From: Butyrivibrio sp.
Lineage (GTDB): Bacteria; Bacillota; Clostridia; Lachnospirales; Lachnospiraceae
Reading direction: 5' to 3'
DNA length: 59,324 bases
NCBI GenBank assembly: GCA_024692165.1
Contig: JAILMY010000085.1
Span: 1-59,324, forward strand
Shown here: piece after piece, positions 1-59,324 of the stretch
Position numbering within the stretch: the first letter of the stretch is position 1
Layout of the letters: every line of letters begins with the position of its first letter
Notes under the pieces: model-generated
What the model was told of the DNA's origin: nothing
What the model saw: the letters and a program-made list of their open reading frames with translations, nothing else
Database searches by the model: none
Made by a program: the position numbers and the translations under genes

Positions 1-2
1 TC

Positions 3-83
3 ACGGCGAAGGGGGAGAAGTCTGACGTCATTCTAGGTCTTGGTCTTGGATCGGACGACTACATCAAGAAGCCTTTTGACAAC
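3..83 (+). other. Receiver-domain fragment (response regulator) in frame with GH31
   Basis: Codons from base 3 read LTA-like TAKGEKSDVILGLGLG and then SDDYIKKPF. This matches the beta4-alpha4-beta5 part of OmpR-type receiver domains, including the conserved Thr-Ala after beta4 and the Lys-Pro pair. The phosphoacceptor Asp half would lie to the left of the window. The following FDNDEL fits both a receiver helix 5 and the start of a GH31 protein, so the join falls in a stretch shared by both families. Confidence 0.6.
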
Positions 84-2102
84 GACGAACTTATTTTCAG
101 GGAAAATGGAGAAAATTTGAGGATAGAGCCCTGGGGCAAGAACAGCTTCAGGGTCAGATCGGTGTTTCTGGGCGATGTTGTGGACTATAGTCCGGCGCTT
201 CAGGAGCCGGATAGAAGCCTTCACGATTTGGATATAACTCTGAATGACAGCGATTTATCATATGATCAATGGGATGTTTCGGATCCGGGGCGCAGAGCAT
301 CCATAAGAAACGGCGCGATTACTGCAGATTGCTATGCTCAGCCCTGGGGAAATACTCTCCAGATTACTTTCAAGGACAATAGGACGGGAAAAGTTCTTTT
401 ACAGGAGATCCCACATGGCAATGCGCTGGCGTTAAAGGCCAGGGTTTTCAAGAGAATAGGTGGAGACGTCTATAAGATCAGAGCTCGCTTTGTTTCGGAT
501 CCTGATGAGAAACTGTTCGGAATGGGGCAATATCAGACTGAGACCATGAATCTTAAGGGCTGCAATCTGGAGCTGGCCCACAGGAATTCTCAGGCAAGCA
601 TACCATTTGTGCTTTCAGACAAAGGTTATGGCTTTTTGTGGCATAATCCTGCCATCGGAGAGGTTCACTTTGGACTGGATACCACTGAGTGGGTGGCTGA
701 AGAGAGCAGGCAGCTTGATTACTGGATCACATTAGGAGATACTCCTTCGGAAATTATTTACAACTATACTGCTGTTACGGGCCGTGCACCTATGATGCCT
801 GAATACGGCCTTGGCTACTGGCAGTGCAAGCTTCGCTATTACAATCAGCAGCAGGTTATAGATGTGGCCAGGGAGTACCAAAAGAGAGGCGTTCACATCG
901 ATGTGATCGTCATAGATTATTATCACTGGCCAAGGTGCGGAGACTGGAGATTTGATGAGGAGTTTTTCCCTGATCCGAAGGCTATGATAGATGAGTTAAA
1001 AGAGATGGGAATAGAGTGTATGGTGTCCATCTGGCCTCAGGTGGATGTCAGAAGCGAGAATTTCCTGGAGATGAAGCAGCAGGGACTTTTGGTTAAGAGT
1101 CGGTCAGGGGTAGATGTGCAGATGGTGTTCCATGGGGACAATCTCTTTATGGATGCTACTAATCCTCGTGCCAGGAAGTATGTATGGGAGAAAATCAAAA
1201 AGAACTACTACGACCTTGGAATCAAGACTTTCTGGCTTGATGAGGCGGAGCCTGAGTTTACCGGCTATGATTACGAAAACTACCATTACCACGACGGCAG
1301 TGTAATGGAGATTGGAAATGTTTATCCCAGAGAGTATGCAAAGCTCTTTTACAAGGGACAGAAGGACAGCGGCCAGGAGGACATTGTCAATCTTATCCGC
1401 TGTGCCTGGGTTGGAAGTCAGAAATACGGAGCTCTTGTGTGGTCCGGGGATATCATGTCAAACTGGGAGGACTTCAGAAAGCAGATTGTTGCCGGTATTC
1501 AGATGGGAATTGCCGGAATCCCTTGGTGGACTACGGATATTGGAGGATTCCACGGTGGCGATGTGAGGACTGATGAGTTCAAGGAACTTCTGATAAGGTG
1601 GTTCCAGTTCGGAGCGTTCTGCCCTGTAATGAGAATGCATGGAAGCAGGGTTCCTCACACTGATATCATCAATAAAGCTGGGGAAGTACGAGAGGTTACG
1701 GGAGCTGAAAATGAGATATGGAGCTTTGGAGACGAAAACTACGAGATCATGAAGCACTTTATCGAGATTCGTGAGAGTCTTAGAGACTATACCCGATCCG
1801 TCATGAAGGAAGCTTCCGAAACCGGAGCGCCGGTCATGCGAGGACTCTTTTACCAGTTCCCGGAGGACGAAAGAACCTGGGAGATCAGGGACGAGTTCAT
1901 GTTTGGTGGTGACCTTCTGGTGGCACCGGTTTGTCACCAGGGACAGACAAAAAGATCAGTTTATCTTCCGAAGGGCTGCAGCTGGATCAATGCCTTTACG
2001 GGAGAGAGTTTTGAGGGCGGCCGGGAGATTATGGCCGATGCGCCGATCGAGACCTTGCCGGTATATTACAGAAGCAGTTCAAACCTGAAATTCAAATTCT
2101 AA
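3..2102 (+). CDS. Glycoside hydrolase family 31 (alpha-xylosidase/alpha-glucosidase), N-terminus joined to a receiver-domain fragment; 5' partial
   Basis: The protein is a GH31 enzyme that removes alpha-linked xylose or glucose from the non-reducing ends of oligosaccharides. From the TTG at 117 it has 661 residues. The catalytic nucleophile is in FWLDEAEPE (Asp375 from the TTG) and the acid/base is in WSGDI (Asp445); the GIPWWTTDIGGF and RMHGSR segments are also typical. There is no signal peptide, so it is probably cytoplasmic and acts on imported oligosaccharides. FWLDEAEPE favours the alpha-xylosidase-like branch, but substrate cannot be settled. The frame has no ATG and no stop from base 3 onward. 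Codons 3-80 read as the end of a response-regulator receiver domain, joined near KKPFDNDELIF to what looks like the normal GH31 start. The TTG has only a weak GGAG upstream. The gene ends before a good terminator. Confidence 0.88.
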   Translation, partial: TAKGEKSDVILGLGLGSDDYIKKPFDNDELIFRENGENLRIEPWGKNSFRVRSVFLGDVVDYSPALQEPDRSLHDLDITLNDSDLSYDQWDVSDPGRRASIRNGAITADCYAQPWGNTLQITFKDNRTGKVLLQEIPHGNALALKARVFKRIGGDVYKIRARFVSDPDEKLFGMGQYQTETMNLKGCNLELAHRNSQASIPFVLSDKGYGFLWHNPAIGEVHFGLDTTEWVAEESRQLDYWITLGDTPSEIIYNYTAVTGRAPMMPEYGLGYWQCKLRYYNQQQVIDVAREYQKRGVHIDVIVIDYYHWPRCGDWRFDEEFFPDPKAMIDELKEMGIECMVSIWPQVDVRSENFLEMKQQGLLVKSRSGVDVQMVFHGDNLFMDATNPRARKYVWEKIKKNYYDLGIKTFWLDEAEPEFTGYDYENYHYHDGSVMEIGNVYPREYAKLFYKGQKDSGQEDIVNLIRCAWVGSQKYGALVWSGDIMSNWEDFRKQIVAGIQMGIAGIPWWTTDIGGFHGGDVRTDEFKELLIRWFQFGAFCPVMRMHGSRVPHTDIINKAGEVREVTGAENEIWSFGDENYEIMKHFIEIRESLRDYTRSVMKEASETGAPVMRGLFYQFPEDERTWEIRDEFMFGGDLLVAPVCHQGQTKRSVYLPKGCSWINAFTGESFEGGREIMADAPIETLPVYYRSSSNLKFKF

Positions 2103-2121
2103 CTCTATATAAAAAACTATG

Positions 2122-2152
2122 AAGACCTGTCTGTTATGGCAGGTCTTTTTTT
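2122..2152 (+). terminator. Intrinsic terminator after GH31
   Basis: AAGACCTG at 2122-2129 pairs perfectly with CAGGTCTT at 2140-2147, with a 10-base loop, followed by a run of T. It sits 20 bases after the GH31 stop. A short reading frame over 2119-2307 overlaps it and is not taken as a gene. Confidence 0.85.
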
Positions 2153-2324
2153 GCGTCCGATTGGGCTTGGAGGCCAGCAAATACAATTTCGCATCGTGTG
2201 ATACTTCTGTGATAGTGACGGAGCTATATTGGTTTTGTAAGAAACAAGACGAACTTATTTTTGGGATAAATCTGAAAACAATAAAAGAAAACGAAATAGA
2301 AAAATAGAAAAGAGGAAAAGAAAA

Positions 2325-3068
2325 ATGAAGAAGAGTTTAGTAGCTTTAACAACAGGAATGATGCTTGCACTTACCGCTTGCGGACTTGCTCCACAGGTCA
2401 ATGCCAAGGCTCCCGAGAATGATGCAGATGGGATGTATGACTACACCCTTTTAGCTCTCGCTGATGCGATCAAAAGCAATTTAACCGATAAAGAATTTGA
2501 GGACATGGGCTATTCACCTGATTATAAGGATGCTGTTAAGCAATCGGAAAACCACAAGCAGCTTACCTTTAAGCCATTAGATGAAATCATTCCCATCGAC
2601 TTTTCAAAGGTAGACATATCCAAGTATGACACATTTACCCAGATTGTAAATGACCTTAAGCCGGGCATGGGCTATGCCAATGCAACCCTTGATGGCACAG
2701 ATGTCCTTTTGGTATCAACAGGCTGCTATGACTGGGATGGCATAAGCGCTGCAATTGACTCCTACGTTTTCATGTATAACAAGGATGGCGCAGTGGTTTA
2801 TCTTGGAGCCCTTCAGTCAGGCGGAACAGCCAATCCTCTCGTTATGTATGATGGCAAGATCATCACAGCTACACATCACACAGTTGCCAAGAATACCGTT
2901 AAGAACGGCAAGCTTGTGGTAGTTGAAGAGGCCTCTGAGACCTTTGATACAGACGGAAATGCAACCTACTACGTTGGATCAAAGAAGGTTAATGACGATA
3001 CAAAGCTTTCAGAGATGTTTAAAGAGGCTATGGAGGGAGAAATCATCAATTTCCAGGTTAAGGGCTGA
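2325..3068 (+). CDS. Lipoprotein with a repeated uncharacterised domain (copy 1 of 3)
   Basis: This 247-residue protein starts with a lipoprotein signal (hydrophobic stretch and LTAC lipobox, Cys at residue 19), so it is probably anchored outside the membrane. I do not recognise a named family. From about residue 100 it carries a domain also present in the lipoproteins at 33650-35254 and 40203-41351: YDTFTQIV, then GYANATL, DVLLVS, YLGALQSGGTANPL and DTDGNATYY, ending in NFQVKG. The start has a GAGGAAAAG binding site 4 bases before ATG. It is alone between the GH31 terminator and the promoter of the next gene. Function is unknown; an exported ligand-binding or envelope role is only a guess. 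Confidence 0.85.
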   Translation: MKKSLVALTTGMMLALTACGLAPQVNAKAPENDADGMYDYTLLALADAIKSNLTDKEFEDMGYSPDYKDAVKQSENHKQLTFKPLDEIIPIDFSKVDISKYDTFTQIVNDLKPGMGYANATLDGTDVLLVSTGCYDWDGISAAIDSYVFMYNKDGAVVYLGALQSGGTANPLVMYDGKIITATHHTVAKNTVKNGKLVVVEEASETFDTDGNATYYVGSKKVNDDTKLSEMFKEAMEGEIINFQVKG

Positions 3069-3088
3069 TAAGAATTTTGAGAAAAATA

Positions 3089-3117
3089 TTGAATTTTATG
3101 TAACAACAACGTAATAT
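3089..3117 (+). promoter_or_regulatory. Sigma-A type promoter upstream of first alpha/beta hydrolase
   Basis: TTGAAT at 3089-3094 and TAATAT at 3112-3117 are separated by 17 bases. The predicted transcription start near 3124 lies just before the hairpin at 3131, which puts that hairpin in the 5' leader of the hydrolase at 3195. Confidence 0.6.
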
Positions 3118-3130
3118 ATGTGTAAGATTT

Positions 3131-3162
3131 ACTCCTGAGACATGATGGGCTCAGGAGTTTTT
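3131..3162 (+). terminator. Terminator-shaped hairpin in the leader of the first hydrolase
   Basis: ACTCCTGAG at 3131-3139 pairs perfectly with CTCAGGAGT at 3150-3158, with a 10-base loop, followed by T residues. It may end transcription of the lipoprotein gene, but it also lies just downstream of a good promoter and only about 20 bases before a ribosome binding site, so it may attenuate the next gene. Confidence 0.75.
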
Positions 3163-3194
3163 CTATGAGAAGTTTTAAAAAAGTAGGAGGGAGT

Positions 3195-4097
3195 ATGAAA
3201 AAAGCAAGATTATTATGTGGAGCGCTTGTGCTGGCCTTGTTATTCTGCGGAAAGGTAGATGCATACGCGGCCACAAATAAGACCACAACAGAGGTGGTCA
3301 CACCTACTCCAACACCGGCAAAGACAAAGGTTGGTGACAAGAAGTGGGCAACAAAGAAGGAAATTAAGAACTACAAGAGAAACAACAAGAAGATATATGC
3401 AGAGATTTATCGCCCTGTAGGGGATGGCCCATTCCCTGGAATTGTTATCGCACACGGACTGAACTCAAACTGTGATTATGCAAGAGATTTTGCCAAGCAG
3501 CTTGCTGAAAACGGAGTAGTAGCATGTATTTTCGATTTCCAGGGTGGCGGAGCAAGCAGCAGAAGTGAAGGTAACATGGCAGACATGTCTGCACTTTCCG
3601 AGGCTGCTGATTTCAAGGTCGTATTTAAGGCTGTTAAGAGCTACAAGTACGTTGATGATACCAGAATGTTTGTTATGGGCAACAGCATGGGAGGTTTTGT
3701 GGCCACATATGTCGCAGGAACCATGTCAAAGGACATCAAGGGTCTTATCGCCATGTATCCTGCTTACAATATGGGCGGTGAAGGCGTAAAGCTGATGCTG
3801 AGATTTAATCTTATTCCTGAGCATGCAACATTTATGGGAATGACAATTGGTCGTAAGTTCTTCATCGACCTTGCAACCGTTGATATTGGCAGGATAATGG
3901 CACAATTCCAGGGTAAGGCTGTGATCATCCACGGTACTAACGATGAAGCTGTACCGATTTCTTATTCTCAGAAGGCTGTAAAGACCATGAAGAATGCTAA
4001 GCTCGTTACTGTTAACGGTGGAAGACACGGATTCGGAATGAATAATACAGTTAGAACTGAAACTCTTAAGCTGTTAAAAGAGCTGTGCAATAAATAA
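3195..4097 (+). CDS. Secreted alpha/beta hydrolase (dienelactone hydrolase/S9-like), copy 1
   Basis: A 300-residue protein with an N-terminal signal peptide (hydrophobic to about residue 27, AYA-like cleavage region) and a Thr/Pro-rich linker, then an alpha/beta-hydrolase fold. Ser164 lies in GNSMGG, Asp250 in HGTNDEAVP and His278 in GGRHGFG, a complete catalytic triad. VIAHGLNSN probably forms the oxyanion region. It likely cleaves esters outside the cell, for example acyl decorations of polysaccharides; the substrate is an inference. The ATG at 3195 is chosen because GGAGGG lies just upstream; an in-frame ATG at 3165 sits against the hairpin. It is closely related to the next gene, so the pair looks like a tandem duplication. 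Confidence 0.88.
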   Translation: MKKARLLCGALVLALLFCGKVDAYAATNKTTTEVVTPTPTPAKTKVGDKKWATKKEIKNYKRNNKKIYAEIYRPVGDGPFPGIVIAHGLNSNCDYARDFAKQLAENGVVACIFDFQGGGASSRSEGNMADMSALSEAADFKVVFKAVKSYKYVDDTRMFVMGNSMGGFVATYVAGTMSKDIKGLIAMYPAYNMGGEGVKLMLRFNLIPEHATFMGMTIGRKFFIDLATVDIGRIMAQFQGKAVIIHGTNDEAVPISYSQKAVKTMKNAKLVTVNGGRHGFGMNNTVRTETLKLLKELCNK

Positions 4098-4104
4098 TCT
4101 TTTG

Positions 4105-4133
4105 TTGAAATGTTTAACAAGCTCGTGTAAAAT
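4105..4133 (+). promoter_or_regulatory. Sigma-A type promoter upstream of second alpha/beta hydrolase
   Basis: TTGAAA at 4105-4110 and TAAAAT at 4128-4133 are separated by 17 bases, close to consensus. It begins 8 bases after the previous stop codon, and the hairpin at 4144 follows within about 10 bases of the -10 box. Confidence 0.65.
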
Positions 4134-4143
4134 ACTTTTGCGG

Positions 4144-4177
4144 CTCCTGGGCGAATTCCTATGCCCAGGAGTTTTTT
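4144..4177 (+). terminator. Terminator-shaped hairpin in the leader of the second hydrolase
   Basis: CTCCTGGGC at 4144-4152 pairs perfectly with GCCCAGGAG at 4163-4171, with a 10-base loop and six T residues. GGAGG follows at 4181 and the ATG at 4191. Stem length, loop length and position match the hairpin at 3131. Confidence 0.78.
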
Positions 4178-4190
4178 ATTGGAGGCAAAC

Positions 4191-5165
4191 ATGAAAGGGA
4201 AGAGAATCATGTGCGGAGCATTGGCACTTATGTTGCTCTGCGGATGCGGCAAGGATGTCGCAACTGAATCGGTTACACATAATGATGGGACTTCTGTAGA
4301 AACAGTTGCCGCAGAGAATACTTTTGTGCCCTCTGAAGTTTATTCATGCGGATCCAGTGCTACGGCTAAGAACGGCACAGCGCTAACCCCGGTAATGGTA
4401 TCCGAGAAGAAGTGGGAAACCACAATTGAAGTAAAGGAATTTACCAGGGATGGTTTTAAGATTTACGGAGAGCTTTTCCGTCCTGTAGGAGAGGGCCTTT
4501 TCCCAGGAATTATCATAGCCCATGGATATAATGCCAACAGTGATTATGCGAAGGGACTTGCGCAAATGTACGCTGAAAACGGTATTGTAGCGTATATTTT
4601 TGACTTTGTTGGCGGAGGAATGGATATTAAGAGCGATGGAGAGATGACAGACATGACTGTTGTCACAGAAATCGCTGATTTTAATACGGTTTTTGATGGT
4701 ATCAGAAGCCTTGATTTTGTGGACAGCAGCAGAATGTTCGTCATGGGAGAGAGCATGGGCGGTTTTGTAGCTACATATGTGGCAGGAACAAGACCAAATG
4801 ATGTAAAGGGGCTTATTGCTTTATATCCTGCTTATGTGCTTCAGGAGCCTTCAATGAGAATGCTCTTTAGCTTCCTCCAGGTTCCGGACAGTACAACATT
4901 CCTTGGATTAACGGTTAATCGCAAGTTCTATTTAGATCTTCTGTCCTTTGACATTTACAAGGTTATGACAAATTATACCGGACAAGCTCTGATTATCCAT
5001 GGTACAGCAGATAGTGTCGTACCTATATCCTGCTCTGAAAAAGCGGCCAAGCTTATGGCTAATGCAACGCTCATTCCTGTTCCGAATGCAGAGCATGGCT
5101 TTGGTGGCACAGACTTGGTTTGCGCAGAATCGCTCACCTTGATAAGGAAGCTGTCCAATAATTAA
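4191..5165 (+). CDS. Lipoprotein alpha/beta hydrolase, copy 2
   Basis: A 324-residue paralogue of the gene at 3195. This copy has a lipobox (LLCGC), so it should stay attached to the membrane while copy 1 is released. After a low-complexity linker the fold matches copy 1: IIAHGYNANSDYAKG, GESMGG (Ser188), HGTADSVVP and AEHGFGG supply the oxyanion region and the Ser-Asp-His triad. The start at 4191 has GGAGG 6 bases upstream. A longer in-frame ATG at 4161 lies inside the hairpin loop and is unlikely. The role is probably esterase or acyl hydrolase on an extracellular substrate. Confidence 0.88.
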   Translation: MKGKRIMCGALALMLLCGCGKDVATESVTHNDGTSVETVAAENTFVPSEVYSCGSSATAKNGTALTPVMVSEKKWETTIEVKEFTRDGFKIYGELFRPVGEGLFPGIIIAHGYNANSDYAKGLAQMYAENGIVAYIFDFVGGGMDIKSDGEMTDMTVVTEIADFNTVFDGIRSLDFVDSSRMFVMGESMGGFVATYVAGTRPNDVKGLIALYPAYVLQEPSMRMLFSFLQVPDSTTFLGLTVNRKFYLDLLSFDIYKVMTNYTGQALIIHGTADSVVPISCSEKAAKLMANATLIPVPNAEHGFGGTDLVCAESLTLIRKLSNN

Positions 5166-5203
5166 ATTATTATAAATACACGGGGATTTTATTTTTTGGG
5201 AGG

Positions 5204-5230
5204 GACCACCTGAACGTAGTTCAGGTGGTC
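5204..5230 (+). terminator. Perfect inverted repeat, weak terminator
   Basis: GACCACCTGAAC at 5204-5215 is the exact complement of GTTCAGGTGGTC at 5219-5230, with a 3-base loop. The following bases (ttgtgtgtt) are T-rich but broken by G, so termination is plausible but not certain. Confidence 0.55.
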
Positions 5231-5354
5231 TTGTGTGTTATGAATATGAAAAAGTGTGTGGGGCTCAAGAAGTGGTGGGCTTCTTGATGATTTTTATATT
5301 ACATGACAAACCTTAATCAAAACTTAAAAAGATGTGAACATTTTGTGTGTGGAC

Positions 5355-5384
5355 TTGAGCAATAGGGCTTAAGACGTTTAAAAT
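5355..5384 (+). promoter_or_regulatory. Candidate promoter for the CPBP-phosphatase-DUF3048 run
   Basis: TTGAGC at 5355-5360 and TAAAAT at 5379-5384 are 18 bases apart, 29 bases before the first ATG of the next gene. Confidence 0.4.
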
Positions 5385-5412
5385 GGTTAGTATGAAAAAG
5401 TAAAAGGGGAAA

Positions 5413-6327
5413 ATGAACATGGAAGAAAAGAAATCTATATTTAAAAAGATTCACAACGACGGTTTTACCTGGCACGACAGTATTTTTACCATTTTTCTGC
5501 TGTTTTTGTTTGTTTTTATTGTTACACAAATTATTGAGAGTAATGCGCTGGGAGCTGTAGTGAGAGCCTTCCCGGGCATTGTTGATGACGGATTCTGGTC
5601 ACTGTTTGTTATGTACGCAGCCACAATAGTAACGTGGATTTGCTTTGGCGGTTATTGCCTTATAACAAAGTACAACAGATTCATTCTTAAGGCATCAGGA
5701 ACACAGGAAAAAGGTAATACCATTAAGATGCTTCTTCTGGGACTTCTTATTGGTTTTGGCGAGAACGCCTTTGGAATTTTGGCGGCGGTAATCCACGGAG
5801 ATATTCATCTAACCTTTGAAGGCTGCAGTGTTCTTGGCCTTATAGTTATGTTCATAGCTGTTTTTGTTCAGTCATCTTCTGAGGAATTCGTTTGCAGAGG
5901 ATTCCTGTATCAGCGCCTTAGAAAGGGCTATAGATCACCTTGGGTTGCAATAATTGGAAATGCAGTTATTTTCATGTCTCTGCATCTTTTTAACCCCGGA
6001 ATCTCACTTGTTCCGATTCTTCATCTGGTGGCGATTGCTTTGTTCTATTCACTGTTTGTGTACTATTTCGACAGCATCTGGCTTCCTATGGCAGCACATG
6101 CAGCATGGAACTTTACTCAGAATATTATTTTCGGTCTTCCTAACAGTGGAATCGTAAGCACATTTTCAATTTGGAAACTGGAGGCTGCAAGAGGAGATAT
6201 TTCCTTCATTTATGATCCTTTCTTTGGTGTTGAAGGCTCCGCATTCCTTCTTATCACTACTGTTATTGGCATGGTGATCGTTATTGTTCTGGGTGAGAAG
6301 AAAAAAAGAAAGGCAATCGAGGCATGA
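5413..6327 (+). CDS. CPBP-family intramembrane metalloprotease (CAAX/bacteriocin-processing type)
   Basis: A 304-residue multi-pass membrane protein. The Abi/CPBP active-site motif EEFVCRG (Glu157, Glu158, Arg162) lies in the middle; the later HLFNPG and HAAWNF segments supply the other conserved His and Asn. Such proteins cleave membrane-bound peptides or prenylated proteins; some give bacteriocin self-immunity. No bacteriocin gene is visible next to it. A second ATG at 5419 is an equally good start. Its stop overlaps the start of the next gene as ATGA, so the two are probably translationally coupled. Confidence 0.9.
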   Translation: MNMEEKKSIFKKIHNDGFTWHDSIFTIFLLFLFVFIVTQIIESNALGAVVRAFPGIVDDGFWSLFVMYAATIVTWICFGGYCLITKYNRFILKASGTQEKGNTIKMLLLGLLIGFGENAFGILAAVIHGDIHLTFEGCSVLGLIVMFIAVFVQSSSEEFVCRGFLYQRLRKGYRSPWVAIIGNAVIFMSLHLFNPGISLVPILHLVAIALFYSLFVYYFDSIWLPMAAHAAWNFTQNIIFGLPNSGIVSTFSIWKLEAARGDISFIYDPFFGVEGSAFLLITTVIGMVIVIVLGEKKKRKAIEA

Positions 6328-7031
6328 GACTTATTTTTGTAAGGCACGGAGAACCGGATTATCAAAATGACTGTCTTACGGCCAATGGCAGGGAACAGGC
6401 GAAGGCTACAGCTTCAAGACTGAAGGCTGAAGACATAAAGGCAATTTATTCATCTCCTATGGGAAGGGCAAAAGAGACAGCTTCTTATACAGCAAAGGAC
6501 CACGGCCTTGACATTCAGGTGCTTGATTTCATGCACGAGATTAACTGGGGAAATAAGTCAAAGGATGTGGGTGAAGCTTTCAGGATTCCCTATGAAGGGC
6601 ATCCCTGGACTCTTGCCTACAGAGTGATCACGGACGCTGCAGAGGATGCAAAGCCTGTTGATTGGGAGAATAATCCCTTTTTCCGTGACAACATATGTAT
6701 GGATTTTTATGAAAAAATATCAGGGGGCTTTGATGAGCTTCTTGGAAGATATGGCCTGGCCCGTAAGAATGGCTGCTATGAGTGCAGAGAGGAAAATAAC
6801 GATACTATCGCCCTGTTTGCCCATGGCGGATCGGGAGCAATGATGTATACACATCTTCTTAATCTGCCTTTTCCTTTTGTACTTACATCCATGCCCTATG
6901 GGGTATGTTCAGTCTCAATAATAGACTTTACGGCGCAGCAGGGAGAATTGGTAATACCAAGAATAGAACTTTTCAATGATATGGGGCATATTGAATCATA
7001 TAAAGACGAGAAGCTTCACTTTGAAAAATAA
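6324..7031 (+). CDS. Histidine phosphatase family protein (phosphoglycerate mutase-like)
   Basis: A 235-residue member of the histidine phosphatase superfamily. The N-terminal VRHGEPDY carries the phosphorylated His8, SSPMGRAKETA is the second conserved Arg segment, and AHGGSGAM supplies the second His. It starts inside the stop of the protease gene. The substrate cannot be deduced; the family includes phosphoglycerate mutases, alpha-ribazole phosphatases and many broad phosphatases. Confidence 0.9.
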   Translation: MRLIFVRHGEPDYQNDCLTANGREQAKATASRLKAEDIKAIYSSPMGRAKETASYTAKDHGLDIQVLDFMHEINWGNKSKDVGEAFRIPYEGHPWTLAYRVITDAAEDAKPVDWENNPFFRDNICMDFYEKISGGFDELLGRYGLARKNGCYECREENNDTIALFAHGGSGAMMYTHLLNLPFPFVLTSMPYGVCSVSIIDFTAQQGELVIPRIELFNDMGHIESYKDEKLHFEK

Positions 7032-7053
7032 AACATACTCAGGAGGGGGAATT

Positions 7054-8046
7054 ATGGGTTTGAATTTAAAGAAGGTATTGGCGCTGGGAATGAGCGTTTT
7101 TTGCGCATCTATGATGTCTGTAACGGCTTTTGCAGGTACATCTGAGCTTACAGGTCTGGAGATCAGTGATGAACTTGTTAATCAGAGGCCAGTGGCCATA
7201 ATGGTTGATAACGAAAAGAAGGCTTTGGCACACTATGGCACAGCAGAGGCTGATATTGTCTATGAGATGATGAACAGCACCGCCAACGGCCGCATCACCA
7301 GACTTATGTGTATTTATAAGGACTGGGCAAACCTGCAGCAGACAGGAAGTATCAGAAGTACAAGAACAACAAATGTTATTTTAAGCGGCGAGTACAACGC
7401 TGTGCTTATCCATGACGGTGGCCCGGTTTATATTAAGTCATATCTGAAAAAGCCCTACGCAACTCATCTTAGCGGCGGATTTACAAGGCTGAATAATGGT
7501 AAAGCAACAGAGTTTACAGAGTATGTTTTTGGTCAGGAACTGGTGACCAGAATGGTTAATAACAAGATTTCTGCATCCTATACTCAGGTACCGGAAAGGC
7601 CCAGCCACTTTGTCTTTTACCCGGAGGATACAGTGCTTGGCAGCGAAATGGTGGCAAATGTTGTAGATATGTCCGGAATCTTCGTTCACAACAAGAGTCA
7701 GCTCCTGTATAATGTAGGGACCGGAACATATGATTATTACGAATATGATGCACTTCACACCGATGCTGAGGATGGACAGCCACTGACCTTCAAGAATGTT
7801 ATTCTTCAGAATACTACATTCAAAAACCTGGATAAAAACGGCTATCTGACCTACAATGTTGTGGGATCCGGCAATGGTTATTATATAACCAACGGAAAGG
7901 CTATTCCTATTATCTGGACAAAGGTCAGTGATACGGGAATTACACAGTACTTCAATGCAGATGGAACTGAGATCGCTATAAACAAGGGAAAAACATATAT
8001 TGGATTATTACCTTCCGATTCATGGGGAAATCTTCAGGTATATTGA
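7054..8046 (+). CDS. Exported DUF3048 (YerB-like) protein
   Basis: A 330-residue protein with a Sec signal peptide ending near AFAG. The DUF3048 signature is clear: RPVAIMVDN, EADIVYEM, GRITRLMCIY and GSIRSTR, followed by the C-terminal YerB-type domain (NVILQNT, WTKVSDTG). The function of the family is unknown; B. subtilis YerB lies next to DNA repair genes. The ATG at 7054 is chosen because of the strong AGGAGGGGG; the frame is open further upstream inside the phosphatase gene. Unlike YerB it has no lipobox Cys. Confidence 0.88.
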   Translation: MGLNLKKVLALGMSVFCASMMSVTAFAGTSELTGLEISDELVNQRPVAIMVDNEKKALAHYGTAEADIVYEMMNSTANGRITRLMCIYKDWANLQQTGSIRSTRTTNVILSGEYNAVLIHDGGPVYIKSYLKKPYATHLSGGFTRLNNGKATEFTEYVFGQELVTRMVNNKISASYTQVPERPSHFVFYPEDTVLGSEMVANVVDMSGIFVHNKSQLLYNVGTGTYDYYEYDALHTDAEDGQPLTFKNVILQNTTFKNLDKNGYLTYNVVGSGNGYYITNGKAIPIIWTKVSDTGITQYFNADGTEIAINKGKTYIGLLPSDSWGNLQVY

Positions 8047-8069
8047 TCCATACGTAAAGGGAATTATTT

Positions 8070-10121
8070 ATGGAAAAAGAAGTATTAAACAAAGAGCAGG
8101 AGCATTTAACAAAGACCTATAACAAGCTATTGGACATGAAGAAGGATCTTCAGGGTCAGATTGATGCACTCAACGAAAAGGCTGTAGACGACAAGAACGA
8201 CATTCGTGATAATATCCGCTTCGACTATGCAGATGCGGAGACCACCATGGAGACTCTTGCGGAAATTGAGGTCTGGAATCGTTATATAGATACATATAAC
8301 GTTGAGAGCAGCTCTTTGGGCAAGCGCCTGGATACGGTAAATAAGCTTCTGGAATCTCCTTATTTTGCAGAGATTCAGCTTCAGTTTGATGATGGCGAAG
8401 AGCCCGAGAATTACTATATCGGCCGCGCAGCCATTTCCGAGAACGGCTATGACCAGATGATCGTGGACTGGAGATCTCCCATTGCCGAGGTTTACTATAA
8501 TCAGGAAAACGGTCATACCCATTACACTGTTGAGGACAGGGAAATCCCTGTAGATCTTAAGCTTCGCCGTCAGTTTGATATCCAGAAGGACAAGCTGATT
8601 TCTTATTTTGATACTCAGATTGCCATTGAGGATCCGATGTTGCTTCAATCCTTGTCCCAGTCCCATTCCGACAAGATGAAGGCTATTACTGCCACAATTC
8701 AGAAAGAGCAGAATACCGTCATCCGTTATCCGGATGTGCCGGTGCTGGTGGTAAACGGTATTGCAGGAAGTGGTAAGACTTCAGTTCTGCTTCAGAGAAT
8801 TGCTTATCTGTTCTACCAGAAAAGAAAGACCCTGCGCCCGGATCAGGTATGCCTTATGACCTTGAACCCTGTGTTTAGGGATTATATTGATAATGTTCTT
8901 CCTGATCTTGGTGAGACCAATCCTTTGACTCTCACATGGCAGGAATTCATGGATATGGTCAAAGTGCCTTTCCAGGATAACGAATATGATTACACTGAGG
9001 ATGAGGCTTTGAAAAAGATACACGATGTTCTGCCTACACTGACTCCGGAAGTTGAGGATTTCTTTGATGTAACCCAGAAGGAAAAGCTGGTGATGTCAAA
9101 GAATGAGGTGTTTGCGGTAGTTAAGAAGTACAGCCAGTTCCCTATGGGAGTGCGCCTGATGCAGGTAGCCATGGACGAGCTGGAGGAAAGAGCCAAGAAT
9201 AACCTCCGAAACATGGAAGATAACATCTCTAATGAGGTGGAGGGAGAGTCTAAATCTGAAGAGGCTGATAATAACCGAATCGAAAATGATTTTGGCGGCG
9301 CCCTGACAAATATAAGACATTGTAACTGGATCAATATCACAAGAATTGCCCAGAGAATTCTTGGAAGTCAGAACATTACAGCAGCTGAATGGCTGTACAC
9401 AAAGATGGAACTGACGGGGCTTTGCGACCGTAACATGCGTTATGTTATGGTTGACGAGGTTCAGGATTATACACTTGCACAGATGATGGTATTCAGGAAA
9501 TTCTTCCCTAATGCCAGCTTTATGCTGCTTGGAGATGAGTTTCAGGCCATCAGAGAAGGTACGCTGACTTTTGCCAAAATAGAGGAGCTGGCTACAGCCA
9601 ACAACAAGAAATATGTGGAGCTGCCTCTTTTGACCAGCTATCGTAGTTCTCCTGAAATAACAGAGATGTTTGCATCAATTCTTCCTGAGGAAAAGAGGAT
9701 GATGGTATCCTCCGTTAAGCGGCCGGGAGAAGAGACCTTTGTAAAGGTTTGCAGCTCTGATAAGGAGTACATTGAAGAGCTTAAGAGTCTTATCAAGGAA
9801 TTTGGCAGTAAGGACGGTCTTACAGCCATTATCTGCAGAAACGGCTACAACCTTGAAAGAATTCATGATCTTCTTGGAGAGGATGCTCCAAGGCTTATAG
9901 CACAGGAGGATTCTCTGCCAAAGAGCGGACCATTCTTCATAGAGCTGGCACTGGCCAAAGGACTGGAATTTGACCATGTGATCCTGGCGGATGGCGAGGA
10001 TGAGTTCTATCCCGACAATGAGCTTGGTAAGCATTGCCTGTATACAGCAATTTCCCGTGCCACAAGGCAGTTGGCTATTCTGGCAAACGGCAAGCTGTCG
10101 GCAAATATTAAAACGGTATAA
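8070..10121 (+). CDS. HelD-like superfamily I helicase (UvrD/Rep type)
   Basis: A 683-residue protein matching Firmicute HelD: an N-terminal coiled coil (about residues 1-80, the part that enters RNA polymerase in HelD), a 1A domain with Walker A GIAGSGKTS near residue 231, Walker B VMVDEVQDY, and late motifs SYRSSPEI and ALAKGLEFDHVIL with YTAISRA at the end. HelD frees stalled RNA polymerase from DNA using ATP. The spacing to the DUF3048 gene is 23 bases, so they may be co-transcribed. Confidence 0.9.
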   Translation: MEKEVLNKEQEHLTKTYNKLLDMKKDLQGQIDALNEKAVDDKNDIRDNIRFDYADAETTMETLAEIEVWNRYIDTYNVESSSLGKRLDTVNKLLESPYFAEIQLQFDDGEEPENYYIGRAAISENGYDQMIVDWRSPIAEVYYNQENGHTHYTVEDREIPVDLKLRRQFDIQKDKLISYFDTQIAIEDPMLLQSLSQSHSDKMKAITATIQKEQNTVIRYPDVPVLVVNGIAGSGKTSVLLQRIAYLFYQKRKTLRPDQVCLMTLNPVFRDYIDNVLPDLGETNPLTLTWQEFMDMVKVPFQDNEYDYTEDEALKKIHDVLPTLTPEVEDFFDVTQKEKLVMSKNEVFAVVKKYSQFPMGVRLMQVAMDELEERAKNNLRNMEDNISNEVEGESKSEEADNNRIENDFGGALTNIRHCNWINITRIAQRILGSQNITAAEWLYTKMELTGLCDRNMRYVMVDEVQDYTLAQMMVFRKFFPNASFMLLGDEFQAIREGTLTFAKIEELATANNKKYVELPLLTSYRSSPEITEMFASILPEEKRMMVSSVKRPGEETFVKVCSSDKEYIEELKSLIKEFGSKDGLTAIICRNGYNLERIHDLLGEDAPRLIAQEDSLPKSGPFFIELALAKGLEFDHVILADGEDEFYPDNELGKHCLYTAISRATRQLAILANGKLSANIKTV

Positions 10122-10174
10122 TTATTAAATTATACATAAAATAATCGATTTATCGAACATACAAGGTAAATACA

Positions 10175-10183
10175 TGATATAAT
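10175..10183 (+). promoter_or_regulatory. Extended -10 promoter for the S51-EAL gene
   Basis: TGaTATAAT at 10175-10183 is an extended -10 element with no clear -35 box. It lies about 50 bases before the ATG at 10232. Confidence 0.5.
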
Positions 10184-10231
10184 GATACTGGCACCGTTCA
10201 CCCAGATTTCCCAGCTTTGGAGAATGGACAT

Positions 10232-12595
10232 ATGGTTGTATATTTAACCAGTAGTTTCATACCTCATCAGGATTCGGATAAATACAAAAAAGTAGCACCA
10301 TCTGAGTGTTACGGTTTTTTTGATGACCTGAAAAAAGAGTGGCCTGATTCTGCAAAGCTTCTCTATGTGCCAGCTGATCCCGATGCTGATAAGGAAATCA
10401 AAAACCAGCTCCAGAGGGTGTTGGATGCTTTTGAATTCAAAGATATTCCCGTTAAGGATGTAAAAATACTCAAGAACGAATCAGGACAGGCTCTGTCCAA
10501 ACTTATTTCCTGGTCAAACGTAATATATCTGTCCGGAGGTCATGCTCCTACGCAGTTGGCGTATATGAAGCGAATCGGGCTTAAGGATGCTCTTACTAAT
10601 TACAAGGGCCTTGTTATCGGACTAAGCGCCGGGTCCTGTAATGCAGCTTATAGTGTATATTTAATTCCTGAGAGAGAAGGGGAGGCAGTAGATCCCAACT
10701 TTGTCAGATTTTCAGCGGGGCTGGACCTTACAAATGTACAGATCATCCCACATATGGATTATGTAAAAGGAAAGACCATAGATGGCAAGGATTATTTAAA
10801 TGACGTGGTCATTCCGGACAGCTATGGCAGAAGATTCTATCTGATCACTGATGGCAGTTATTTCAAGGTAAAAGACGGAAAGACATCCTTTGTGGGTATC
10901 GGAGATATTATTGAGGATGGAGATATTAAGACTCTTAAACCCGGGATTATTGTGCCTTACATGGGATATTTTGAACAGTCCACCATTAAGACACTTCTTA
11001 AAGATGGCTATGATATGGTTGCAGGTGTTCATAAAAAAAATGAGACCTGTGAGGTTTATTATCTTGATGAAAAGCTGCAGGAGTTCTTTGTAAAAAGCAG
11101 ATTAAAGTACAGTGATATCTGTGAAACCATATCAATAGGAGTTGTTGAGGAGGAGCGGCAATCCTTCCTTGATCAGATAAAGCTTTCTGTGATAATGGAA
11201 GAGCTGAAGGACAGAGGCGACTATGTCAGAACTGTTCATGTGGATACGCCCGCAGGCCGCCGTGCCAAGAACATAAGAGTAAGAGAAATTCCGGGATATG
11301 ATGACTGGCTCATGGTCATATTCTTTGATATCACCACAGCCCTTGACCATGACTGGATGACAGACGAATATACCAGAACGGGATTTGTGGACAGGGCGAG
11401 GCTCTTCCTGGCAGAGATGCCTGAAAATGAGCATTTTTCTCTGGTTTATACGAATGTTAAGGGCTTTAAGGCAGTAAATGAACTCTTTGGAAACCAAAAA
11501 GGCGATATGGTCATCTTCCAGACAAGAGATATACTGCGCAAACATCTCAAGCCTATACTTATGGGAAGACTTGAAAGTGACCACTATGTCCTGATCACAT
11601 CAGATGAGAATCTTAAGGAAAAGAATCTTAAGACTATGTGTAATCAGACGTTTATCATCGAATCCAAAGAATTTAACCTGGAAATTCGATGCGGTATTTA
11701 TTCCATAAGGAATTCAGGAATTGAAATAACCCAGCTTCTGGCCGGAGCTAAGCTGGCGGAGAAGACTATAGGTGACGGAAAGAGAAATCGTCTTTATGCA
11801 TATTATGATGATGCCATGAAGGAAAGATATGTCACTCAGAGGTTCCTGTTATCCGATTTTGAAAGAGCTTTGGTGGATAAGGAGTTTGAGGCTTATTATC
11901 AGCCTATAGTCGATGCCAAGAGCGGAGATATAGTAAGTGCCGAGCTGCTTATCAGATGGAAGCATAAGGATCTGGGCATGGTATCCCCGGGAGTTTTTGT
12001 TCCTGTCATTGAGGAAGAGGGCAAGATTTCTGCTCTGGACAGCTTTATGCTGGATTGTGGAATCAATTTCGTGGCAGAAAGGTTAAAGAATAAAAACAAC
12101 GCAGTTCCATGTGCCATTAACCTTTCGAGAGTTGATTTTTATGATTTCGCCTTTATCGAGAGCATCTTAGAGCGAATTAAGCAGATTGGTATTCCTGCGA
12201 AAATGATCAGGATTGAAGTTACGGAGTCGGCTTATGCTGATCTTGAGACGAAGGCGATGGAGTATCTTACCAAGATGAAAAAAGCCGGAATCAAGATCCT
12301 GCTGGACGACTATGGCAGTGGCATGAGTTCACTGTCAATGCTTGAAACCTTTGATTTTGACATAATCAAGCTGGATTTGGGATTCATCAGAAAGATCGGA
12401 ATAAATGACAAGACAGAGGCTATAATCACATCAACTATTCAGTTGGCCCATGCTATAGGGGCAAAGGTAACAGCAGAGGGCGTTGAGACTGATAAACAGC
12501 TCAAATTCCTTTTGAATGCCGATTGTGATTATATTCAGGGCTATTATTTCTACAAGCCTATGCCGGAAAAAGAATTTGCTAATGTATTATCATGA
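10232..12595 (+). CDS. Peptidase S51-like / degenerate GGDEF / EAL fusion (cyclic-di-GMP phosphodiesterase)
   Basis: A 787-residue multidomain protein. Residues 1 to about 265 resemble peptidase S51 (dipeptidase E/cyanophycinase): YLSGGHAPTQL, nucleophile Ser132 in GLSAGS, His174 in IIPHMDY. About 265-375 may be a PAS-like sensor. About 375-540 is a GGDEF-like domain whose signature is replaced by ESDHY, so it cannot make cyclic-di-GMP. About 545-785 is an EAL domain with all expected residues: ELLIRW (Glu571), INLS, EVTES, LDDYGSGMSS, IKLD, AEGVET and QGYY. It should hydrolyse cyclic-di-GMP. There is no membrane segment. The ATG at 10232 has GGAG upstream; an in-frame TTG lies at 10217. It converges on two diguanylate cyclases. 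S51 joined to EAL is unusual as far as I know. Confidence 0.85.
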   Translation: MVVYLTSSFIPHQDSDKYKKVAPSECYGFFDDLKKEWPDSAKLLYVPADPDADKEIKNQLQRVLDAFEFKDIPVKDVKILKNESGQALSKLISWSNVIYLSGGHAPTQLAYMKRIGLKDALTNYKGLVIGLSAGSCNAAYSVYLIPEREGEAVDPNFVRFSAGLDLTNVQIIPHMDYVKGKTIDGKDYLNDVVIPDSYGRRFYLITDGSYFKVKDGKTSFVGIGDIIEDGDIKTLKPGIIVPYMGYFEQSTIKTLLKDGYDMVAGVHKKNETCEVYYLDEKLQEFFVKSRLKYSDICETISIGVVEEERQSFLDQIKLSVIMEELKDRGDYVRTVHVDTPAGRRAKNIRVREIPGYDDWLMVIFFDITTALDHDWMTDEYTRTGFVDRARLFLAEMPENEHFSLVYTNVKGFKAVNELFGNQKGDMVIFQTRDILRKHLKPILMGRLESDHYVLITSDENLKEKNLKTMCNQTFIIESKEFNLEIRCGIYSIRNSGIEITQLLAGAKLAEKTIGDGKRNRLYAYYDDAMKERYVTQRFLLSDFERALVDKEFEAYYQPIVDAKSGDIVSAELLIRWKHKDLGMVSPGVFVPVIEEEGKISALDSFMLDCGINFVAERLKNKNNAVPCAINLSRVDFYDFAFIESILERIKQIGIPAKMIRIEVTESAYADLETKAMEYLTKMKKAGIKILLDDYGSGMSSLSMLETFDFDIIKLDLGFIRKIGINDKTEAIITSTIQLAHAIGAKVTAEGVETDKQLKFLLNADCDYIQGYYFYKPMPEKEFANVLS

Positions 12596-12601
12596 AAAAT
12601 A

Positions 12602-12650
12602 CAGGGCATTAGTTGTTTTGGTTACCTGACAACTAGTGCCCTGCTTTTAT
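12602..12650. terminator. Bidirectional terminator between the EAL gene and the GGDEF pair
   Basis: CAGGGCATTAGTTGT at 12602-12616 pairs with ACAACTAGTGCCCTG at 12629-12643, with one G-U pair, then CTTTTATTTTT. It serves the plus strand directly. The minus-strand gene has its stop codon inside the stem. Confidence 0.8.
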
Positions 12651-14306
12651 TTTTGCTTTGTTTTCGTACATTCGCATATCTGCCAGAAGATAAGCTGCGT
12701 TCCAACTCCGGGTAACCGTTTCGTGCTTGTAGGCACATCCTACAGCTGCGGAGCGGCTGATAACTGGATCTTTTTCATTCATATCCTCAAGAGATTTATT
12801 CAAAGCATCAATACAGATGTCTGCATTCAGGATGTTTTTGTCCCTTAAAATAGCAACAAACTCATCGCCGCCGATTCTGGCAATGAATCCTTTTCCTCTA
12901 AAAGCATCTTCTAAAGCCATGCTGAAATCCGTAAGGTATTTATCACCCATGAGATGCCCCTGATTGTCGTTTACGGACTTAAGACCATTGAGATCGATAC
13001 TTATAATGCAGTAGTCCTCTCCGGATTCGTTAAGGTCATTGAGATACTTCTCATATCTTGACCTGTTTGGGATATTGGTAAGACCATCTGCATAAGCGAG
13101 GTGGGCCAAAGATTCGTTTTCTTTTTTCTTCGCATAGGTTTCTGAAATGTACACGTAATAGTTGATCAGGGATGCAAAAACCATACAAATGGCGCCCATG
13201 GGGACAGCCTTTTTGGAAAGCATGATCTGCCGCGAAATTCCCGCCAGTTCCATGTAGTAGAAAATGACATTAAAGATAAATGAGAAGGCGAGAACAGTTT
13301 GACCTATCAACTGTACCATCTGTGAATTTGCAGCTTTCTTTTTCCGAATACTTATTACCAGTAAGGCCATCATAAATGCGCACAGAATCAGGGCGTCCAC
13401 CTGGTACAGGAGCAGATACTGATTCATGTGGCCGATATTAAGCAGGTGCAAAGCAATAGGAAGTAGAGCAACTATGGACCCCGGAAGGGCGAAAAGCACA
13501 AAAAGCCTCTGCCTTATAACGTTCTGGGTACAGCCAATGACCATATACATTAAGGGTACTGCAAGATACAGTGAAATATACTCCAGCTCAGTCTGGTGAT
13601 TATAAGTGGTTAAGAACATGTCAAAGAGCTTGAACTGGGCAAGGAACCATACACCTAAAGTGATATACAGGAGAGAGGAGTATATCTGGGTGTTGACCTC
13701 TGTGATTGTACTTTTGAAACCAATGGATATGAAGAAAAACAGTAATCCGAATATGATCAGAAATAGTGATGACATAACAACAAATAGGTGATTGTACACC
13801 ACGTAAAGAAGTACATCTCTGTAACTACCGTAGATAACCGGCTCAAAGTAGTTGTAGGCACCATCTTCATTTATTTTGAGCTCAATTGTGATCAGTGCTC
13901 TGGTGTCAATGGCAGGAAGGGAGATGAAATTATTCTCACAGCCGATGAATTTGCCGTTTTGAAGATTTTTGTAATGGCTTTCTACAAAAGGAATTCCATT
14001 GTAACTTATTCTCCAGGCGCTGAATCTTGTTTCAAACATAACAGTAGGCGCGGTGTGATATTTCAAACTGCTGATATATCTGGATAATACGATAAAATCA
14101 CCCTTTTTTGTCACGCTGCCAATAAGCTCTCGAAGGTCTGAGAGCTTAATATCTGTGTATTCTGTTCCGTTGTAACGGGCGTTCCAGCCGTCGTTAAGAA
14201 CATAGACTTTGCTTAATCCTTCAGGTCTAAGGCTGTAGTTGCCTATGCCCATAAGGCTTAGGAACACCAGAAATGCAATAAAGAGATAGAGGAGTCGTTT
14301 AAACAT
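12633..14306 (-). CDS. Membrane diguanylate cyclase (7TM-like sensor + GGDEF), second of pair
   Basis: A 557-residue protein: an N-terminal membrane helix, about 150 extracellular residues, a block of about seven membrane helices (residues 175-390), then a GGDEF domain. The active site is RIGGDEF, so it should make cyclic-di-GMP from two GTP. The inhibitory I-site (RxxD before the signature) reads RGKG and is probably absent, so feedback inhibition may be lost. It starts 8 bases inside the end of the gene at 14299-15996, its paralogue, so the two are coupled. The layout resembles 7TMR-DISM receptors; the ligand is unknown. Confidence 0.88.
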   Translation of the reverse strand: MFKRLLYLFIAFLVFLSLMGIGNYSLRPEGLSKVYVLNDGWNARYNGTEYTDIKLSDLRELIGSVTKKGDFIVLSRYISSLKYHTAPTVMFETRFSAWRISYNGIPFVESHYKNLQNGKFIGCENNFISLPAIDTRALITIELKINEDGAYNYFEPVIYGSYRDVLLYVVYNHLFVVMSSLFLIIFGLLFFFISIGFKSTITEVNTQIYSSLLYITLGVWFLAQFKLFDMFLTTYNHQTELEYISLYLAVPLMYMVIGCTQNVIRQRLFVLFALPGSIVALLPIALHLLNIGHMNQYLLLYQVDALILCAFMMALLVISIRKKKAANSQMVQLIGQTVLAFSFIFNVIFYYMELAGISRQIMLSKKAVPMGAICMVFASLINYYVYISETYAKKKENESLAHLAYADGLTNIPNRSRYEKYLNDLNESGEDYCIISIDLNGLKSVNDNQGHLMGDKYLTDFSMALEDAFRGKGFIARIGGDEFVAILRDKNILNADICIDALNKSLEDMNEKDPVISRSAAVGCAYKHETVTRSWNAAYLLADMRMYENKAKIKAGH

Positions 14307-15996
14307 GATGTTCCTCCTTCATTCTATACATTCTAGTGTCGGCAAGATAAAATACGTTCTCGAATTTACCTTCTTTATCCTCGTAGCTGTATGCATAACC
14401 TGCTGAGGCAGATAAGGTAAAACATTCACGGTGTTCCTTATTGAAATCACCCATCAGCCTCTGAAGCCTGTCTATTGATTCATCGCAGATTGTGGCTGAA
14501 GGATTTTCAAAGGCCACAAGAAATTCATCACCGCCGGTTCTGCCGATAATGTCGGCTTTTTCAAAGGCTTTGACCAGAAGATCCGCAAAGGCCTTGATCA
14601 TTTTGTCTCCCTCACTGTGACCATAGGTGTCGTTAATGGTCTTAAGCTTGTCCAGGTCAAGACTTATGACAGCGTACTCACCGTGGACTGAGGCAAGATA
14701 TTGCATGCATTTTGCTCTGTTCATCAGGCCTGTAAGGGCGTCAGTATAGGCAAGACCTTCCAGGTGCTCTTTTAAAAATATTGTGTTTATATGGTCGATT
14801 CCGTTGAAGAAATAATAAATAAACAGGCAGATGATAAAGTACAGTGTTCCTATGGTCAAAAGGTTAATACTTGAATAAATGCCATCGGAAGTGGATATAT
14901 ACACGGTAAAGTTGAATTTTATTATTTCCAAAAGCGAAAAGAATATGAGGATAACAAAACCTATAAGAAGATAATTATCGGCGTCAATGTTTGTATAAGT
15001 GACGGACTTAACTCTTTCATTATGGGCTTTAACCGTGCCTGACAGCAGTGGAGGAATGATTATGAGGTTTTCTACAAAAGCTACAATCTGTATTACAGGA
15101 ACAAAGTGGTTGAAATGGATGGTATTGCTGACACTCAAAAGGAAAAAGACTATGGGCATTATGGTATTAATGACCAGGAAAATGCGCAGTCTTATTTTTG
15201 CCAGAGAAGGGTAGGTGGAATAAAGCAAGAGAGTGATGGACAGAGGTGTTAAGATAAGAGCCACGTACTCAAGCTGTGAGAAGAAATAGTCCCTATCGCT
15301 CATGATGCAGAAAATATCCTTGTAGGCATAGGTATAAATGCCAAATACCAGAGAAATAAAGGCGCTGAAAATCAGTGAACTGTTTTGTCTGTGAGTCAGG
15401 AAAAGATAGACCTCCAGAGCCAGCTGAAGAGATCCGTACATGATAAGAAAGCCACCGATGAAAATTGACAGTCTTTGGCGCTGCAGGAAGTTCTTTATCA
15501 GTTCCCGTTTTGTTCCACAGTATATTGGGAAGATATATTTAAATGCTCGATCTTCCGTGACCTTGAGCATGATTTCTATGCTATGCGCGGAGGTCATATC
15601 ATCTAATGTGACCAGATGTATCTTTTTGGGTACCATTTTCCCCTCGTCATCATAGATATGACCAAAGGTGTATGCATATCTGCCATCGATAATCACATCA
15701 ACTGTCGACAGCACATTCTTAAACATAATGGTAGGGGCATAGATTCGCTGAGCGGGGATAGTGTTAGACAGGATGATGATATCACCCTTTTTCACGCGGC
15801 CAAGATTCAGCTCTGAGAGGGTGACATTAGAATACTCATTACCACCATAGGAAACAGACCAGCCTTCATCAAGTCGAGAAAGTGATGGAGCCGGCTCCAC
15901 GAAAATATTGCTTCCAAAGATCACCATCACCACGGTGACCACTGCCAAAAGGAAGGGAAACATCAGTATTCTTTTGTTGGCGGTTTTAGGTCTCAT
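14299..15996 (-). CDS. Membrane diguanylate cyclase (7TM-like sensor + GGDEF), first of pair
   Basis: A 565-residue paralogue of the downstream gene with the same order: one N-terminal helix, an extracellular domain (LDEGWSVSYGGNEY parallels LNDGWNARYNGTEY in the paralogue), several membrane helices and a C-terminal GGDEF domain with RTGGDEF. The I-site position reads EKAD, not RxxD. Both extracellular domains share the same pattern, so they may sense related ligands. The ribosome binding site (GAGGTAG) is moderate. Confidence 0.88.
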   Translation of the reverse strand: MRPKTANKRILMFPFLLAVVTVVMVIFGSNIFVEPAPSLSRLDEGWSVSYGGNEYSNVTLSELNLGRVKKGDIIILSNTIPAQRIYAPTIMFKNVLSTVDVIIDGRYAYTFGHIYDDEGKMVPKKIHLVTLDDMTSAHSIEIMLKVTEDRAFKYIFPIYCGTKRELIKNFLQRQRLSIFIGGFLIMYGSLQLALEVYLFLTHRQNSSLIFSAFISLVFGIYTYAYKDIFCIMSDRDYFFSQLEYVALILTPLSITLLLYSTYPSLAKIRLRIFLVINTIMPIVFFLLSVSNTIHFNHFVPVIQIVAFVENLIIIPPLLSGTVKAHNERVKSVTYTNIDADNYLLIGFVILIFFSLLEIIKFNFTVYISTSDGIYSSINLLTIGTLYFIICLFIYYFFNGIDHINTIFLKEHLEGLAYTDALTGLMNRAKCMQYLASVHGEYAVISLDLDKLKTINDTYGHSEGDKMIKAFADLLVKAFEKADIIGRTGGDEFLVAFENPSATICDESIDRLQRLMGDFNKEHRECFTLSASAGYAYSYEDKEGKFENVFYLADTRMYRMKEEHHV

Positions 15997-15998
15997 GG

Positions 15999-16041
15999 TA
16001 TTCTACCTCACCATACATTATATCAATAAGCGAGGTAGAAT
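15999..16041 (-). promoter_or_regulatory. Promoter region of the GGDEF pair with inverted repeat
   Basis: On the minus strand TATAAT lies at 16022-16017. It is bracketed by ATTCTACCTC at 15999-16008 and its exact complement GAGGTAGAAT at 16032-16041. One arm lies upstream of the -10 box and one around the transcript start, so a DNA-binding site is more likely than an RNA hairpin. No clear -35 box was found. Confidence 0.45.
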
Positions 16042-16072
16042 CACCGAATGGTTATCAATATTTAGAAAAATT

Positions 16073-16408
16073 TTATTCGTTTATAAAATCTTTTCTCATG
16101 GGAGTGAAGGTGTCGATAAGAGTGCCTGCTTCAAGGCATATTGTGCCGTGTGGAAGATCCGGAGGAACCACGATTGAGTCTCCTGCATTTAAGGTTACTC
16201 TTTCACCTTCTACGGAGTACTCGAATTTTCCCGATAACACATAGGTGCACTGGGTGTGAGGATGAGTGTGGACTGATCCCTCAGCGCCTTTTTCAAAGAT
16301 TACTTCAACTGTCATAAGATCATCGTTGTAGGCCAAAACTCTGCGCTTTACGCCGCCTCCAAGATCCTGAACTTTTCTTTCTGATCTGATAGCTACATTT
16401 GCGTTCAT
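16073..16408 (-). CDS. Cupin-domain protein, KdgF-like
   Basis: A 111-residue single-domain cupin. VHTHPHTQCTYVLSG carries the metal-binding His residues of cupin motif 1 and PPDLPHGT the His of motif 2. The pattern resembles KdgF, which opens the ring of unsaturated uronates released from pectin or alginate. The ATG at 16408 is chosen for GGGAGGG upstream. It is divergent from a TRAP transporter, a common uptake system for uronates and other acids. The KdgF role is an inference from motif and context; many small cupins have other jobs. Confidence 0.75.
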   Translation of the reverse strand: MNANVAIRSERKVQDLGGGVKRRVLAYNDDLMTVEVIFEKGAEGSVHTHPHTQCTYVLSGKFEYSVEGERVTLNAGDSIVVPPDLPHGTICLEAGTLIDTFTPMRKDFINE

Positions 16409-16487
16409 TTGTATTCCCTCCCGTTGTTTACTTGGCATTATTGCCTATGTTTAGATATTACGCACAACTGCCCAGGCTATCAATAGT

Positions 16488-16522
16488 AATGTTAAAAATG
16501 TGCTATTCAATGCTAAGAATGT
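16488..16522 (+). promoter_or_regulatory. Direct repeats at 21-bp spacing upstream of the TRAP promoter
   Basis: AATGTTAAAAATGT at 16488-16501 is repeated as AATGCTAAGAATGT at 16509-16522, 12 of 14 bases identical, 21 bases apart (two helical turns). They end 4 bases before the expected -35 position. AraC-type activators, including YesN-like regulators such as the one at 21740, often bind sites of this form. Confidence 0.5.
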
Positions 16523-16549
16523 CCGATTTTTTAGAAATTGCCCTTCGAA

Positions 16550-16555
16550 TATAAT
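16550..16555 (+). promoter_or_regulatory. TATAAT -10 box of the TRAP operon
   Basis: A perfect TATAAT. The -35 position holds only a T-run, which fits a promoter needing an activator. The predicted transcript start is about 16562, inside the palindrome at 16559-16582. Confidence 0.5.
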
Positions 16556-16558
16556 GAC

Positions 16559-16582
16559 ATTGTCAGAGATTTGCCTGACAAT
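16559..16582. promoter_or_regulatory. Palindromic operator candidate at the TRAP transcript start
   Basis: ATTGTCAG at 16559-16566 and CTGACAAT at 16575-16582 are exact complements with an 8-base spacer, covering the predicted transcription start. This could be a repressor site or a 5' mRNA hairpin. Confidence 0.45.
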
Positions 16583-16633
16583 AACGTTTATCTTGCGCGT
16601 TCTGCGCACAACAATGCAAAGGGAGGTTTTGTA

Positions 16634-17755
16634 ATGAAAAAAAGGTTATTATCTGTATTAATCACAGCAGCTACTGTTCTGTCCATGACAGCATGCGGCG
16701 TATCTGCTCCTGAAGTTCCGGCAACCACAACAACTGAAGCACCTGCAGCTCAGACTCAGACAACTGAGACTACAACTGAGACTACAACAGAGACTGCAGC
16801 TACAGAGACTGCAGAAGAGACAACTCCTGCAGCTGATGCAATAACACTTGTTATGGCTGAGGTTAACCCACTTGACACTATCGTTGGTATGACTGACCAG
16901 AAGTTCAAGGAAGAGGTTGAGGCAAGAACTAATGGTTCTGTTTTGATCGATCTTCAGGCAAGCGGCGTTCTTGGATCAGAGAACGATGTCCTTGATACAA
17001 TGCTCGGCGGCGGCGGTACAATCGATATTTCACGTATTTCAGCTTTCGCTCTTACAAGTTACGGCGGACAGAAGTCAATGCTTCTTTCACTTCCATATAT
17101 CTTCACAGGACGTGATCACTTCTGGAAATTTGCTACATCAGATCTTGCAACAGAATTCCTTCAGGAGCCTTCAGACAATGGCAGCGGTGTAAGAGGTCTT
17201 TTCTATGGTGAGGAAGGCTTCCGTCATTTCTTCACAACCTATGAGATTTCCGGAATTGATTCCTTCAAGGGCAAGAAGATCCGTGTTTCCAACGACCCTG
17301 TTATGAACGGTCTTGTTGAAGGCCTTGGCGCTTCTCCTACAGTTGTAAGCTTTGGTGAGCTTTACTCAGCTCTTCAGACCGGTGTTGTTGATGGTGCTGA
17401 GCAGCCAATCGCTAACTACAAGTCAAATGCATTCCCTGAGGTTGCCCCATACATGATCCTTGACGGACATACTCTTGGTGCTATCCAGGTTATCATCACA
17501 GACGAAGCATGGAACAAGCTTTCAGCAGAGCAGCAGAACGCAGTTATTGAAGCTGGAAAGGCTGCATCTGAGTACAATCGTTCAATCTCCGAAGAGAAGG
17601 AGAAGGAAGTTCTTGAAGAACTTAAGGCTGATGGCGCTACAATCATCGAAGTTGATGACATTACACCTTGGCAGGAAGCAGTTAAGCCTGTAATCGAAGA
17701 GAATATCAAGGGCCTTGAGGACTACTATCAGAAGATCGTAGATTTTGGAAAGTGA
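16634..17755 (+). CDS. dctP: TRAP transporter substrate-binding lipoprotein, DctP family
   Basis: A 373-residue lipoprotein (lipobox MTAC) with a Thr/Glu-rich linker (TETTTETTTET) that lifts the binding domain off the membrane. The DctP fold is clear: FKEEVEARTNGSVLIDL, LPYIFTGRDHFWKF, FKGKKIRVSNDPVMNGLVEGLGASPTVV (the helix carrying the acid-binding Arg), then GVVDGAEQP. It delivers an organic acid to the DctQ-DctM permease that follows. The start at 16634 has GGGAGG upstream; the frame is open to 16538 but that part holds the promoter. The ligand is unknown; the cupin next door suggests a uronate-like acid. Confidence 0.93.
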   Translation: MKKRLLSVLITAATVLSMTACGVSAPEVPATTTTEAPAAQTQTTETTTETTTETAATETAEETTPAADAITLVMAEVNPLDTIVGMTDQKFKEEVEARTNGSVLIDLQASGVLGSENDVLDTMLGGGGTIDISRISAFALTSYGGQKSMLLSLPYIFTGRDHFWKFATSDLATEFLQEPSDNGSGVRGLFYGEEGFRHFFTTYEISGIDSFKGKKIRVSNDPVMNGLVEGLGASPTVVSFGELYSALQTGVVDGAEQPIANYKSNAFPEVAPYMILDGHTLGAIQVIITDEAWNKLSAEQQNAVIEAGKAASEYNRSISEEKEKEVLEELKADGATIIEVDDITPWQEAVKPVIEENIKGLEDYYQKIVDFGK

Positions 17756-17804
17756 TAACTGAATCTGTATCACAAATATAATAAACCGTGCGGAGAGGAC
17801 AAGT

Positions 17805-18329
17805 ATGAATTCTTTCTTTAAAACGGTGGATAAGATAAGGCCTCTGTATGATGTGACCTACAAAGTAATGTTGCTTATTTGCAAGCTCTTGCTGGTGGCG
17901 GACATTCTGATCACCAGCATGAGCGTGCTTGGAAGATACGTTTCTTTCGTACCGGACCCGGCGTGGAGTGAGGAGATTGTCCTTACTCTTATGTCCTATA
18001 TGGCTGTTTTGTCAGCTGCTCTGGCAATCAGACGCGGCGCTCATATCCGTATGACGGCCTTTGATGTATATCTGCCAAAAAATGTTATTAAAATATTGGA
18101 CCTGCTTGCTGACGTTTTTGTTATGGGTCTGGCCTTCGTAATGCTTATCGTAGGCTGGAAATATGCAATGAACATCGGCAGTAAGGGAACCTATGTCTCA
18201 CTTCCCAAGCTTTCAAGATTCTGGATGTATTTTCCTATTCCTGTTGCAGGATTTGCGATGATCATCTTTGAGCTGGAAGCAATTTACAACCACATTAAAA
18301 GCTTTTTTGTAAAGGAGGGTGAGAAGTAA
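17805..18329 (+). CDS. dctQ: TRAP transporter small permease, DctQ family
   Basis: A 174-residue protein with four membrane helices, typical of DctQ. The central PDPAWSEEIVLTLMSYMAVLSAALAIRRG matches the family segment around the conserved Trp-Ser/Glu-Glu, and LPKLSRFWMYFPIPVAG the C-terminal region. It pairs with DctM as the membrane part of a sodium-driven importer. Its last base is the first base of the DctM start codon (taATG). Confidence 0.92.
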   Translation: MNSFFKTVDKIRPLYDVTYKVMLLICKLLLVADILITSMSVLGRYVSFVPDPAWSEEIVLTLMSYMAVLSAALAIRRGAHIRMTAFDVYLPKNVIKILDLLADVFVMGLAFVMLIVGWKYAMNIGSKGTYVSLPKLSRFWMYFPIPVAGFAMIIFELEAIYNHIKSFFVKEGEK

Positions 18330-19624
18330 TGACTGCAAATACAACTGCCATTGCGATTTTGCTTATAAGCTTTCTCGTAATGATATTTTTAAGATTTCAG
18401 ATTGCGTATGCTGTAGCGCTGTCATCAATCTTCTGCCTTCTGTATCAGGGACTTCCGCTTACAACCGTATGCCAGCAGATGGTAAAGGGCATCAGCTCTT
18501 TTAGCTTGATGGCTGTGCCATTCTTCATCACAATGGGCTGTATTATGGGTACCGGTGGAATCTCTGAAAAGCTGATTGATCTAGCTAACGCCTGCGTTGG
18601 ATGGATGACCGGAGGAATGGCCATGGTTAATATTGTGGCATCGTATTTCTTCGGCGGTATTTCCGGCTCCGCAGCAGCAGATACAGCATCCCTTGGAAGT
18701 ATCCTTATCCCAATGATGGTAGATCAGGGATACGATGATGATTTTTCAACAGCGGTTACTATCACTTCCTCCTGCGAAGGCCTACTTGTTCCTCCCAGTC
18801 ACAATATGGTCATCTATGCAATGAGCGCAGGAGGAATATCCGTAGGAAGCTTGTTCCTGGCGGGATACATCCCCGGGGCACTTCTGGCAGCTTCACTGAT
18901 GATTGGATCCTACATCATCTCAAAGAGACGCCACTATCCGAAGGGCGATGCTTTTAGTTTCAAGGCATTCATCAAGCAGATCGGAGTGTCCTTCTGGGCA
19001 CTGGCTGCAGTAATCATCGTTGTTGTAGGCGTTGTTGGTGGTATGTTTACAGCTACTGAGTCAGCTGCTATCGCTGTAATCTACAGCCTTATCGTCAGCG
19101 TATTTATCTACAAGGGACTGGACCTCAAGGGTGTATGGAAAACGCTGGAACAGTGTATTGATACACTTTCTATCGTGCTTATCCTCATCGCTACATCCAG
19201 TATCTTCGGATATTGCCTGACAACGCTCCATGTACCGGATCTCGCAGCAAGTGCGATCATCGGTCTCACAAGAAACCCTGTGCTCATAGCACTTCTTCTG
19301 AACCTGATTCTTCTGGTACTGGGCTGTATCATGGATATGGCGCCGATCATCCTGATCGCTACACCAATCCTTCTTCCTATCGCTACATCAATTGGCATCA
19401 ATCCGATCCAGTTTGGTATAATGATAGTGCTCAACTGCGGTATCGGCCTGCTGACACCTCCTGTAGGTGCGGTACTTTTCATTGGTTCCGCGGTTGGTAA
19501 GGTTAAGATGGAGAGAGTAGTTAAGGCTACACTGCCATTCTATCTTTGTATGATCATAGTTTTGATGCTTCTGACCTTCATTCCTGAGATCAGTATGTTC
19601 CTTCCAAATCTCATTATGAAGTAA
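18329..19624 (+). CDS. dctM: TRAP transporter large permease, DctM family
   Basis: A 431-residue protein with about 12 membrane helices. Family landmarks include FFGGISGSAAADTASLGSI, VTITSSCEGLLVPPSHNMVIYA, FTATESAAIAVIYS and LNCGIGLLTPPVGAVLF. It forms the substrate channel and elevator part of the TRAP importer. AGGAGG lies just before the start. Confidence 0.94.
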   Translation: MTANTTAIAILLISFLVMIFLRFQIAYAVALSSIFCLLYQGLPLTTVCQQMVKGISSFSLMAVPFFITMGCIMGTGGISEKLIDLANACVGWMTGGMAMVNIVASYFFGGISGSAAADTASLGSILIPMMVDQGYDDDFSTAVTITSSCEGLLVPPSHNMVIYAMSAGGISVGSLFLAGYIPGALLAASLMIGSYIISKRRHYPKGDAFSFKAFIKQIGVSFWALAAVIIVVVGVVGGMFTATESAAIAVIYSLIVSVFIYKGLDLKGVWKTLEQCIDTLSIVLILIATSSIFGYCLTTLHVPDLAASAIIGLTRNPVLIALLLNLILLVLGCIMDMAPIILIATPILLPIATSIGINPIQFGIMIVLNCGIGLLTPPVGAVLFIGSAVGKVKMERVVKATLPFYLCMIIVLMLLTFIPEISMFLPNLIMK

Positions 19625-19681
19625 GGAGCGGTGTCGGTTTCGCACCGGTGCCAGTTTAAATATCCAAATTAAGGACTCTGT

Positions 19682-20158
19682 ATGGAATCGAAGTATAAGT
19701 ATAAAAGTGATGTGAAGGCGTCGGATCTGTGGCTGATTGCCATGAGACGAACCTACAAATCACCAACCGGCATAGTTAATATTATTTTTACCGTGGCAAT
19801 GATTCTTTTGACATTGAGATTCTGGGGAGCGGCTTCTGATATCATAAGATCCCTTATGGTGCTTGGCTGTATTCTTTTCCCGGTGATACAGCCACTTGCT
19901 GTATTAGGCGCAAGTGCAAGGCAGCTGGATGATATGCCAAGGAATCTGGAGCTATCCTTTAGTGACAGGGGAGTGCTGGTCACAACCGGGGAAAAGAGCG
20001 AGAGTCTGCCCTGGAAAAGGATTAAGAATGCTATAATGCAGCGTAACATGATCGTTATCATGTCTGACGACAGACACGGTTATATGCTTACAAACAGAGT
20101 CTTGGGTCAGGAGAAAGAGGAGTTTTACAACTTCCTCTGCGATAAGATAAGAGCCTAG
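19682..20158 (+). CDS. YcxB-like membrane protein
   Basis: A 158-residue protein with two membrane helices (about residues 36-85) and a C-terminal YcxB-like domain: LSFSDRGVLVTTGEKSESLPWKRIKNAI followed by IVIMSDDRHGYMLTNRV. The family has no known function. It lies 57 bases after DctM and before a terminator, so it may be the last gene of the TRAP operon. Confidence 0.75.
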   Translation: MESKYKYKSDVKASDLWLIAMRRTYKSPTGIVNIIFTVAMILLTLRFWGAASDIIRSLMVLGCILFPVIQPLAVLGASARQLDDMPRNLELSFSDRGVLVTTGEKSESLPWKRIKNAIMQRNMIVIMSDDRHGYMLTNRVLGQEKEEFYNFLCDKIRA

Positions 20159-20180
20159 TTTTAATAGAATTTGCTAAGAG

Positions 20181-20221
20181 GCAGCGTTATAATTATTTTC
20201 ATAACTATAACGCTGCTTTTT
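20181..20221 (+). terminator. Intrinsic terminator after the TRAP operon
   Basis: GCAGCGTTATA at 20181-20191 pairs perfectly with TATAACGCTGC at 20206-20216, then a T run. It separates the transporter genes from the sensor genes, whose ATG lies 17 bases further on. Confidence 0.85.
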
Positions 20222-20237
20222 CTCTGAATTTAAGGGT

Positions 20238-21743
20238 ATGAAAAAAGTCAGAAATATTTGGGAAAACCTCACCATTAAGAACAAAATAAGGGTGTTTACC
20301 ATAAGCGCATTTGTGGCCATCACTGCTGCGCTTTTGTTTGATGTCTGGATAGTTGAGCTGTTTGTCATTGAGTTTAGCCAGATTATGGATGACAACTCCA
20401 CCAGTGGCGAGATTGTAACCGCCATAAATGATGAAATTGAGGCTTTTGACAGCTTCATAAGAGATACAGGAGATGTGGATGAGGTTTTGTGGGAAAAGAG
20501 CAAACAGACCACCTACAATGCCATATACGCGGTGTCATTAAATTATGCCCATCTTGGGGACAACAGGTTTGCACAGCTTCAGTCTCTTAGAAGTGCCTAC
20601 GAGGTCTATTGCAGCTACCGAAATCAGGTAATTACCGATCACAACTCTGAGAGTATGTACGTTTCCAAGCTGTATGACGTGTATAGCATGCAGAAATATC
20701 TTTCTGAGTATGCCCAGAGATTTGTGGATTCCACCATGCTGGAGGGAAATGAGAACTATCGCCAGCTTTTACCGGTGGTGTTCAGGGTGCCATTTATCAT
20801 AGCAGGGCTGAGTATTCTTCTTTTTATCCTGGTAGTAAATGTTTCAAAAATGCTGAACAGAAGCGTGACTCAGCCGGTTTTAAAACTTGCCCACGCATCC
20901 CAAAGGATAGCCGGCAATGACTTTTTTATTGATGATGTGGAAGTTGATAATAAGGACGAGCTGGGAGACATGGTGGCTGCCTTTAATAAGATGAAGTTCG
21001 CCACCGGCGAATACATCAAAGCCATGGAGGAAAAGAGGGAGGCTCTTGATCAGCTCCATGTTCAGGAGATGGAGAATCTTGAGATCGAGAAGCAGCTTGA
21101 GACCATGAACCTTGAGCTCTTAAAGAGTCAGATCAATCCACATTTTCTTTTTAACACATTAAATGTAATAGCAGGAACAGCCAATCTTGAGGGAGCAAAG
21201 ACCACTGAGCAGATGACCGAGGCCCTTAGCTCACTCTTTAGATATAACTTAAAGACTCAGGCAAAAGAGGCTCTTTTATCCCAGGAGCTGAAGATTGCCC
21301 GGGATTATATGTACCTCCAGAAAATGAGGTTTGGGGCGCGAGTAGAGTTTGAGATAAAGTGCGAGGTGGATGAGAACCTGTTTATTGTGCCCACCTTTAC
21401 ATTCCAGCCTCTTTTGGAGAATGCAGTGATACATGGGATTTCGCCAAAGGTCGAGGGCGGAAAGGTAACTATCTGGATCCGAAGCCAGAGTGACAGGCTT
21501 TTGATGGATGTTTCGGACACCGGAGCAGGCATGGAGGCTGAGACTCTCGAGAAGATCAGGAGGCAGCTCCAGGTAGGTGAAGATACCATTATTGATGCTG
21601 ATATAGTAGGAATCGGCCTTGGCAATATCAGCCGCAGAATCAGGGCCATGTATGATGGCGGAAGTCTTGAGATTGACAGTAAGGAAAATGAGGGAACGAC
21701 GATTAAGATCAGTATTCCTTTGCATGGAGTGGACAACCAGTGA
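20238..21743 (+). CDS. Sensor histidine kinase, YesM (LytS-like) type
   Basis: A 501-residue membrane kinase: helix at about residues 20-42, an extracellular domain of roughly 145 residues, a second helix near 190-212, a HAMP domain (RSVTQPVLKL to DELGDMVAAFNKM), a coiled coil, then the His_kinase domain with QINPHFLFNTLN (His302) and a HATPase domain with LLENAVIHG, DTGAGM and GIGLGNISRRI. It overlaps the next gene by 4 bases (GTGA). With the regulator and the anchored DctP-like protein it forms one sensing cassette, probably controlling the TRAP operon just upstream. Confidence 0.93.
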   Translation: MKKVRNIWENLTIKNKIRVFTISAFVAITAALLFDVWIVELFVIEFSQIMDDNSTSGEIVTAINDEIEAFDSFIRDTGDVDEVLWEKSKQTTYNAIYAVSLNYAHLGDNRFAQLQSLRSAYEVYCSYRNQVITDHNSESMYVSKLYDVYSMQKYLSEYAQRFVDSTMLEGNENYRQLLPVVFRVPFIIAGLSILLFILVVNVSKMLNRSVTQPVLKLAHASQRIAGNDFFIDDVEVDNKDELGDMVAAFNKMKFATGEYIKAMEEKREALDQLHVQEMENLEIEKQLETMNLELLKSQINPHFLFNTLNVIAGTANLEGAKTTEQMTEALSSLFRYNLKTQAKEALLSQELKIARDYMYLQKMRFGARVEFEIKCEVDENLFIVPTFTFQPLLENAVIHGISPKVEGGKVTIWIRSQSDRLLMDVSDTGAGMEAETLEKIRRQLQVGEDTIIDADIVGIGLGNISRRIRAMYDGGSLEIDSKENEGTTIKISIPLHGVDNQ

Positions 21744-22573
21744 GTAAATACAGAATTCTTGTAGCAGATGACGAGCCTATCGAGAGACAGGTGGTAAATA
21801 AGAAAATACTGGAATTTTTCCCGGATCAGGTGGAAGTATATCTGGCGGAAAACGGTATTCAGGCCGTGGAAATATTTGAGGAAAAAGAGTGTCAGGTAGC
21901 AATCCTTGATATTGCAATGCCCGGAATGACGGGACTTGAGGCGGCTAAAGCCATAAGAGAAAAGAACAAGGAGGCGGGGATCATTTTCCTGACGGCCTAT
22001 GATGATTTCGGATACGCCAAGAAGGCCATTGAGGTCAGGGCCCTGGACTATCTTTTAAAGCCCGGTTCCGATGAGGATCTTGTTAGCGTGCTGGAGCAGG
22101 CCTTTATGCTTTGCGACGCGGCAAGGATTGCGGCGAAGGAGCGCGGCTTAGAAAGACAGGGCGGTGATGGCAAGTTCGAAAAGGCAGAGAATGAAAGCGA
22201 CGGATTCGCCCCGGGAGAGTCAAAAGTTTTAGAGGAACCTGTCGTACCCAACAACTTCATTACCGCTGTGAGGGAGTATATCGAAACCAACTATCGGGAA
22301 GATATTGCCCTTCAGGACATAGCAGGAGTTTTTGGGTATTCAGATGTTTATTTCTGCAAGCTGTTTAAGCAGAACTTTGATATGAATTTCATTGCGTATC
22401 TCAACGAATACAGGATGGATATCGCAAAAAAACTGCTTGCTGATCCAATGATAAACATCAAGGATATCAGCATAGAAGCCGGATATCGGGATGCAAATTA
22501 TTTTACCAGACTATTTAAACGAAAGACCGGAATGACGCCAAGCGAGTACAGAAGTGGAGTACTGGGATCATGA
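21740..22573 (+). CDS. Response regulator, YesN type (receiver + AraC HTH)
   Basis: A 277-residue regulator starting at a GTG inside the kinase stop codon. The receiver domain has the acidic pair ADDEP, Asp57 in ILDIAMPG, FLTAYDDF and Lys in LLKPG. After a charged linker (about residues 130-175) come two AraC-type HTH motifs: DIALQDIAGVFGYSDVYFCK and IKDISIEAGYRDANYFTRLF, ending GMTPSEYR. Such proteins bind direct repeats; the 21-bp-spaced repeats at 16488-16522 are a good candidate target. Confidence 0.93.
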   Translation: MSKYRILVADDEPIERQVVNKKILEFFPDQVEVYLAENGIQAVEIFEEKECQVAILDIAMPGMTGLEAAKAIREKNKEAGIIFLTAYDDFGYAKKAIEVRALDYLLKPGSDEDLVSVLEQAFMLCDAARIAAKERGLERQGGDGKFEKAENESDGFAPGESKVLEEPVVPNNFITAVREYIETNYREDIALQDIAGVFGYSDVYFCKLFKQNFDMNFIAYLNEYRMDIAKKLLADPMINIKDISIEAGYRDANYFTRLFKRKTGMTPSEYRSGVLGS

Positions 22574-23583
22574 AAAGAAAAGTGCTGATAATTATCGTTG
22601 CTTTGATCCTGATTGTAACGGTGGCTCTTAGTGTTTCTCTTTTGATCTTCAAATCGGGAAAAGCGGTGGAGAATCCTCCGGAGTATGTTTTCTTGTACGC
22701 GGAAAACCAGACTGAGGACTACCCTACAACCCTGGGAGCAAACAGGTTTGCAGACCTGGTCTATGAGAGGACCGGTGGCAGGATCAAGGTTTTAGTTAAA
22801 TATGAAGCTGAACTTGGAAGCGAAAGTGAAGTTATCGAGCAGATGAGCTACGGCGGAATTGCTTTTGCCAGAGTATCCTTATCTCAGCTGGCTGAGTTCG
22901 TGCCGGAGATGAACGTTCTTCAGATGCCGTATCTTTATACAGATTCGGAGCACATGTGGAGAGTTCTGTCGGGAGAACTGGGAGATGAGTTCCTGTCAAA
23001 GCCTGAGAGTTATGGAATTGTGGGACTTTCCTGGTACGACGCCGGAGCAAGAAATTTCTACAGTGTTAAGCCAATAGAGACTTTGGAAGACATTCAGGGA
23101 ATGAATATTCGAGTTCAGGAATCTGCCATGATGGCGGATATGGTTTCTGCTCTGGGGGCAAATCCTTCAAAGATCGTGTATTCGGAGGTGTATTCTGCTC
23201 TGGAACAGGGAATTGTTGACGGAGCGGAGAACAACTGGCCCTCTTACGAGTCCATGCGGCATTACAAGGTGGCACGATACTATACGATTGATGAGCATAC
23301 CAGAGTGCCTGAGTTGCAGATATGCTCCAAGGCTATATGGGACAATCTTGAGGAGGCTGACAGGAAGATAATCAGCGACTGCGCGAGAGAGTCTGCTCTT
23401 TATGAGAGGAGGCTTTGGGCGGAAAGGGAAAAGAGCTCTAGGAAAGTAGCGGAGGATAGCGGCATCACAGTTATAGAGCTTTCTCCAAAGGAAAAAGCCC
23501 GCTTCAGGGAGGCTATGTCCGAAGTATATACAAAGTACTGCGGCGACCAGATGGATATGCTGCAGAAGATCATGGATTACTAG
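22570..23583 (+). CDS. Membrane-anchored DctP-like protein coupled to the sensor kinase
   Basis: A 337-residue DctP-family protein with an uncleaved-looking N-terminal helix (residues 4-27, no lipobox). Binding-fold segments are all present: FADLVYERTGGRIKVLVKYEAELG, MPYLYTDSEHMWRVL, DIQGMNIRVQESAMMADMVSALGANPSKIV and EQGIVDGAENNWPSYES. It overlaps the regulator by 4 bases (ATGA) and has no DctQ/DctM of its own downstream, only a terminator. The likely job is to bind the same ligand as the TRAP transporter and pass the signal to the kinase, rather than transport; that is an inference from gene order. Confidence 0.85.
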   Translation: MKRKVLIIIVALILIVTVALSVSLLIFKSGKAVENPPEYVFLYAENQTEDYPTTLGANRFADLVYERTGGRIKVLVKYEAELGSESEVIEQMSYGGIAFARVSLSQLAEFVPEMNVLQMPYLYTDSEHMWRVLSGELGDEFLSKPESYGIVGLSWYDAGARNFYSVKPIETLEDIQGMNIRVQESAMMADMVSALGANPSKIVYSEVYSALEQGIVDGAENNWPSYESMRHYKVARYYTIDEHTRVPELQICSKAIWDNLEEADRKIISDCARESALYERRLWAEREKSSRKVAEDSGITVIELSPKEKARFREAMSEVYTKYCGDQMDMLQKIMDY

Positions 23584-23591
23584 TTATAGAG

Positions 23592-23625
23592 CAAGTCGCT
23601 TCAGCAGATGAAGCGACTTGTTTTT
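23592..23625 (+). terminator. Intrinsic terminator of the sensor cassette
   Basis: CAAGTCGCTTCA at 23592-23603 pairs perfectly with TGAAGCGACTTG at 23609-23620, with a 5-base loop and five T residues. Confidence 0.88.
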
Positions 23626-23630
23626 CGGTG

Positions 23631-23643
23631 TATAATTCTTGTA
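23631..23643 (+). promoter_or_regulatory. TATAAT box placing the transcript start at the polymerase ATG
   Basis: TATAAT at 23631-23636 is preceded directly by TG. The A of the ATG at 23643 is the seventh base after the box, where transcription normally begins. There is no ribosome binding site between them. This suggests a leaderless mRNA. Confidence 0.5.
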
Positions 23644-25175
23644 TGAAAAGTGCATTTATAGCAATTGATCTTAAGTCGTTCTATGCGTCGGTTGAGTGCC
23701 AGGATATAAGCAGAGACCCATTAACTACAAATCTTGTGGTGGCAGACAGAAGCAGGACGAGTAAAACAATTTGCCTGGCAGTTTCGCCGAGCCTCAAGAA
23801 ATGGGGTATTCCCGGCAGGGCCAGGCTTTTTGAAGTTGAGCAGAAGGTGGAGGAAATAAACAGAGAGCGTCTTCGAAAGGCTCCGGGGAGGCAGTTTACC
23901 GGGGAGTCGGATGATGACGGGGAGCTTATGAAGAATCCATCCTTGAAGCTTTCCTTTATTGCTGCTGTTCCGCATATGGCAAGGTACATTCAGATCAGCA
24001 CCAGGATTTATCAGACATATCTTAAATATGTGGCGCCGGAGGATATCCACGTTTACTCAATTGACGAGGTTTTTATTGATATATCCAAATATCTCTCCAT
24101 TTACGGGAAAACTCCAAGGCAATTGGCCTCAGAGATGATACAGGATGTGTGGAATACCACCGGAATAACAGCTACGGCAGGAATCGGGACCAACCTGTAT
24201 CTGTGCAAGGTAGCTATGGATGTAATGGCAAAGCATGTAGAGCCCGATGAAAACGGACTCAGGATAGCAGAGCTGGATGAGATCAGCTATAGGGAAAAAC
24301 TCTGGGATCACCAGCCTATTACGGATTTCTGGAGAGTTGGAAGGGGCTACGCGAAAAAGCTGGCCGCCATGGGCCTTTACACCATGGGAGATATCGCCAG
24401 ATGTAGTCTTGGCGGTGATATGGAGTTTCATAATGAAGATCTTTTGTATAAGGCCTTTGGAATCAACGCGGAGCTTTTGATCGACCATGCCTGGGGCTAT
24501 GAACCCTGCACCATGGAGCTTATAAAGGCCTATAAACCTGATAATAACAGCATTAGCCAGGGACAGGTTCTACACTGTGCCTATACTGCCGATAAGGCAA
24601 GGATCGTGGTGGCGGAGATGGCTGATGCGTTGGCATTACAGCTTATGGACAACGGGCAGCTGACAGACCAGGTGGGACTGTATATCGGTTATGACAGGGA
24701 GAGCCTTGAAAATCCCGAGGTTTTGAAAAAGATAAAGGGAAAGATCAGCACGGACTATTATGGCAGAAGCGTGCCGGAACATGCCCACGGAAGCGAGAAT
24801 CTGGGTGAATTTACCTGCCTTTCCAGGATTATCACGGATGCCGTTTTGAAGATATTTGATGAACAGGTGGACCCTGATCTTCTCATCAGGCGTATCAATA
24901 TTGGTGCCGGCCATGTGATAAGTGAGGAGAAGGCAAAAGAGAATGACGGCATAGCGGAAAACTATGAGCAGATGAGTTTTTTTGTGGACTATGAGAAGCG
25001 GGATGAAGAGCAGAAGATCCGTAAGGAGAAGCTGGAAAAAGAGAAGGCGCTTCAGGAGGCTACTTTGGCCATCCAAAAGAGATTTGGAAAAAACGCTATT
25101 TTGAAGGGATTGTCCTTTGAAGAGGGCGCCACAGGAAGAGATAGGAACAATCAGATCGGTGGGCACAAGGCATAA
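23643..25175 (+). CDS. Y-family DNA polymerase (UmuC/DinB-like)
   Basis: A 510-residue translesion polymerase. The palm carboxylates are in AIDLKSFYASVE (Asp9) and YSIDEVFID (Asp141, Glu142); VVADRSRTSKTICLAVSP, AGIGTNLYLCKVAMD and FWRVGRGYAKKLAAMGLYTMGDIA (helix-hairpin-helix) follow. The C-terminus adds a charged coiled coil (about residues 445-485). It is longer than E. coli DinB, in line with the Clostridial UmuC-like branch usually found beside a YolD-like gene. Here a YolD-like gene is present but lies beyond a xylanase gene. A GTG at 23628 is an alternative start, but the TATAAT box lies across it. Confidence 0.9.
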   Translation: MKSAFIAIDLKSFYASVECQDISRDPLTTNLVVADRSRTSKTICLAVSPSLKKWGIPGRARLFEVEQKVEEINRERLRKAPGRQFTGESDDDGELMKNPSLKLSFIAAVPHMARYIQISTRIYQTYLKYVAPEDIHVYSIDEVFIDISKYLSIYGKTPRQLASEMIQDVWNTTGITATAGIGTNLYLCKVAMDVMAKHVEPDENGLRIAELDEISYREKLWDHQPITDFWRVGRGYAKKLAAMGLYTMGDIARCSLGGDMEFHNEDLLYKAFGINAELLIDHAWGYEPCTMELIKAYKPDNNSISQGQVLHCAYTADKARIVVAEMADALALQLMDNGQLTDQVGLYIGYDRESLENPEVLKKIKGKISTDYYGRSVPEHAHGSENLGEFTCLSRIITDAVLKIFDEQVDPDLLIRRINIGAGHVISEEKAKENDGIAENYEQMSFFVDYEKRDEEQKIRKEKLEKEKALQEATLAIQKRFGKNAILKGLSFEEGATGRDRNNQIGGHKA

Positions 25176-25272
25176 AGCGTGTTTGGTGTGTTTATCCGCT
25201 AAAAACACCGGTTTTAGCAATATTTGATAAACAGATTAGCCTTGTTGAATAGCAAGCATATTCGCATCTGAG

Positions 25273-25278
25273 TATAAT
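25273..25278 (+). promoter_or_regulatory. Candidate -10 box for the GH10 gene
   Basis: TATAAT 49 bases before the ATG. No -35 box is evident. A short repeat GCTAAAA/TTTTAGC at about 25198-25218 lies upstream but lacks a T-run. Confidence 0.35.
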
Positions 25279-25327
25279 TGGGTTTACTCGGTTATTTATA
25301 CCGGAACAATTATAAAAGGAGAAGGAT

Positions 25328-26626
25328 ATGAAAAGAACAGGGGTAATATGTGGAGTCATGATTATGGCTCTTTTGGCAGGATGCGGAAAAAGTGCGGAAG
25401 TAACTACAGTAGATAATAGTGAAGTACAGACTGTGGTCAACGAATCTGTAGCTGCAGCATCCGAGGAAGAGACGGCAGAGGCAGAGGCAGATACAGCTGA
25501 GACAGCGGATGCCCCGGAAGCGGAAGAAGATAAGACAGATCCGCTCTATGATACACCGCTTAAGGAGTTATGTGCGGACTATTTTACTTTAGGTGTTGGT
25601 ATCAATGGCAGTATGCCACAGAATAATACTATCAATATCCCGGAGTATAAAGAATTGTCGCTCAAGCACTTTAATTCATGCACCATGACAAATATGATGA
25701 AGAGTGCTTATATTCTTGATCAGGCAGGATCGCAGGAGAGCATAGAGAGCGGAGATGGAATGCCGGCGCTTAACTTCATGGCGATTGACGACACTCTCAA
25801 GTGGTGCCAGGAAACGGGAATGAAGATGCGCGGACATACGCTTGTCTGGCATACTCAGGCCCCTAACTGGTTCTTCAGAGTTGGTTATACTGATGACGGC
25901 GAGTATGTAGATAAGGAGACAATGCTAGCCCGTATGGAGAGCTATATTAAACAGCTTCTTGGTCATGTTCAGGAGGAGTATCCAGGAGTAATCTATTGCT
26001 GGGATGTAGTAAATGAGGCGGTGGATCCTGAGAGCGCTGATCCTGACAGCTTTTTCAAGTGCAGGACAAAAGTTGGAAGTGATCCTAATCCGTGGTATGA
26101 CACTATTGGCCCTGATTATGTGGAGATGGCATTCACATATGCGAGAAAATACGCTGATCCGGATGTTAAGCTCTTTTACAACGACTACAATACCTATCAG
26201 GCACCCAAGACGGAGGGTATCTATCAGCTTTGCTCACATCTAAAAGAAAAAGGTCTGATCGATGGAATCGGAATGCAGGGCTATTGGGGAATTGATTATC
26301 CGCCAATCAGCGATATCCAAAGAGCTATGGAAAAGTTTGCAGAGCTTGAGCTTGAGATACAGGTAACTGAGCTCTCAGTCGGTGTTGATAAAGAAAACGT
26401 TGTGACATTTGAGCAGCAGGCCAATAAGTACGGACAGATATTTACATTGCTCCATGACATGGACACAGCAGGCGGCGGGCCGGCTAATATAACTAATGTC
26501 ACTCTTTTTGGACTTGTAGATCACTACAGAGAAGGTGATACTACAAATTCACGTATATTTGACTCTAATTACGAACCAAAGCCTGCCTATGATAAGATAA
26601 AAGAGGTAATGGAAACCGTATACTGA
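25328..26626 (+). CDS. GH10 endo-1,4-beta-xylanase lipoprotein
   Basis: A 432-residue lipoprotein (lipobox LLAGC) with an acidic Ala/Glu linker (residues 30-72) and one GH10 catalytic domain. The acid/base is Glu230 in WDVVNEAVD and the nucleophile Glu348 in IQVTELSVG; RGHTLVWHTQAPNW and LFYNDYNTY are also family marks. It should cut the xylan backbone at the cell surface. There is no carbohydrate-binding module. AAAGGAGAAGG precedes the ATG. It sits between a Y-family polymerase and a YolD-like gene, not with other xylan genes, although a GH2 gene is 4 kb away. Confidence 0.95.
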   Translation: MKRTGVICGVMIMALLAGCGKSAEVTTVDNSEVQTVVNESVAAASEEETAEAEADTAETADAPEAEEDKTDPLYDTPLKELCADYFTLGVGINGSMPQNNTINIPEYKELSLKHFNSCTMTNMMKSAYILDQAGSQESIESGDGMPALNFMAIDDTLKWCQETGMKMRGHTLVWHTQAPNWFFRVGYTDDGEYVDKETMLARMESYIKQLLGHVQEEYPGVIYCWDVVNEAVDPESADPDSFFKCRTKVGSDPNPWYDTIGPDYVEMAFTYARKYADPDVKLFYNDYNTYQAPKTEGIYQLCSHLKEKGLIDGIGMQGYWGIDYPPISDIQRAMEKFAELELEIQVTELSVGVDKENVVTFEQQANKYGQIFTLLHDMDTAGGGPANITNVTLFGLVDHYREGDTTNSRIFDSNYEPKPAYDKIKEVMETVY

Positions 26627-26648
26627 TAGAATTTTTGTAATCAAAGCT

Positions 26649-26858
26649 ATGGATAATAAGAGCGGAAAGTACGACGACATCATACATATGGACCGACCGG
26701 TGTCTAAGCACCACATGCCGATGCCGATTGAGAACAGGGCTGCTCAGTTCGCACCCTTCGCGGCCCTGACGGGCTATGAAGAGGCGATTGCTGAAACAGC
26801 CAGGCTCAATGAGCTCAAATTTGAGCAGGAGGATAAAGGCGAAAAGTATTTCGATTAA
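26649..26858 (+). CDS. YolD-like small protein
   Basis: A 69-residue protein with the segment RAAQFAPFAALTGYEEAI, typical of the short YolD-like proteins that accompany Y-family polymerases in Clostridia. The role is unclear; a partner or regulator of the polymerase has been suggested from gene pairing. Only 22 bases separate it from the xylanase, and no ribosome binding site is visible. Its TAA overlaps the stop codon of the convergent DUF5107 gene (shared TTAA). Confidence 0.8.
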   Translation: MDNKSGKYDDIIHMDRPVSKHHMPMPIENRAAQFAPFAALTGYEEAIAETARLNELKFEQEDKGEKYFD

Positions 26859-29800
26859 ATGTTATATAACTTATATATGATAGATGACTGGTGCGCGTTA
26901 TCCAAAGCCAGGGCCTTTTCAAACCAGGCCTTGGCTTTTTCTTTGTCCTTAAGGCCAAGATTGGCAAGCCCCATGAGGTAGTAGCAGTGTGACCTGTTCT
27001 TTTTATTCATTTCCGTGTCATATACGGACATATCAGGCATGGAGACTGCGAAGTAATCCATGAGGAATTCATCTCTAAGGTGCTGCTCGCCGTAGTCCAG
27101 GAGCTTGTAAAAGCGGCTGTTAGCGGCCTTTGTATCCCCAAGCTTTTCAAGGGCAAGGCCCTGGAAAAGAATCATGTCCGCCGGCTGGTCATAGTAGTAC
27201 ATTGCACCCGCGGGTTCGGATGCGCCGAGAGTGGCGGCCTGCAGGTGCTGACGCGAGGCGGCCATTAAGGAGTCCTGTGCAGTTGCGTTGGCACAATTAC
27301 CTGAATCGTTCACAGTTGAAGTTGCCAACTTCTCCTCGGTAAGGGAAAGCAGGTAATAGAGGTTGTTGTCCTTGGTGCCTTCAAGGCGGCCTTCACCAAG
27401 ATTCTCAGGATAGGACAGTGCCTCGGTCAAAAGATCTTTTGCCTTGTTATAATCTGACTCTTCGTAGGCAGCCTTGGCCAGCATGAATAGAGAAAGCTTG
27501 AACTGAGCCGATATCTTGCCTTCAGCACCTTCCCAGGTTTGGAAATTGTGGGAGGTAATGAGATCGTGAGCTTTTCGATACTCGCCAAGGGTGTTCAGGA
27601 GAGTGACATACTCGGCGTAGAGGTCATCTCGTTTTTCAATAAGAGCAATATTTTCTGTATAATTTACGAGCCTTTCTTCAGGACATACATTCAGACGCTG
27701 GTAGAGCTGGTCCATTTCAAGGAAAACTCTTGCGTCGGACTTATCCAGAGTGAAGGCCTTTTCTATGCATTCCTTTGCCTTATCCTTTTCACCGCGCTTG
27801 TTGTAGTAAGCAATTGATAGATTGCGAAGCAAGGTAGGATATGTGTCATCTAGTTTCCTTGATTCTTCCCAGAGGCGGATCGCTTCGTCAAAGCCCAGCT
27901 TGTCGTAGTACAGGCAGCCCAGGTAGTAGTAGGCTTTGGCTCCGCCCGGGTTACAGGAGATGGCAGCCCTGAGGACGGCGATATCCTCGAGTTTATTGGG
28001 AAAGCAGCAATATGGATCGCATTGCTCCGCCAGGGCGAATTCGTCGGCAGCACGGTTAGCAGTGCCATCATGGCCGGTGCGGCTCTGAGCGTCGGCGCTG
28101 CTTCTGGACTCATTCTCGGCGGTTTTCATGATATAGGCGCCACGATAGTAGTGGAGCATAGGGCTCTCTACCGGGCACATCGCAAGAAGTGCAATAGCAT
28201 CATCGTAAAAGCCGTTTTCCGCCAGGTCTCGTGCCACCATGAGGTAAGTTTCATGGAAGTCGCGGCTCAGAGCATGGAAGGCCTCGGTATCTGCGTCTGA
28301 GATACGGATCTGTACAAAGCGGGACAGGAAATCGAAGGTGTCCAGCTCAAGATTTGCGTCAATCCATGCAATGGCGTCGTCGTCACGGCTAAGCTTGTGA
28401 AGGAGCATGGCTTTTAGGCCACGGGCCTTGATATTGTGGCTGTTCTTGACCAGGCCTGATTCTACAAAAGAAAGAGCGGATTCATAGTCGCCCCTTCTTG
28501 CTGCAATTACTGCAAGATAGTAGAAGCCCATCTCCTGAAGCTCACTGCTCCAGGTGGCTTTGTAGAAGGCGTCGTAGGCCTCATCATATTTTTCCTGATA
28601 AAACAGGGAAAGGCCAAGATTATATATTGGCTCAGCGTCATAGGGTGCCGGATGCATCCTGGTAAGGCGTTTAATGGCAGTTTTGAAGTACTTTTCAGAC
28701 TCTTGGAATTGGCCTCTTCTAAAGAGGAGAAGACCGTAGGCATTGTTGATCCTGGTGTCCTCAGGGTCTCTTTCAAGACCCTCAAGGTAATAAGGGTCAG
28801 GAAGCCAGGTGGCGTGTCTGTACTGCTCGATATGCTGGGCTGTCAGGTAAAGCTCCTCATTGGTTTTTATATCTTTCGGAAGCTTAGCGGCTTCCGCGGG
28901 CTTTGCAAACTCAGGGATTCCCGGGTCCTTTGGCTGGTAGGTCACAAGTTCTTTTCCCAAGGAAATAACTGAAACCTTCACCTTGTATTCATCGGATACG
29001 AGCAGGGACAGCTCTTTTTCATAGATATCAACAGGAGAAAGAGATGCAGATTCTCTGAAAATCTCTTTCTCATCATAGTAAACGACAATCTCAGCCCGGG
29101 GCCTGGGAGCTGTGGCGTAGGCACAGACGTAGAGACAGTTGTCTGATCTTTTTTCTACATTCAGAGCAGCATTTATGGTAGCGTTTTTAACCTGCCCCAC
29201 GGCCTTGTAGGGCATGAAGTACTGCTTGAAGACCTTCTCCTCATAGGGTTTAAGCCATGTGAAATCAGGCTGGTTGTCGCAGAACATACCGGTCATAAGC
29301 TCGATGTACGGGCCGTCTTCGTCAGTGAGGTTACGATCCCAGGCCTTGCCAAAATCACCGCAGCCCCAGGTCCACTGCTTCTTGCCTGGAGAGATGTGGT
29401 GATCTGCGACATGTAAAAGACCGGCCTTTTTATCATAATCATAGCCGCCTACGAAGTCATAATCCGACTTTTCAGCCATGTAGGATGTTGGGACAGGGAT
29501 GTTTTTGTAGCGGGAAATATCCACACCTTCACTGTAATCGTGCTTGTAATACTCGCCGGTGGCGATTGGAAAGCGGGAGACAGCTCTTTTCCCATGGTCG
29601 TAGACATTGTGAACATCAGGCGGGAAAATGGACTGGGTATAGTCGTTTACTGAAACGGCAGGGTTTGCCCACCAGAGAAAGGTCTGGGGTAGAGGTGTCC
29701 TGTTGTAGAGCTGGCCTGTGATCTCGATGTATGCCTTGCCGGGATAAAGAGTGAACTTTGTAATCACCTTAGTGCCGTACATCTGGTCCACATCACCGAT

Positions 29801-30241
29801 AAGAAGGGACATACTGCCATCGCCGCTATCCACAATCCTGTAATCCACAGGGCTGTAGGTAGTAGGCCTGTGGTGCTGGGGCCAGTTAAATTCGATGCCG
29901 CCGGAGATCCAGGGGCCGGTGAGGCCAACCAGCGCGGGCTTTATGACACGGTTGTAGTAAACAAAGTCATAGTTGTTGGTCTTGTCTAAGGCTCGCTGAA
30001 TTCTGCCACCAAGCTCAGGAAGCACCATAATCTTCAGATATTCATTCTCAAGAAAGACAGCGTTCCATTTCTTTTGAGTCTTTGTGCGGCTTATCTCATT
30101 GGTGGAGGGATAAGGGTATATCTTGCCGCTACTTCCCTGATATACGCGTTTTTCAAGAAACATAGGGTTCTTGTCAGCTTTGCCGATCTCGTAGGTGGGG
30201 ATTGTAACTGCTTCTTCCCAGATTTGCACTTTTTCCATCAC
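26855..30241 (-). CDS. DUF5107 domain protein with TPR repeats
   Basis: A 1128-residue cytoplasmic protein. Residues 1 to about 330 form the DUF5107 domain, which resembles the galactose mutarotase fold: LENEYLKIMVLPELGGRIQRALDKT, GPWISGGIEFNWPQHHRPTTYSPVDY, FLWWANPAVSVN. From about residue 480 to the end are tetratricopeptide-type helical repeats, for example NAYGLLLFRRGQFQESEKYFKTA and YYYLGCLYYDKLGFDEAIRLWEES. The family is often found beside glycoside hydrolases. Its exact reaction is not known. It is divergent from the GH2 gene, so the two probably share a control region and a pathway. Confidence 0.9.
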   Translation of the reverse strand: MMEKVQIWEEAVTIPTYEIGKADKNPMFLEKRVYQGSSGKIYPYPSTNEISRTKTQKKWNAVFLENEYLKIMVLPELGGRIQRALDKTNNYDFVYYNRVIKPALVGLTGPWISGGIEFNWPQHHRPTTYSPVDYRIVDSGDGSMSLLIGDVDQMYGTKVITKFTLYPGKAYIEITGQLYNRTPLPQTFLWWANPAVSVNDYTQSIFPPDVHNVYDHGKRAVSRFPIATGEYYKHDYSEGVDISRYKNIPVPTSYMAEKSDYDFVGGYDYDKKAGLLHVADHHISPGKKQWTWGCGDFGKAWDRNLTDEDGPYIELMTGMFCDNQPDFTWLKPYEEKVFKQYFMPYKAVGQVKNATINAALNVEKRSDNCLYVCAYATAPRPRAEIVVYYDEKEIFRESASLSPVDIYEKELSLLVSDEYKVKVSVISLGKELVTYQPKDPGIPEFAKPAEAAKLPKDIKTNEELYLTAQHIEQYRHATWLPDPYYLEGLERDPEDTRINNAYGLLLFRRGQFQESEKYFKTAIKRLTRMHPAPYDAEPIYNLGLSLFYQEKYDEAYDAFYKATWSSELQEMGFYYLAVIAARRGDYESALSFVESGLVKNSHNIKARGLKAMLLHKLSRDDDAIAWIDANLELDTFDFLSRFVQIRISDADTEAFHALSRDFHETYLMVARDLAENGFYDDAIALLAMCPVESPMLHYYRGAYIMKTAENESRSSADAQSRTGHDGTANRAADEFALAEQCDPYCCFPNKLEDIAVLRAAISCNPGGAKAYYYLGCLYYDKLGFDEAIRLWEESRKLDDTYPTLLRNLSIAYYNKRGEKDKAKECIEKAFTLDKSDARVFLEMDQLYQRLNVCPEERLVNYTENIALIEKRDDLYAEYVTLLNTLGEYRKAHDLITSHNFQTWEGAEGKISAQFKLSLFMLAKAAYEESDYNKAKDLLTEALSYPENLGEGRLEGTKDNNLYYLLSLTEEKLATSTVNDSGNCANATAQDSLMAASRQHLQAATLGASEPAGAMYYYDQPADMILFQGLALEKLGDTKAANSRFYKLLDYGEQHLRDEFLMDYFAVSMPDMSVYDTEMNKKNRSHCYYLMGLANLGLKDKEKAKAWFEKALALDNAHQSSIIYKLYNI

Positions 30242-30376
30242 TTTTGCTCCTATTCTTATTAAAAACGACCACTTACTCGCATCTTCTTTTTTCCAGTACT
30301 AATTATGATAAAATTCAGTTATATTCATGATATTAAGCGGACAGAGTATTTACAACGCAAAAAGGAGTAAAAATCG

Positions 30377-33199
30377 GTGAAAATTGACCTAAATGGCGAG
30401 TGGGAATTATCAACCTCAAAGGTGAGTGGTGTCAAGGCGGTTTTGCCGGGAACCTTGGATGAAAACAAGGTTGGAGATCCGGACAAGGTGGCAAAGCCCT
30501 GGCATCCTGATGTTGAGGACAGAAATAAAGAGCTGAATAAGACCATGGAGGAGAGCAAGGTCATAACCTCCAGGCTTACAAGAAATTATACATACGAAGG
30601 GCCGGCACATTTTAGCAGGTTTTTTGACGGAGATATTGAAGAGGGAAAGAGATATTTCCTGGTGGCTGAAAGGTCCAGAGCCCTTAGCCTCAAGATTGAC
30701 GGCGAGCCTGTGGAGTGCATTTCAGGGAGTCTCAGCACGCCCTACAGATTTGAGGTGACAGGCAAGCTCCGCAAGGGGAGCAGGATTGAGCTGACTTCGG
30801 ATAACACTTATCCCGGGCTGCCCTACAGGGATATTGTTTTTTCCTCCGCAGCAACTGACGAGTCCCAGACCAACTGGAACGGGCTTATCGGCGAGATTTA
30901 CATAGAGGACAAGGAGCCCAGCTTTATTTCTAATGTCCTTGTTTATCCCATGGGAAAAGAGCTGGAGATCGCAGTGGAGCTGTCACTGGATAAGAGGCTT
31001 TCCGGAGTGGATATCGCTGTGTCCGGTGACTGCCTTGAAAAAGAAGCCCTGTTTAAGGGCATCGGCGGTGGGCTTGTAGATGATGGACCGGGATTCGGAA
31101 GAGGTGCAGTCGGCGGTTCAGAATCTGGAAATGGTGATGCCGGGCAAGGATATACGGAACTAACAGTAAGGCTTCCTAAGGTGGCCCTTAGCGAGGCGAC
31201 GTTTTCCAAAAAGTGGGATGAGTACGAGGGGAATCTCCAGATCCTGGAAGTGAAAATGCTCGCCAATGGTCAGGTTCTTTCCAAGGTTTCAGTGACCTTT
31301 GGCGTAAGGTCTTTTTCCTATGATGAGAAGGGCAGGCTTACCTTAAATAGCCGCAGGATTTTCCTAAGGAGCGAGGCAAACTGCGCGTACTTCCCGGAGA
31401 CAGGCCATCCTCCTATGGACGAGGAAAGCTGGGAAAAGATTGTTAAGACATACATGGACTACGGCGTAAACTGCCTGAGATTCCACTCCTGGTGCCCTCC
31501 GGAGGCAGCATTTAAGGTTGCAGACAAAATGGGTATTCTGATGCAGCCGGAGCTTTCCCATTGGAATCCGAGGGAGGCCTTTGGAACTGAGGAGGCCAGG
31601 AAATACTACGAAAACGAGATGAGGGAGATCCTGAGGACCTACGGAAATCATCCTTCCTTTGTGATGTTGACCTGGGGAAATGAGCTTACGGCTGATGATA
31701 AGGGCATAGAGGAGATGCACAGGCTTCTTGATATTGCCCACAGGATGGATAAAACAAGGCTTTTTGCCTGGGGCTCCAACAATTTCTACGGCGCAAAGGG
31801 CGCTGATGAAAAGAGCGATTTCTTTACATCGGCTCGTTTCAAGGACAGACATATCCGCGAATCGGGGAATAAGGGTATTTTCAACATCCGCTACGCGGCG
31901 TCCAAATTTGATTTTGAATATGTGATGCAGGATCTTCGCAAGGAATATGCCAAGCCGGTGTTTAGCTTTGAGGTTGGTCAGTACGAGATTCTGCCTGATT
32001 TTGACGAGCTTAAGGACTTTAAGGGTGTTACCAGAGCCGATAATCTGTTAGTTGTCAGAGATCGGGTAAAAGAGCTGGGAATATCCGATGAGGAGTGGAA
32101 AAAGAGAGTTAACGCCACGGGCGAGATATCTCTTTTGTCCTATAGAGAAGAAGTCGAGGCAGTAATGAGGACGGAGAGCATGTCCGGTATTTCACTCCTG
32201 GGACTTCAGGATTTCCCGGGGCAGGGTACGGCCCTGGTGGGAATGCTCAACTCACACCTGCAGAAAAAGCCCTATGACTTCGCCGAAAGCTCCAGATTCA
32301 GGGCGTTTTTTAAAGAGGCTGCAGTGCTGGCTCTTTTACCAAGGTATACATACTCTGCCGGAGATGTGCTGGAAGCTGAAGTTAAGGTGACCAACTACGG
32401 GAAGAAGGACATTTGCGGAGCGGTCGCATATCGGTTGGTGGCTGAGGATGGTATGGAGCTCGCGGCGGGAGATATTACGCAGGCAGCTCTTTTCCCAGTG
32501 GGGGAGTTGACAGTGGCCGGAACGATTTCCATCGACCTTGGTGATGTAAAGAAGAACAGTCGCTTCGACCTGGAATTAAGCGTGGGCGACCTGAAGAACA
32601 CATATCCCGTATGGGTTTACGTGGAGGCAGCAAGAGATGGCGCAGGTGCGGCTTTGCCGCCTCAGAGTCCGGAGGGCGTATATGAGACGGAAGTCTTTGA
32701 TGACGCGGCGAAGGAGGTGCTGGCAAAGGGCGGAAGGGTATACCTTACACCGCCGTCAACAAAAGAGGCCCTTCCAAAATCCATCAAGGTCCAGTTTTCA
32801 ACGGATTTCTGGTCTGTAGGAACCTTCCCGACGCAGGAAGGAGCAATGGGGCAGCTAATAGATAGTAAACACCCCATATTTGAGGACTTCCCGACGGAAG
32901 GATATACGAACTATCAGTGGTGGCCTATGGCGACCCAGAGAGCTCTGATCCTGCCGGAATATATGGACACAATAATCACGGAAATGGACTGCTACGCCTA
33001 TCTGCGACCAATGACGCAGCTTATGGAGGTTAAATGCGGCGGCGGAAAGCTTATGATTTCCTCCATAGGTCTACAGAATCTGCAGCAGTATCCTGAGGCC
33101 AGGGCGCTGCTTCGCAGCATCTACAGGTACATGGCATCAGATAAATTCGAACCTACAACGGAAATGAGTGTAAAAGAGGTTGAGGAACTCTTTAGATAA
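30377..33199 (+). CDS. Glycoside hydrolase family 2 protein
   Basis: A 940-residue protein with the GH2 order: N-terminal jelly-roll sugar-binding domain (residues 1-190), immunoglobulin-like domain, TIM barrel from about 325 to 610, and extra C-terminal beta domains. The acid/base is Glu436 in MLTWGNELTAD and the nucleophile Glu532 in FSFEVGQYE. DESQTNWNGLIGEI and NCLRFHSWCPPEAAF are typical GH2 segments. No signal peptide is seen, so it probably acts inside the cell on imported oligosaccharides. The start is a GTG behind AAGGAG. Linkage specificity (beta-galactoside, beta-glucuronide, arabinoside) cannot be told. Confidence 0.9.
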   Translation: MKIDLNGEWELSTSKVSGVKAVLPGTLDENKVGDPDKVAKPWHPDVEDRNKELNKTMEESKVITSRLTRNYTYEGPAHFSRFFDGDIEEGKRYFLVAERSRALSLKIDGEPVECISGSLSTPYRFEVTGKLRKGSRIELTSDNTYPGLPYRDIVFSSAATDESQTNWNGLIGEIYIEDKEPSFISNVLVYPMGKELEIAVELSLDKRLSGVDIAVSGDCLEKEALFKGIGGGLVDDGPGFGRGAVGGSESGNGDAGQGYTELTVRLPKVALSEATFSKKWDEYEGNLQILEVKMLANGQVLSKVSVTFGVRSFSYDEKGRLTLNSRRIFLRSEANCAYFPETGHPPMDEESWEKIVKTYMDYGVNCLRFHSWCPPEAAFKVADKMGILMQPELSHWNPREAFGTEEARKYYENEMREILRTYGNHPSFVMLTWGNELTADDKGIEEMHRLLDIAHRMDKTRLFAWGSNNFYGAKGADEKSDFFTSARFKDRHIRESGNKGIFNIRYAASKFDFEYVMQDLRKEYAKPVFSFEVGQYEILPDFDELKDFKGVTRADNLLVVRDRVKELGISDEEWKKRVNATGEISLLSYREEVEAVMRTESMSGISLLGLQDFPGQGTALVGMLNSHLQKKPYDFAESSRFRAFFKEAAVLALLPRYTYSAGDVLEAEVKVTNYGKKDICGAVAYRLVAEDGMELAAGDITQAALFPVGELTVAGTISIDLGDVKKNSRFDLELSVGDLKNTYPVWVYVEAARDGAGAALPPQSPEGVYETEVFDDAAKEVLAKGGRVYLTPPSTKEALPKSIKVQFSTDFWSVGTFPTQEGAMGQLIDSKHPIFEDFPTEGYTNYQWWPMATQRALILPEYMDTIITEMDCYAYLRPMTQLMEVKCGGGKLMISSIGLQNLQQYPEARALLRSIYRYMASDKFEPTTEMSVKEVEELFR

Positions 33200-33283
33200 C
33201 AGTCCTCTACTTTGAGTAGGTACTAATTCGATCTCCTCAGGCTTAATATGGTGTTAGTACATAAGAAATGAGGAGGAAAAATC

Positions 33284-33586
33284 ATGAATCAGTATGTTAC
33301 AGGGTCAGTTATTAAAGATCTGAGAGAAAAGGATAAGATCACGCAAAGCCAGCTGGCAGACATGCTTGGTGTAAGCGATAAAGCCATTTCAAAATGGGAG
33401 ATCGGAAGAGGTTATCCGGAGGCCAGATTTAAGCTTTCGGGGGTGAAAAAGATATTCTTTTATTGCAACAAGGATGGTCTTTATGAACACGATGTGGTGC
33501 GGGGAATAGATGACAGAGACAGATTTCATGATGACACTCAGGAACGAAGAGAGTTGGAAGAAACAGTAAAAAGGCTATTTGGATAA
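33284..33586 (+). pseudogene. HTH-XRE regulator with internal deletion of a desulfoferrodoxin-like domain
   Basis: A 100-residue reading frame with a good ribosome binding site. Residues 1-47 are an XRE-type HTH (ITQSQLADMLGVSDKAISKWEIGRGYP in part). It then jumps to EARFKLSGVKKIFFYCNKDGLY, which I recognise as the tail of the desulfoferrodoxin-like domain in the usual Lachnospiraceae version, where it follows a YPEGNAEARF-like stretch. About 100-130 residues, including the Cys-rich metal site, are missing without loss of frame. The join lies at a YP pair common to both flanks. It could still make a small DNA-binding protein. Confidence 0.6.
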
Positions 33587-33601
33587 CTTAGATTAAAACA
33601 G

Positions 33602-33642
33602 AAAGAGCTGCTTGTATATATACTATACGAGCAGCTCTTTTA
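33602..33642. terminator. Bidirectional terminator
   Basis: AAAGAGCTGCTTGTATA at 33602-33618 pairs with TATACGAGCAGCTCTTT at 33624-33640 with one G-T mismatch, flanked by A and T runs. It lies between the convergent HTH relic and lipoprotein genes. Confidence 0.8.
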
Positions 33643-33649
33643 CGTCTGA

Positions 33650-35254
33650 TCAAGGAACATATACCTGATTCACATTGTAAAGCTCACCATCAACAACGCT
33701 TATTGCTACAAGCATGTTGGTACTTAAGTAATACTCTTTGGCACCCTCTGACCATCCGGGATAATTGTCACCTTTAAATTCTCTTCCGATGATGTATTCC
33801 TGTTCAATGTTCCCGTCAGTATCGTTCTCAACATACTTAAGAAGGATGATCTCGCAGTTTTCTTTGATACTGAAGGTCATATTTTCCTCGATGAGTTTTC
33901 CAAGTTTTTCGTCGGTCATCATTGAGACAACCTTATACTCCAGCTCATATTCTTCTTTTTCAAGAGCATAATAAAAGTCATCTTCGCTGCATTTTACAAG
34001 GAATTTGTCAAATCTTGTCGTGCCCACAACGTCTTTTTTGAACTCCTCATCTGTGGAGTAGGAAATTGCTTTATTAACGTCTTCAAAGGATACAACCTTA
34101 AACTGAGTTCCGTTTACAGAGTAGATGAGGTCGCCTTCCTTTGCGTTTTCAACAATCTCGGCTTTGATCTTCTCCTGACGCATCAGATTGCCGGTAAGGG
34201 AGGTTTCATCCATGCTCTTGATCTGCATATAGAGGTTGTTGTCATTGTCGTAGTACTTGGCAGCTTCAAAGCTAGAAGGATCTGCGTTTCCAAGACATGT
34301 AAGAGTGATAGTTTCGGCTTCGGATCCATTATCACCGGTAAAGGTTATGGTTGGGAAAGAAGCGTTTTCACAGGCGAATTTGGCTTCTGTCTTATCATCC
34401 GCTGATGCAAAATGGAAAACAATATCTTCACCGCTTTGCTCATAGGTGAAAGGCAGACCTGAGAGGCCATCGGGTGTTTCTGTAGAACCTGAAGTTTTAC
34501 TGTCAAAAACATAGTAACTTGTGATGTTATACAGATCATCTCCGCTGTATGCTGCATATACAGCCCCTGCAAGGTGCGGAGCTCCGTCAGATGCAACGCC
34601 TGCACTTTGGAAGCTTAGTACCTCAGAATTAAAGTATTTATCGCTGAGCTCTTCAAATAATGAAGCGTCCTTTGATATATCTGTAGTTCCGTCCTTGTAG
34701 TTGTGATATAAACCCTCTTCAGCCTCTACATAATTGACAGTGGCCTCTTCTGTAATAACGAACTTGCCGGTTTCTTTGTTTACGTATCCCTTAAATGCGG
34801 AGTTACGGGTTGATAAGATAAGGCTGTTGTCATCAGTAACAGAGATAGGATAGGCTGTGCCACCGCTTTGAACAGTAGTGACTTTTTCAACGGATCCTTC
34901 TTTTTCCATATAGATAGTAGCTTCATAGGTTGCCTCATGACCCTCAAGATCATCGAATACATAGCTTGTTACCAAAAGAGCATCCTCGCCCTCGCAGATA
35001 GGAGCGTAGGCGTAAGACTGGCCTGCATGGAGAGATGCTATGAATTCATCGTAAACGGCCGATGATACAGGGTCTGTAACAACTTCGTCTGTTGAAGCAA
35101 CCGCATCTTTTACCGGCTGATTGCTTGTATGAGTTTCTGCCTGTGCTATATTGGTAGGTTCTGTAGAAGTGTCTGCGGCTGAATTACCGCATCCAGTGAT
35201 GATTGTTACAGTCAATGCTGAAATCAGCATTAAAGAAATGATTTTAGATCTCAT
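33650..35254 (-). CDS. Large lipoprotein with the shared uncharacterised domain (copy 2 of 3)
   Basis: A 534-residue lipoprotein (lipobox ITGC). Residues of about 60-230 match the domain of the lipoproteins at 2325 and 40203: YDEFIASL, SYAYAPI, DALLVTSYVF, TVQSGGTAYPISVTDD and a closing SEVLSFQSAG. The C-terminal 300 residues hold a second, unrecognised region with beta-rich patterns (FTGDNGSEAETITLTCLG, NLYMQIKSMDETSLTGNLM). The start at 35254 has GAGGGGG upstream; an in-frame start at 35287 is less likely. Its function is unknown. Confidence 0.85.
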   Translation of the reverse strand: MRSKIISLMLISALTVTIITGCGNSAADTSTEPTNIAQAETHTSNQPVKDAVASTDEVVTDPVSSAVYDEFIASLHAGQSYAYAPICEGEDALLVTSYVFDDLEGHEATYEATIYMEKEGSVEKVTTVQSGGTAYPISVTDDNSLILSTRNSAFKGYVNKETGKFVITEEATVNYVEAEEGLYHNYKDGTTDISKDASLFEELSDKYFNSEVLSFQSAGVASDGAPHLAGAVYAAYSGDDLYNITSYYVFDSKTSGSTETPDGLSGLPFTYEQSGEDIVFHFASADDKTEAKFACENASFPTITFTGDNGSEAETITLTCLGNADPSSFEAAKYYDNDNNLYMQIKSMDETSLTGNLMRQEKIKAEIVENAKEGDLIYSVNGTQFKVVSFEDVNKAISYSTDEEFKKDVVGTTRFDKFLVKCSEDDFYYALEKEEYELEYKVVSMMTDEKLGKLIEENMTFSIKENCEIILLKYVENDTDGNIEQEYIIGREFKGDNYPGWSEGAKEYYLSTNMLVAISVVDGELYNVNQVYVP

Positions 35255-35388
35255 ATTTTTCCCCCTCAACAATGTTAGTTTCAACATATATAATGTTACT
35301 CCATATTTGGTACGCAGAATCTTAAAAGAGTATAAAAACCCGATCCATCTTTGGTATAATGGATTGTAAATTGGAAATAATCAAAAAT

Positions 35389-35437
35389 AATCTATTTTTA
35401 ATCTGATTTTAATCTTTCAAAAATCTTATATTAATCT
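35389..35437 (+). promoter_or_regulatory. Five AATCT boxes at exact 11-bp spacing
   Basis: AATCT occurs at 35389, 35400, 35411, 35422 and 35433, each followed by six AT-rich bases. Arrays of short direct repeats every 11 bp are the usual binding sites of OmpR/PhoB-type regulators, and the operon just downstream encodes one. The last box ends 8 bases before a TATCAT -10 candidate, so the array covers the -35 region. Confidence 0.7.
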
Positions 35438-35445
35438 AGGGTGTG

Positions 35446-35451
35446 TATCAT
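35446..35451 (+). promoter_or_regulatory. Candidate -10 box of the UBA-regulator-kinase operon
   Basis: TATCAT follows the five-box array, with no -35 match at the usual distance. This suits an activator-dependent promoter. Another TATAAT lies at 35355-35360 before the array; from that start the array would be inside the transcript. Confidence 0.4.
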
Positions 35452-35492
35452 TTCAGATATCAAATGAACAAACAATATTTGAATATCTGAAA
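35451..35492 (+). repeat. Inverted repeat in the leader of the UBA-DUF4342 gene
   Basis: TTTCAGATAT at 35451-35460 is the exact complement of ATATCTGAAA at 35483-35492; AAAT/ATTT extends the pairing inward after a 1-2 base bulge. The right arm ends just before the AGAGAGG binding site, so folding could affect translation. No T-run follows, so it is not a terminator. Confidence 0.55.
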
Positions 35493-35507
35493 GAGAGGTA
35501 AAAATTT

Positions 35508-36065
35508 ATGGAAAACTTTGAAAAGGTTGAAAAGCTCAGAGAGAAGACCGGCGTATCCTACGAGGATGCAAAAAAGGTTCTGGAGGAGAACAATTACGAT
35601 ATGCTTGAAGCAATTATCGCATTGGAGCGTCAGGGTAAGGTAGCAGAGCCAAAGACCGGCAAATATACAGCCGGAGCGAGTCAGGATATGGAAAACGTTA
35701 AGAAGTTTGAGCTTGCACAGAGCCAGTACGAAGATGACTGCAAGAAGAATAACTTCAAGGAAGGCTTCAAGAAAATAGGTGACTTCATAAAGACATTATT
35801 CCACAAGAGTCTTGAGATTAACTTCTGCATCAACAAGAATGGCCAGAGCATTGCAAATGTGCCGCTTCTTGTACTGGTACTTCTTTTACTTGGATTTTTC
35901 TGGATCACACTTCCACTGATCGTTATCGGGCTGTTCTTTGGAATAACCTACAGTTTTACAGGTGTGGACAAGGTGGTTGTAGATGTTAACGATGTTTGCA
36001 ACAAGGCATCACAGACTGCTGAGAATATCAAAAACGAATTCAAAAAGGATGAAGAGCAAAACTGA
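35508..36065 (+). CDS. UBA-like (TS-N) + DUF4342 membrane protein
   Basis: A 185-residue protein. Residues 1-45 form a UBA/TS-N-like helical domain (KLREKTGVSYEDAKKVLEE, then MLEAIIALERQGK). After a charged linker the DUF4342 domain (about 85-150) has HKSLEINFCINKNGQ, NVPLLVLVL and a membrane hairpin of two helices. The tail is charged. It is the first gene of an operon with a response regulator and a kinase, its stop overlapping the regulator start (TGATG). A role as a membrane sensor or effector for the kinase is a guess from context. Confidence 0.82.
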   Translation: MENFEKVEKLREKTGVSYEDAKKVLEENNYDMLEAIIALERQGKVAEPKTGKYTAGASQDMENVKKFELAQSQYEDDCKKNNFKEGFKKIGDFIKTLFHKSLEINFCINKNGQSIANVPLLVLVLLLLGFFWITLPLIVIGLFFGITYSFTGVDKVVVDVNDVCNKASQTAENIKNEFKKDEEQN

Positions 36066-36748
36066 TGAGCAAAATACTAATCGTAGAAGATGAAGCACAA
36101 TTGGCACGTTTTATCGAACTTGAACTGATGCATGAGGGAAATTTTGTGGATAAAGCGGAGGACGGTAGGAGCGGCCTTGATATGGCTCTATCAAACGATT
36201 ATGATTTGATTCTTTTAGATGTTATGCTGCCGTGCATCAATGGCTTTGAGGTACTAAGAAGAGTACGGGCAAAAAAGGATACACCTGTAATCCTGGTAAC
36301 TGCAAGAGATGCGGTCATGGATAAGGTATCCGGCCTTGATGCCGGGGCAGATGACTATATCACTAAACCCTTTGCTATTGAAGAGCTTCTGGCGCGTATC
36401 AGAGTAGCTTTGAAGAGAAAGGGCAGTACTGTCGCTGCCACAAGGCAGCTATCAATAAATAATGTGATGATAGATCTGGACAGACATGAAGTCACTGCAG
36501 ACGGCAATCCGGTTGAGCTTACCAACTATGAGTTTGAACTGTTAAGAATTCTTATGGAAAATTGTAACATAGTCCTGGATAGAGAGCGCCTTATAGGCGA
36601 AATCTGGGGCTATGATTATGATGGAGAAACTAACGTGGTAGACGTATATATCAGGCATCTGCGCACAAAGATAGATGACAAATATGGCATCAAGCTTATT
36701 CAGACGGTAAGAGGGGTCGGATACGTTATCAAAGAAGGCCAATCATGA
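36065..36748 (+). CDS. OmpR/PhoB-family response regulator
   Basis: A 227-residue regulator. Receiver domain: VEDEAQLAR, phosphoacceptor Asp52 in LILLDVMLP, LVTARD and TKPFAIEELLARI. C-terminal winged helix: LTNYEFELLRIL, WGYDYDGETNVVDVYIRHLRTKI, TVRGVGYVI. It overlaps both neighbours, so the three genes are translationally coupled. The 11-bp array upstream of the operon is a likely self-regulatory site. Confidence 0.95.
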   Translation: MSKILIVEDEAQLARFIELELMHEGNFVDKAEDGRSGLDMALSNDYDLILLDVMLPCINGFEVLRRVRAKKDTPVILVTARDAVMDKVSGLDAGADDYITKPFAIEELLARIRVALKRKGSTVAATRQLSINNVMIDLDRHEVTADGNPVELTNYEFELLRILMENCNIVLDRERLIGEIWGYDYDGETNVVDVYIRHLRTKIDDKYGIKLIQTVRGVGYVIKEGQS

Positions 36749-37977
36749 ATAATAGTATAAGCAAACGTACATCATCAATTGCAAGAGGCATAAATACAGC
36801 TTTCTGGTTTAATAAACTGAAGGCTTTTTTTACTATAGATTTGTTGATCATTCTGGTTTCTTTTGGATTATTCGGCTACAGGAGTTTCCAGACAATACCG
36901 GAGGATGGAATTGTCAGGAGTTTTTCAATAACCGGTGAGAGCTACAATAGCGTTGTCCTTAATTTATTCACTGACAGTGCGCTGTATGACTTCCCCATGG
37001 GTGATTATATCTATTTTACAGGGATAGTCCTGAGTTCTGCCGTAGCCTATCAGCTTCTGAATCTCCTTTTTTCCCTGACCCATACTGCCAGGATAAGGAG
37101 AAAGCTTAGACCCTTGAATGAACTGGCACTGCAGGCCGAGGCCATAAGCGAGGTACCCCTTGATACCACGAAATTCGAGGAGCTGGAAGAAGCTATTTTA
37201 AAGGTTCCTGCTGACAGCAACGGAGCAAAGATATCTACGGGAGATCAGGATCTTGCCAGTATAGAAACTGCCCTTAACAATCTTTTGTACAGAATGCAGG
37301 AAGCCAGAATGCAGCAGGCAAGATTTGTTGATGATGCTTCCCATGAGCTGAGGACTCCTATAGCGGTTATTCAGGGCTATGTAAATATGCTGGACCGCTG
37401 GGGCAAGGATGATCCGGCTGTCCTTGATGAATCAATCCAGGCTATCAAGAATGAATCCGAGAATATGAAGGAACTCATTGATCAGCTTCTTTTCCTGGCA
37501 AGAGGTGATAACGGCCGACAGAAGCTGGCTATGGAGAGGATCGATCTGGCTGAAATAATGAGAGAGGTCTGGGAAGAGTCGACAATGATAGATCCTGATC
37601 ACAAATATCTTTTTGAAGATAATGAGAATTGCTTTATAAATGGTGATCCGGCCATGATCAAGCAGTCTATAAGGATTTTTGTCCAAAATGCTGCCAAGTA
37701 CTCTGATAAAGGCAATAATATAAAGCTTTCAGCTAAAAACAACGGAAGCAGTGCCTCTTACGCCGTTCAGGATGAAGGTATCGGTATAGCAGGCGATGAG
37801 CTCAGCCATATTTTTGAGCGATTTTATAGATCTGACAAGGCAAGAAGTTCGTCCACCGGAGGCTCCGGACTTGGCCTTTCCATTGCAAAATGGATCATAG
37901 ATGCACATAAAGGTACTGTAGAAGTTATTTCCCGCCAGGAGATAGGAACGAGGATAACAGTGTCATTTCCAAATTAA
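36745..37977 (+). CDS. Sensor histidine kinase (HisKA/HATPase)
   Basis: A 410-residue kinase with two membrane helices (about residues 30-50 and 92-115) around a short extracellular loop. The HisKA box is DDASHELRTPIAVIQGY (His200); the ATPase domain shows FVQNAAKYSD, DEGIGIAGDELSHIFERFYR and GGSGLGLSIAKWI. The long segment 120-190 has no recognised HAMP. It starts inside the regulator stop (ATGA). The short loop suggests an intramembrane or envelope-stress type sensor; the UBA-DUF4342 protein may be its partner. Confidence 0.94.
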   Translation: MNNSISKRTSSIARGINTAFWFNKLKAFFTIDLLIILVSFGLFGYRSFQTIPEDGIVRSFSITGESYNSVVLNLFTDSALYDFPMGDYIYFTGIVLSSAVAYQLLNLLFSLTHTARIRRKLRPLNELALQAEAISEVPLDTTKFEELEEAILKVPADSNGAKISTGDQDLASIETALNNLLYRMQEARMQQARFVDDASHELRTPIAVIQGYVNMLDRWGKDDPAVLDESIQAIKNESENMKELIDQLLFLARGDNGRQKLAMERIDLAEIMREVWEESTMIDPDHKYLFEDNENCFINGDPAMIKQSIRIFVQNAAKYSDKGNNIKLSAKNNGSSASYAVQDEGIGIAGDELSHIFERFYRSDKARSSSTGGSGLGLSIAKWIIDAHKGTVEVISRQEIGTRITVSFPN

Positions 37978-38011
37978 ATGTATATTTTAAAATCATACAA
38001 AACCCCTATTT

Positions 38012-38042
38012 ATCTGCACTTGCCACAAGTGCAGATTTTTTT
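38012..38042 (+). terminator. Intrinsic terminator after the kinase operon
   Basis: ATCTGCACTTG at 38012-38022 pairs perfectly with CAAGTGCAGAT at 38026-38036, loop CCA, then a T run. The stretch from here to 38320 otherwise holds AT-rich DNA and the relic at 38168; no complete gene is visible. Confidence 0.88.
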
Positions 38043-38167
38043 GTGCCCTTAAAAACGTTTGATATTTTATGCATTTTTAATAAATGTGCATTTTATGCGT
38101 GACAAAATATTTATCTCGATAGTTTTATCGTACCTGTTATTCAGGAAAAAGGAACCGGATTTCTGAG

Positions 38168-38242
38168 TTAAGCGCCAACTTTCAGGCTTTCTTTATAAGC
38201 GCTGGGAGTTATGCCTTCATATGGCAGCTCTTTTAAAATGCC
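38168..38242 (-). pseudogene. C-terminal relic of an AraC-type regulator (tentative)
   Basis: On the minus strand the last codons before a TAA read GILKELPYEGITPSAYKES and end KVGA. GITPSAYKES matches the very end of AraC-family HTH domains (GMTPSEYR type). The expected HTH helices are not found upstream, although the frame stays open for some 40 codons, so this is a fragment. The match is short. Confidence 0.35.
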
Positions 38243-38319
38243 TGTATTTATCACAGTTTGAACATATTTTAAATGTACAATCATTTATAGATAGTTATTA
38301 CACATCTCAGGAGAAATCT

Positions 38320-39168
38320 ATGGACAATAAAGAAGAATTAAAGAAGATCATACTCGAAAAAGTCAGGAATGAAATTCAGCTGGATGTTCAAAGCAGTAAT
38401 GATAGTGTTACTGTTACATCCAGTAAGATAGGAGGAAAACCTTCTGTTCCGGAGGGATTTGTGTGGCCTACATATCATGCGGATTATCTGGAGAAGGATG
38501 AACCACTGGCATTTCTTGCACAGTTCAATCTTGAAGAGTTAGCCCCGTATGATAAAGATGGGCTTTTTCCAAAGAAAGGTATGTTAAGTTTCTTTTACTG
38601 TCTTCTTGAGGATGACTTACTGTGGGGAACAGATCCGAGAGATAAAGGATCTGCAAGAGTGTTTTACTTTGAGGATGCTACGTGCCTAAAGCCTATAGAC
38701 TTTCCTGAAGGAGCATATGAAGGCGGAAAGATTACCGAAAAAGCTGTGATGTTCAAGGCGCATGACAGCTATCCTACATTTGATTTTTTGTATGATCTCT
38801 GTGGAGGCTTTGACTCTGATCTGTATCATGAATGCTTGACTGAACTTGGATACATAAATGACTGTTTATATAATGATAAGCTCTTGGGATATGCAGAATA
38901 TGTTCAGCACAGCGAAGAAGCTATTTGTGAAAAGATGTACTTGGGATTTGATGCAACAAATCCTCCCGGTCAGGTAATAACGGATGAGGACAAAAAGGCT
39001 TTCGTTGAAGGGAGCGTAAACTGGGTGCAGCTCTTTCAGTTAGATCCTGAGAATGAGAGTTTTGATGAAATGATGTGTATAGATGGTTTTATTCATTTCT
39101 TTATACGCAAAGAAGATCTTAAGAATTTTAACTTTGACGACATTCAATATATTGTTGAGTGTGGTTAA
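38320..39168 (+). CDS. DUF1963 (YwqG-like) protein
   Basis: A 282-residue cytoplasmic protein of the DUF1963 family: SKIGGKPSVPEGFVWP, PLAFLAQFNLEELAPYD, GMLSFFYC, ending DDIQYIVECG. Further family marks are LLGYAEYVQ and WVQLFQLD. Members often accompany toxin or secretion loci, but no such genes are seen here. The ATG at 38320 is chosen because AGGAG lies just upstream; the frame is open to 38221. Confidence 0.85.
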   Translation: MDNKEELKKIILEKVRNEIQLDVQSSNDSVTVTSSKIGGKPSVPEGFVWPTYHADYLEKDEPLAFLAQFNLEELAPYDKDGLFPKKGMLSFFYCLLEDDLLWGTDPRDKGSARVFYFEDATCLKPIDFPEGAYEGGKITEKAVMFKAHDSYPTFDFLYDLCGGFDSDLYHECLTELGYINDCLYNDKLLGYAEYVQHSEEAICEKMYLGFDATNPPGQVITDEDKKAFVEGSVNWVQLFQLDPENESFDEMMCIDGFIHFFIRKEDLKNFNFDDIQYIVECG

Positions 39169-39199
39169 TTATTTTATCAGACGGAGATGGCTTCCTAAA

Positions 39200-39916
39200 A
39201 TGTGGTTATGGATCATTGCGACGATCAGTGCATTTTATATAAAAGGTTTATGTGGATTTGCCAATACACTGGTGTTTACTTCTGTTCTAGGATTTGGGGA
39301 AAATAATGTAATAATATCACCGGTTGAGCTCATTCTGGGGTATCCTACTAATCTGATATTGACTTGGGAAAATAGAAAAGAGCTTAAGAAGCAGGTCTTT
39401 ATTCCCTTGTCGATTCTGGTTTTGGCAGGAAGTATTCCCGGGGCATTTTTGCTTAAGAATGTTGATTCCGGAATTATAAAAATAGTATTTGGTGTGGTCA
39501 TAATACTTCTTGGAACGGAGATGTACTTCAGGGAAACCAGAGATGTACGCATTAAGAAATCCAATGTTTTACTTGGGATTATTGGAGTTTTATCAGGGGT
39601 ATTATGCGGACTTTTTGGCGTAGGAGCACTCCTTGCTGCCTATATCGGAAGAGTAACTAAATCCAGCAGTGAGTTCAAAGCAAATATTAGTGCAGTGTTT
39701 ATCGTTGAAAATACATTTAGGATTATCCTATATAGTATTCTGGGGATTATTTCGTCAGCAAGTCTTAAGCAGGCAATTGTTTTGATGCCTTTTATGCTTC
39801 TGGGACTGTTTATGGGCGTTATGAGCGGAAAAGTGATGGATGATAAGCTGGTAAAGCGCATCGTAATAATATTATTGATTATCTCCGGCATAGCATTGAT
39901 TACAAGGAATTTATAA
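39200..39916 (+). CDS. TSUP (TauE/SafE) family membrane transporter
   Basis: About 238 residues with seven or eight membrane helices. KGLCGFANTLVFTSVLGF and the second-half GVLCGLFGVGALLAAYIGR are the two TSUP repeats; HKD-like charged loops follow. Such proteins export sulfite, sulfonates or similar small anions. The ATG at 39200 is tentative: the binding site is weak, and the frame is open upstream into the DUF1963 gene. Confidence 0.8.
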   Translation: MWLWIIATISAFYIKGLCGFANTLVFTSVLGFGENNVIISPVELILGYPTNLILTWENRKELKKQVFIPLSILVLAGSIPGAFLLKNVDSGIIKIVFGVVIILLGTEMYFRETRDVRIKKSNVLLGIIGVLSGVLCGLFGVGALLAAYIGRVTKSSSEFKANISAVFIVENTFRIILYSILGIISSASLKQAIVLMPFMLLGLFMGVMSGKVMDDKLVKRIVIILLIISGIALITRNL

Positions 39917-39927
39917 AAGGGAGCTCT

Positions 39928-40045
39928 ATGAAGAATAGAAGGACATTTAGATAATCCTGCACCGATTCCTGAGGATAATGAAATGTATGCTGAGGGAAAA
40001 AGACAGGTTATGATCTATCGATTTGATTTAAAGCAGGATTTATGA
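39928..40045 (+). pseudogene. Short unrecognised gene relic
   Basis: AGGGAG and an ATG at 39928 start a frame that stops after nine codons. One base over, a frame reads HLDNPAPIPEDNEMYAEG then KRQVMIYRFDLKQDL and stops at 40045. This looks like one coding sequence with a frameshift, or the two ends of a deleted gene. I do not recognise the family. Confidence 0.35.
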
Positions 40046-40142
40046 CCATTGTCGGGTGAGCATAAACGGAAAACCGCACCATTTCATAGTTTCATATGTT
40101 TTATTTTATAAATACTTAAGATTTACGGTACATAAGGGGTGC

Positions 40143-40148
40143 TATAAT
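40143..40148 (+). promoter_or_regulatory. TATAAT box before the 40.2-kb lipoprotein
   Basis: TATAAT 55 bases before the ATG; the -35 region is weak. The stretch 40046-40202 shows nothing else. Confidence 0.4.
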
Positions 40149-40202
40149 GTGTCTGTTGTGTATTGTGGGTTGGAAAAATAAAACTTATGAAGAGGAGAAA
40201 CT

Positions 40203-41351
40203 ATGAAAAAGAGATTGTTTTTAGTAATGATGGTGAGCACTTTAGCGCTTCAGATGATGGCATGCGGAGCAGAGACAGCACCGGCAACTGAGGAGACTCA
40301 GATTGCAGAGGATGCTACACCTGAAGCAGCAACAGTTGAGAATGCTCAGATTGCAAATCCTTGGAAAGATATCACAGAGGACGAGGCATATCAGCTTGTT
40401 CCCAATGGCTTCAGTGCTCCTGAGGGCGCTACAAACGTTAAGTGGAGCGCATGCGGTGACTGTGATCCTATGAGCACAGTTCTTCCGGGAACTCTTGTAC
40501 AGATGGCATTCGACCTTGACGGAATGAGCTATGTTGCCAGAGAGCAGAATGTTGGCGACACAAACACAGATATTTCCGGCATGTATTATGACTGGACAGT
40601 AACCGATGACATCACCCTGACCGGATGGGCAGGCGGACAGATGCCGGCTACTTACAGCCGCTTTGTAGGCGACAGTGAATCAGCTGATGTTATCAACTGG
40701 TATGACTTTGAGACAGGTGCTGCTTACTCACTTTCTACAGTAGCCAAGGACCTTGAGGGCTTTGATCTTCAGGCAATTGCTGAAGCTATCTATGATCCGG
40801 CAAAGCAGATTGGCGCAAACATACCTGATGATGAAGATGCGCACGTGCCAATGGACATCACAGGATGCGATACATTCACAAATATTGTTGATAAGCTTCA
40901 GCCCGGTCAGGCATACGCAAATGCACAGATCTGCCATCAGGATGTTCTTTTAGTTTCAGATTACACATATGATTACGACGGTGATGGTAAGCGCATGGTA
41001 GCAATTGACGCTGACATCTATACATATGATGCAGATGGAAAGCTTCTTTATCTTGGATATGTAACAGCAGGCGGTACGGCTTATCCTCTCGCTGTAGACG
41101 ATAGAAATCTCTATGTGGGAAGCAATCACTGGATGAAGAAAATGATCACCACAGAGTACAACATATTAGCTGTTGATGAGGCAGCAACCGTTGAGTACGA
41201 TACAGACGGAAATGCTACATATTATCACACCTCAGAGGTTGCTACAGTTAACCAGGATCCTGAAGGAAAGGTTGAAGACGATACATGGCTTAACCTCTTC
41301 TTTGAGAATTATGCAAACGCAGAAATAATTGAATTTAATGTCGTACAGTAA
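40203..41351 (+). CDS. Two-domain lipoprotein with the shared uncharacterised domain (copy 3 of 3)
   Basis: A 382-residue lipoprotein (MMAC lipobox). Residues 50-205 form a beta-rich domain (EDEAYQLVPNGFSAPEGA, VQMAFDLDGMSYVARE, DISGMYYDWTVTDDI, GDSESADVINWYDFETG) that I have seen repeatedly in Lachnospiraceae lipoproteins. Residues 220-382 match copies at 2325 and 33650: CDTFTNIVDKL, AYANAQI, DVLLVSDYTYDYDG, YLGYVTAGGTAYPL, YDTDGNATYY, ending EFNVVQ. GAGGAG precedes the ATG. The function is unknown. Confidence 0.88.
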   Translation: MKKRLFLVMMVSTLALQMMACGAETAPATEETQIAEDATPEAATVENAQIANPWKDITEDEAYQLVPNGFSAPEGATNVKWSACGDCDPMSTVLPGTLVQMAFDLDGMSYVAREQNVGDTNTDISGMYYDWTVTDDITLTGWAGGQMPATYSRFVGDSESADVINWYDFETGAAYSLSTVAKDLEGFDLQAIAEAIYDPAKQIGANIPDDEDAHVPMDITGCDTFTNIVDKLQPGQAYANAQICHQDVLLVSDYTYDYDGDGKRMVAIDADIYTYDADGKLLYLGYVTAGGTAYPLAVDDRNLYVGSNHWMKKMITTEYNILAVDEAATVEYDTDGNATYYHTSEVATVNQDPEGKVEDDTWLNLFFENYANAEIIEFNVVQ

Positions 41352-41630
41352 GTGGAGACTATTAAAGGATTTACAGATTCCATGGGCATAGAGATCAAAG
41401 TTGACGATCGCTTCAGAGAAAGAGAAAATGGCGCTCCGGATCAGGGGCTACGTCCTCATCCGGAGAGATGGAAGTCCGAGAATTGGGATGCTGAGTGGGG
41501 CGAATCCGTAGAGAGCGTTAGGAAGCGCAATATGGAAGCTCTGATGGACTGGATGCCCAACATTGTTGAAATAGTATTTAACGGAAAAGAAGCTGTGGAA
41601 ATAAATGAACTGGCTCATGTGGCAGTTTAG
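41352..41630 (+). pseudogene. Probable internal piece of a histidine phosphatase gene
   Basis: A 92-codon frame opening with GTG directly after the lipoprotein stop and without a ribosome binding site. GIEIKVDDRFRERENG and ESVRKRNMEALMDWM resemble the middle of histidine phosphatases (the segment after the second catalytic Arg). The RHGE start and the HGG end are absent, and the tail (FNGKEAVEINELAHVAV) follows abruptly. It is best read as a deleted gene. The family call is moderate. Its TAG overlaps the stop of the convergent radical SAM gene. Confidence 0.45.
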
Positions 41631-42229
41631 TTATTGCTGAATTTTCTGATCCTAAGAGGAATATCATGTTCATTAGACAGGGCTATGCACCTGTCTTTTT
41701 CCTCTTCAGGGAGAACATCTACAATAGACCAACGGACATCTCCGATAACCTCTCTGCATCTTTTGGTGAATTCCAGCATATTTTCAAAGCCATTGTTAAG
41801 AATTGGTCTTGTAACATCCTCATATTCCTTTTTTGAAGGAGCGTTAAGACTTACAGAGACACTGTCTATGACTTCAGATAATTCGGGAACTATATCATGT
41901 CCATTTTCTGCTGAACCCTGTCCATTAGTATTGAGCCTGGTTTTAAGCCCCTTTTCCTTTTTGGCATAAGCGGCGGCATCAAGAAGAATATCCAGCTGGC
42001 ATGTGGGCTCACCATAGCCGCAGAATACAAGTTCCTTATACCCTGTAAAATCAAAGTTCTTAATTGCCTCCAGAACCTCTTCTCTGGATGGATTCACCTG
42101 ATGCCACAAAGTTTCGGCATCACCGACACCATCTTTTACGAATCTGATGCAAAAAGTACAGCGGCAATTACATTTGTTGGTTATATTGGCATATACAGAG
42201 TCTTTGTAAGTGTAGATTATATCAGCCAT
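41627..42229 (-). CDS. Radical SAM protein, TatD-associated type
   Basis: A 200-residue protein with the cluster-binding CNCRCTFC (CxxxCxxC) near the start, ELVFCGYGEPT, TRLNTNGQG and VSVSLNAPSKKEY. The size and pattern fit the small radical SAM proteins linked to TatD nucleases. The reaction is unknown. It starts inside the end of the ECF component gene, so the two are coupled. Confidence 0.88.
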   Translation of the reverse strand: MADIIYTYKDSVYANITNKCNCRCTFCIRFVKDGVGDAETLWHQVNPSREEVLEAIKNFDFTGYKELVFCGYGEPTCQLDILLDAAAYAKKEKGLKTRLNTNGQGSAENGHDIVPELSEVIDSVSVSLNAPSKKEYEDVTRPILNNGFENMLEFTKRCREVIGDVRWSIVDVLPEEEKDRCIALSNEHDIPLRIRKFSNN

Positions 42230-42743
42230 TTGCCACCTCCACCTTTGACTTGAAACTAACCCTGTCGAGGGTTTTGCCCAGAATCAGGAAAAAGATCATA
42301 CTTCCACCGGATTGTACCAGACCTCCTGTCAGGCCGGAAAGAAACGCTGCCTGAACTCCAAACATAACAGCTTCAGCAATAAAATAACCTGTGTGTGATA
42401 TTAAGTAAGCAATCGCCGGCGCAATGTAATTTCGCCTGTTTAGAATAGTTGATCCTTTGTTTGTAAAAGGAATTACTAAAAGAGCCTTGATGATCACTGT
42501 GGCGAGTGTCCATGCCGGTGCAGTCAAAAGGTCTGCAATACCTCCGCCAATAGCACCTGCAGCCATGGCATAGGGCATAGGCAAAACGGCTGCTGCGAGG
42601 TAAATAATGGTATCGCCGAAATGGACATATCCACCGTTTACTCCCACCGGTATATGGCCGATGTACGCAGTAAAAATAGTGATAAGAGCTGCGAAGATTC
42701 CTGTCAGTGTCAAGTTGTAAATTCTGCTGTTCCTTTTTTTCAT
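42222..42743 (-). CDS. ECF transporter S component, possibly for vitamin B6
   Basis: A 173-residue protein with about five membrane helices. LTGIFAALITIFTAYIGHIPVG, GYVHFGDTIIYLAAAVLPMPYA and GGGIADLLTAPAWTLATVIIK are typical of substrate-binding components that share an energy-coupling module encoded elsewhere. The pyridoxal kinase gene lies 55 bases upstream in the same direction, which suggests vitamin B6 precursors as substrate. GGAGGAGA precedes the ATG. Confidence 0.85.
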   Translation of the reverse strand: MKKRNSRIYNLTLTGIFAALITIFTAYIGHIPVGVNGGYVHFGDTIIYLAAAVLPMPYAMAAGAIGGGIADLLTAPAWTLATVIIKALLVIPFTNKGSTILNRRNYIAPAIAYLISHTGYFIAEAVMFGVQAAFLSGLTGGLVQSGGSMIFFLILGKTLDRVSFKSKVEVANG

Positions 42744-42798
42744 TGTGTCTCCTCCGTTGTAGTATATGTTTTGGCACGATTACTTCGTGATCTTGCCA

Positions 42799-43629
42799 TC
42801 ATGGTATTAGCATCTTGAGGTTTTGCTCATATTCAACGCCTGAATTCGGCGATGTATTCTTTGGCGTGGCCGCGATAGAAGCGTATATAAATCTGCATGC
42901 AAGATCTGCTGCATCAAAAGCTTTTTTCCCGGATAAATATGCACCCAGAAATACTGCTGCAAAAAGATCTCCTGTCCCCGAATAATGTATGTTGTTACTT
43001 CTTGAGGAAATGATCCGACTTTCACCGTTTTCCAAAATAAAGTTACCAACCTCATTTTTTTCTTTCAGGGGTATACCGGTTACTGCTACTATTTTTCCCC
43101 TGTCACCTCCAACCTGCATGGACATTCGATAAATTTCGTCGGTCAAGCTGTCCCCTTTTAGCTTCATTATGGTTTCAGGGTCTTTATCAGCCAAAAGAAT
43201 CAGTTCCGTGAGATTTGGAGTGATGATATCTGCCTCTTTGACCATTTCCCTTATTGTGTAGAGCAGGTCAACCGAGAAATTCTTGTAGGTTCTACCATCG
43301 TCGCCCAGTACAGGATCCACCAGTACCGTAGTGCTACCTGTCTTGAACTGTCTGATAAAATCCAAAGATTCAACCGCCTGTTCCTTGCTCATCATGAAGC
43401 CGGTTATTATTCCGTCAAAGGTCTCAGACTGTTTTTCCCATTCCCTGGCATATTCAGGGATGATGCCTGTCAGATCCTTGCTGTAAAAGGAAGGATAGCC
43501 TGTTTGAGCGCTAAGTACAGCGGTGGGGAGGGGACAACACTGAATTCCCATTGCCGATAAAACAGTCATATCCACGACCAATGAGCATTTTCCAAATCCG
43601 GATAGATCGTTTATTGCTGCAACTTTCAT
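42799..43629 (-). CDS. Pyridoxal/pyridoxamine kinase
   Basis: A 276-residue ribokinase-fold protein of the PdxK/PdxY type: INDLSGFGKCSLVVDMTVLSAMG, VLSAQTGYPSFY, DPVLGDDGRTY, ITPNLTELILL and YSGTGDLFAAVFLGAYL with the catalytic Asp. It makes pyridoxal 5'-phosphate from salvaged vitamin B6. With the ECF component it forms a B6 salvage unit. Confidence 0.9.
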   Translation of the reverse strand: MKVAAINDLSGFGKCSLVVDMTVLSAMGIQCCPLPTAVLSAQTGYPSFYSKDLTGIIPEYAREWEKQSETFDGIITGFMMSKEQAVESLDFIRQFKTGSTTVLVDPVLGDDGRTYKNFSVDLLYTIREMVKEADIITPNLTELILLADKDPETIMKLKGDSLTDEIYRMSMQVGGDRGKIVAVTGIPLKEKNEVGNFILENGESRIISSRSNNIHYSGTGDLFAAVFLGAYLSGKKAFDAADLACRFIYASIAATPKNTSPNSGVEYEQNLKMLIP

Positions 43630-43739
43630 GAGTTCTTTACTCCTTTATCGCTTTGCTATGACAAAGAATATATCTCAAAATTTGGTGCTATTGAAATAGT
43701 CAGTTTTGATTATTTTATTAATATCAGATTGCTATGGTG

Positions 43740-43745
43740 TATAAT
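43740..43745 (+). promoter_or_regulatory. Candidate promoter for the CD3324-like gene
   Basis: TATAAT at 43740-43745, preceded directly by TG, with TTAATA at 43718-43723 sixteen bases upstream. The rest of 43630-43851 shows nothing else. Confidence 0.45.
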
Positions 43746-43851
43746 GAATGCTATGCATTTAAAATTTGTGTAAAGAACACATATAGATATTTGCGATATA
43801 TTTTTTATTAGCTTGGGACGGTATCATGTCTCAAGTAGGGAGGCGATGGCC

Positions 43852-44163
43852 ATGAAGTACAGAAATGCCAAGGATATTTTTCCTGAAAAGCTCTTAAAAC
43901 AGATACAGAAATATGTTTCGGGAGAGACTATCTACATACCGGCCGGAGTAGAGAAAAAGGACTGGGGAGAAACTTCAGGATACCAACAGTATTTGCGCGA
44001 GCGCAATGCTGGGATCAAGGAAGCATTTCAGAAGGGCAAGACTATTAACGAGCTGATGGATCAGTATTCGCTTTCTTACGACACCATAAAACGGATTGTT
44101 TACAGTAAGAAGGAGATTACTATGCTAAAATATAGCGTTTTCCGATGGATTGAAGCTATGTGA
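43852..44163 (+). CDS. CD3324-like small HTH protein
   Basis: A 103-residue protein starting YRNAKDIFPEKLLKQIQKYV and followed by GETIYIPAG, KKDWGETSG, RNAGIKEAFQKGKTINELM and YSLSYDTIKRIVYSKK. This matches the CD3324 family of short helix-turn-helix proteins common in Clostridia. The C-terminal residues beyond KKE look unlike the family and may come from a fusion with downstream DNA. AGGGAGG lies upstream. DNA binding is likely; targets are unknown. Confidence 0.8.
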   Translation: MKYRNAKDIFPEKLLKQIQKYVSGETIYIPAGVEKKDWGETSGYQQYLRERNAGIKEAFQKGKTINELMDQYSLSYDTIKRIVYSKKEITMLKYSVFRWIEAM

Positions 44164-44296
44164 CAGATATTTTTTCAGCCCTGCTGAGTTTCCCATAAGC
44201 ATGTTCAAAAGATGCTCCGGCCCGGAAGAGGAATTAAAAGACTTTATGTGTGAATACGGTGCATATGTCAAGGACTGCACCATGATTCGCAGATAA
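44164..44296 (+). pseudogene. Unrecognised C-terminal gene fragment
   Basis: A frame open without a start reads LCDRYFFSPAEFPISMFKRC then PEEELKDFMCEYGAYVKDC and TMIRR before a TAA at 44294. The composition looks coding, but no start, binding site or N-terminus is present. I do not know the family. It may be the end of a gene lost by deletion. Confidence 0.3.
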
Positions 44297-44313
44297 GGAG
44301 AAATGGGGACAAG

Positions 44314-44817
44314 ATGAAATTATATATTATTACAGGAGCCTGTGGCTCCGGAAAATCAACAATGAAGGATGCTTTAGCGCAGCTGCTTGATCCGGCTAAA
44401 TATGCGTGCATTGATTCTGATGAAGTGGGACTTAACTGGTGGGATTATAAGGGAACAGAGCGTGAATCCAAGTATAAGGATGATACCCTTGCGAAGGCCG
44501 TTGAAATGGCAGAGGGAAAAGATCTGATCTTTGTTTCATGTATCAATCCACAGGATTATATCGCAAGTCAGGAGATTCCCGAATGTGTGGAATCCACAGA
44601 TTTTATAGTGCTTTGCCCATCAGATGAAGAGATAATCAGAAGGCTTAAGGCAAGACCTGCGGAAAGAGGTTTTACTTCCGACGAGAAAATCGAGCCGCAT
44701 GTAGGTTTTAACAGGTGGTTTAGAAAGAACAAGGGAAAATTCCCGATGTTCATTGATAACACTGATCAGTCGGAAGCTGAAACAGCGAAAAATATTGCCG
44801 GTTATATTACAAAATAA
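44314..44817 (+). CDS. P-loop nucleotide kinase-like protein
   Basis: A 167-residue protein with Walker A GACGSGKST near the start, DSDEV (acidic substrate site), LIFVSCINPQ and an Arg-rich lid (RRLKARPAER). It has the size and layout of small nucleoside or shikimate-type kinases. The substrate is unknown. TAAGGAGAAA lies upstream; the gene is followed by a terminator. Confidence 0.8.
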   Translation: MKLYIITGACGSGKSTMKDALAQLLDPAKYACIDSDEVGLNWWDYKGTERESKYKDDTLAKAVEMAEGKDLIFVSCINPQDYIASQEIPECVESTDFIVLCPSDEEIIRRLKARPAERGFTSDEKIEPHVGFNRWFRKNKGKFPMFIDNTDQSEAETAKNIAGYITK

Positions 44818-44848
44818 GCTGGTTCGTTGATAATAGAAATCCGTGTAA

Positions 44849-44886
44849 AAGGACTCAAATCAAGTGTATATTTGGGTCCTTTTTTA
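44849..44886 (+). terminator. Intrinsic terminator after the P-loop kinase
   Basis: AAGGACTCAAAT at 44849-44860 pairs with ATTTGGGTCCTT at 44870-44881 with one T-G pair, then TTTTTA. Confidence 0.8.
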
Positions 44887-44968
44887 TTGTTTCTATATGA
44901 TATCCATATGAAGTGATAAAACGTGGACGGAAACCGATTTGCCGGAGTACCTGAGAGGAGGAGATATT

Positions 44969-45133
44969 ATGAGATTTAACGACGTTCAGGATACAAGAAG
45001 AGCAGAAGTAAGACAACAGCAGAGAAACGCGGGAACCCAGGATATGGGTTTGCAGTTTATGGAGAGTCTTTCCAGTGTAACAATGCATAAACAGCGGACT
45101 ATTGTTGCATTTGGAGCCACATTCACAATATAA
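44969..45133 (+). CDS. Small unknown protein, 54 residues
   Basis: AGAGGAGGAGATATT precedes the ATG at 44969, a very strong ribosome binding site, so translation is likely. The protein is polar and Arg/Gln-rich in the first half (RRAEVRQQQRNAGTQ) and more hydrophobic at the end (RTIVAFGATFTI). No family is recognised. It is the first of four closely packed frames. Confidence 0.5.
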   Translation: MRFNDVQDTRRAEVRQQQRNAGTQDMGLQFMESLSSVTMHKQRTIVAFGATFTI

Positions 45134-45164
45134 TCATAGAAAAAAGGCGGTTTGAGGTCATTCA

Positions 45165-45260
45165 ATGATAGAGTATATGAAAGTATTACTGGGGATGCTG
45201 CTTGGCAAAGATATAGCTCAGATTGTCGCAAAGGCAATGGGATACAAGGGGATAGCATAA
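45165..45260 (+). CDS. Small hydrophobic peptide, 31 residues
   Basis: A short frame with GAGG 8 bases before its ATG and with its TAA touching the ATG of the GNAT gene. The peptide (IEYMKVLLGMLLGKDIAQIV, then AKAMGYKGIA) would form an amphipathic helix. It could be a real peptide, a translational coupling leader, or the tail of a lost gene. I do not recognise it. Confidence 0.4.
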   Translation: MIEYMKVLLGMLLGKDIAQIVAKAMGYKGIA

Positions 45261-45824
45261 ATGGAAACAGAAAGGCTTATTATTGATGAAATAAAGGAAT
45301 CTGACAGAGAAGATTATTTTAAAAATATATCCCACGACAAAGAGGTGCTTAAGACTTTTATCTGCACATATGTTGAAAAAATCGAAGACATGGATATTTC
45401 AAAATACATTGGAAGAGATGACATGTTTGCGATTCGCATGAAAGATACAAAAAGACTCATCGGCGTTATTCTGTATTTTGATGGTAATGAGGAGTCGTGC
45501 GAGATAGGCTATGGCATAGGTTCAGAGTACTGGGGCGAGGGATTTGGTACAGAGGCGGTAAAGCGTTTCCTGGAATACTGTATGGAAGAAAAAGGCTTCA
45601 GGACAGTATATGCATCTTTTTTTACAGGTAATGAGGCGTCTAAGCGCGTCATGGAAAAGTGCGGAATGACTTATGATCATTTTAATGAGAAAGAGCTTGA
45701 GTACCAGGGCGAAGAAAAAGATCTTACCTACTACAAATATTCGAAAAAGATAAAATATATAAAAAGTAATGCTTTTACAGCCGGAAAGTCGCTTGGTAAC
45801 CCGGCAGCGAGCTTTTTCCTATGA
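45261..45824 (+). CDS. GNAT N-acetyltransferase (RimJ/RimL type)
   Basis: A 187-residue acetyltransferase: ETERLIIDEIKESDREDYFKN in part, then EIGYGIGSEYWGEGFGTEAVKRFLEYC (acetyl-CoA loop) and ASFFTGNEASKRVMEKCGM. It probably acetylates a protein N-terminus or a small amine. The last 17 residues (AFTAGKSLGNPAASFFL) lie outside the fold and may be read from non-coding or foreign sequence. The stop overlaps the next ATG. Confidence 0.85.
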   Translation: METERLIIDEIKESDREDYFKNISHDKEVLKTFICTYVEKIEDMDISKYIGRDDMFAIRMKDTKRLIGVILYFDGNEESCEIGYGIGSEYWGEGFGTEAVKRFLEYCMEEKGFRTVYASFFTGNEASKRVMEKCGMTYDHFNEKELEYQGEEKDLTYYKYSKKIKYIKSNAFTAGKSLGNPAASFFL

Positions 45825-45973
45825 TTTTGCCCAAACCTAAGGACAGAGTCAGGGTTATATATCTGACAATGCTCTTTGCACTTGGAATAGAGAACTTTCT
45901 GCTGGCATTTTCAAGAAGCCCTGTATTGTGGTGCATCGGCCAGATCATGAAAAGATATAAATATACTGAATAA
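45821..45973 (+). CDS. Small membrane protein or fragment, 50 residues
   Basis: The ATG overlaps the GNAT stop (ATGA). The product starts with PKPKDRVRVIYL, has one hydrophobic helix (TMLFALGIENFLLAF) and a basic tail (MKRYKYTE). It could be a coupled small membrane protein or the end of a deleted gene. No family is recognised. Confidence 0.4.
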   Translation: MILPKPKDRVRVIYLTMLFALGIENFLLAFSRSPVLWCIGQIMKRYKYTE

Positions 45974-45986
45974 GGCAGGTACATAA

Positions 45987-46880
45987 ATGAAAAGAGGTAT
46001 GGAACAGCTTGTTTCCAGGATGAAGTGCCCAAAGTGTCGTGGGAATTTTACACTTGAAATAAAGGAATCCGACGGTGGAGATGTAATCGAAGGTGCGCTT
46101 TGCTGCGCTAACGGACATAGATTTGGAATACACGGTGGTGTTGCGGATTTTGGCTCAGAGGAGCAGAAGGACGGAAATGCCTGGAGTGAGTATCTTCAGT
46201 CGGTAAGCTATGATGAGCTGAATGAGCAGATTGAAAATGCCAAGACGGAAAAAGAAAAACTTGACCAGCGCAAAATCCTTAATGAAGCCGTAGCCTGTAT
46301 AAAGGCTGCAAATCCGGAAATTGTGGTGGATATTGCCTCCGGTAGAGGAATGCTTCTGGAAGAACTGGCAAAAGAACTGTCGGATGAGACTATAATTATG
46401 GCCACAGACCTCAGTTTCGAGATCCTTGTTCGTGATCGTTTAAAATTCAAGAAGCTGTATCCAAGCAAAAATATTGTATATTTGGCCTGCGATGCTACGG
46501 AAATGCCGCTTCAGGACGGCGCTGCAGATGTGACAGTTTCCTTCTTCGGTGTTGCCAACATGATCGGTATTGTTGATAAGGGACTTGCTGAGGCATCTAG
46601 AGTTACTAAGGACGGCGGTTCTTTTTACAATTGCATTCTAAACATCAAGGAGGACTCTGAGGGCTTTGCCAAGTTAAAAGATATCTGCGAAAAAAATGAT
46701 CTGAATGGTGATGAGAGGTGCTTTTTGGAGGATGACTGCCTTAAAATGCACCGTGATCATTTTGGAAAGGTTTCGATCAATCGTGTGGTAGAGTCAATCT
46801 ATGACTGTACGGAGAATGCGCTTGACCTGTTGCCGTATCCGGGCGAGTGGTTTGCGTATAATATTTTTGTTTGTTTATAA
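45987..46880 (+). CDS. SAM-dependent methyltransferase, RlmA-like with N-terminal zinc ribbon
   Basis: A 297-residue protein. Residues 10-50 hold CPKCRGNF and CCANGHRFGI, a four-ligand zinc ribbon as in RlmA-type rRNA guanine methyltransferases. The Rossmann fold follows with motif I VVDIASGRGMLLEELA, the acidic motif II ATDLS and VYLACDATEMPLQDGAADV. It probably methylates RNA or a small substrate; RlmA is the best-known relative, but the rest diverges. Confidence 0.8.
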   Translation: MKRGMEQLVSRMKCPKCRGNFTLEIKESDGGDVIEGALCCANGHRFGIHGGVADFGSEEQKDGNAWSEYLQSVSYDELNEQIENAKTEKEKLDQRKILNEAVACIKAANPEIVVDIASGRGMLLEELAKELSDETIIMATDLSFEILVRDRLKFKKLYPSKNIVYLACDATEMPLQDGAADVTVSFFGVANMIGIVDKGLAEASRVTKDGGSFYNCILNIKEDSEGFAKLKDICEKNDLNGDERCFLEDDCLKMHRDHFGKVSINRVVESIYDCTENALDLLPYPGEWFAYNIFVCL

Positions 46881-46881
46881 G

Positions 46882-47376
46882 ATGATGGATAAGAATATGA
46901 CAGTTACAAAGAGGAGGATGATCTTCCTTGGGACTACAAGAAGATAATTGAGGAATATCTTCTTCCTGAAATGAAGCTGATGGATTTTGATACAGGCGGT
47001 GGAGAGTTCCTGTTATCTTTGGGACACCCCTACGAGAACACAGCAGGTGGGAGGCAAAAATGACAGAGATCTCGTAGAGATGGTTCTTCCGGATGTACCG
47101 GCACCTTTCCCGAAACTGGAATTACCTATCCAGAGAAAGAAGTTTGAAGAGGTCGGTTTTGAGATATTACGTGAAGGAGAAGTGTTTCAGCCAATCAGGT
47201 TCTATGATATTGGAGCATTTGTATGGTTCGCCCACATCATCGAATGGGAGTTTCCGGGATTTTCAGTGGACAAGTGCTTTGATAAGCTCCTTGAAATGCA
47301 GGAGATAATTGATAAGGATGGCTTTGTCGAGGGAACAATTCACAGATATCTTATTGTGGCAAAGAAAAAGAGCTGA
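46882..47376 (+). pseudogene. Second methyltransferase, frameshifted and internally deleted
   Basis: The N-terminal part (YDSYKEEDDLPWDYKK and LMDFDTGGGEFLLSLGHPYENT, motif I) lies near 46896-47044, and the C-terminal part (TQQVGGKNDRDLVEMVLP to IHRYLIVAKKKS) runs to 47376 in another frame. About 75 residues expected between them are missing. The join, near 47040-47055, contains ACAGCAG, which fits both flanks (Asn-Thr-Ala-Ala and Thr-Gln-Gln codons). A further frameshift separates the ATG at 46882 from the motif I frame. No active enzyme can be made. Confidence 0.7.
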
Positions 47377-47660
47377 TGAAAACAGAACAGGATGTAATAA
47401 ACGCTCTCAGAGAAGTACACTTTTTGGAACGTACAGCAGAGCTTTCACAGAAATTTAAAAGGGATTTTAGCGTAAAACCCAAGACACCCAGAAGGGATAA
47501 GGTACATGCGATTTTGGCTAAATTGGGTTATACATCAAGCCTTCGCTATGGATGGTACGATATTGATGCAAGACGAGATACGCTAAAGAACATTGTTGAC
47601 GGAGTAGCCGGCAGTAAAAATATACTTGACACATGTTTGAAAATCGTGGTATTTTTTTAA
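47376..47660 (+). CDS. Unrecognised 94-residue protein, probably truncated
   Basis: A frame starting at the last base of the methyltransferase relic. RDFSVKPKTPRRDKVHAILAKLGYTSSLRYGWYD in part looks like real coding sequence, but no family is recognised. The last 15 or so codons overlap the promoter of the T-box leader, so the original C-terminus is probably lost. Confidence 0.4.
   Translation: MKTEQDVINALREVHFLERTAELSQKFKRDFSVKPKTPRRDKVHAILAKLGYTSSLRYGWYDIDARRDTLKNIVDGVAGSKNILDTCLKIVVFF
47626..47655 (+). promoter_or_regulatory. Promoter of the T-box leader and TrpXYZ-type operon
   Basis: A perfect TTGACA at 47626-47631 and TATTTT at 47650-47655 are 18 bases apart. The transcript should start near 47662, just before the leader structures. 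Confidence 0.6.
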
Positions 47661-47665
47661 AAACC

Positions 47666-47937
47666 GTTGATGAAGAGTAGTAATCATCACCTCCTTATCA
47701 TGAGAGAGTTGCAGAAGGTGAGAGTGTGACGTTAAGTGTGATGACGAATGGACTTCAGAGGGCGACCTGAAATGCAAAGAGTAGGGAAGACGGAGTTGGA
47801 TCCTTCGTGAATAAAATCCTGCATATGATAGTATGCATTAAGTGGGTGATTAGTTGATCACCAAGCCGGGTGGCACCGCAGGTCTTAGTATATGTACCTG
47901 TCCCAGCAGTAACTACTGTAGGGACAGGTTTTTTTGC
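47666..47937 (+). promoter_or_regulatory. T-box riboswitch, tryptophan-specific
   Basis: A transcriptional T-box leader. Stem I contains AGAGAG and the specifier segment GAA-TGG-AC at 47746-47753; TGG is the Trp codon. The T-box sequence GGGTGGCACCGC lies at 47868-47879. The terminator pairs ACCTGTCCC (47896-47904) with GGGACAGGT (47921-47929), then seven T. Uncharged tRNA-Trp should stabilise the antiterminator. The bulge TGGC would pair with a GCCA tRNA end, in line with G73 of bacterial tRNA-Trp. It controls the ABC transporter that follows. Confidence 0.93.
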
Positions 47938-48003
47938 GTTTTAGGGATTTCTCCTGTCCCCCAATATAGGTGAAGACGGTTTGGCCGTCTAAGGAGGAAA
48001 AAT

Positions 48004-49065
48004 ATGAAGAAAAGATTTATCGCAGCAATCGCAACAACAGTAATGGCAGTATCCCTTTTCGGATGCGGACAGGCAGGAACAACAGATGCTTCAACGCAGA
48101 GTGAAGCACAGGCTGCAAGTCAGGATGGTGCTGTTACATACAAGATTGGCTTGTGTAACTATGTAGCAGATGCATCTCTGGACCAGATATGCGACAATAT
48201 TAAGAGTACGCTTGAAGAAATAGGCAAGGACAATAATGTGATCTTTGAGATAGAATATGACAACTGCAATGCAGATGCCAATGTTCTCAATCAGATAATC
48301 GCCAACTTCGTTGCGGATGATGTGGATCTGATGATAGGCGTGGCAACACCGGTGGCTATGTCCATGCAGGCTGCTGATTCCGATATCCCGATTATTTTCT
48401 CTGCAGTGACTGATCCCGTGGCGGCAGGACTTGTGGAATCTCTTGAGGCACCTGGAGCAAAAATCACAGGTACATCCGATTATCTTGATACTGATGCGGT
48501 CATGAACCTGATATTTGCTGCTGACCCTTCAGCACAGAAGATTGGTCTTCTGTATGATGCCGGACAGGATTCATCTACAACTCCTATTGCAGATGCCAAG
48601 GCATATCTGGATGCCAAGGGAATTGAGTATGTAGAGCGCACAGGAACCGGCGTTGATGAGGTTACTCTTGCTGCAGAAGCACTTGTGACAGACGGAGTAG
48701 ATGCTGTGTTTACTCCACAGGACAACACTATCATGCAGGCCGAGCTCTCTATATATGAAACTCTGGCAAATGCCGGTATCCCTCATTACACCGGAGCTGA
48801 TTCTTTTGCCTTGAACGGAGCATTCCTGGGATACGGAGTTGATTATGCCAACCTCGGAGTTGAGACTGCATATATGGTAAAGGACGTTCTTTTGGACGGA
48901 AAAGATACTGCTACACTTGCAGTTAAGACTTTCGACAATGGTACTGCTACAGTTAATACCGAGACTTGTAGCGCACTTGGATTTAACTTTGAGGATATCA
49001 AAGAGACATTCGCACCTTACTGCACATCTGTTAATGAAATAACAACAGCGGAGAGTTTTAACTAA
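48004..49065 (+). CDS. trpX: ABC transporter substrate-binding lipoprotein, TrpX type
   Basis: A 353-residue lipoprotein (LFGC lipobox) of the ABC_sub_bind family: YKIGLCNYVADASLDQI, NADANVLNQIIANFVADDVDLMIGVATPVAM, IIFSAVTDPVAAGLV and DAVFTPQDNTIMQAE. Proteins of this type behind Trp T-boxes bind tryptophan. TAAGGAGGAAAAAT precedes the ATG. Confidence 0.92.
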   Translation: MKKRFIAAIATTVMAVSLFGCGQAGTTDASTQSEAQAASQDGAVTYKIGLCNYVADASLDQICDNIKSTLEEIGKDNNVIFEIEYDNCNADANVLNQIIANFVADDVDLMIGVATPVAMSMQAADSDIPIIFSAVTDPVAAGLVESLEAPGAKITGTSDYLDTDAVMNLIFAADPSAQKIGLLYDAGQDSSTTPIADAKAYLDAKGIEYVERTGTGVDEVTLAAEALVTDGVDAVFTPQDNTIMQAELSIYETLANAGIPHYTGADSFALNGAFLGYGVDYANLGVETAYMVKDVLLDGKDTATLAVKTFDNGTATVNTETCSALGFNFEDIKETFAPYCTSVNEITTAESFN

Positions 49066-49066
49066 T

Positions 49067-49990
49067 ATGAGTTTATCATTACTTGAAACAGCCCTTGAAT
49101 TGGGACTCATCAGTTCTATTACGGTACTTGCATTGTTCTTAAGTTATTCAATGCTTAATGTATGCGATCTTTCCACCGACGGATGCTTCACTCTTGGGGC
49201 ATCCGTCGGAGCCATAGTTGCACTGGCAGGACATCCGTATCTGTCGATTGTAGCAGCTATGTGTGCAGGTATCCTGTCAGGATTTGTAACAGGTTTTCTT
49301 CAGACGAAGATGGGAGTTGATTCGCTTCTGGCAGGCATAGTGGTAAACACGGGACTGTATTCTGTCAACATCGCCATTATGGGTGGAGCATCGCTTCTTA
49401 ACATGAATAAAACCGATACAGTGTTCACAAGGCTGGATAATGCACTTTCAGACGGACCTATGGAGGAGTATTCCAAGCTGATCGTGATACTTATCGCCGT
49501 AGTGTTTGTCTGCATTTTTCAGCATTTCTTCTTAAGGACAAGGATAGGCCTGGCAATAAGGGCTACCGGCAATAATCCGGATATGGTGCGTTCATCCAGT
49601 ATCAACCCGGTTATGACTACAATTGTGGGACTGTGTGTGGCCAATGCGTTTACCGGTCTTTCCGGCTGCCTGATGGCACAGTATCAGAAATCCGCAAATA
49701 TAGATATAGGAACCGGCATGGTAACGGTGGCGCTGGCATCACTTCTTATCGGAAATGTGTTTTTCCTGCATAAGAGCATACCTGTCAGGATTGCAGGCAC
49801 ACTGCTGGGATCATTTATATTCAGGCTGGTGTATACAGTTGCGCTCAGATTTAAGATGCCGGCTTATATGCTGAAACTCATTTCATCTGTGATAGTAATT
49901 CTGGCAATATCCGGCCCCTACTTAAAGTCCCAAATGCCTCTTGTTATAAGGGCAATGAAAGTCAGAAAGGAGGGACGAGACAATGCTTAG
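49067..49990 (+). CDS. trpY: ABC transporter permease, TrpY type
   Basis: A 307-residue inner-membrane permease with eight or more helices of the branched-chain amino-acid/sugar permease family: CDLSTDGCFTLGASVGAIVAL, GVDSLLAGIVVNTGLYSVN, RTRIGLAIRATGNNPDMVR. It starts 2 bases after the binding-protein stop and overlaps the ATPase gene by 8 bases. Confidence 0.92.
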   Translation: MSLSLLETALELGLISSITVLALFLSYSMLNVCDLSTDGCFTLGASVGAIVALAGHPYLSIVAAMCAGILSGFVTGFLQTKMGVDSLLAGIVVNTGLYSVNIAIMGGASLLNMNKTDTVFTRLDNALSDGPMEEYSKLIVILIAVVFVCIFQHFFLRTRIGLAIRATGNNPDMVRSSSINPVMTTIVGLCVANAFTGLSGCLMAQYQKSANIDIGTGMVTVALASLLIGNVFFLHKSIPVRIAGTLLGSFIFRLVYTVALRFKMPAYMLKLISSVIVILAISGPYLKSQMPLVIRAMKVRKEGRDNA

Positions 49991-50771
49991 TCTGAGGAAT
50001 ATTTATAAGACTTTTGCACCCGGAACCCCCAGCGAAAAGAGAGTTTTTGACAATCTGTCTTTTGAAGTTGCAGATGGTGATTTTATCACGATCATCGGAT
50101 CAAATGGTGCGGGGAAATCCACACTTTTTAATCTTATAGCCGGATCGTTTCTGACTGATAAGGGAACCATCATTCTTGATGGAAAAAACATAACCATGAC
50201 ACCGGAGCATGAAAGAGCCAGAGTTATAGGACGTCTGTTTCAGGATCCCCTTAAAGGCACAGCTCCCGGTATGACCATTGAGGAGAACCTGGCTCTTGCT
50301 GCCGGCAAGGGAGGATGGCTGTCATCCATAGACAGAAAAGAAAAAAGAGAATTCAGAGAGAGACTGGCTCTCCTTAACATGGGCCTTGAAGATAGAATGC
50401 ATCATCCGGTGGGGCTGTTGTCCGGTGGACAGAGACAGGCTCTGACATTGATGATGGCTACGTTCAACACCCCAAAGCTTCTGCTTTTGGATGAGCATAC
50501 TGCTGCACTTGATCCTGCCACCTCCGAGAAGGTTATGGAGATCACGAATAAGATGGTGAAGGAAAATCATATAACCTGCATGATGATCACTCATAACATG
50601 GAGTCTGCACTATGCAGCGGCAACAGAACGATCATGATGAATGACGGGAATATTGTAGTCGATGTGTCAGGGGAGGACCGCCAAAAACTTACAGTAAGCG
50701 ACCTGCTTGATATGTTCTCAGAAGCATCAGGCAACAGGCTGGATAATGATAGGATACTGCTTGGTCAATAA
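49983..50771 (+). CDS. trpZ: ABC transporter ATP-binding protein, TrpZ type
   Basis: A 262-residue ATPase: Walker A GSNGAGKST, Q-loop GRLFQDP, signature LLSGGQRQALTLMMA, Walker B LLLLDEH, D-loop ALDP and switch His in MITHN. It powers the tryptophan importer. GGAGGGACG precedes the ATG inside the permease gene. Confidence 0.94.
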   Translation: MLSLRNIYKTFAPGTPSEKRVFDNLSFEVADGDFITIIGSNGAGKSTLFNLIAGSFLTDKGTIILDGKNITMTPEHERARVIGRLFQDPLKGTAPGMTIEENLALAAGKGGWLSSIDRKEKREFRERLALLNMGLEDRMHHPVGLLSGGQRQALTLMMATFNTPKLLLLDEHTAALDPATSEKVMEITNKMVKENHITCMMITHNMESALCSGNRTIMMNDGNIVVDVSGEDRQKLTVSDLLDMFSEASGNRLDNDRILLGQ

Positions 50772-50807
50772 TTTATATCAATAATTTAATTGAAAGGAAT
50801 CTTTTAA

Positions 50808-52712
50808 ATGAATGACACTGTAAGAATTCAGGATGATCTCTACGAGTATGTGAATGGTGACTGGCTTAAAACCGCCGTTATTCCGGACGATAAGCCTATG
50901 ACCGGAGGATTTAATACGCTCGATGAGGAAGTGGAAAAGACCATGATGGCTGATTTCAAGGCGCTTGCTGAGAATCAGAAGACTACAGATATTCCTGAAA
51001 TGGCTTATGCTATATCTCTTTACAAAAAAGTATTGGATAAAGAGAGAAGAAATAAAGAAGGGATAGAGCCCGTGCTTCCGCTTCTTAATAAGATCAAGGC
51101 TCTTGAGACAGTTGAAGATCTGAATAATGTGGCTACAGAGTTCCTGCTTAAGGATTTAGAGCTTCCCATAGCAATGGCTACAGATGTGGATATGGCCGAT
51201 ACAACAAGGTATTGTTTCATTGCCCTTGGACCAAGTATCATACTTCCTGATACTCCATATTATGCAGATGATAACGAGTCCGGGAAACAGCTCTTGAAGG
51301 TCTATGCTGATATGGCGGCAAAAGCACTTAAATTCACGCCTTTATCAGAAGAAGAGCAGAAACTTTTTTTAGAGGATACATTGGCATATGATGCCTTAAT
51401 TGCCAAAAAGGTAAAGAGCGAGCTTGAGTGGTCTGAGTACTACAAAAATAACAATCCAATGGATTTAGAGGAAGTTGCAAAATTCGTAGCTCCTTTTGAT
51501 ATAAAAAGAGTTTTGAAGGATCTCTATGGAGAAAAGATACCTTCAACTGTCATTGTGTATGACCCGAAGGCTATAAAAGAGATGAGTGGATACTTCTCAG
51601 AAGAGAATTTTAAGCTTTATACCCATTGGCTGTATGTAAAGACTCTTATGAAAGCCGCTCCCCGTCTGTCACTTGAAATTAAGGCCATCGGAACCGGTTA
51701 CAGAAGAGCACTTATGGGTATCGCAGCTGACCCTGTTCTTGAAAAAGAGGCATATCTACTGGCTTCTGAAATGTACAAGGAGCCTGTGGGTGTTTATTAT
51801 GGCCGAACATACTTTGGAGAAGAAGCCAAGAAAGATATTGCCGATATAGCTCAAAAGATCATTGATACCTATAAGCTTAGGATGCAAAGGAATACTTTTC
51901 TTGCAGAAACTACAAAGGTAGAAGCTATCAGGAAGCTTTCCACAATCGTAGTTAAAATGGGCTATCCTGACACTATAAGAGAGCTCTGGACAAAGCTTAA
52001 ATTCGATGAAAATGATTCTTTATTTGAGGCAGTCAGCAAGATTGCTGAAATACGTCAGAAGGACCAGTTCGATAAGCTATACAAAGAAGTTGACCGTTCT
52101 GAGTGGGTTATGCCGGGACATATGGTTAATGCCTGCTATAACCCCAACGTCAACGACATTACTTTCCCTGCAGCTATTTTGCAGAAACCATTCTACAGCT
52201 TATCTCAAAGTGTAAGCGAAAACCTTGGTGGTATCGGCGCTGTTATCGGACATGAGATTTCTCATGCTTTTGATACCAATGGAGCCAAGTTTGATGAAAA
52301 GGGTAATCTTAAGGACTGGTGGTGCGAAGAGGACTTCAAGGCTTTTAAAGAACTGACAAAGTCTATGACAGAGCAGTTTGACAAAATCCCGTTCCACGGT
52401 GGAGAGGTTAGTGGAGAACTTACGGTATCAGAGAATATTGCGGACAATGGAGGAGTGGGAGTTACTCTTGAAATCATGCATACTCTTGATAAGCCTGATT
52501 TCAGAGCGTACTTCATGAACTGGGCCAGAATCTGGTGCATGAAGGCAAAAGAGGAAATGATTCAGCTTCTTCTTGCCAGAGATGTTCACTCTCCGGCTCC
52601 TATCCGTGCCAACATTCCTCCAAGGAACTTTGACGAGTGGTATGAAGCTTTTAATGTAACAGATCAGGACCAGATGTATATTGCACCTGATAAGAGAATA
52701 AGTATTTGGTAA
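50808..52712 (+). CDS. pepO: M13-family metallopeptidase (PepO-like)
   Basis: A 634-residue zinc endopeptidase. His482, Glu483 and His486 in GHEISHAFDTNG bind and use the metal; Glu542 in ENIADNGGV is the third ligand. It ends RISIW, close to the CxxW end of neprilysins. It has no signal peptide, like lactic-acid-bacterial PepO, so it probably degrades peptides in the cytoplasm. It may be read together with the Trp transporter; the gap is 36 bases without a terminator. Confidence 0.93.
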   Translation: MNDTVRIQDDLYEYVNGDWLKTAVIPDDKPMTGGFNTLDEEVEKTMMADFKALAENQKTTDIPEMAYAISLYKKVLDKERRNKEGIEPVLPLLNKIKALETVEDLNNVATEFLLKDLELPIAMATDVDMADTTRYCFIALGPSIILPDTPYYADDNESGKQLLKVYADMAAKALKFTPLSEEEQKLFLEDTLAYDALIAKKVKSELEWSEYYKNNNPMDLEEVAKFVAPFDIKRVLKDLYGEKIPSTVIVYDPKAIKEMSGYFSEENFKLYTHWLYVKTLMKAAPRLSLEIKAIGTGYRRALMGIAADPVLEKEAYLLASEMYKEPVGVYYGRTYFGEEAKKDIADIAQKIIDTYKLRMQRNTFLAETTKVEAIRKLSTIVVKMGYPDTIRELWTKLKFDENDSLFEAVSKIAEIRQKDQFDKLYKEVDRSEWVMPGHMVNACYNPNVNDITFPAAILQKPFYSLSQSVSENLGGIGAVIGHEISHAFDTNGAKFDEKGNLKDWWCEEDFKAFKELTKSMTEQFDKIPFHGGEVSGELTVSENIADNGGVGVTLEIMHTLDKPDFRAYFMNWARIWCMKAKEEMIQLLLARDVHSPAPIRANIPPRNFDEWYEAFNVTDQDQMYIAPDKRISIW

Positions 52713-52721
52713 ATGAGTGCA

Positions 52722-52759
52722 AAACAGACCTTTATCCGTGTTCGGAAAGGTCTGTTTTT
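52722..52759 (+). terminator. Intrinsic terminator after the M13 peptidase
   Basis: AAACAGACCTTT at 52722-52733 is the exact complement of AAAGGTCTGTTT at 52746-52757, followed by T residues. Confidence 0.88.
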
Positions 52760-52882
52760 CTTTGCATGTTAGATTAAGCATATAGAGAAATGTTCGAAAT
52801 ATTGGAGGAAAGAGAGGTTTTCTGGTATACTGAAATGGCATTTCAATATCTTTAATTGGCAAAAAAAGCAGGGATAATAGTT

Positions 52883-53593
52883 ATGCTGAATGAATTTTCA
52901 AGAACACAGTTGTTATATGGAAAAGATGCAATGGAGAAGCTCTCACGGAGCAGGGTTGCAGTTTTTGGAGTAGGCGGAGTCGGAGGATATGTTGTAGAGG
53001 CTCTTGCCAGATCCGGAATAGGTGCACTTGATATTATTGATAACGACAAGGTCGCTATCACCAATATCAACAGGCAGATAATTGCAACACATAAGACAGT
53101 AGGGCAGTACAAGGTTGATGTTGCCAAAGAGAGGATAAATGATATATCACCATCTTGCCGGGTGACAACATATAAGACTTTTTACCTGCCAGAAACTCAG
53201 GACCAGTTTGATTTCTCCCAGTATGATTATGTAGTTGATGCGATAGATACAGTTACAGGTAAGCTTACTATCATTGAGAATGCCAAAAAACTGAATGTTC
53301 CGGTCATTTCCTCAATGGGAGCCGGCAATAAAACTAATCCGGCAGCGTTTGAAGTGGCTGATATTTATGATACATCTATCTGTCCCCTTGCCAAGGTTAT
53401 GAGAAGGGAATGCAAAAAGCGCGGCATAGATTCTCTGAAAGTTGTCTATTCAAAAGAACCTCCGATAAAACCTTTGGAAGTTGCAGAAGAAACCAGTGAG
53501 AAAAGGTCTATACCGGGATCAACAGCCTTTGTCCCGTCAGTAGTGGGATTGATAATTGCGGGAGAAGTGATTAACGATTTATGCAAAGGCTAA
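52883..53593 (+). CDS. tcdA: tRNA threonylcarbamoyladenosine dehydratase (TcdA/CsdL), ThiF superfamily
   Basis: A 236-residue E1-like enzyme. SRVAVFGVGGVGGYVVEALARSG binds ATP, NINRQIIA holds the conserved Arg, VVDAIDTVTGKL and SSMGAGNKTNP follow, and ICPLAKVMRREC holds a conserved Cys. It cyclises t6A to ct6A at tRNA position 37. The ATG at 52883 gives the usual N-terminus (NEFSRTQLLYG); a TTG at 52856 is open upstream. Confidence 0.92.
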   Translation: MLNEFSRTQLLYGKDAMEKLSRSRVAVFGVGGVGGYVVEALARSGIGALDIIDNDKVAITNINRQIIATHKTVGQYKVDVAKERINDISPSCRVTTYKTFYLPETQDQFDFSQYDYVVDAIDTVTGKLTIIENAKKLNVPVISSMGAGNKTNPAAFEVADIYDTSICPLAKVMRRECKKRGIDSLKVVYSKEPPIKPLEVAEETSEKRSIPGSTAFVPSVVGLIIAGEVINDLCKG

Positions 53594-53612
53594 GAGATTT
53601 GGTAAACATCAA

Positions 53613-53660
53613 AAGAGAATCACCGGGAGCAACATACAGGCCCAGGGATTCTTCTTTTTT
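53613..53660 (+). terminator. Probable terminator after tcdA
   Basis: AGAATC near 53616 pairs with GATTCT near 53647, with further interrupted C/G pairing inside, followed by CTTTTTT. The stem is shorter than others in the window. Confidence 0.55.
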
Positions 53661-53751
53661 ATGAAGAAGAGTAAGTTCATCGCACTCTATAAGCGGATTC
53701 ATTGGGGCTTGATTTTTACAAAATTAGTAGTACAATAAAGATTGCATACAA

Positions 53752-53757
53752 TATAAT
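53752..53757 (+). promoter_or_regulatory. TATAAT box before the flavodoxin gene
   Basis: A perfect TATAAT 48 bases before the ATG, with no clear -35. The rest of 53661-53805 is AT-rich without other signals. Confidence 0.4.
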
Positions 53758-53805
53758 GATACAAAATGTAATGTCGAGGTATAACCATAAATAAAGGAGG
53801 ATATC

Positions 53806-54198
53806 ATGAACGTAGCAGTGAGATACTATTCAAGATCAGGTAATACGCAGAAGGTTGCAGAGCATATTGCAGAGGCAGCCGGTGTAGAAGCAGTTTCAGT
53901 AGATGCTAAGGATGCAGCACTTAACGAGAAGGTTGATGTCCTTTTTGTTGGCGGTGCAGTATACGCTTATGGAATTGATGATAAGCTCAAGCAGTATTTG
54001 AAAGGTTTATCCAGTGATAAGGTTGGTAAAGCTGTAATATTCTCAACATCATGGCTTTCTAAACATGCTATTGATCTTATTAAAAACGGATTGACTGAAA
54101 AGGGAATCCCTGTTGAGAGTGAAACTCTGTATTTTAAGAGCAAAGCTGTTGATGCGAGCAGAGATGAAGCAGTGAAGTTTGCAAAGAGATTTATCTGA
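53806..54198 (+). CDS. Flavodoxin-like protein
   Basis: A 130-residue protein with the FMN phosphate loop YYSRSGNTQKVAE at the start and VLFVGGAVYAYGID and VIFSTSW loops that contact the flavin. It probably carries electrons in place of ferredoxin, or acts as a small flavin reductase partner. It is shorter than classic flavodoxins by one strand. AAAGGAGGATATC precedes the ATG, and the next gene begins 26 bases on. Confidence 0.85.
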   Translation: MNVAVRYYSRSGNTQKVAEHIAEAAGVEAVSVDAKDAALNEKVDVLFVGGAVYAYGIDDKLKQYLKGLSSDKVGKAVIFSTSWLSKHAIDLIKNGLTEKGIPVESETLYFKSKAVDASRDEAVKFAKRFI

Positions 54199-54224
54199 TA
54201 GAAGTGGTTTGAGGGTATAAGCAA

Positions 54225-55202
54225 ATGAAAAAGAATTCAAAGAGAAATAAGATTATAGCGAGAATAGTGATTGTTGTTGCAATTTTGTTGGTAGCAATTG
54301 ATATATGGGCAGGAAATTATCTGGTTTCATTTGCTCTTTCGAGGGCATCTGCATCGGGTATAGCTGTTGCTCCAACACCGACAGTAACAGATGATACTCA
54401 GAATAAAGTGAACGAAGTATGGGAATCCATCAGTGAACTGACGAATGAGTGGCTAGGTAATGTAAACAAGGCTGTGGTTACAATCAAGTCCGGAGATGGT
54501 CTTGATCTGGTAGGAGATATTTTTAATACAGATGGAAACAGTCATAAATGGCTTATTGCCATACATGGTTATACCGGAAAGCGCGAGCATATGTATTCAT
54601 ATGCCAGATATTATGCTGAAAAAGGATATAACATTCTGACTCCGGATATGCGTTCTCATGGAGAGAGTGAAGGAAAGCTCATCGGTATGGGATGGCTTGA
54701 TAAGGAGGATGTAAAGCTGTGGATTGATTATATTCTGGACATTGATCCTCAGGCAGAGATTGTCCTTCATGGAGTGTCTATGGGTGGTGCAACAGTAATG
54801 ATGACATCCGGCGAAGATCTTCCTGATAATGTGAAGGCTATTATTGATGACTGTGGCTATACATCAGTATGGGATGAGTTTACAAATGAAGCGAGATATC
54901 TTTTCCATATATCTCAGTTCCCGATTCTCCATACAGCAAGTCTTATTTCCAAGATAAGAGCAGGTTATTCTTTCCAGGAAGCATCTGCTGTTGAACAGGT
55001 AAAAAAGACAAAGGTGCCCATATTCTTTATACATGGGTCTGAAGATAACTTCGTAAATACAAATATGGTCTATAGTCTCTACGATGCCTGCCCGACACAG
55101 AAGGCTATTTACGTGGTAGAAGGCGCCGGACATGGTCAGTCATTATATCTGAACCCGGATTTGTATTTTGAAAAAGTATTTGACTTTATTGAGTCATTAT
55201 AA
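54225..55202 (+). CDS. Membrane-anchored alpha/beta hydrolase (YqkD-like)
   Basis: A 325-residue protein with one N-terminal membrane helix (about residues 10-35) and an extracellular hydrolase domain. WLIAIHGYTGKREHM is the oxyanion region; Ser185 lies in LHGVSMGGAT, Asp in HGSEDNFV and His in GAGHGQS. MRSHGESEG is typical of the YqkD/serine aminopeptidase-like group. The substrate is unknown. Confidence 0.88.
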   Translation: MKKNSKRNKIIARIVIVVAILLVAIDIWAGNYLVSFALSRASASGIAVAPTPTVTDDTQNKVNEVWESISELTNEWLGNVNKAVVTIKSGDGLDLVGDIFNTDGNSHKWLIAIHGYTGKREHMYSYARYYAEKGYNILTPDMRSHGESEGKLIGMGWLDKEDVKLWIDYILDIDPQAEIVLHGVSMGGATVMMTSGEDLPDNVKAIIDDCGYTSVWDEFTNEARYLFHISQFPILHTASLISKIRAGYSFQEASAVEQVKKTKVPIFFIHGSEDNFVNTNMVYSLYDACPTQKAIYVVEGAGHGQSLYLNPDLYFEKVFDFIESL

Positions 55203-55232
55203 AGAAAAACAATTAAAAAAGAGCGCAACAAT

Positions 55233-55275
55233 GCGGCTTACGATCATACATATATGATTGTAAGCCGCTTATTTA
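55233..55275 (+). terminator. Intrinsic terminator after the alpha/beta hydrolase
   Basis: GCGGCTTACGATCATA at 55233-55248 pairs with TATGATTGTAAGCCGC at 55253-55268 with one G-T pair, followed by TTATTTATT. Confidence 0.82.
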
Positions 55276-55394
55276 TTGGGTATAATCATATATGGTTGCT
55301 TCAAATGAGAATTGGGTATGAGAACTTTCGTAGCATGGAGAATAAATAAAAGGTAGATGCTAATCGTATGAGGAAAAGGAAATTTGGGGAAAAC

Positions 55395-57017
55395 ATGAAA
55401 AGAACAATGAGTAAACGGTTTGAGAAGATGATGCAGCATCTTGGTACAAGGGAGGGATTTTTTTTCCTGTCTGTATTGATCGCGGTTATATTTGTGATTA
55501 TTCTGCTCATTATGTTCATAGTAAGTTCCAGGAACAGAGCGTGGGGTGATGATGGCTCTGATGCCCAGGTTGCAAATGAGGAGATGTCAGCTGATTATAC
55601 AGCTGTGTCCGATGAAGATATACCCGTAGTCGAGACGGCAACTGCCGGGATGAAGACTGAATCAACTCCGGATACAACTGTACTTGCAAAAAAAGAAGGC
55701 GCGAAGGATGGATACCTTAACAGATGTGTATTTCTCGGGGATTCCAGAACAGTTGCAATGGTCAACTATGGCTTTTTCAACGATGATGCTGCTCTTGCAC
55801 AGATTGGCATTTCGCATCCGTCATTTGCATCCAATAAATTTATTAACAATGCCGGCAAAGAATATACTTTAAAATCATATCTGGGGTCTCATCAGGCTCC
55901 GGTTATCTATATTCTTTTGGGAGTAAACGGAATCAATGGCCTCAGTGAGCAGAAATATAAGGATTCATTTCGTACTCTTATAGACAGCGTTGCCCAGATG
56001 GCGCCCAACTCCAATATTGTACTTGTGGCAATAGGTCCCGTCGATGACAACGGAATCTACAAAAATAGTGTGCAGAACGCATGGATAGATAAATACAATG
56101 ATTTTCTGTTGGAGACCGCAAAGGAGAAACAGATCTTTTATCTCGATATAGCCGAAATCCTCAAAGGACCTGACGGACAGGTTAAGTCTGAGTATAACGG
56201 CGGCGACGGACTTCATTATTCCGGAAGAGGATGCGAGGCGATATTCAAGTATATAGTAGAGCATCCCGTGCCGGGTATATCTGATGAAGGTGAATATGTG
56301 GTCAAGTATATTAAGCCTGATCCAAATAGAATCAAGGCTACGATGGGTGATGAGTCGGGAATTGATGAAGACAAGCTCAAGGATCTCATGGACATGATGA
56401 TGGGACCGGGAGAGGATAAGACCGCCTCAGAAGCTTCTACTCAAAGCAGTAATGAAGCCGCTTCAGAAGCCAGCTCTTATGACGAGGAAGCAGAGAAAAA
56501 GAGATTAGAGGAAGAAGAAAAGAAGAAAGCGGAAGAGGAAGAGAAGAAGAAAGCAGAAGAGGAAAAGAAAAAGAAAGAGGAAGAAGAAGCTAAAAAGAAA
56601 GCCGAAGAGGAAGAGGCCAAAAAGAAAGCTGAGGAAGAAGAGGCTAAAAAGAAGGCCGAAGAAGAGGCTAGAAAGAAAGCTGAGGAAGAAGAGGCTAAAA
56701 AGAAGGCCGAAGAAGAGGCTCAAAGGAAAGCCGAGGAAGAGGCTAAAAAGAACACCGAGGGCGAAGAGACTCAAAATAACACCGGGGGCGAAGAGGCTCA
56801 AAATAACACCGGGGGCGAAGAGGCTCAAAATAACACCGAGGGCGAAGAGACTCAAAATAACACCGGGGGCGAAGAGACTCAAAATAACGGCAAGAACGAA
56901 GAGACTCAAAATAACACCGGGGAAGGTGGAGAAAATAAGGGACAAGAGCCCGAAAATCAGGAAAACAATGGAGAGCCGTCCGGCCAATCTGAAGGAGATA
57001 ACGGAAATACCCCATAA
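55395..57017 (+). CDS. Membrane-anchored SGNH hydrolase with charged-helix and repeat tail
   Basis: A 540-residue protein: a membrane helix (about residues 22-45), an SGNH/GDSL hydrolase domain (about 105-300) with Ser117 in FLGDSR, the Gly/Asn block VYILLGVNGING-like segment, and Asp271/His274 in GGDGLHYS. Then follow a long Glu/Lys/Ala run likely to form a single charged helix, and six copies of a nine-residue unit of the form NTxGEExQN. The domain probably removes acyl groups from cell-wall or polysaccharide substrates; the tail may span the wall. The ATG at 55395 has GGGG upstream; one at 55368 is an alternative. Confidence 0.85.
   Translation: MKRTMSKRFEKMMQHLGTREGFFFLSVLIAVIFVIILLIMFIVSSRNRAWGDDGSDAQVANEEMSADYTAVSDEDIPVVETATAGMKTESTPDTTVLAKKEGAKDGYLNRCVFLGDSRTVAMVNYGFFNDDAALAQIGISHPSFASNKFINNAGKEYTLKSYLGSHQAPVIYILLGVNGINGLSEQKYKDSFRTLIDSVAQMAPNSNIVLVAIGPVDDNGIYKNSVQNAWIDKYNDFLLETAKEKQIFYLDIAEILKGPDGQVKSEYNGGDGLHYSGRGCEAIFKYIVEHPVPGISDEGEYVVKYIKPDPNRIKATMGDESGIDEDKLKDLMDMMMGPGEDKTASEASTQSSNEAASEASSYDEEAEKKRLEEEEKKKAEEEEKKKAEEEKKKKEEEEAKKKAEEEEAKKKAEEEEAKKKAEEEARKKAEEEEAKKKAEEEAQRKAEEEAKKNTEGEETQNNTGGEEAQNNTGGEEAQNNTEGEETQNNTGGEETQNNGKNEETQNNTGEGGENKGQEPENQENNGEPSGQSEGDNGNTP
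56501..56750 (+). repeat. Glu/Lys/Ala-rich repeat region inside the SGNH gene
   Basis: Degenerate 21-27-base units encode EEEAKKKAEE-type segments. The alternation of E and K runs at about four residues favours a single alpha-helix rather than disorder. The minus strand over this region is also open, but only because of the biased composition. Confidence 0.8.
56751..56926 (+). repeat. 27-bp tandem repeat (six copies) in the SGNH gene
   Basis: Units begin at 56751, 56778, 56805, 56832, 56859 and 56886, then a partial one at 56913. Units 1 and 4 are identical, as are 2 and 3; unit 5 is a mix and unit 6 is diverged (NGKNEETQN). The phase is in frame, so copy number can change without breaking the gene. 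Confidence 0.92.
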
Positions 57018-57086
57018 TTTGACACTCTCAAAATGCTTGATTCCTTCCGTGAGCGCTTTGGCAGATGATAATTCAGGTAAGAGACA

Positions 57087-57620
57087 ATGATTGAAGTTTC
57101 ATATATACAAATGTATATTTTCATAACTCTAATATGGGTACTTGTGAGGTCCACCATTGTAATCAGGAGCAAGAAGTTTTCTGTAAAACGTGAAATGCAG
57201 TTGCTTCTGGTTTATATATGTCTTGTGGTAATCGCAAGATTTGTTTACTTTCCATTGCAGCGTATTGACGGGAAAATCGGTAAGCTTTTGATTGGCTCTA
57301 CAGATAAACCGGCTAATATGATAAACCTCGTCCCATTTCGTTTTCTTGTTGAAAGGTATGATGGCTGGCTTATCAATATAATTGGTAACATAGCTATGTT
57401 CATTCCGGTAGGAATAGTATGGCCAATCTGTTTTCACAAGCTGGACAGCATCAAAAAAACTATCATTTCAGGGGTAATCTTTATTCTGCTTGTGGAACTA
57501 ACACAGTTACTATGCCCGGAAAGGCATACAGATATTGATGATTTGATATTAAATGCGAGTGGTGTTGTTATTGGGGCATACATCGTATTTAATGCACGCA
57601 AAAAAATAGATAATGGATAA
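57087..57620 (+). CDS. VanZ-like membrane protein
   Basis: A 177-residue protein with four membrane helices and the VanZ-family marks NLVPFRFL, NIIGNIAMFIPVGIVWP, VELTQLLCPERHTDIDDLILNASGVVIG. VanZ gives low-level teicoplanin resistance in enterococci, but most relatives are of unknown function. No van genes are nearby. Confidence 0.88.
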   Translation: MIEVSYIQMYIFITLIWVLVRSTIVIRSKKFSVKREMQLLLVYICLVVIARFVYFPLQRIDGKIGKLLIGSTDKPANMINLVPFRFLVERYDGWLINIIGNIAMFIPVGIVWPICFHKLDSIKKTIISGVIFILLVELTQLLCPERHTDIDDLILNASGVVIGAYIVFNARKKIDNG

Positions 57621-57767
57621 CATGACTATTTTTTCTAAAAATCAACCCACACGTTGCCTATTTTTGGGGGCATTATAATCCATTTTTTGGAGAAAATGCG
57701 AAGTGGAATAAACTCCGGAAACGTGTATAATTGGATTTCGCATGTTAAAAATTCAAAGGGGTTGACC

Positions 57768-58625
57768 ATGAATAATCTGTTATACATTTTCGAAGAAGTC
57801 TGTGATATTATCACCGAAAAAGGCCTGGATCATTTTGAAAGGGAAGAGGATGAGGATAAGTTCATCTGGAACTTTGCAAAGAATGGTTCTTCTCTTCATG
57901 TAAATACTGTTTCCCAGAGCCGCTATGTGCTCTATGCCACAGAGAAGGACTACAATCTTATCCATAAAAGAGCTGAGGATAGAGGCCTTGGCATTAGTTT
58001 AAAAGAATCCAAAAAGGACATGGTTGAATTGCTTGTTTCTCAGTATGAGGAAGTAGCAAGCAAGGCAATAATGTTTTTCAGAAACGGCAACAAGGGTCTT
58101 CTGCAGAATCCTGATGAGAAGAAGCTCCCTCATGTCATCTATTTTTTTACCAACGAAAACCTTGAATTTGTACTAGATTGTCTTTCAGAAAACGAGCTAT
58201 ACAGCGAAAAAGTAAGACAGGAAAAAGAATACTCACAAAAGCTTAAGGCATCTGAAGAACTCAAGGCTCTTGCAGATGCTCAGACAAAACTTATGAAGAG
58301 TCAGAAATACGGACGATCCAGAATTTCCGCCACCACAGCAGGCATCAAGATGAAGACCATGACTGCAGCAGCTTATAGTGTGACGAATGCTACTGCTTTT
58401 ACAAAGATCTCCGGGGCAGGGATAAAAGTAGCTTCAAACGCACTCACTGATGAGGAAATCAAGAGTGTTATCCCCGAGGGTTGCCATGTTTCTCACAAGA
58501 AGTACGGCGAAGGCATAGTTAAAACCGTTCTTGAAGGGAAAATCGATGTGCTTTTTGAGGACTCCGTGGAAAAAGTATTTGCAGCTCAAGTTTGTATAAA
58601 CAATGGACTGCTCACAATTATTTAA
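57768..58625 (+). CDS. Unknown protein with a helicase-tail-like C-terminal domain
   Basis: A 285-residue protein without membrane helices. The N-terminal 150 residues are not recognised. The middle has a charged coiled coil (EKVRQEKEYSQKLKASEEL). The last 45 residues (CHVSHKKYGEGIVKTVLEG, IDVLFEDSVEKVF) resemble the small beta-barrel at the end of PcrA/UvrD helicases, which binds RNA polymerase. The ATG at 57768 has AAAGGGG upstream; TATAAT boxes lie at 57674 and 57726. It could be a polymerase-associated protein, but this is a guess. Confidence 0.65.
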   Translation: MNNLLYIFEEVCDIITEKGLDHFEREEDEDKFIWNFAKNGSSLHVNTVSQSRYVLYATEKDYNLIHKRAEDRGLGISLKESKKDMVELLVSQYEEVASKAIMFFRNGNKGLLQNPDEKKLPHVIYFFTNENLEFVLDCLSENELYSEKVRQEKEYSQKLKASEELKALADAQTKLMKSQKYGRSRISATTAGIKMKTMTAAAYSVTNATAFTKISGAGIKVASNALTDEEIKSVIPEGCHVSHKKYGEGIVKTVLEGKIDVLFEDSVEKVFAAQVCINNGLLTII

Positions 58626-58723
58626 TCGCAATACGACACAAAGAGACCTAAGGGACGGAGCTACAGGTTCTCACATGGTATTATTGCAGCTCCGGAACGT
58701 GGCAAGGTAATGTTTTGATTTTT

Positions 58724-59323
58724 TCAGCAACTTATCCTGATAATGACAACAGTTCCTTCTTCAATACCGCTTTCTACATATACACCTATATTAGAAGAGT
58801 CTTTCTCGTCTTTACAGAAGAGATGGATTCTTCTATTTACGTTTCTAAGACCAATGCTGTCGAAGCTGTCATTTTTCTCATTGATATAATCGTTGAGTGC
58901 TATAAGCTTGTCATTTGGAATTCCGCTTCCGTTATCGGATACTCTTATTTCAAGGGTGTTTCTGGCGGATTTGGAGGCGCTTACCCTGATAATTCCCCCT
59001 GTTCTTACCGTTCGCATTCCGTGATAGATGGCATTTTCCACCACCGGCTGAAGTATGAGCTTTGGCATTTGAGTTGAATAAAGAGCAATAGGAACATCGA
59101 CCTCCAGGCGGTACTGGTTCTTGAATCTGTATTCCAGAAGAGCCACATATTCTTTTACATGCCCGATTTCGTCCAATAGGCTCACAGGAGAATTTAGATC
59201 GCTGATGCTGTAACGAAGTATTGAGCCGAGAGAAGCAGCCATATCTGAGGTTATTTCGTCATCATTTATCGTTGCCATCATGGAGATTGATTCCAGGGTG
59301 TTATATAAAAAATGCGGATTTAT
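58724..59323 (-). CDS. YesM-type sensor histidine kinase, C-terminal part (cut by window edge)
   Basis: The minus-strand frame enters from the right edge with INPHFLYNTLESIS, the phosphorylated His motif of His_kinase domains, then KLILQPVVENAIYHGM (N box), VSDNGSGIPND (G1) and SIGLRNVNRRI (G2). This is the conserved catalytic end of a YesM/LytS-like kinase; sensor and membrane parts lie outside the window. A YesN-type partner would be expected nearby. Confidence 0.92.
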   Translation of the reverse strand: MNPHFLYNTLESISMMATINDDEITSDMAASLGSILRYSISDLNSPVSLLDEIGHVKEYVALLEYRFKNQYRLEVDVPIALYSTQMPKLILQPVVENAIYHGMRTVRTGGIIRVSASKSARNTLEIRVSDNGSGIPNDKLIALNDYINEKNDSFDSIGLRNVNRRIHLFCKDEKDSSNIGVYVESGIEEGTVVIIRISC

Positions 59324-59324
59324 C

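Follow-up and report, generated by a model that had tools for sequence, protein, structure and literature searches.

A peptidase S51-like domain as candidate input to a cyclic-di-GMP phosphodiesterase in Butyrivibrio and other Lachnospiraceae

The window analyzed here is a 59,324-nucleotide stretch of Butyrivibrio sp. (GenBank assembly GCA_024692165.1, contig JAILMY010000085.1). It contains an open frame that starts with ATG, carries GGAGAA 5' of the start, and encodes a 787-residue protein whose domains were assigned by Pfam (Table 1). Because no membrane or secretion segment was seen in the protein on inspection by eye, a cytoplasmic location is expected, and the protein is probably a one-component, cytoplasmic c-di-GMP phosphodiesterase. 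A UvrD-like helicase gene (8070-10121) lies upstream. Two tandem diguanylate cyclase genes (12633-15996, minus strand) are convergent with the phosphodiesterase gene; among 36 fusion loci, the same set occurs only in L035, which encodes the nearest protein in the tree of the linker, GGDEF, and EAL domains. When open reading frames from these 36 loci and the window were clustered, with flanks that reached no further than about 5 kb and were truncated in several cases, no partner gene family was found in more than six loci. Around 44 loci that encode S51 proteins without an EAL domain, the commonest neighbor family (a transporter, judged by eye) occurs in nine.

Table 1. Features of the fusion gene and the convergent cyclase genes, in positions of the window.
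Feature	Positions	Strand	Remarks
Whole gene	10232..12595	+	787-aa S51 - PAS-like - degenerate GGDEF - EAL protein, predicted c-di-GMP phosphodiesterase
Peptidase S51-like domain	10232..10951	+	residues 1-240
Ser132, S51 nucleophile position (GLSAGS)	10625..10627	+	
His174 of S51 triad (IIPH)	10751..10753	+	
Asp207, probable third triad residue	10850..10852	+	44/44 fusion proteins
PAS-like linker domain	10952..11335	+	residues 241-368
Degenerate GGDEF domain	11336..11821	+	residues 369-530; GRLESDHY signature; Pfam 40.6 bits
Intact EAL phosphodiesterase domain	11822..12592	+	residues 531-787; Pfam 220.7 bits
Diguanylate cyclase, intact GGDEF (RIGGDEF)	12633..14306	-	Pfam GGDEF 83.9 bits; convergent with fusion gene
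Second diguanylate cyclase, intact GGDEF (RTGGDEF)	14299..15996	-	Pfam GGDEF 103 bits

The initial annotation assigned the N-terminal domain to the S51 fold on the basis of its motifs, and both profile and structural comparison agree. The domain scores 42.5 bits against Pfam PF03575, above the curated cut-off of 23.9, and this family is matched by all 16 aligned proteins at E <= 0.001; at that threshold, the 787-residue protein is the only match in the window's genome. A fold search with the whole protein returned a list full of EAL structures, and residues 1-360 were therefore modeled alone. The alignment of this predicted model with Salmonella PepE extends to residue 241 and takes in the C-terminal strands; the active PepEs are the 'long' ones with such strands. 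For the stretch with the nucleophile loop (residues 131-170), the mean pLDDT is 49-62 per ten-residue block in this model and 61-89 in the full-length model. By alignment position, Ser132, His174, and Asp207 of the window protein would form a Ser-His-Asp triad. Structural alignments with PepE (6a4r), the cyanophycinase CphB (3en0), DR_1070 (6iru), and a putative peptidase E of Listeria (3l4e) give identities of 12-19%. The window protein differs from these known S51 peptidases in being joined to a PAS-GGDEF-EAL tail.

The domain architecture is real and conserved. Of 79 genus genomes, 38 match the S51 domain plus linker at E <= 1e-30, and 33 of these carry the long fusion, 32 of them with frames of 786-833 codons; the remaining five matching genomes have short S51 frames only. 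These matches bear out the annotation's description of an S51-EAL fusion. In an order-level sample, 25 of 392 genomes match at E <= 1e-20 and 11 of these encode the long fusion (G062 among them), with those of G442, G372, and G447 belonging to two further genera within the family. In G062, the last part of the EAL domain (locus L118) lies in another frame, which represents a frameshift or sequencing error. Relatives are encoded by 423 stretches of named genomes; of the best 80 of these 423, 35 have the complete four-part order, one runs off the end of its contig, and the other 44 are S51 proteins that lack this tail. The 35 fusions are labeled Butyrivibrio or Lachnospiraceae, except for L060 (Clostridiales) and L061 (Clostridiaceae). 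The fusion is spread within Lachnospiraceae. As the genus, order, and named-genome counts overlap, they were pooled into 44 distinct fusion proteins, among them the window's copy (carried as WIN), after leaving out L064 (cut by a contig end), L136 (an S51-GNAT fusion), L009 (the window's own copy), and 27 identical copies. L118 was entered as its first-frame piece only, and L017, a near copy of L016, was omitted from alignments A1-A3.

A single recruitment from a free-standing, peptidase E-like S51 enzyme is the probable origin of the S51 domain. In a tree restricted to this domain, one branch with SH-aLRT support of 100 splits the 44 fusion proteins from 46 relatives without EAL (the 44 named loci, L026, and L136). 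The linker, GGDEF, and EAL profiles give no match in the whole frames of these 46 relatives even at E 10, including the long frame of L075; in L085, L092, L096, and L136, the S51 domain is fused to domains of other kinds. In 398 genomes of the phylum, the PF03575 matches listed (E to about 2e-12, which omits matches as weak as those of the window and G031) contain no frame above 464 residues, and no S51-EAL pairing of separate origin was seen among these stronger matches. G031 has a 508-residue frame, judged to be an S51-methyltransferase fusion from its near copy L031. The nearest sequence family consists of stand-alone S51 proteins of Clostridia, mostly of about 240-250 residues, which share the same motifs and 31-45% identity in the best segment but are devoid of the signaling tail. 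A plasmid search returned 44 records, all from Lactococcus, none of which spans 80% of the query. Among the 20 matches listed, these Lactococcus plasmid proteins (S51, 'type 1 glutamine amidotransferase-like', or 'peptidase E') show about 35-42% identity to the window's S51 domain.

Several other S51-like fusions were encountered. L031 (676-2121, minus strand) and L032, from two genomes of the window's genus, carry a methyltransferase domain, assigned by Pfam in L031 and by near-identical sequence in L032. L136 (919-2187, minus strand), also from this genus, and L085 (5001-6263) are joined to a GNAT acetyltransferase, L096 (5001-6377) to a Maf-like domain, and L092 (5001-6527) to a putative esterase. 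Given this range of partners, EAL included, the S51 subfamily appears to be a promiscuous fusion partner.

The GGDEF and EAL domains differ in their predicted activity. As first annotated, the GGDEF signature is lost and the EAL residues are all present. The signature reads ESDHY in the window protein and [ED][SGAN]D[HNQ][FY] in all 44 fusion proteins, and the first metal aspartate is replaced by asparagine (Asn408) in all 44. The window protein therefore has neither the signature nor the metal aspartate that define an active diguanylate cyclase, and no cyclase activity is expected. Asn416 and Gly424-Asp425, which by analogy with PleD would lie at the guanine contacts, are retained in 44/44. 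Other degenerate GGDEF domains bind GTP as a regulatory step and, by analogy, GTP binding may possibly serve the same role here. In the EAL domain, E571, N630, E662, D692, D693, K713, E749, and Q769 are present, which make up the metal-binding and catalytic set; these residues are identical in all 43 proteins that reach the region.

Unlike known S51 peptidases, the fused family has undergone about seven replacements of the S51 nucleophile. Position 132 is Ser in 36 of the 44 fusion proteins, Gly in seven, and Asn in one; L022, L023, L024, L053, L124, L125, L131, and L135 are those without the nucleophile. Parsimony on the linker-GGDEF-EAL tree gives seven changes, of which at least five are forced by well-supported branches. 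This count is blind to loss versus regain, and, with Ser present in the relatives, the changes are taken to be losses. The serine is kept in all 46 relatives without EAL, which are mostly best matches rather than a random sample. It was not selected for by the search, since the named loci were fetched with patterns for the GGH and IPH stretches, which hold no serine. Fisher's test on fusions vs relatives gives p 0.002, ignoring relatedness. If losses are taken as proportional to total branch length, which is similar in the two groups (17.6 for relatives vs 15.6 for fusions), p is 0.005 for seven losses and 0.023 for five.

Much of the remaining pocket is retained. Across the 44 fusions, Gly103, Asn137, and Asp207 are kept in all, Gln108 in 43, His174 in 42, and His104 in 41. 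His104, His174, and Asp207 are kept together in five of the eight nucleophile-less proteins, four of which have the full GGH. His174 is replaced in two of the 44 (L125 and L131), both of which also lack the serine. L135 has lost His104 besides Ser132, and L131 has lost Gly102, His104, and His174; both have intact EAL residues. Rates of substitution are of limited use, as at least one domain could not be computed in six of 14 pairs and dS was high in most others. In the only close nucleophile-less pair (L022/L023), the S51 dN/dS of 0.062 is similar to the 0.065 of the PAS-like part, which speaks against free decay, with the caveat that dS is saturated at 3.2. The S51 dN/dS of 0.203 between L011 (Ser) and L053 (Gly), the highest among computable pairs, counts against constraint, and overall the EAL domain is better conserved than the S51 domain.

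From the constancy of the EAL site against the repeated loss of Ser132, we conclude that the conserved output is the predicted c-di-GMP phosphodiesterase. Hydrolysis by the S51 domain looks dispensable in several lineages, as judged from the alignments. The annotation's reading of a sensor joined to a phosphodiesterase is supported. Its description of the domain as amidase- or peptidase-like fares less evenly: the triad is kept in the window copy, but with another residue at the nucleophile position in 8 of the 44 distinct fusions, the family as a whole cannot be one of active peptidases.

It is unlikely, though worth weighing, that the protein is bifunctional, with a working Asp-X/isoAsp hydrolase and a working EAL phosphodiesterase that couple peptide turnover to c-di-GMP breakdown, the nucleophile-less copies being secondary losses. 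The complete Ser132-His174-Asp207 set in 36 of 44 proteins and the predicted match to PepE down to its C-terminal strands are consistent with such an enzyme. MccG (PMC9239234) and Streptomyces Orf2 (PMC11078827) are active enzymes with a Ser-His-Asp triad; MccG is likened to the window's domain through this described triad only. As the window copy keeps the same set, it is perhaps also an enzyme and may still hydrolyze its ligand. The roughly seven replacements in fusions, against none in 46 relatives and an unchanged EAL site in 43/43, argue against two working activities, as do several S51 clade II proteins that have no peptidase activity (PMC9239234).

We regard it as improbable that the S51 domain binds no ligand and merely dimerizes to pair two EAL domains. 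EAL domains commonly act as dimers, PepE is dimeric, and three of the copies without the nucleophile lack additional motif residues, all of which would fit a scaffold. A scaffold would have no need to retain Gly103, Asn137, Asp207, Gln108, His174, and His104, some of which may nevertheless be structural. An assembly or sequencing error joining two genes, which was allowed for at the outset and could be suspected in a fragmented assembly (246 contigs, 87% complete), is refuted by the same full-length frame in 32 of 79 independent genus genomes, strain-named Butyrivibrio records among them.

The GGDEF/EAL part has 20 additional matches in the window's genome, which also contains four PilZ matches over the cut-off, and c-di-GMP signaling is hence likely to be in use. 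The initial annotation also linked the protein to cyanophycin-like metabolism, which the genome does not bear out. No cyanophycin synthetase was found over the cut-off (best score 159 vs 850 bits) in this 87%-complete genome; the same model matches 14/14 control genomes, over the cut-off in one. Likewise, no cyanophycinase family was found among the best 25 of 26 NCBIfam matches, down to E 0.042. A role in cyanophycin metabolism was rejected on these grounds, the incompleteness of the genome leaving it as a faint prospect at most.

The architecture belongs among the sensor-GGDEF-EAL proteins and is not a new kind of system. PA0861/RbdA (5xgb), DosP (9cmf), and MorA (4rnh) share the order of PAS-like, GGDEF, and EAL domains, the folds, and an intact EAL domain. 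They receive input through haem-PAS, PAS, or membrane sensors, whereas the window protein has an S51 domain in this place. In agreement with the initial annotation, no description of an S51-PAS-GGDEF-EAL protein was found in the literature covered, whose scope left aside most subscription journals and domain-architecture databases; the single paper listed for S51-type together with EAL or GGDEF proteins concerns the genome of Legionella longbeachae. A partial parallel is offered by PruR of Agrobacterium. This sulfite oxidase-like protein without the molybdenum-ligating cysteine binds pterin and biases the diguanylate cyclase/phosphodiesterase protein DcpA toward c-di-GMP breakdown (PMC13259868). 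Both cases would involve small-molecule binding by an enzyme-like protein devoid of a catalytic ligand residue, and control of a cyclase/phosphodiesterase protein. PruR is a separate periplasmic protein (PMC13259868), whereas the S51 input is fused and probably cytoplasmic.

The best explanation of the whole, to which we assign a probability of about 0.6, is that the S51 pocket serves as a ligand sensor that steers the EAL phosphodiesterase through the PAS-like domain and the dead GGDEF domain. Evolutionary evidence from the alignments and trees is good that the S51 domain would be an enzyme-derived input. A small ligand would bind the S51 pocket, and pocket occupancy would be signaled to the EAL domain by way of the PAS-like part and the inactive GGDEF domain, a possible GTP binder. 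The EAL domain is predicted to hydrolyze c-di-GMP to pGpG, and this hydrolysis would go up or down upon binding. The most likely ligand would be a peptide or amide of the Asp or isoAsp type. This is inferred from known S51-fold chemistry, which covers Asp-X and isoAsp-X peptides, processed microcin C, and cyanophycin (PMC9239234, PMC11078827); the S51 families are not alike, and peptidase activity is missing in several members. In members with Ser-His-Asp, such as the window's, the sensor may also slowly hydrolyze the ligand and so reset itself.

A bolder proposal, which we advance tentatively and at somewhat under even odds, is that the S51 hydrolase domain represents a new class of c-di-GMP input, fused once in Lachnospiraceae and now a cytoplasmic sensor of peptide- or amide-type metabolites, its pocket mostly retained and its nucleophile repeatedly lost. 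Peptide or isoaspartyl metabolism would then directly set c-di-GMP breakdown in rumen bacteria. The input signals of many c-di-GMP phosphodiesterases are still to be found. As the input domain here derives from an enzyme family of known chemistry, the candidate ligands are few enough to test, and related proteins with and without the nucleophile offer a natural comparison. If the sensor reading is true, common rumen bacteria would possess a c-di-GMP switch that senses peptides or amides, and an enzyme-to-sensor transition would have been caught part-way.
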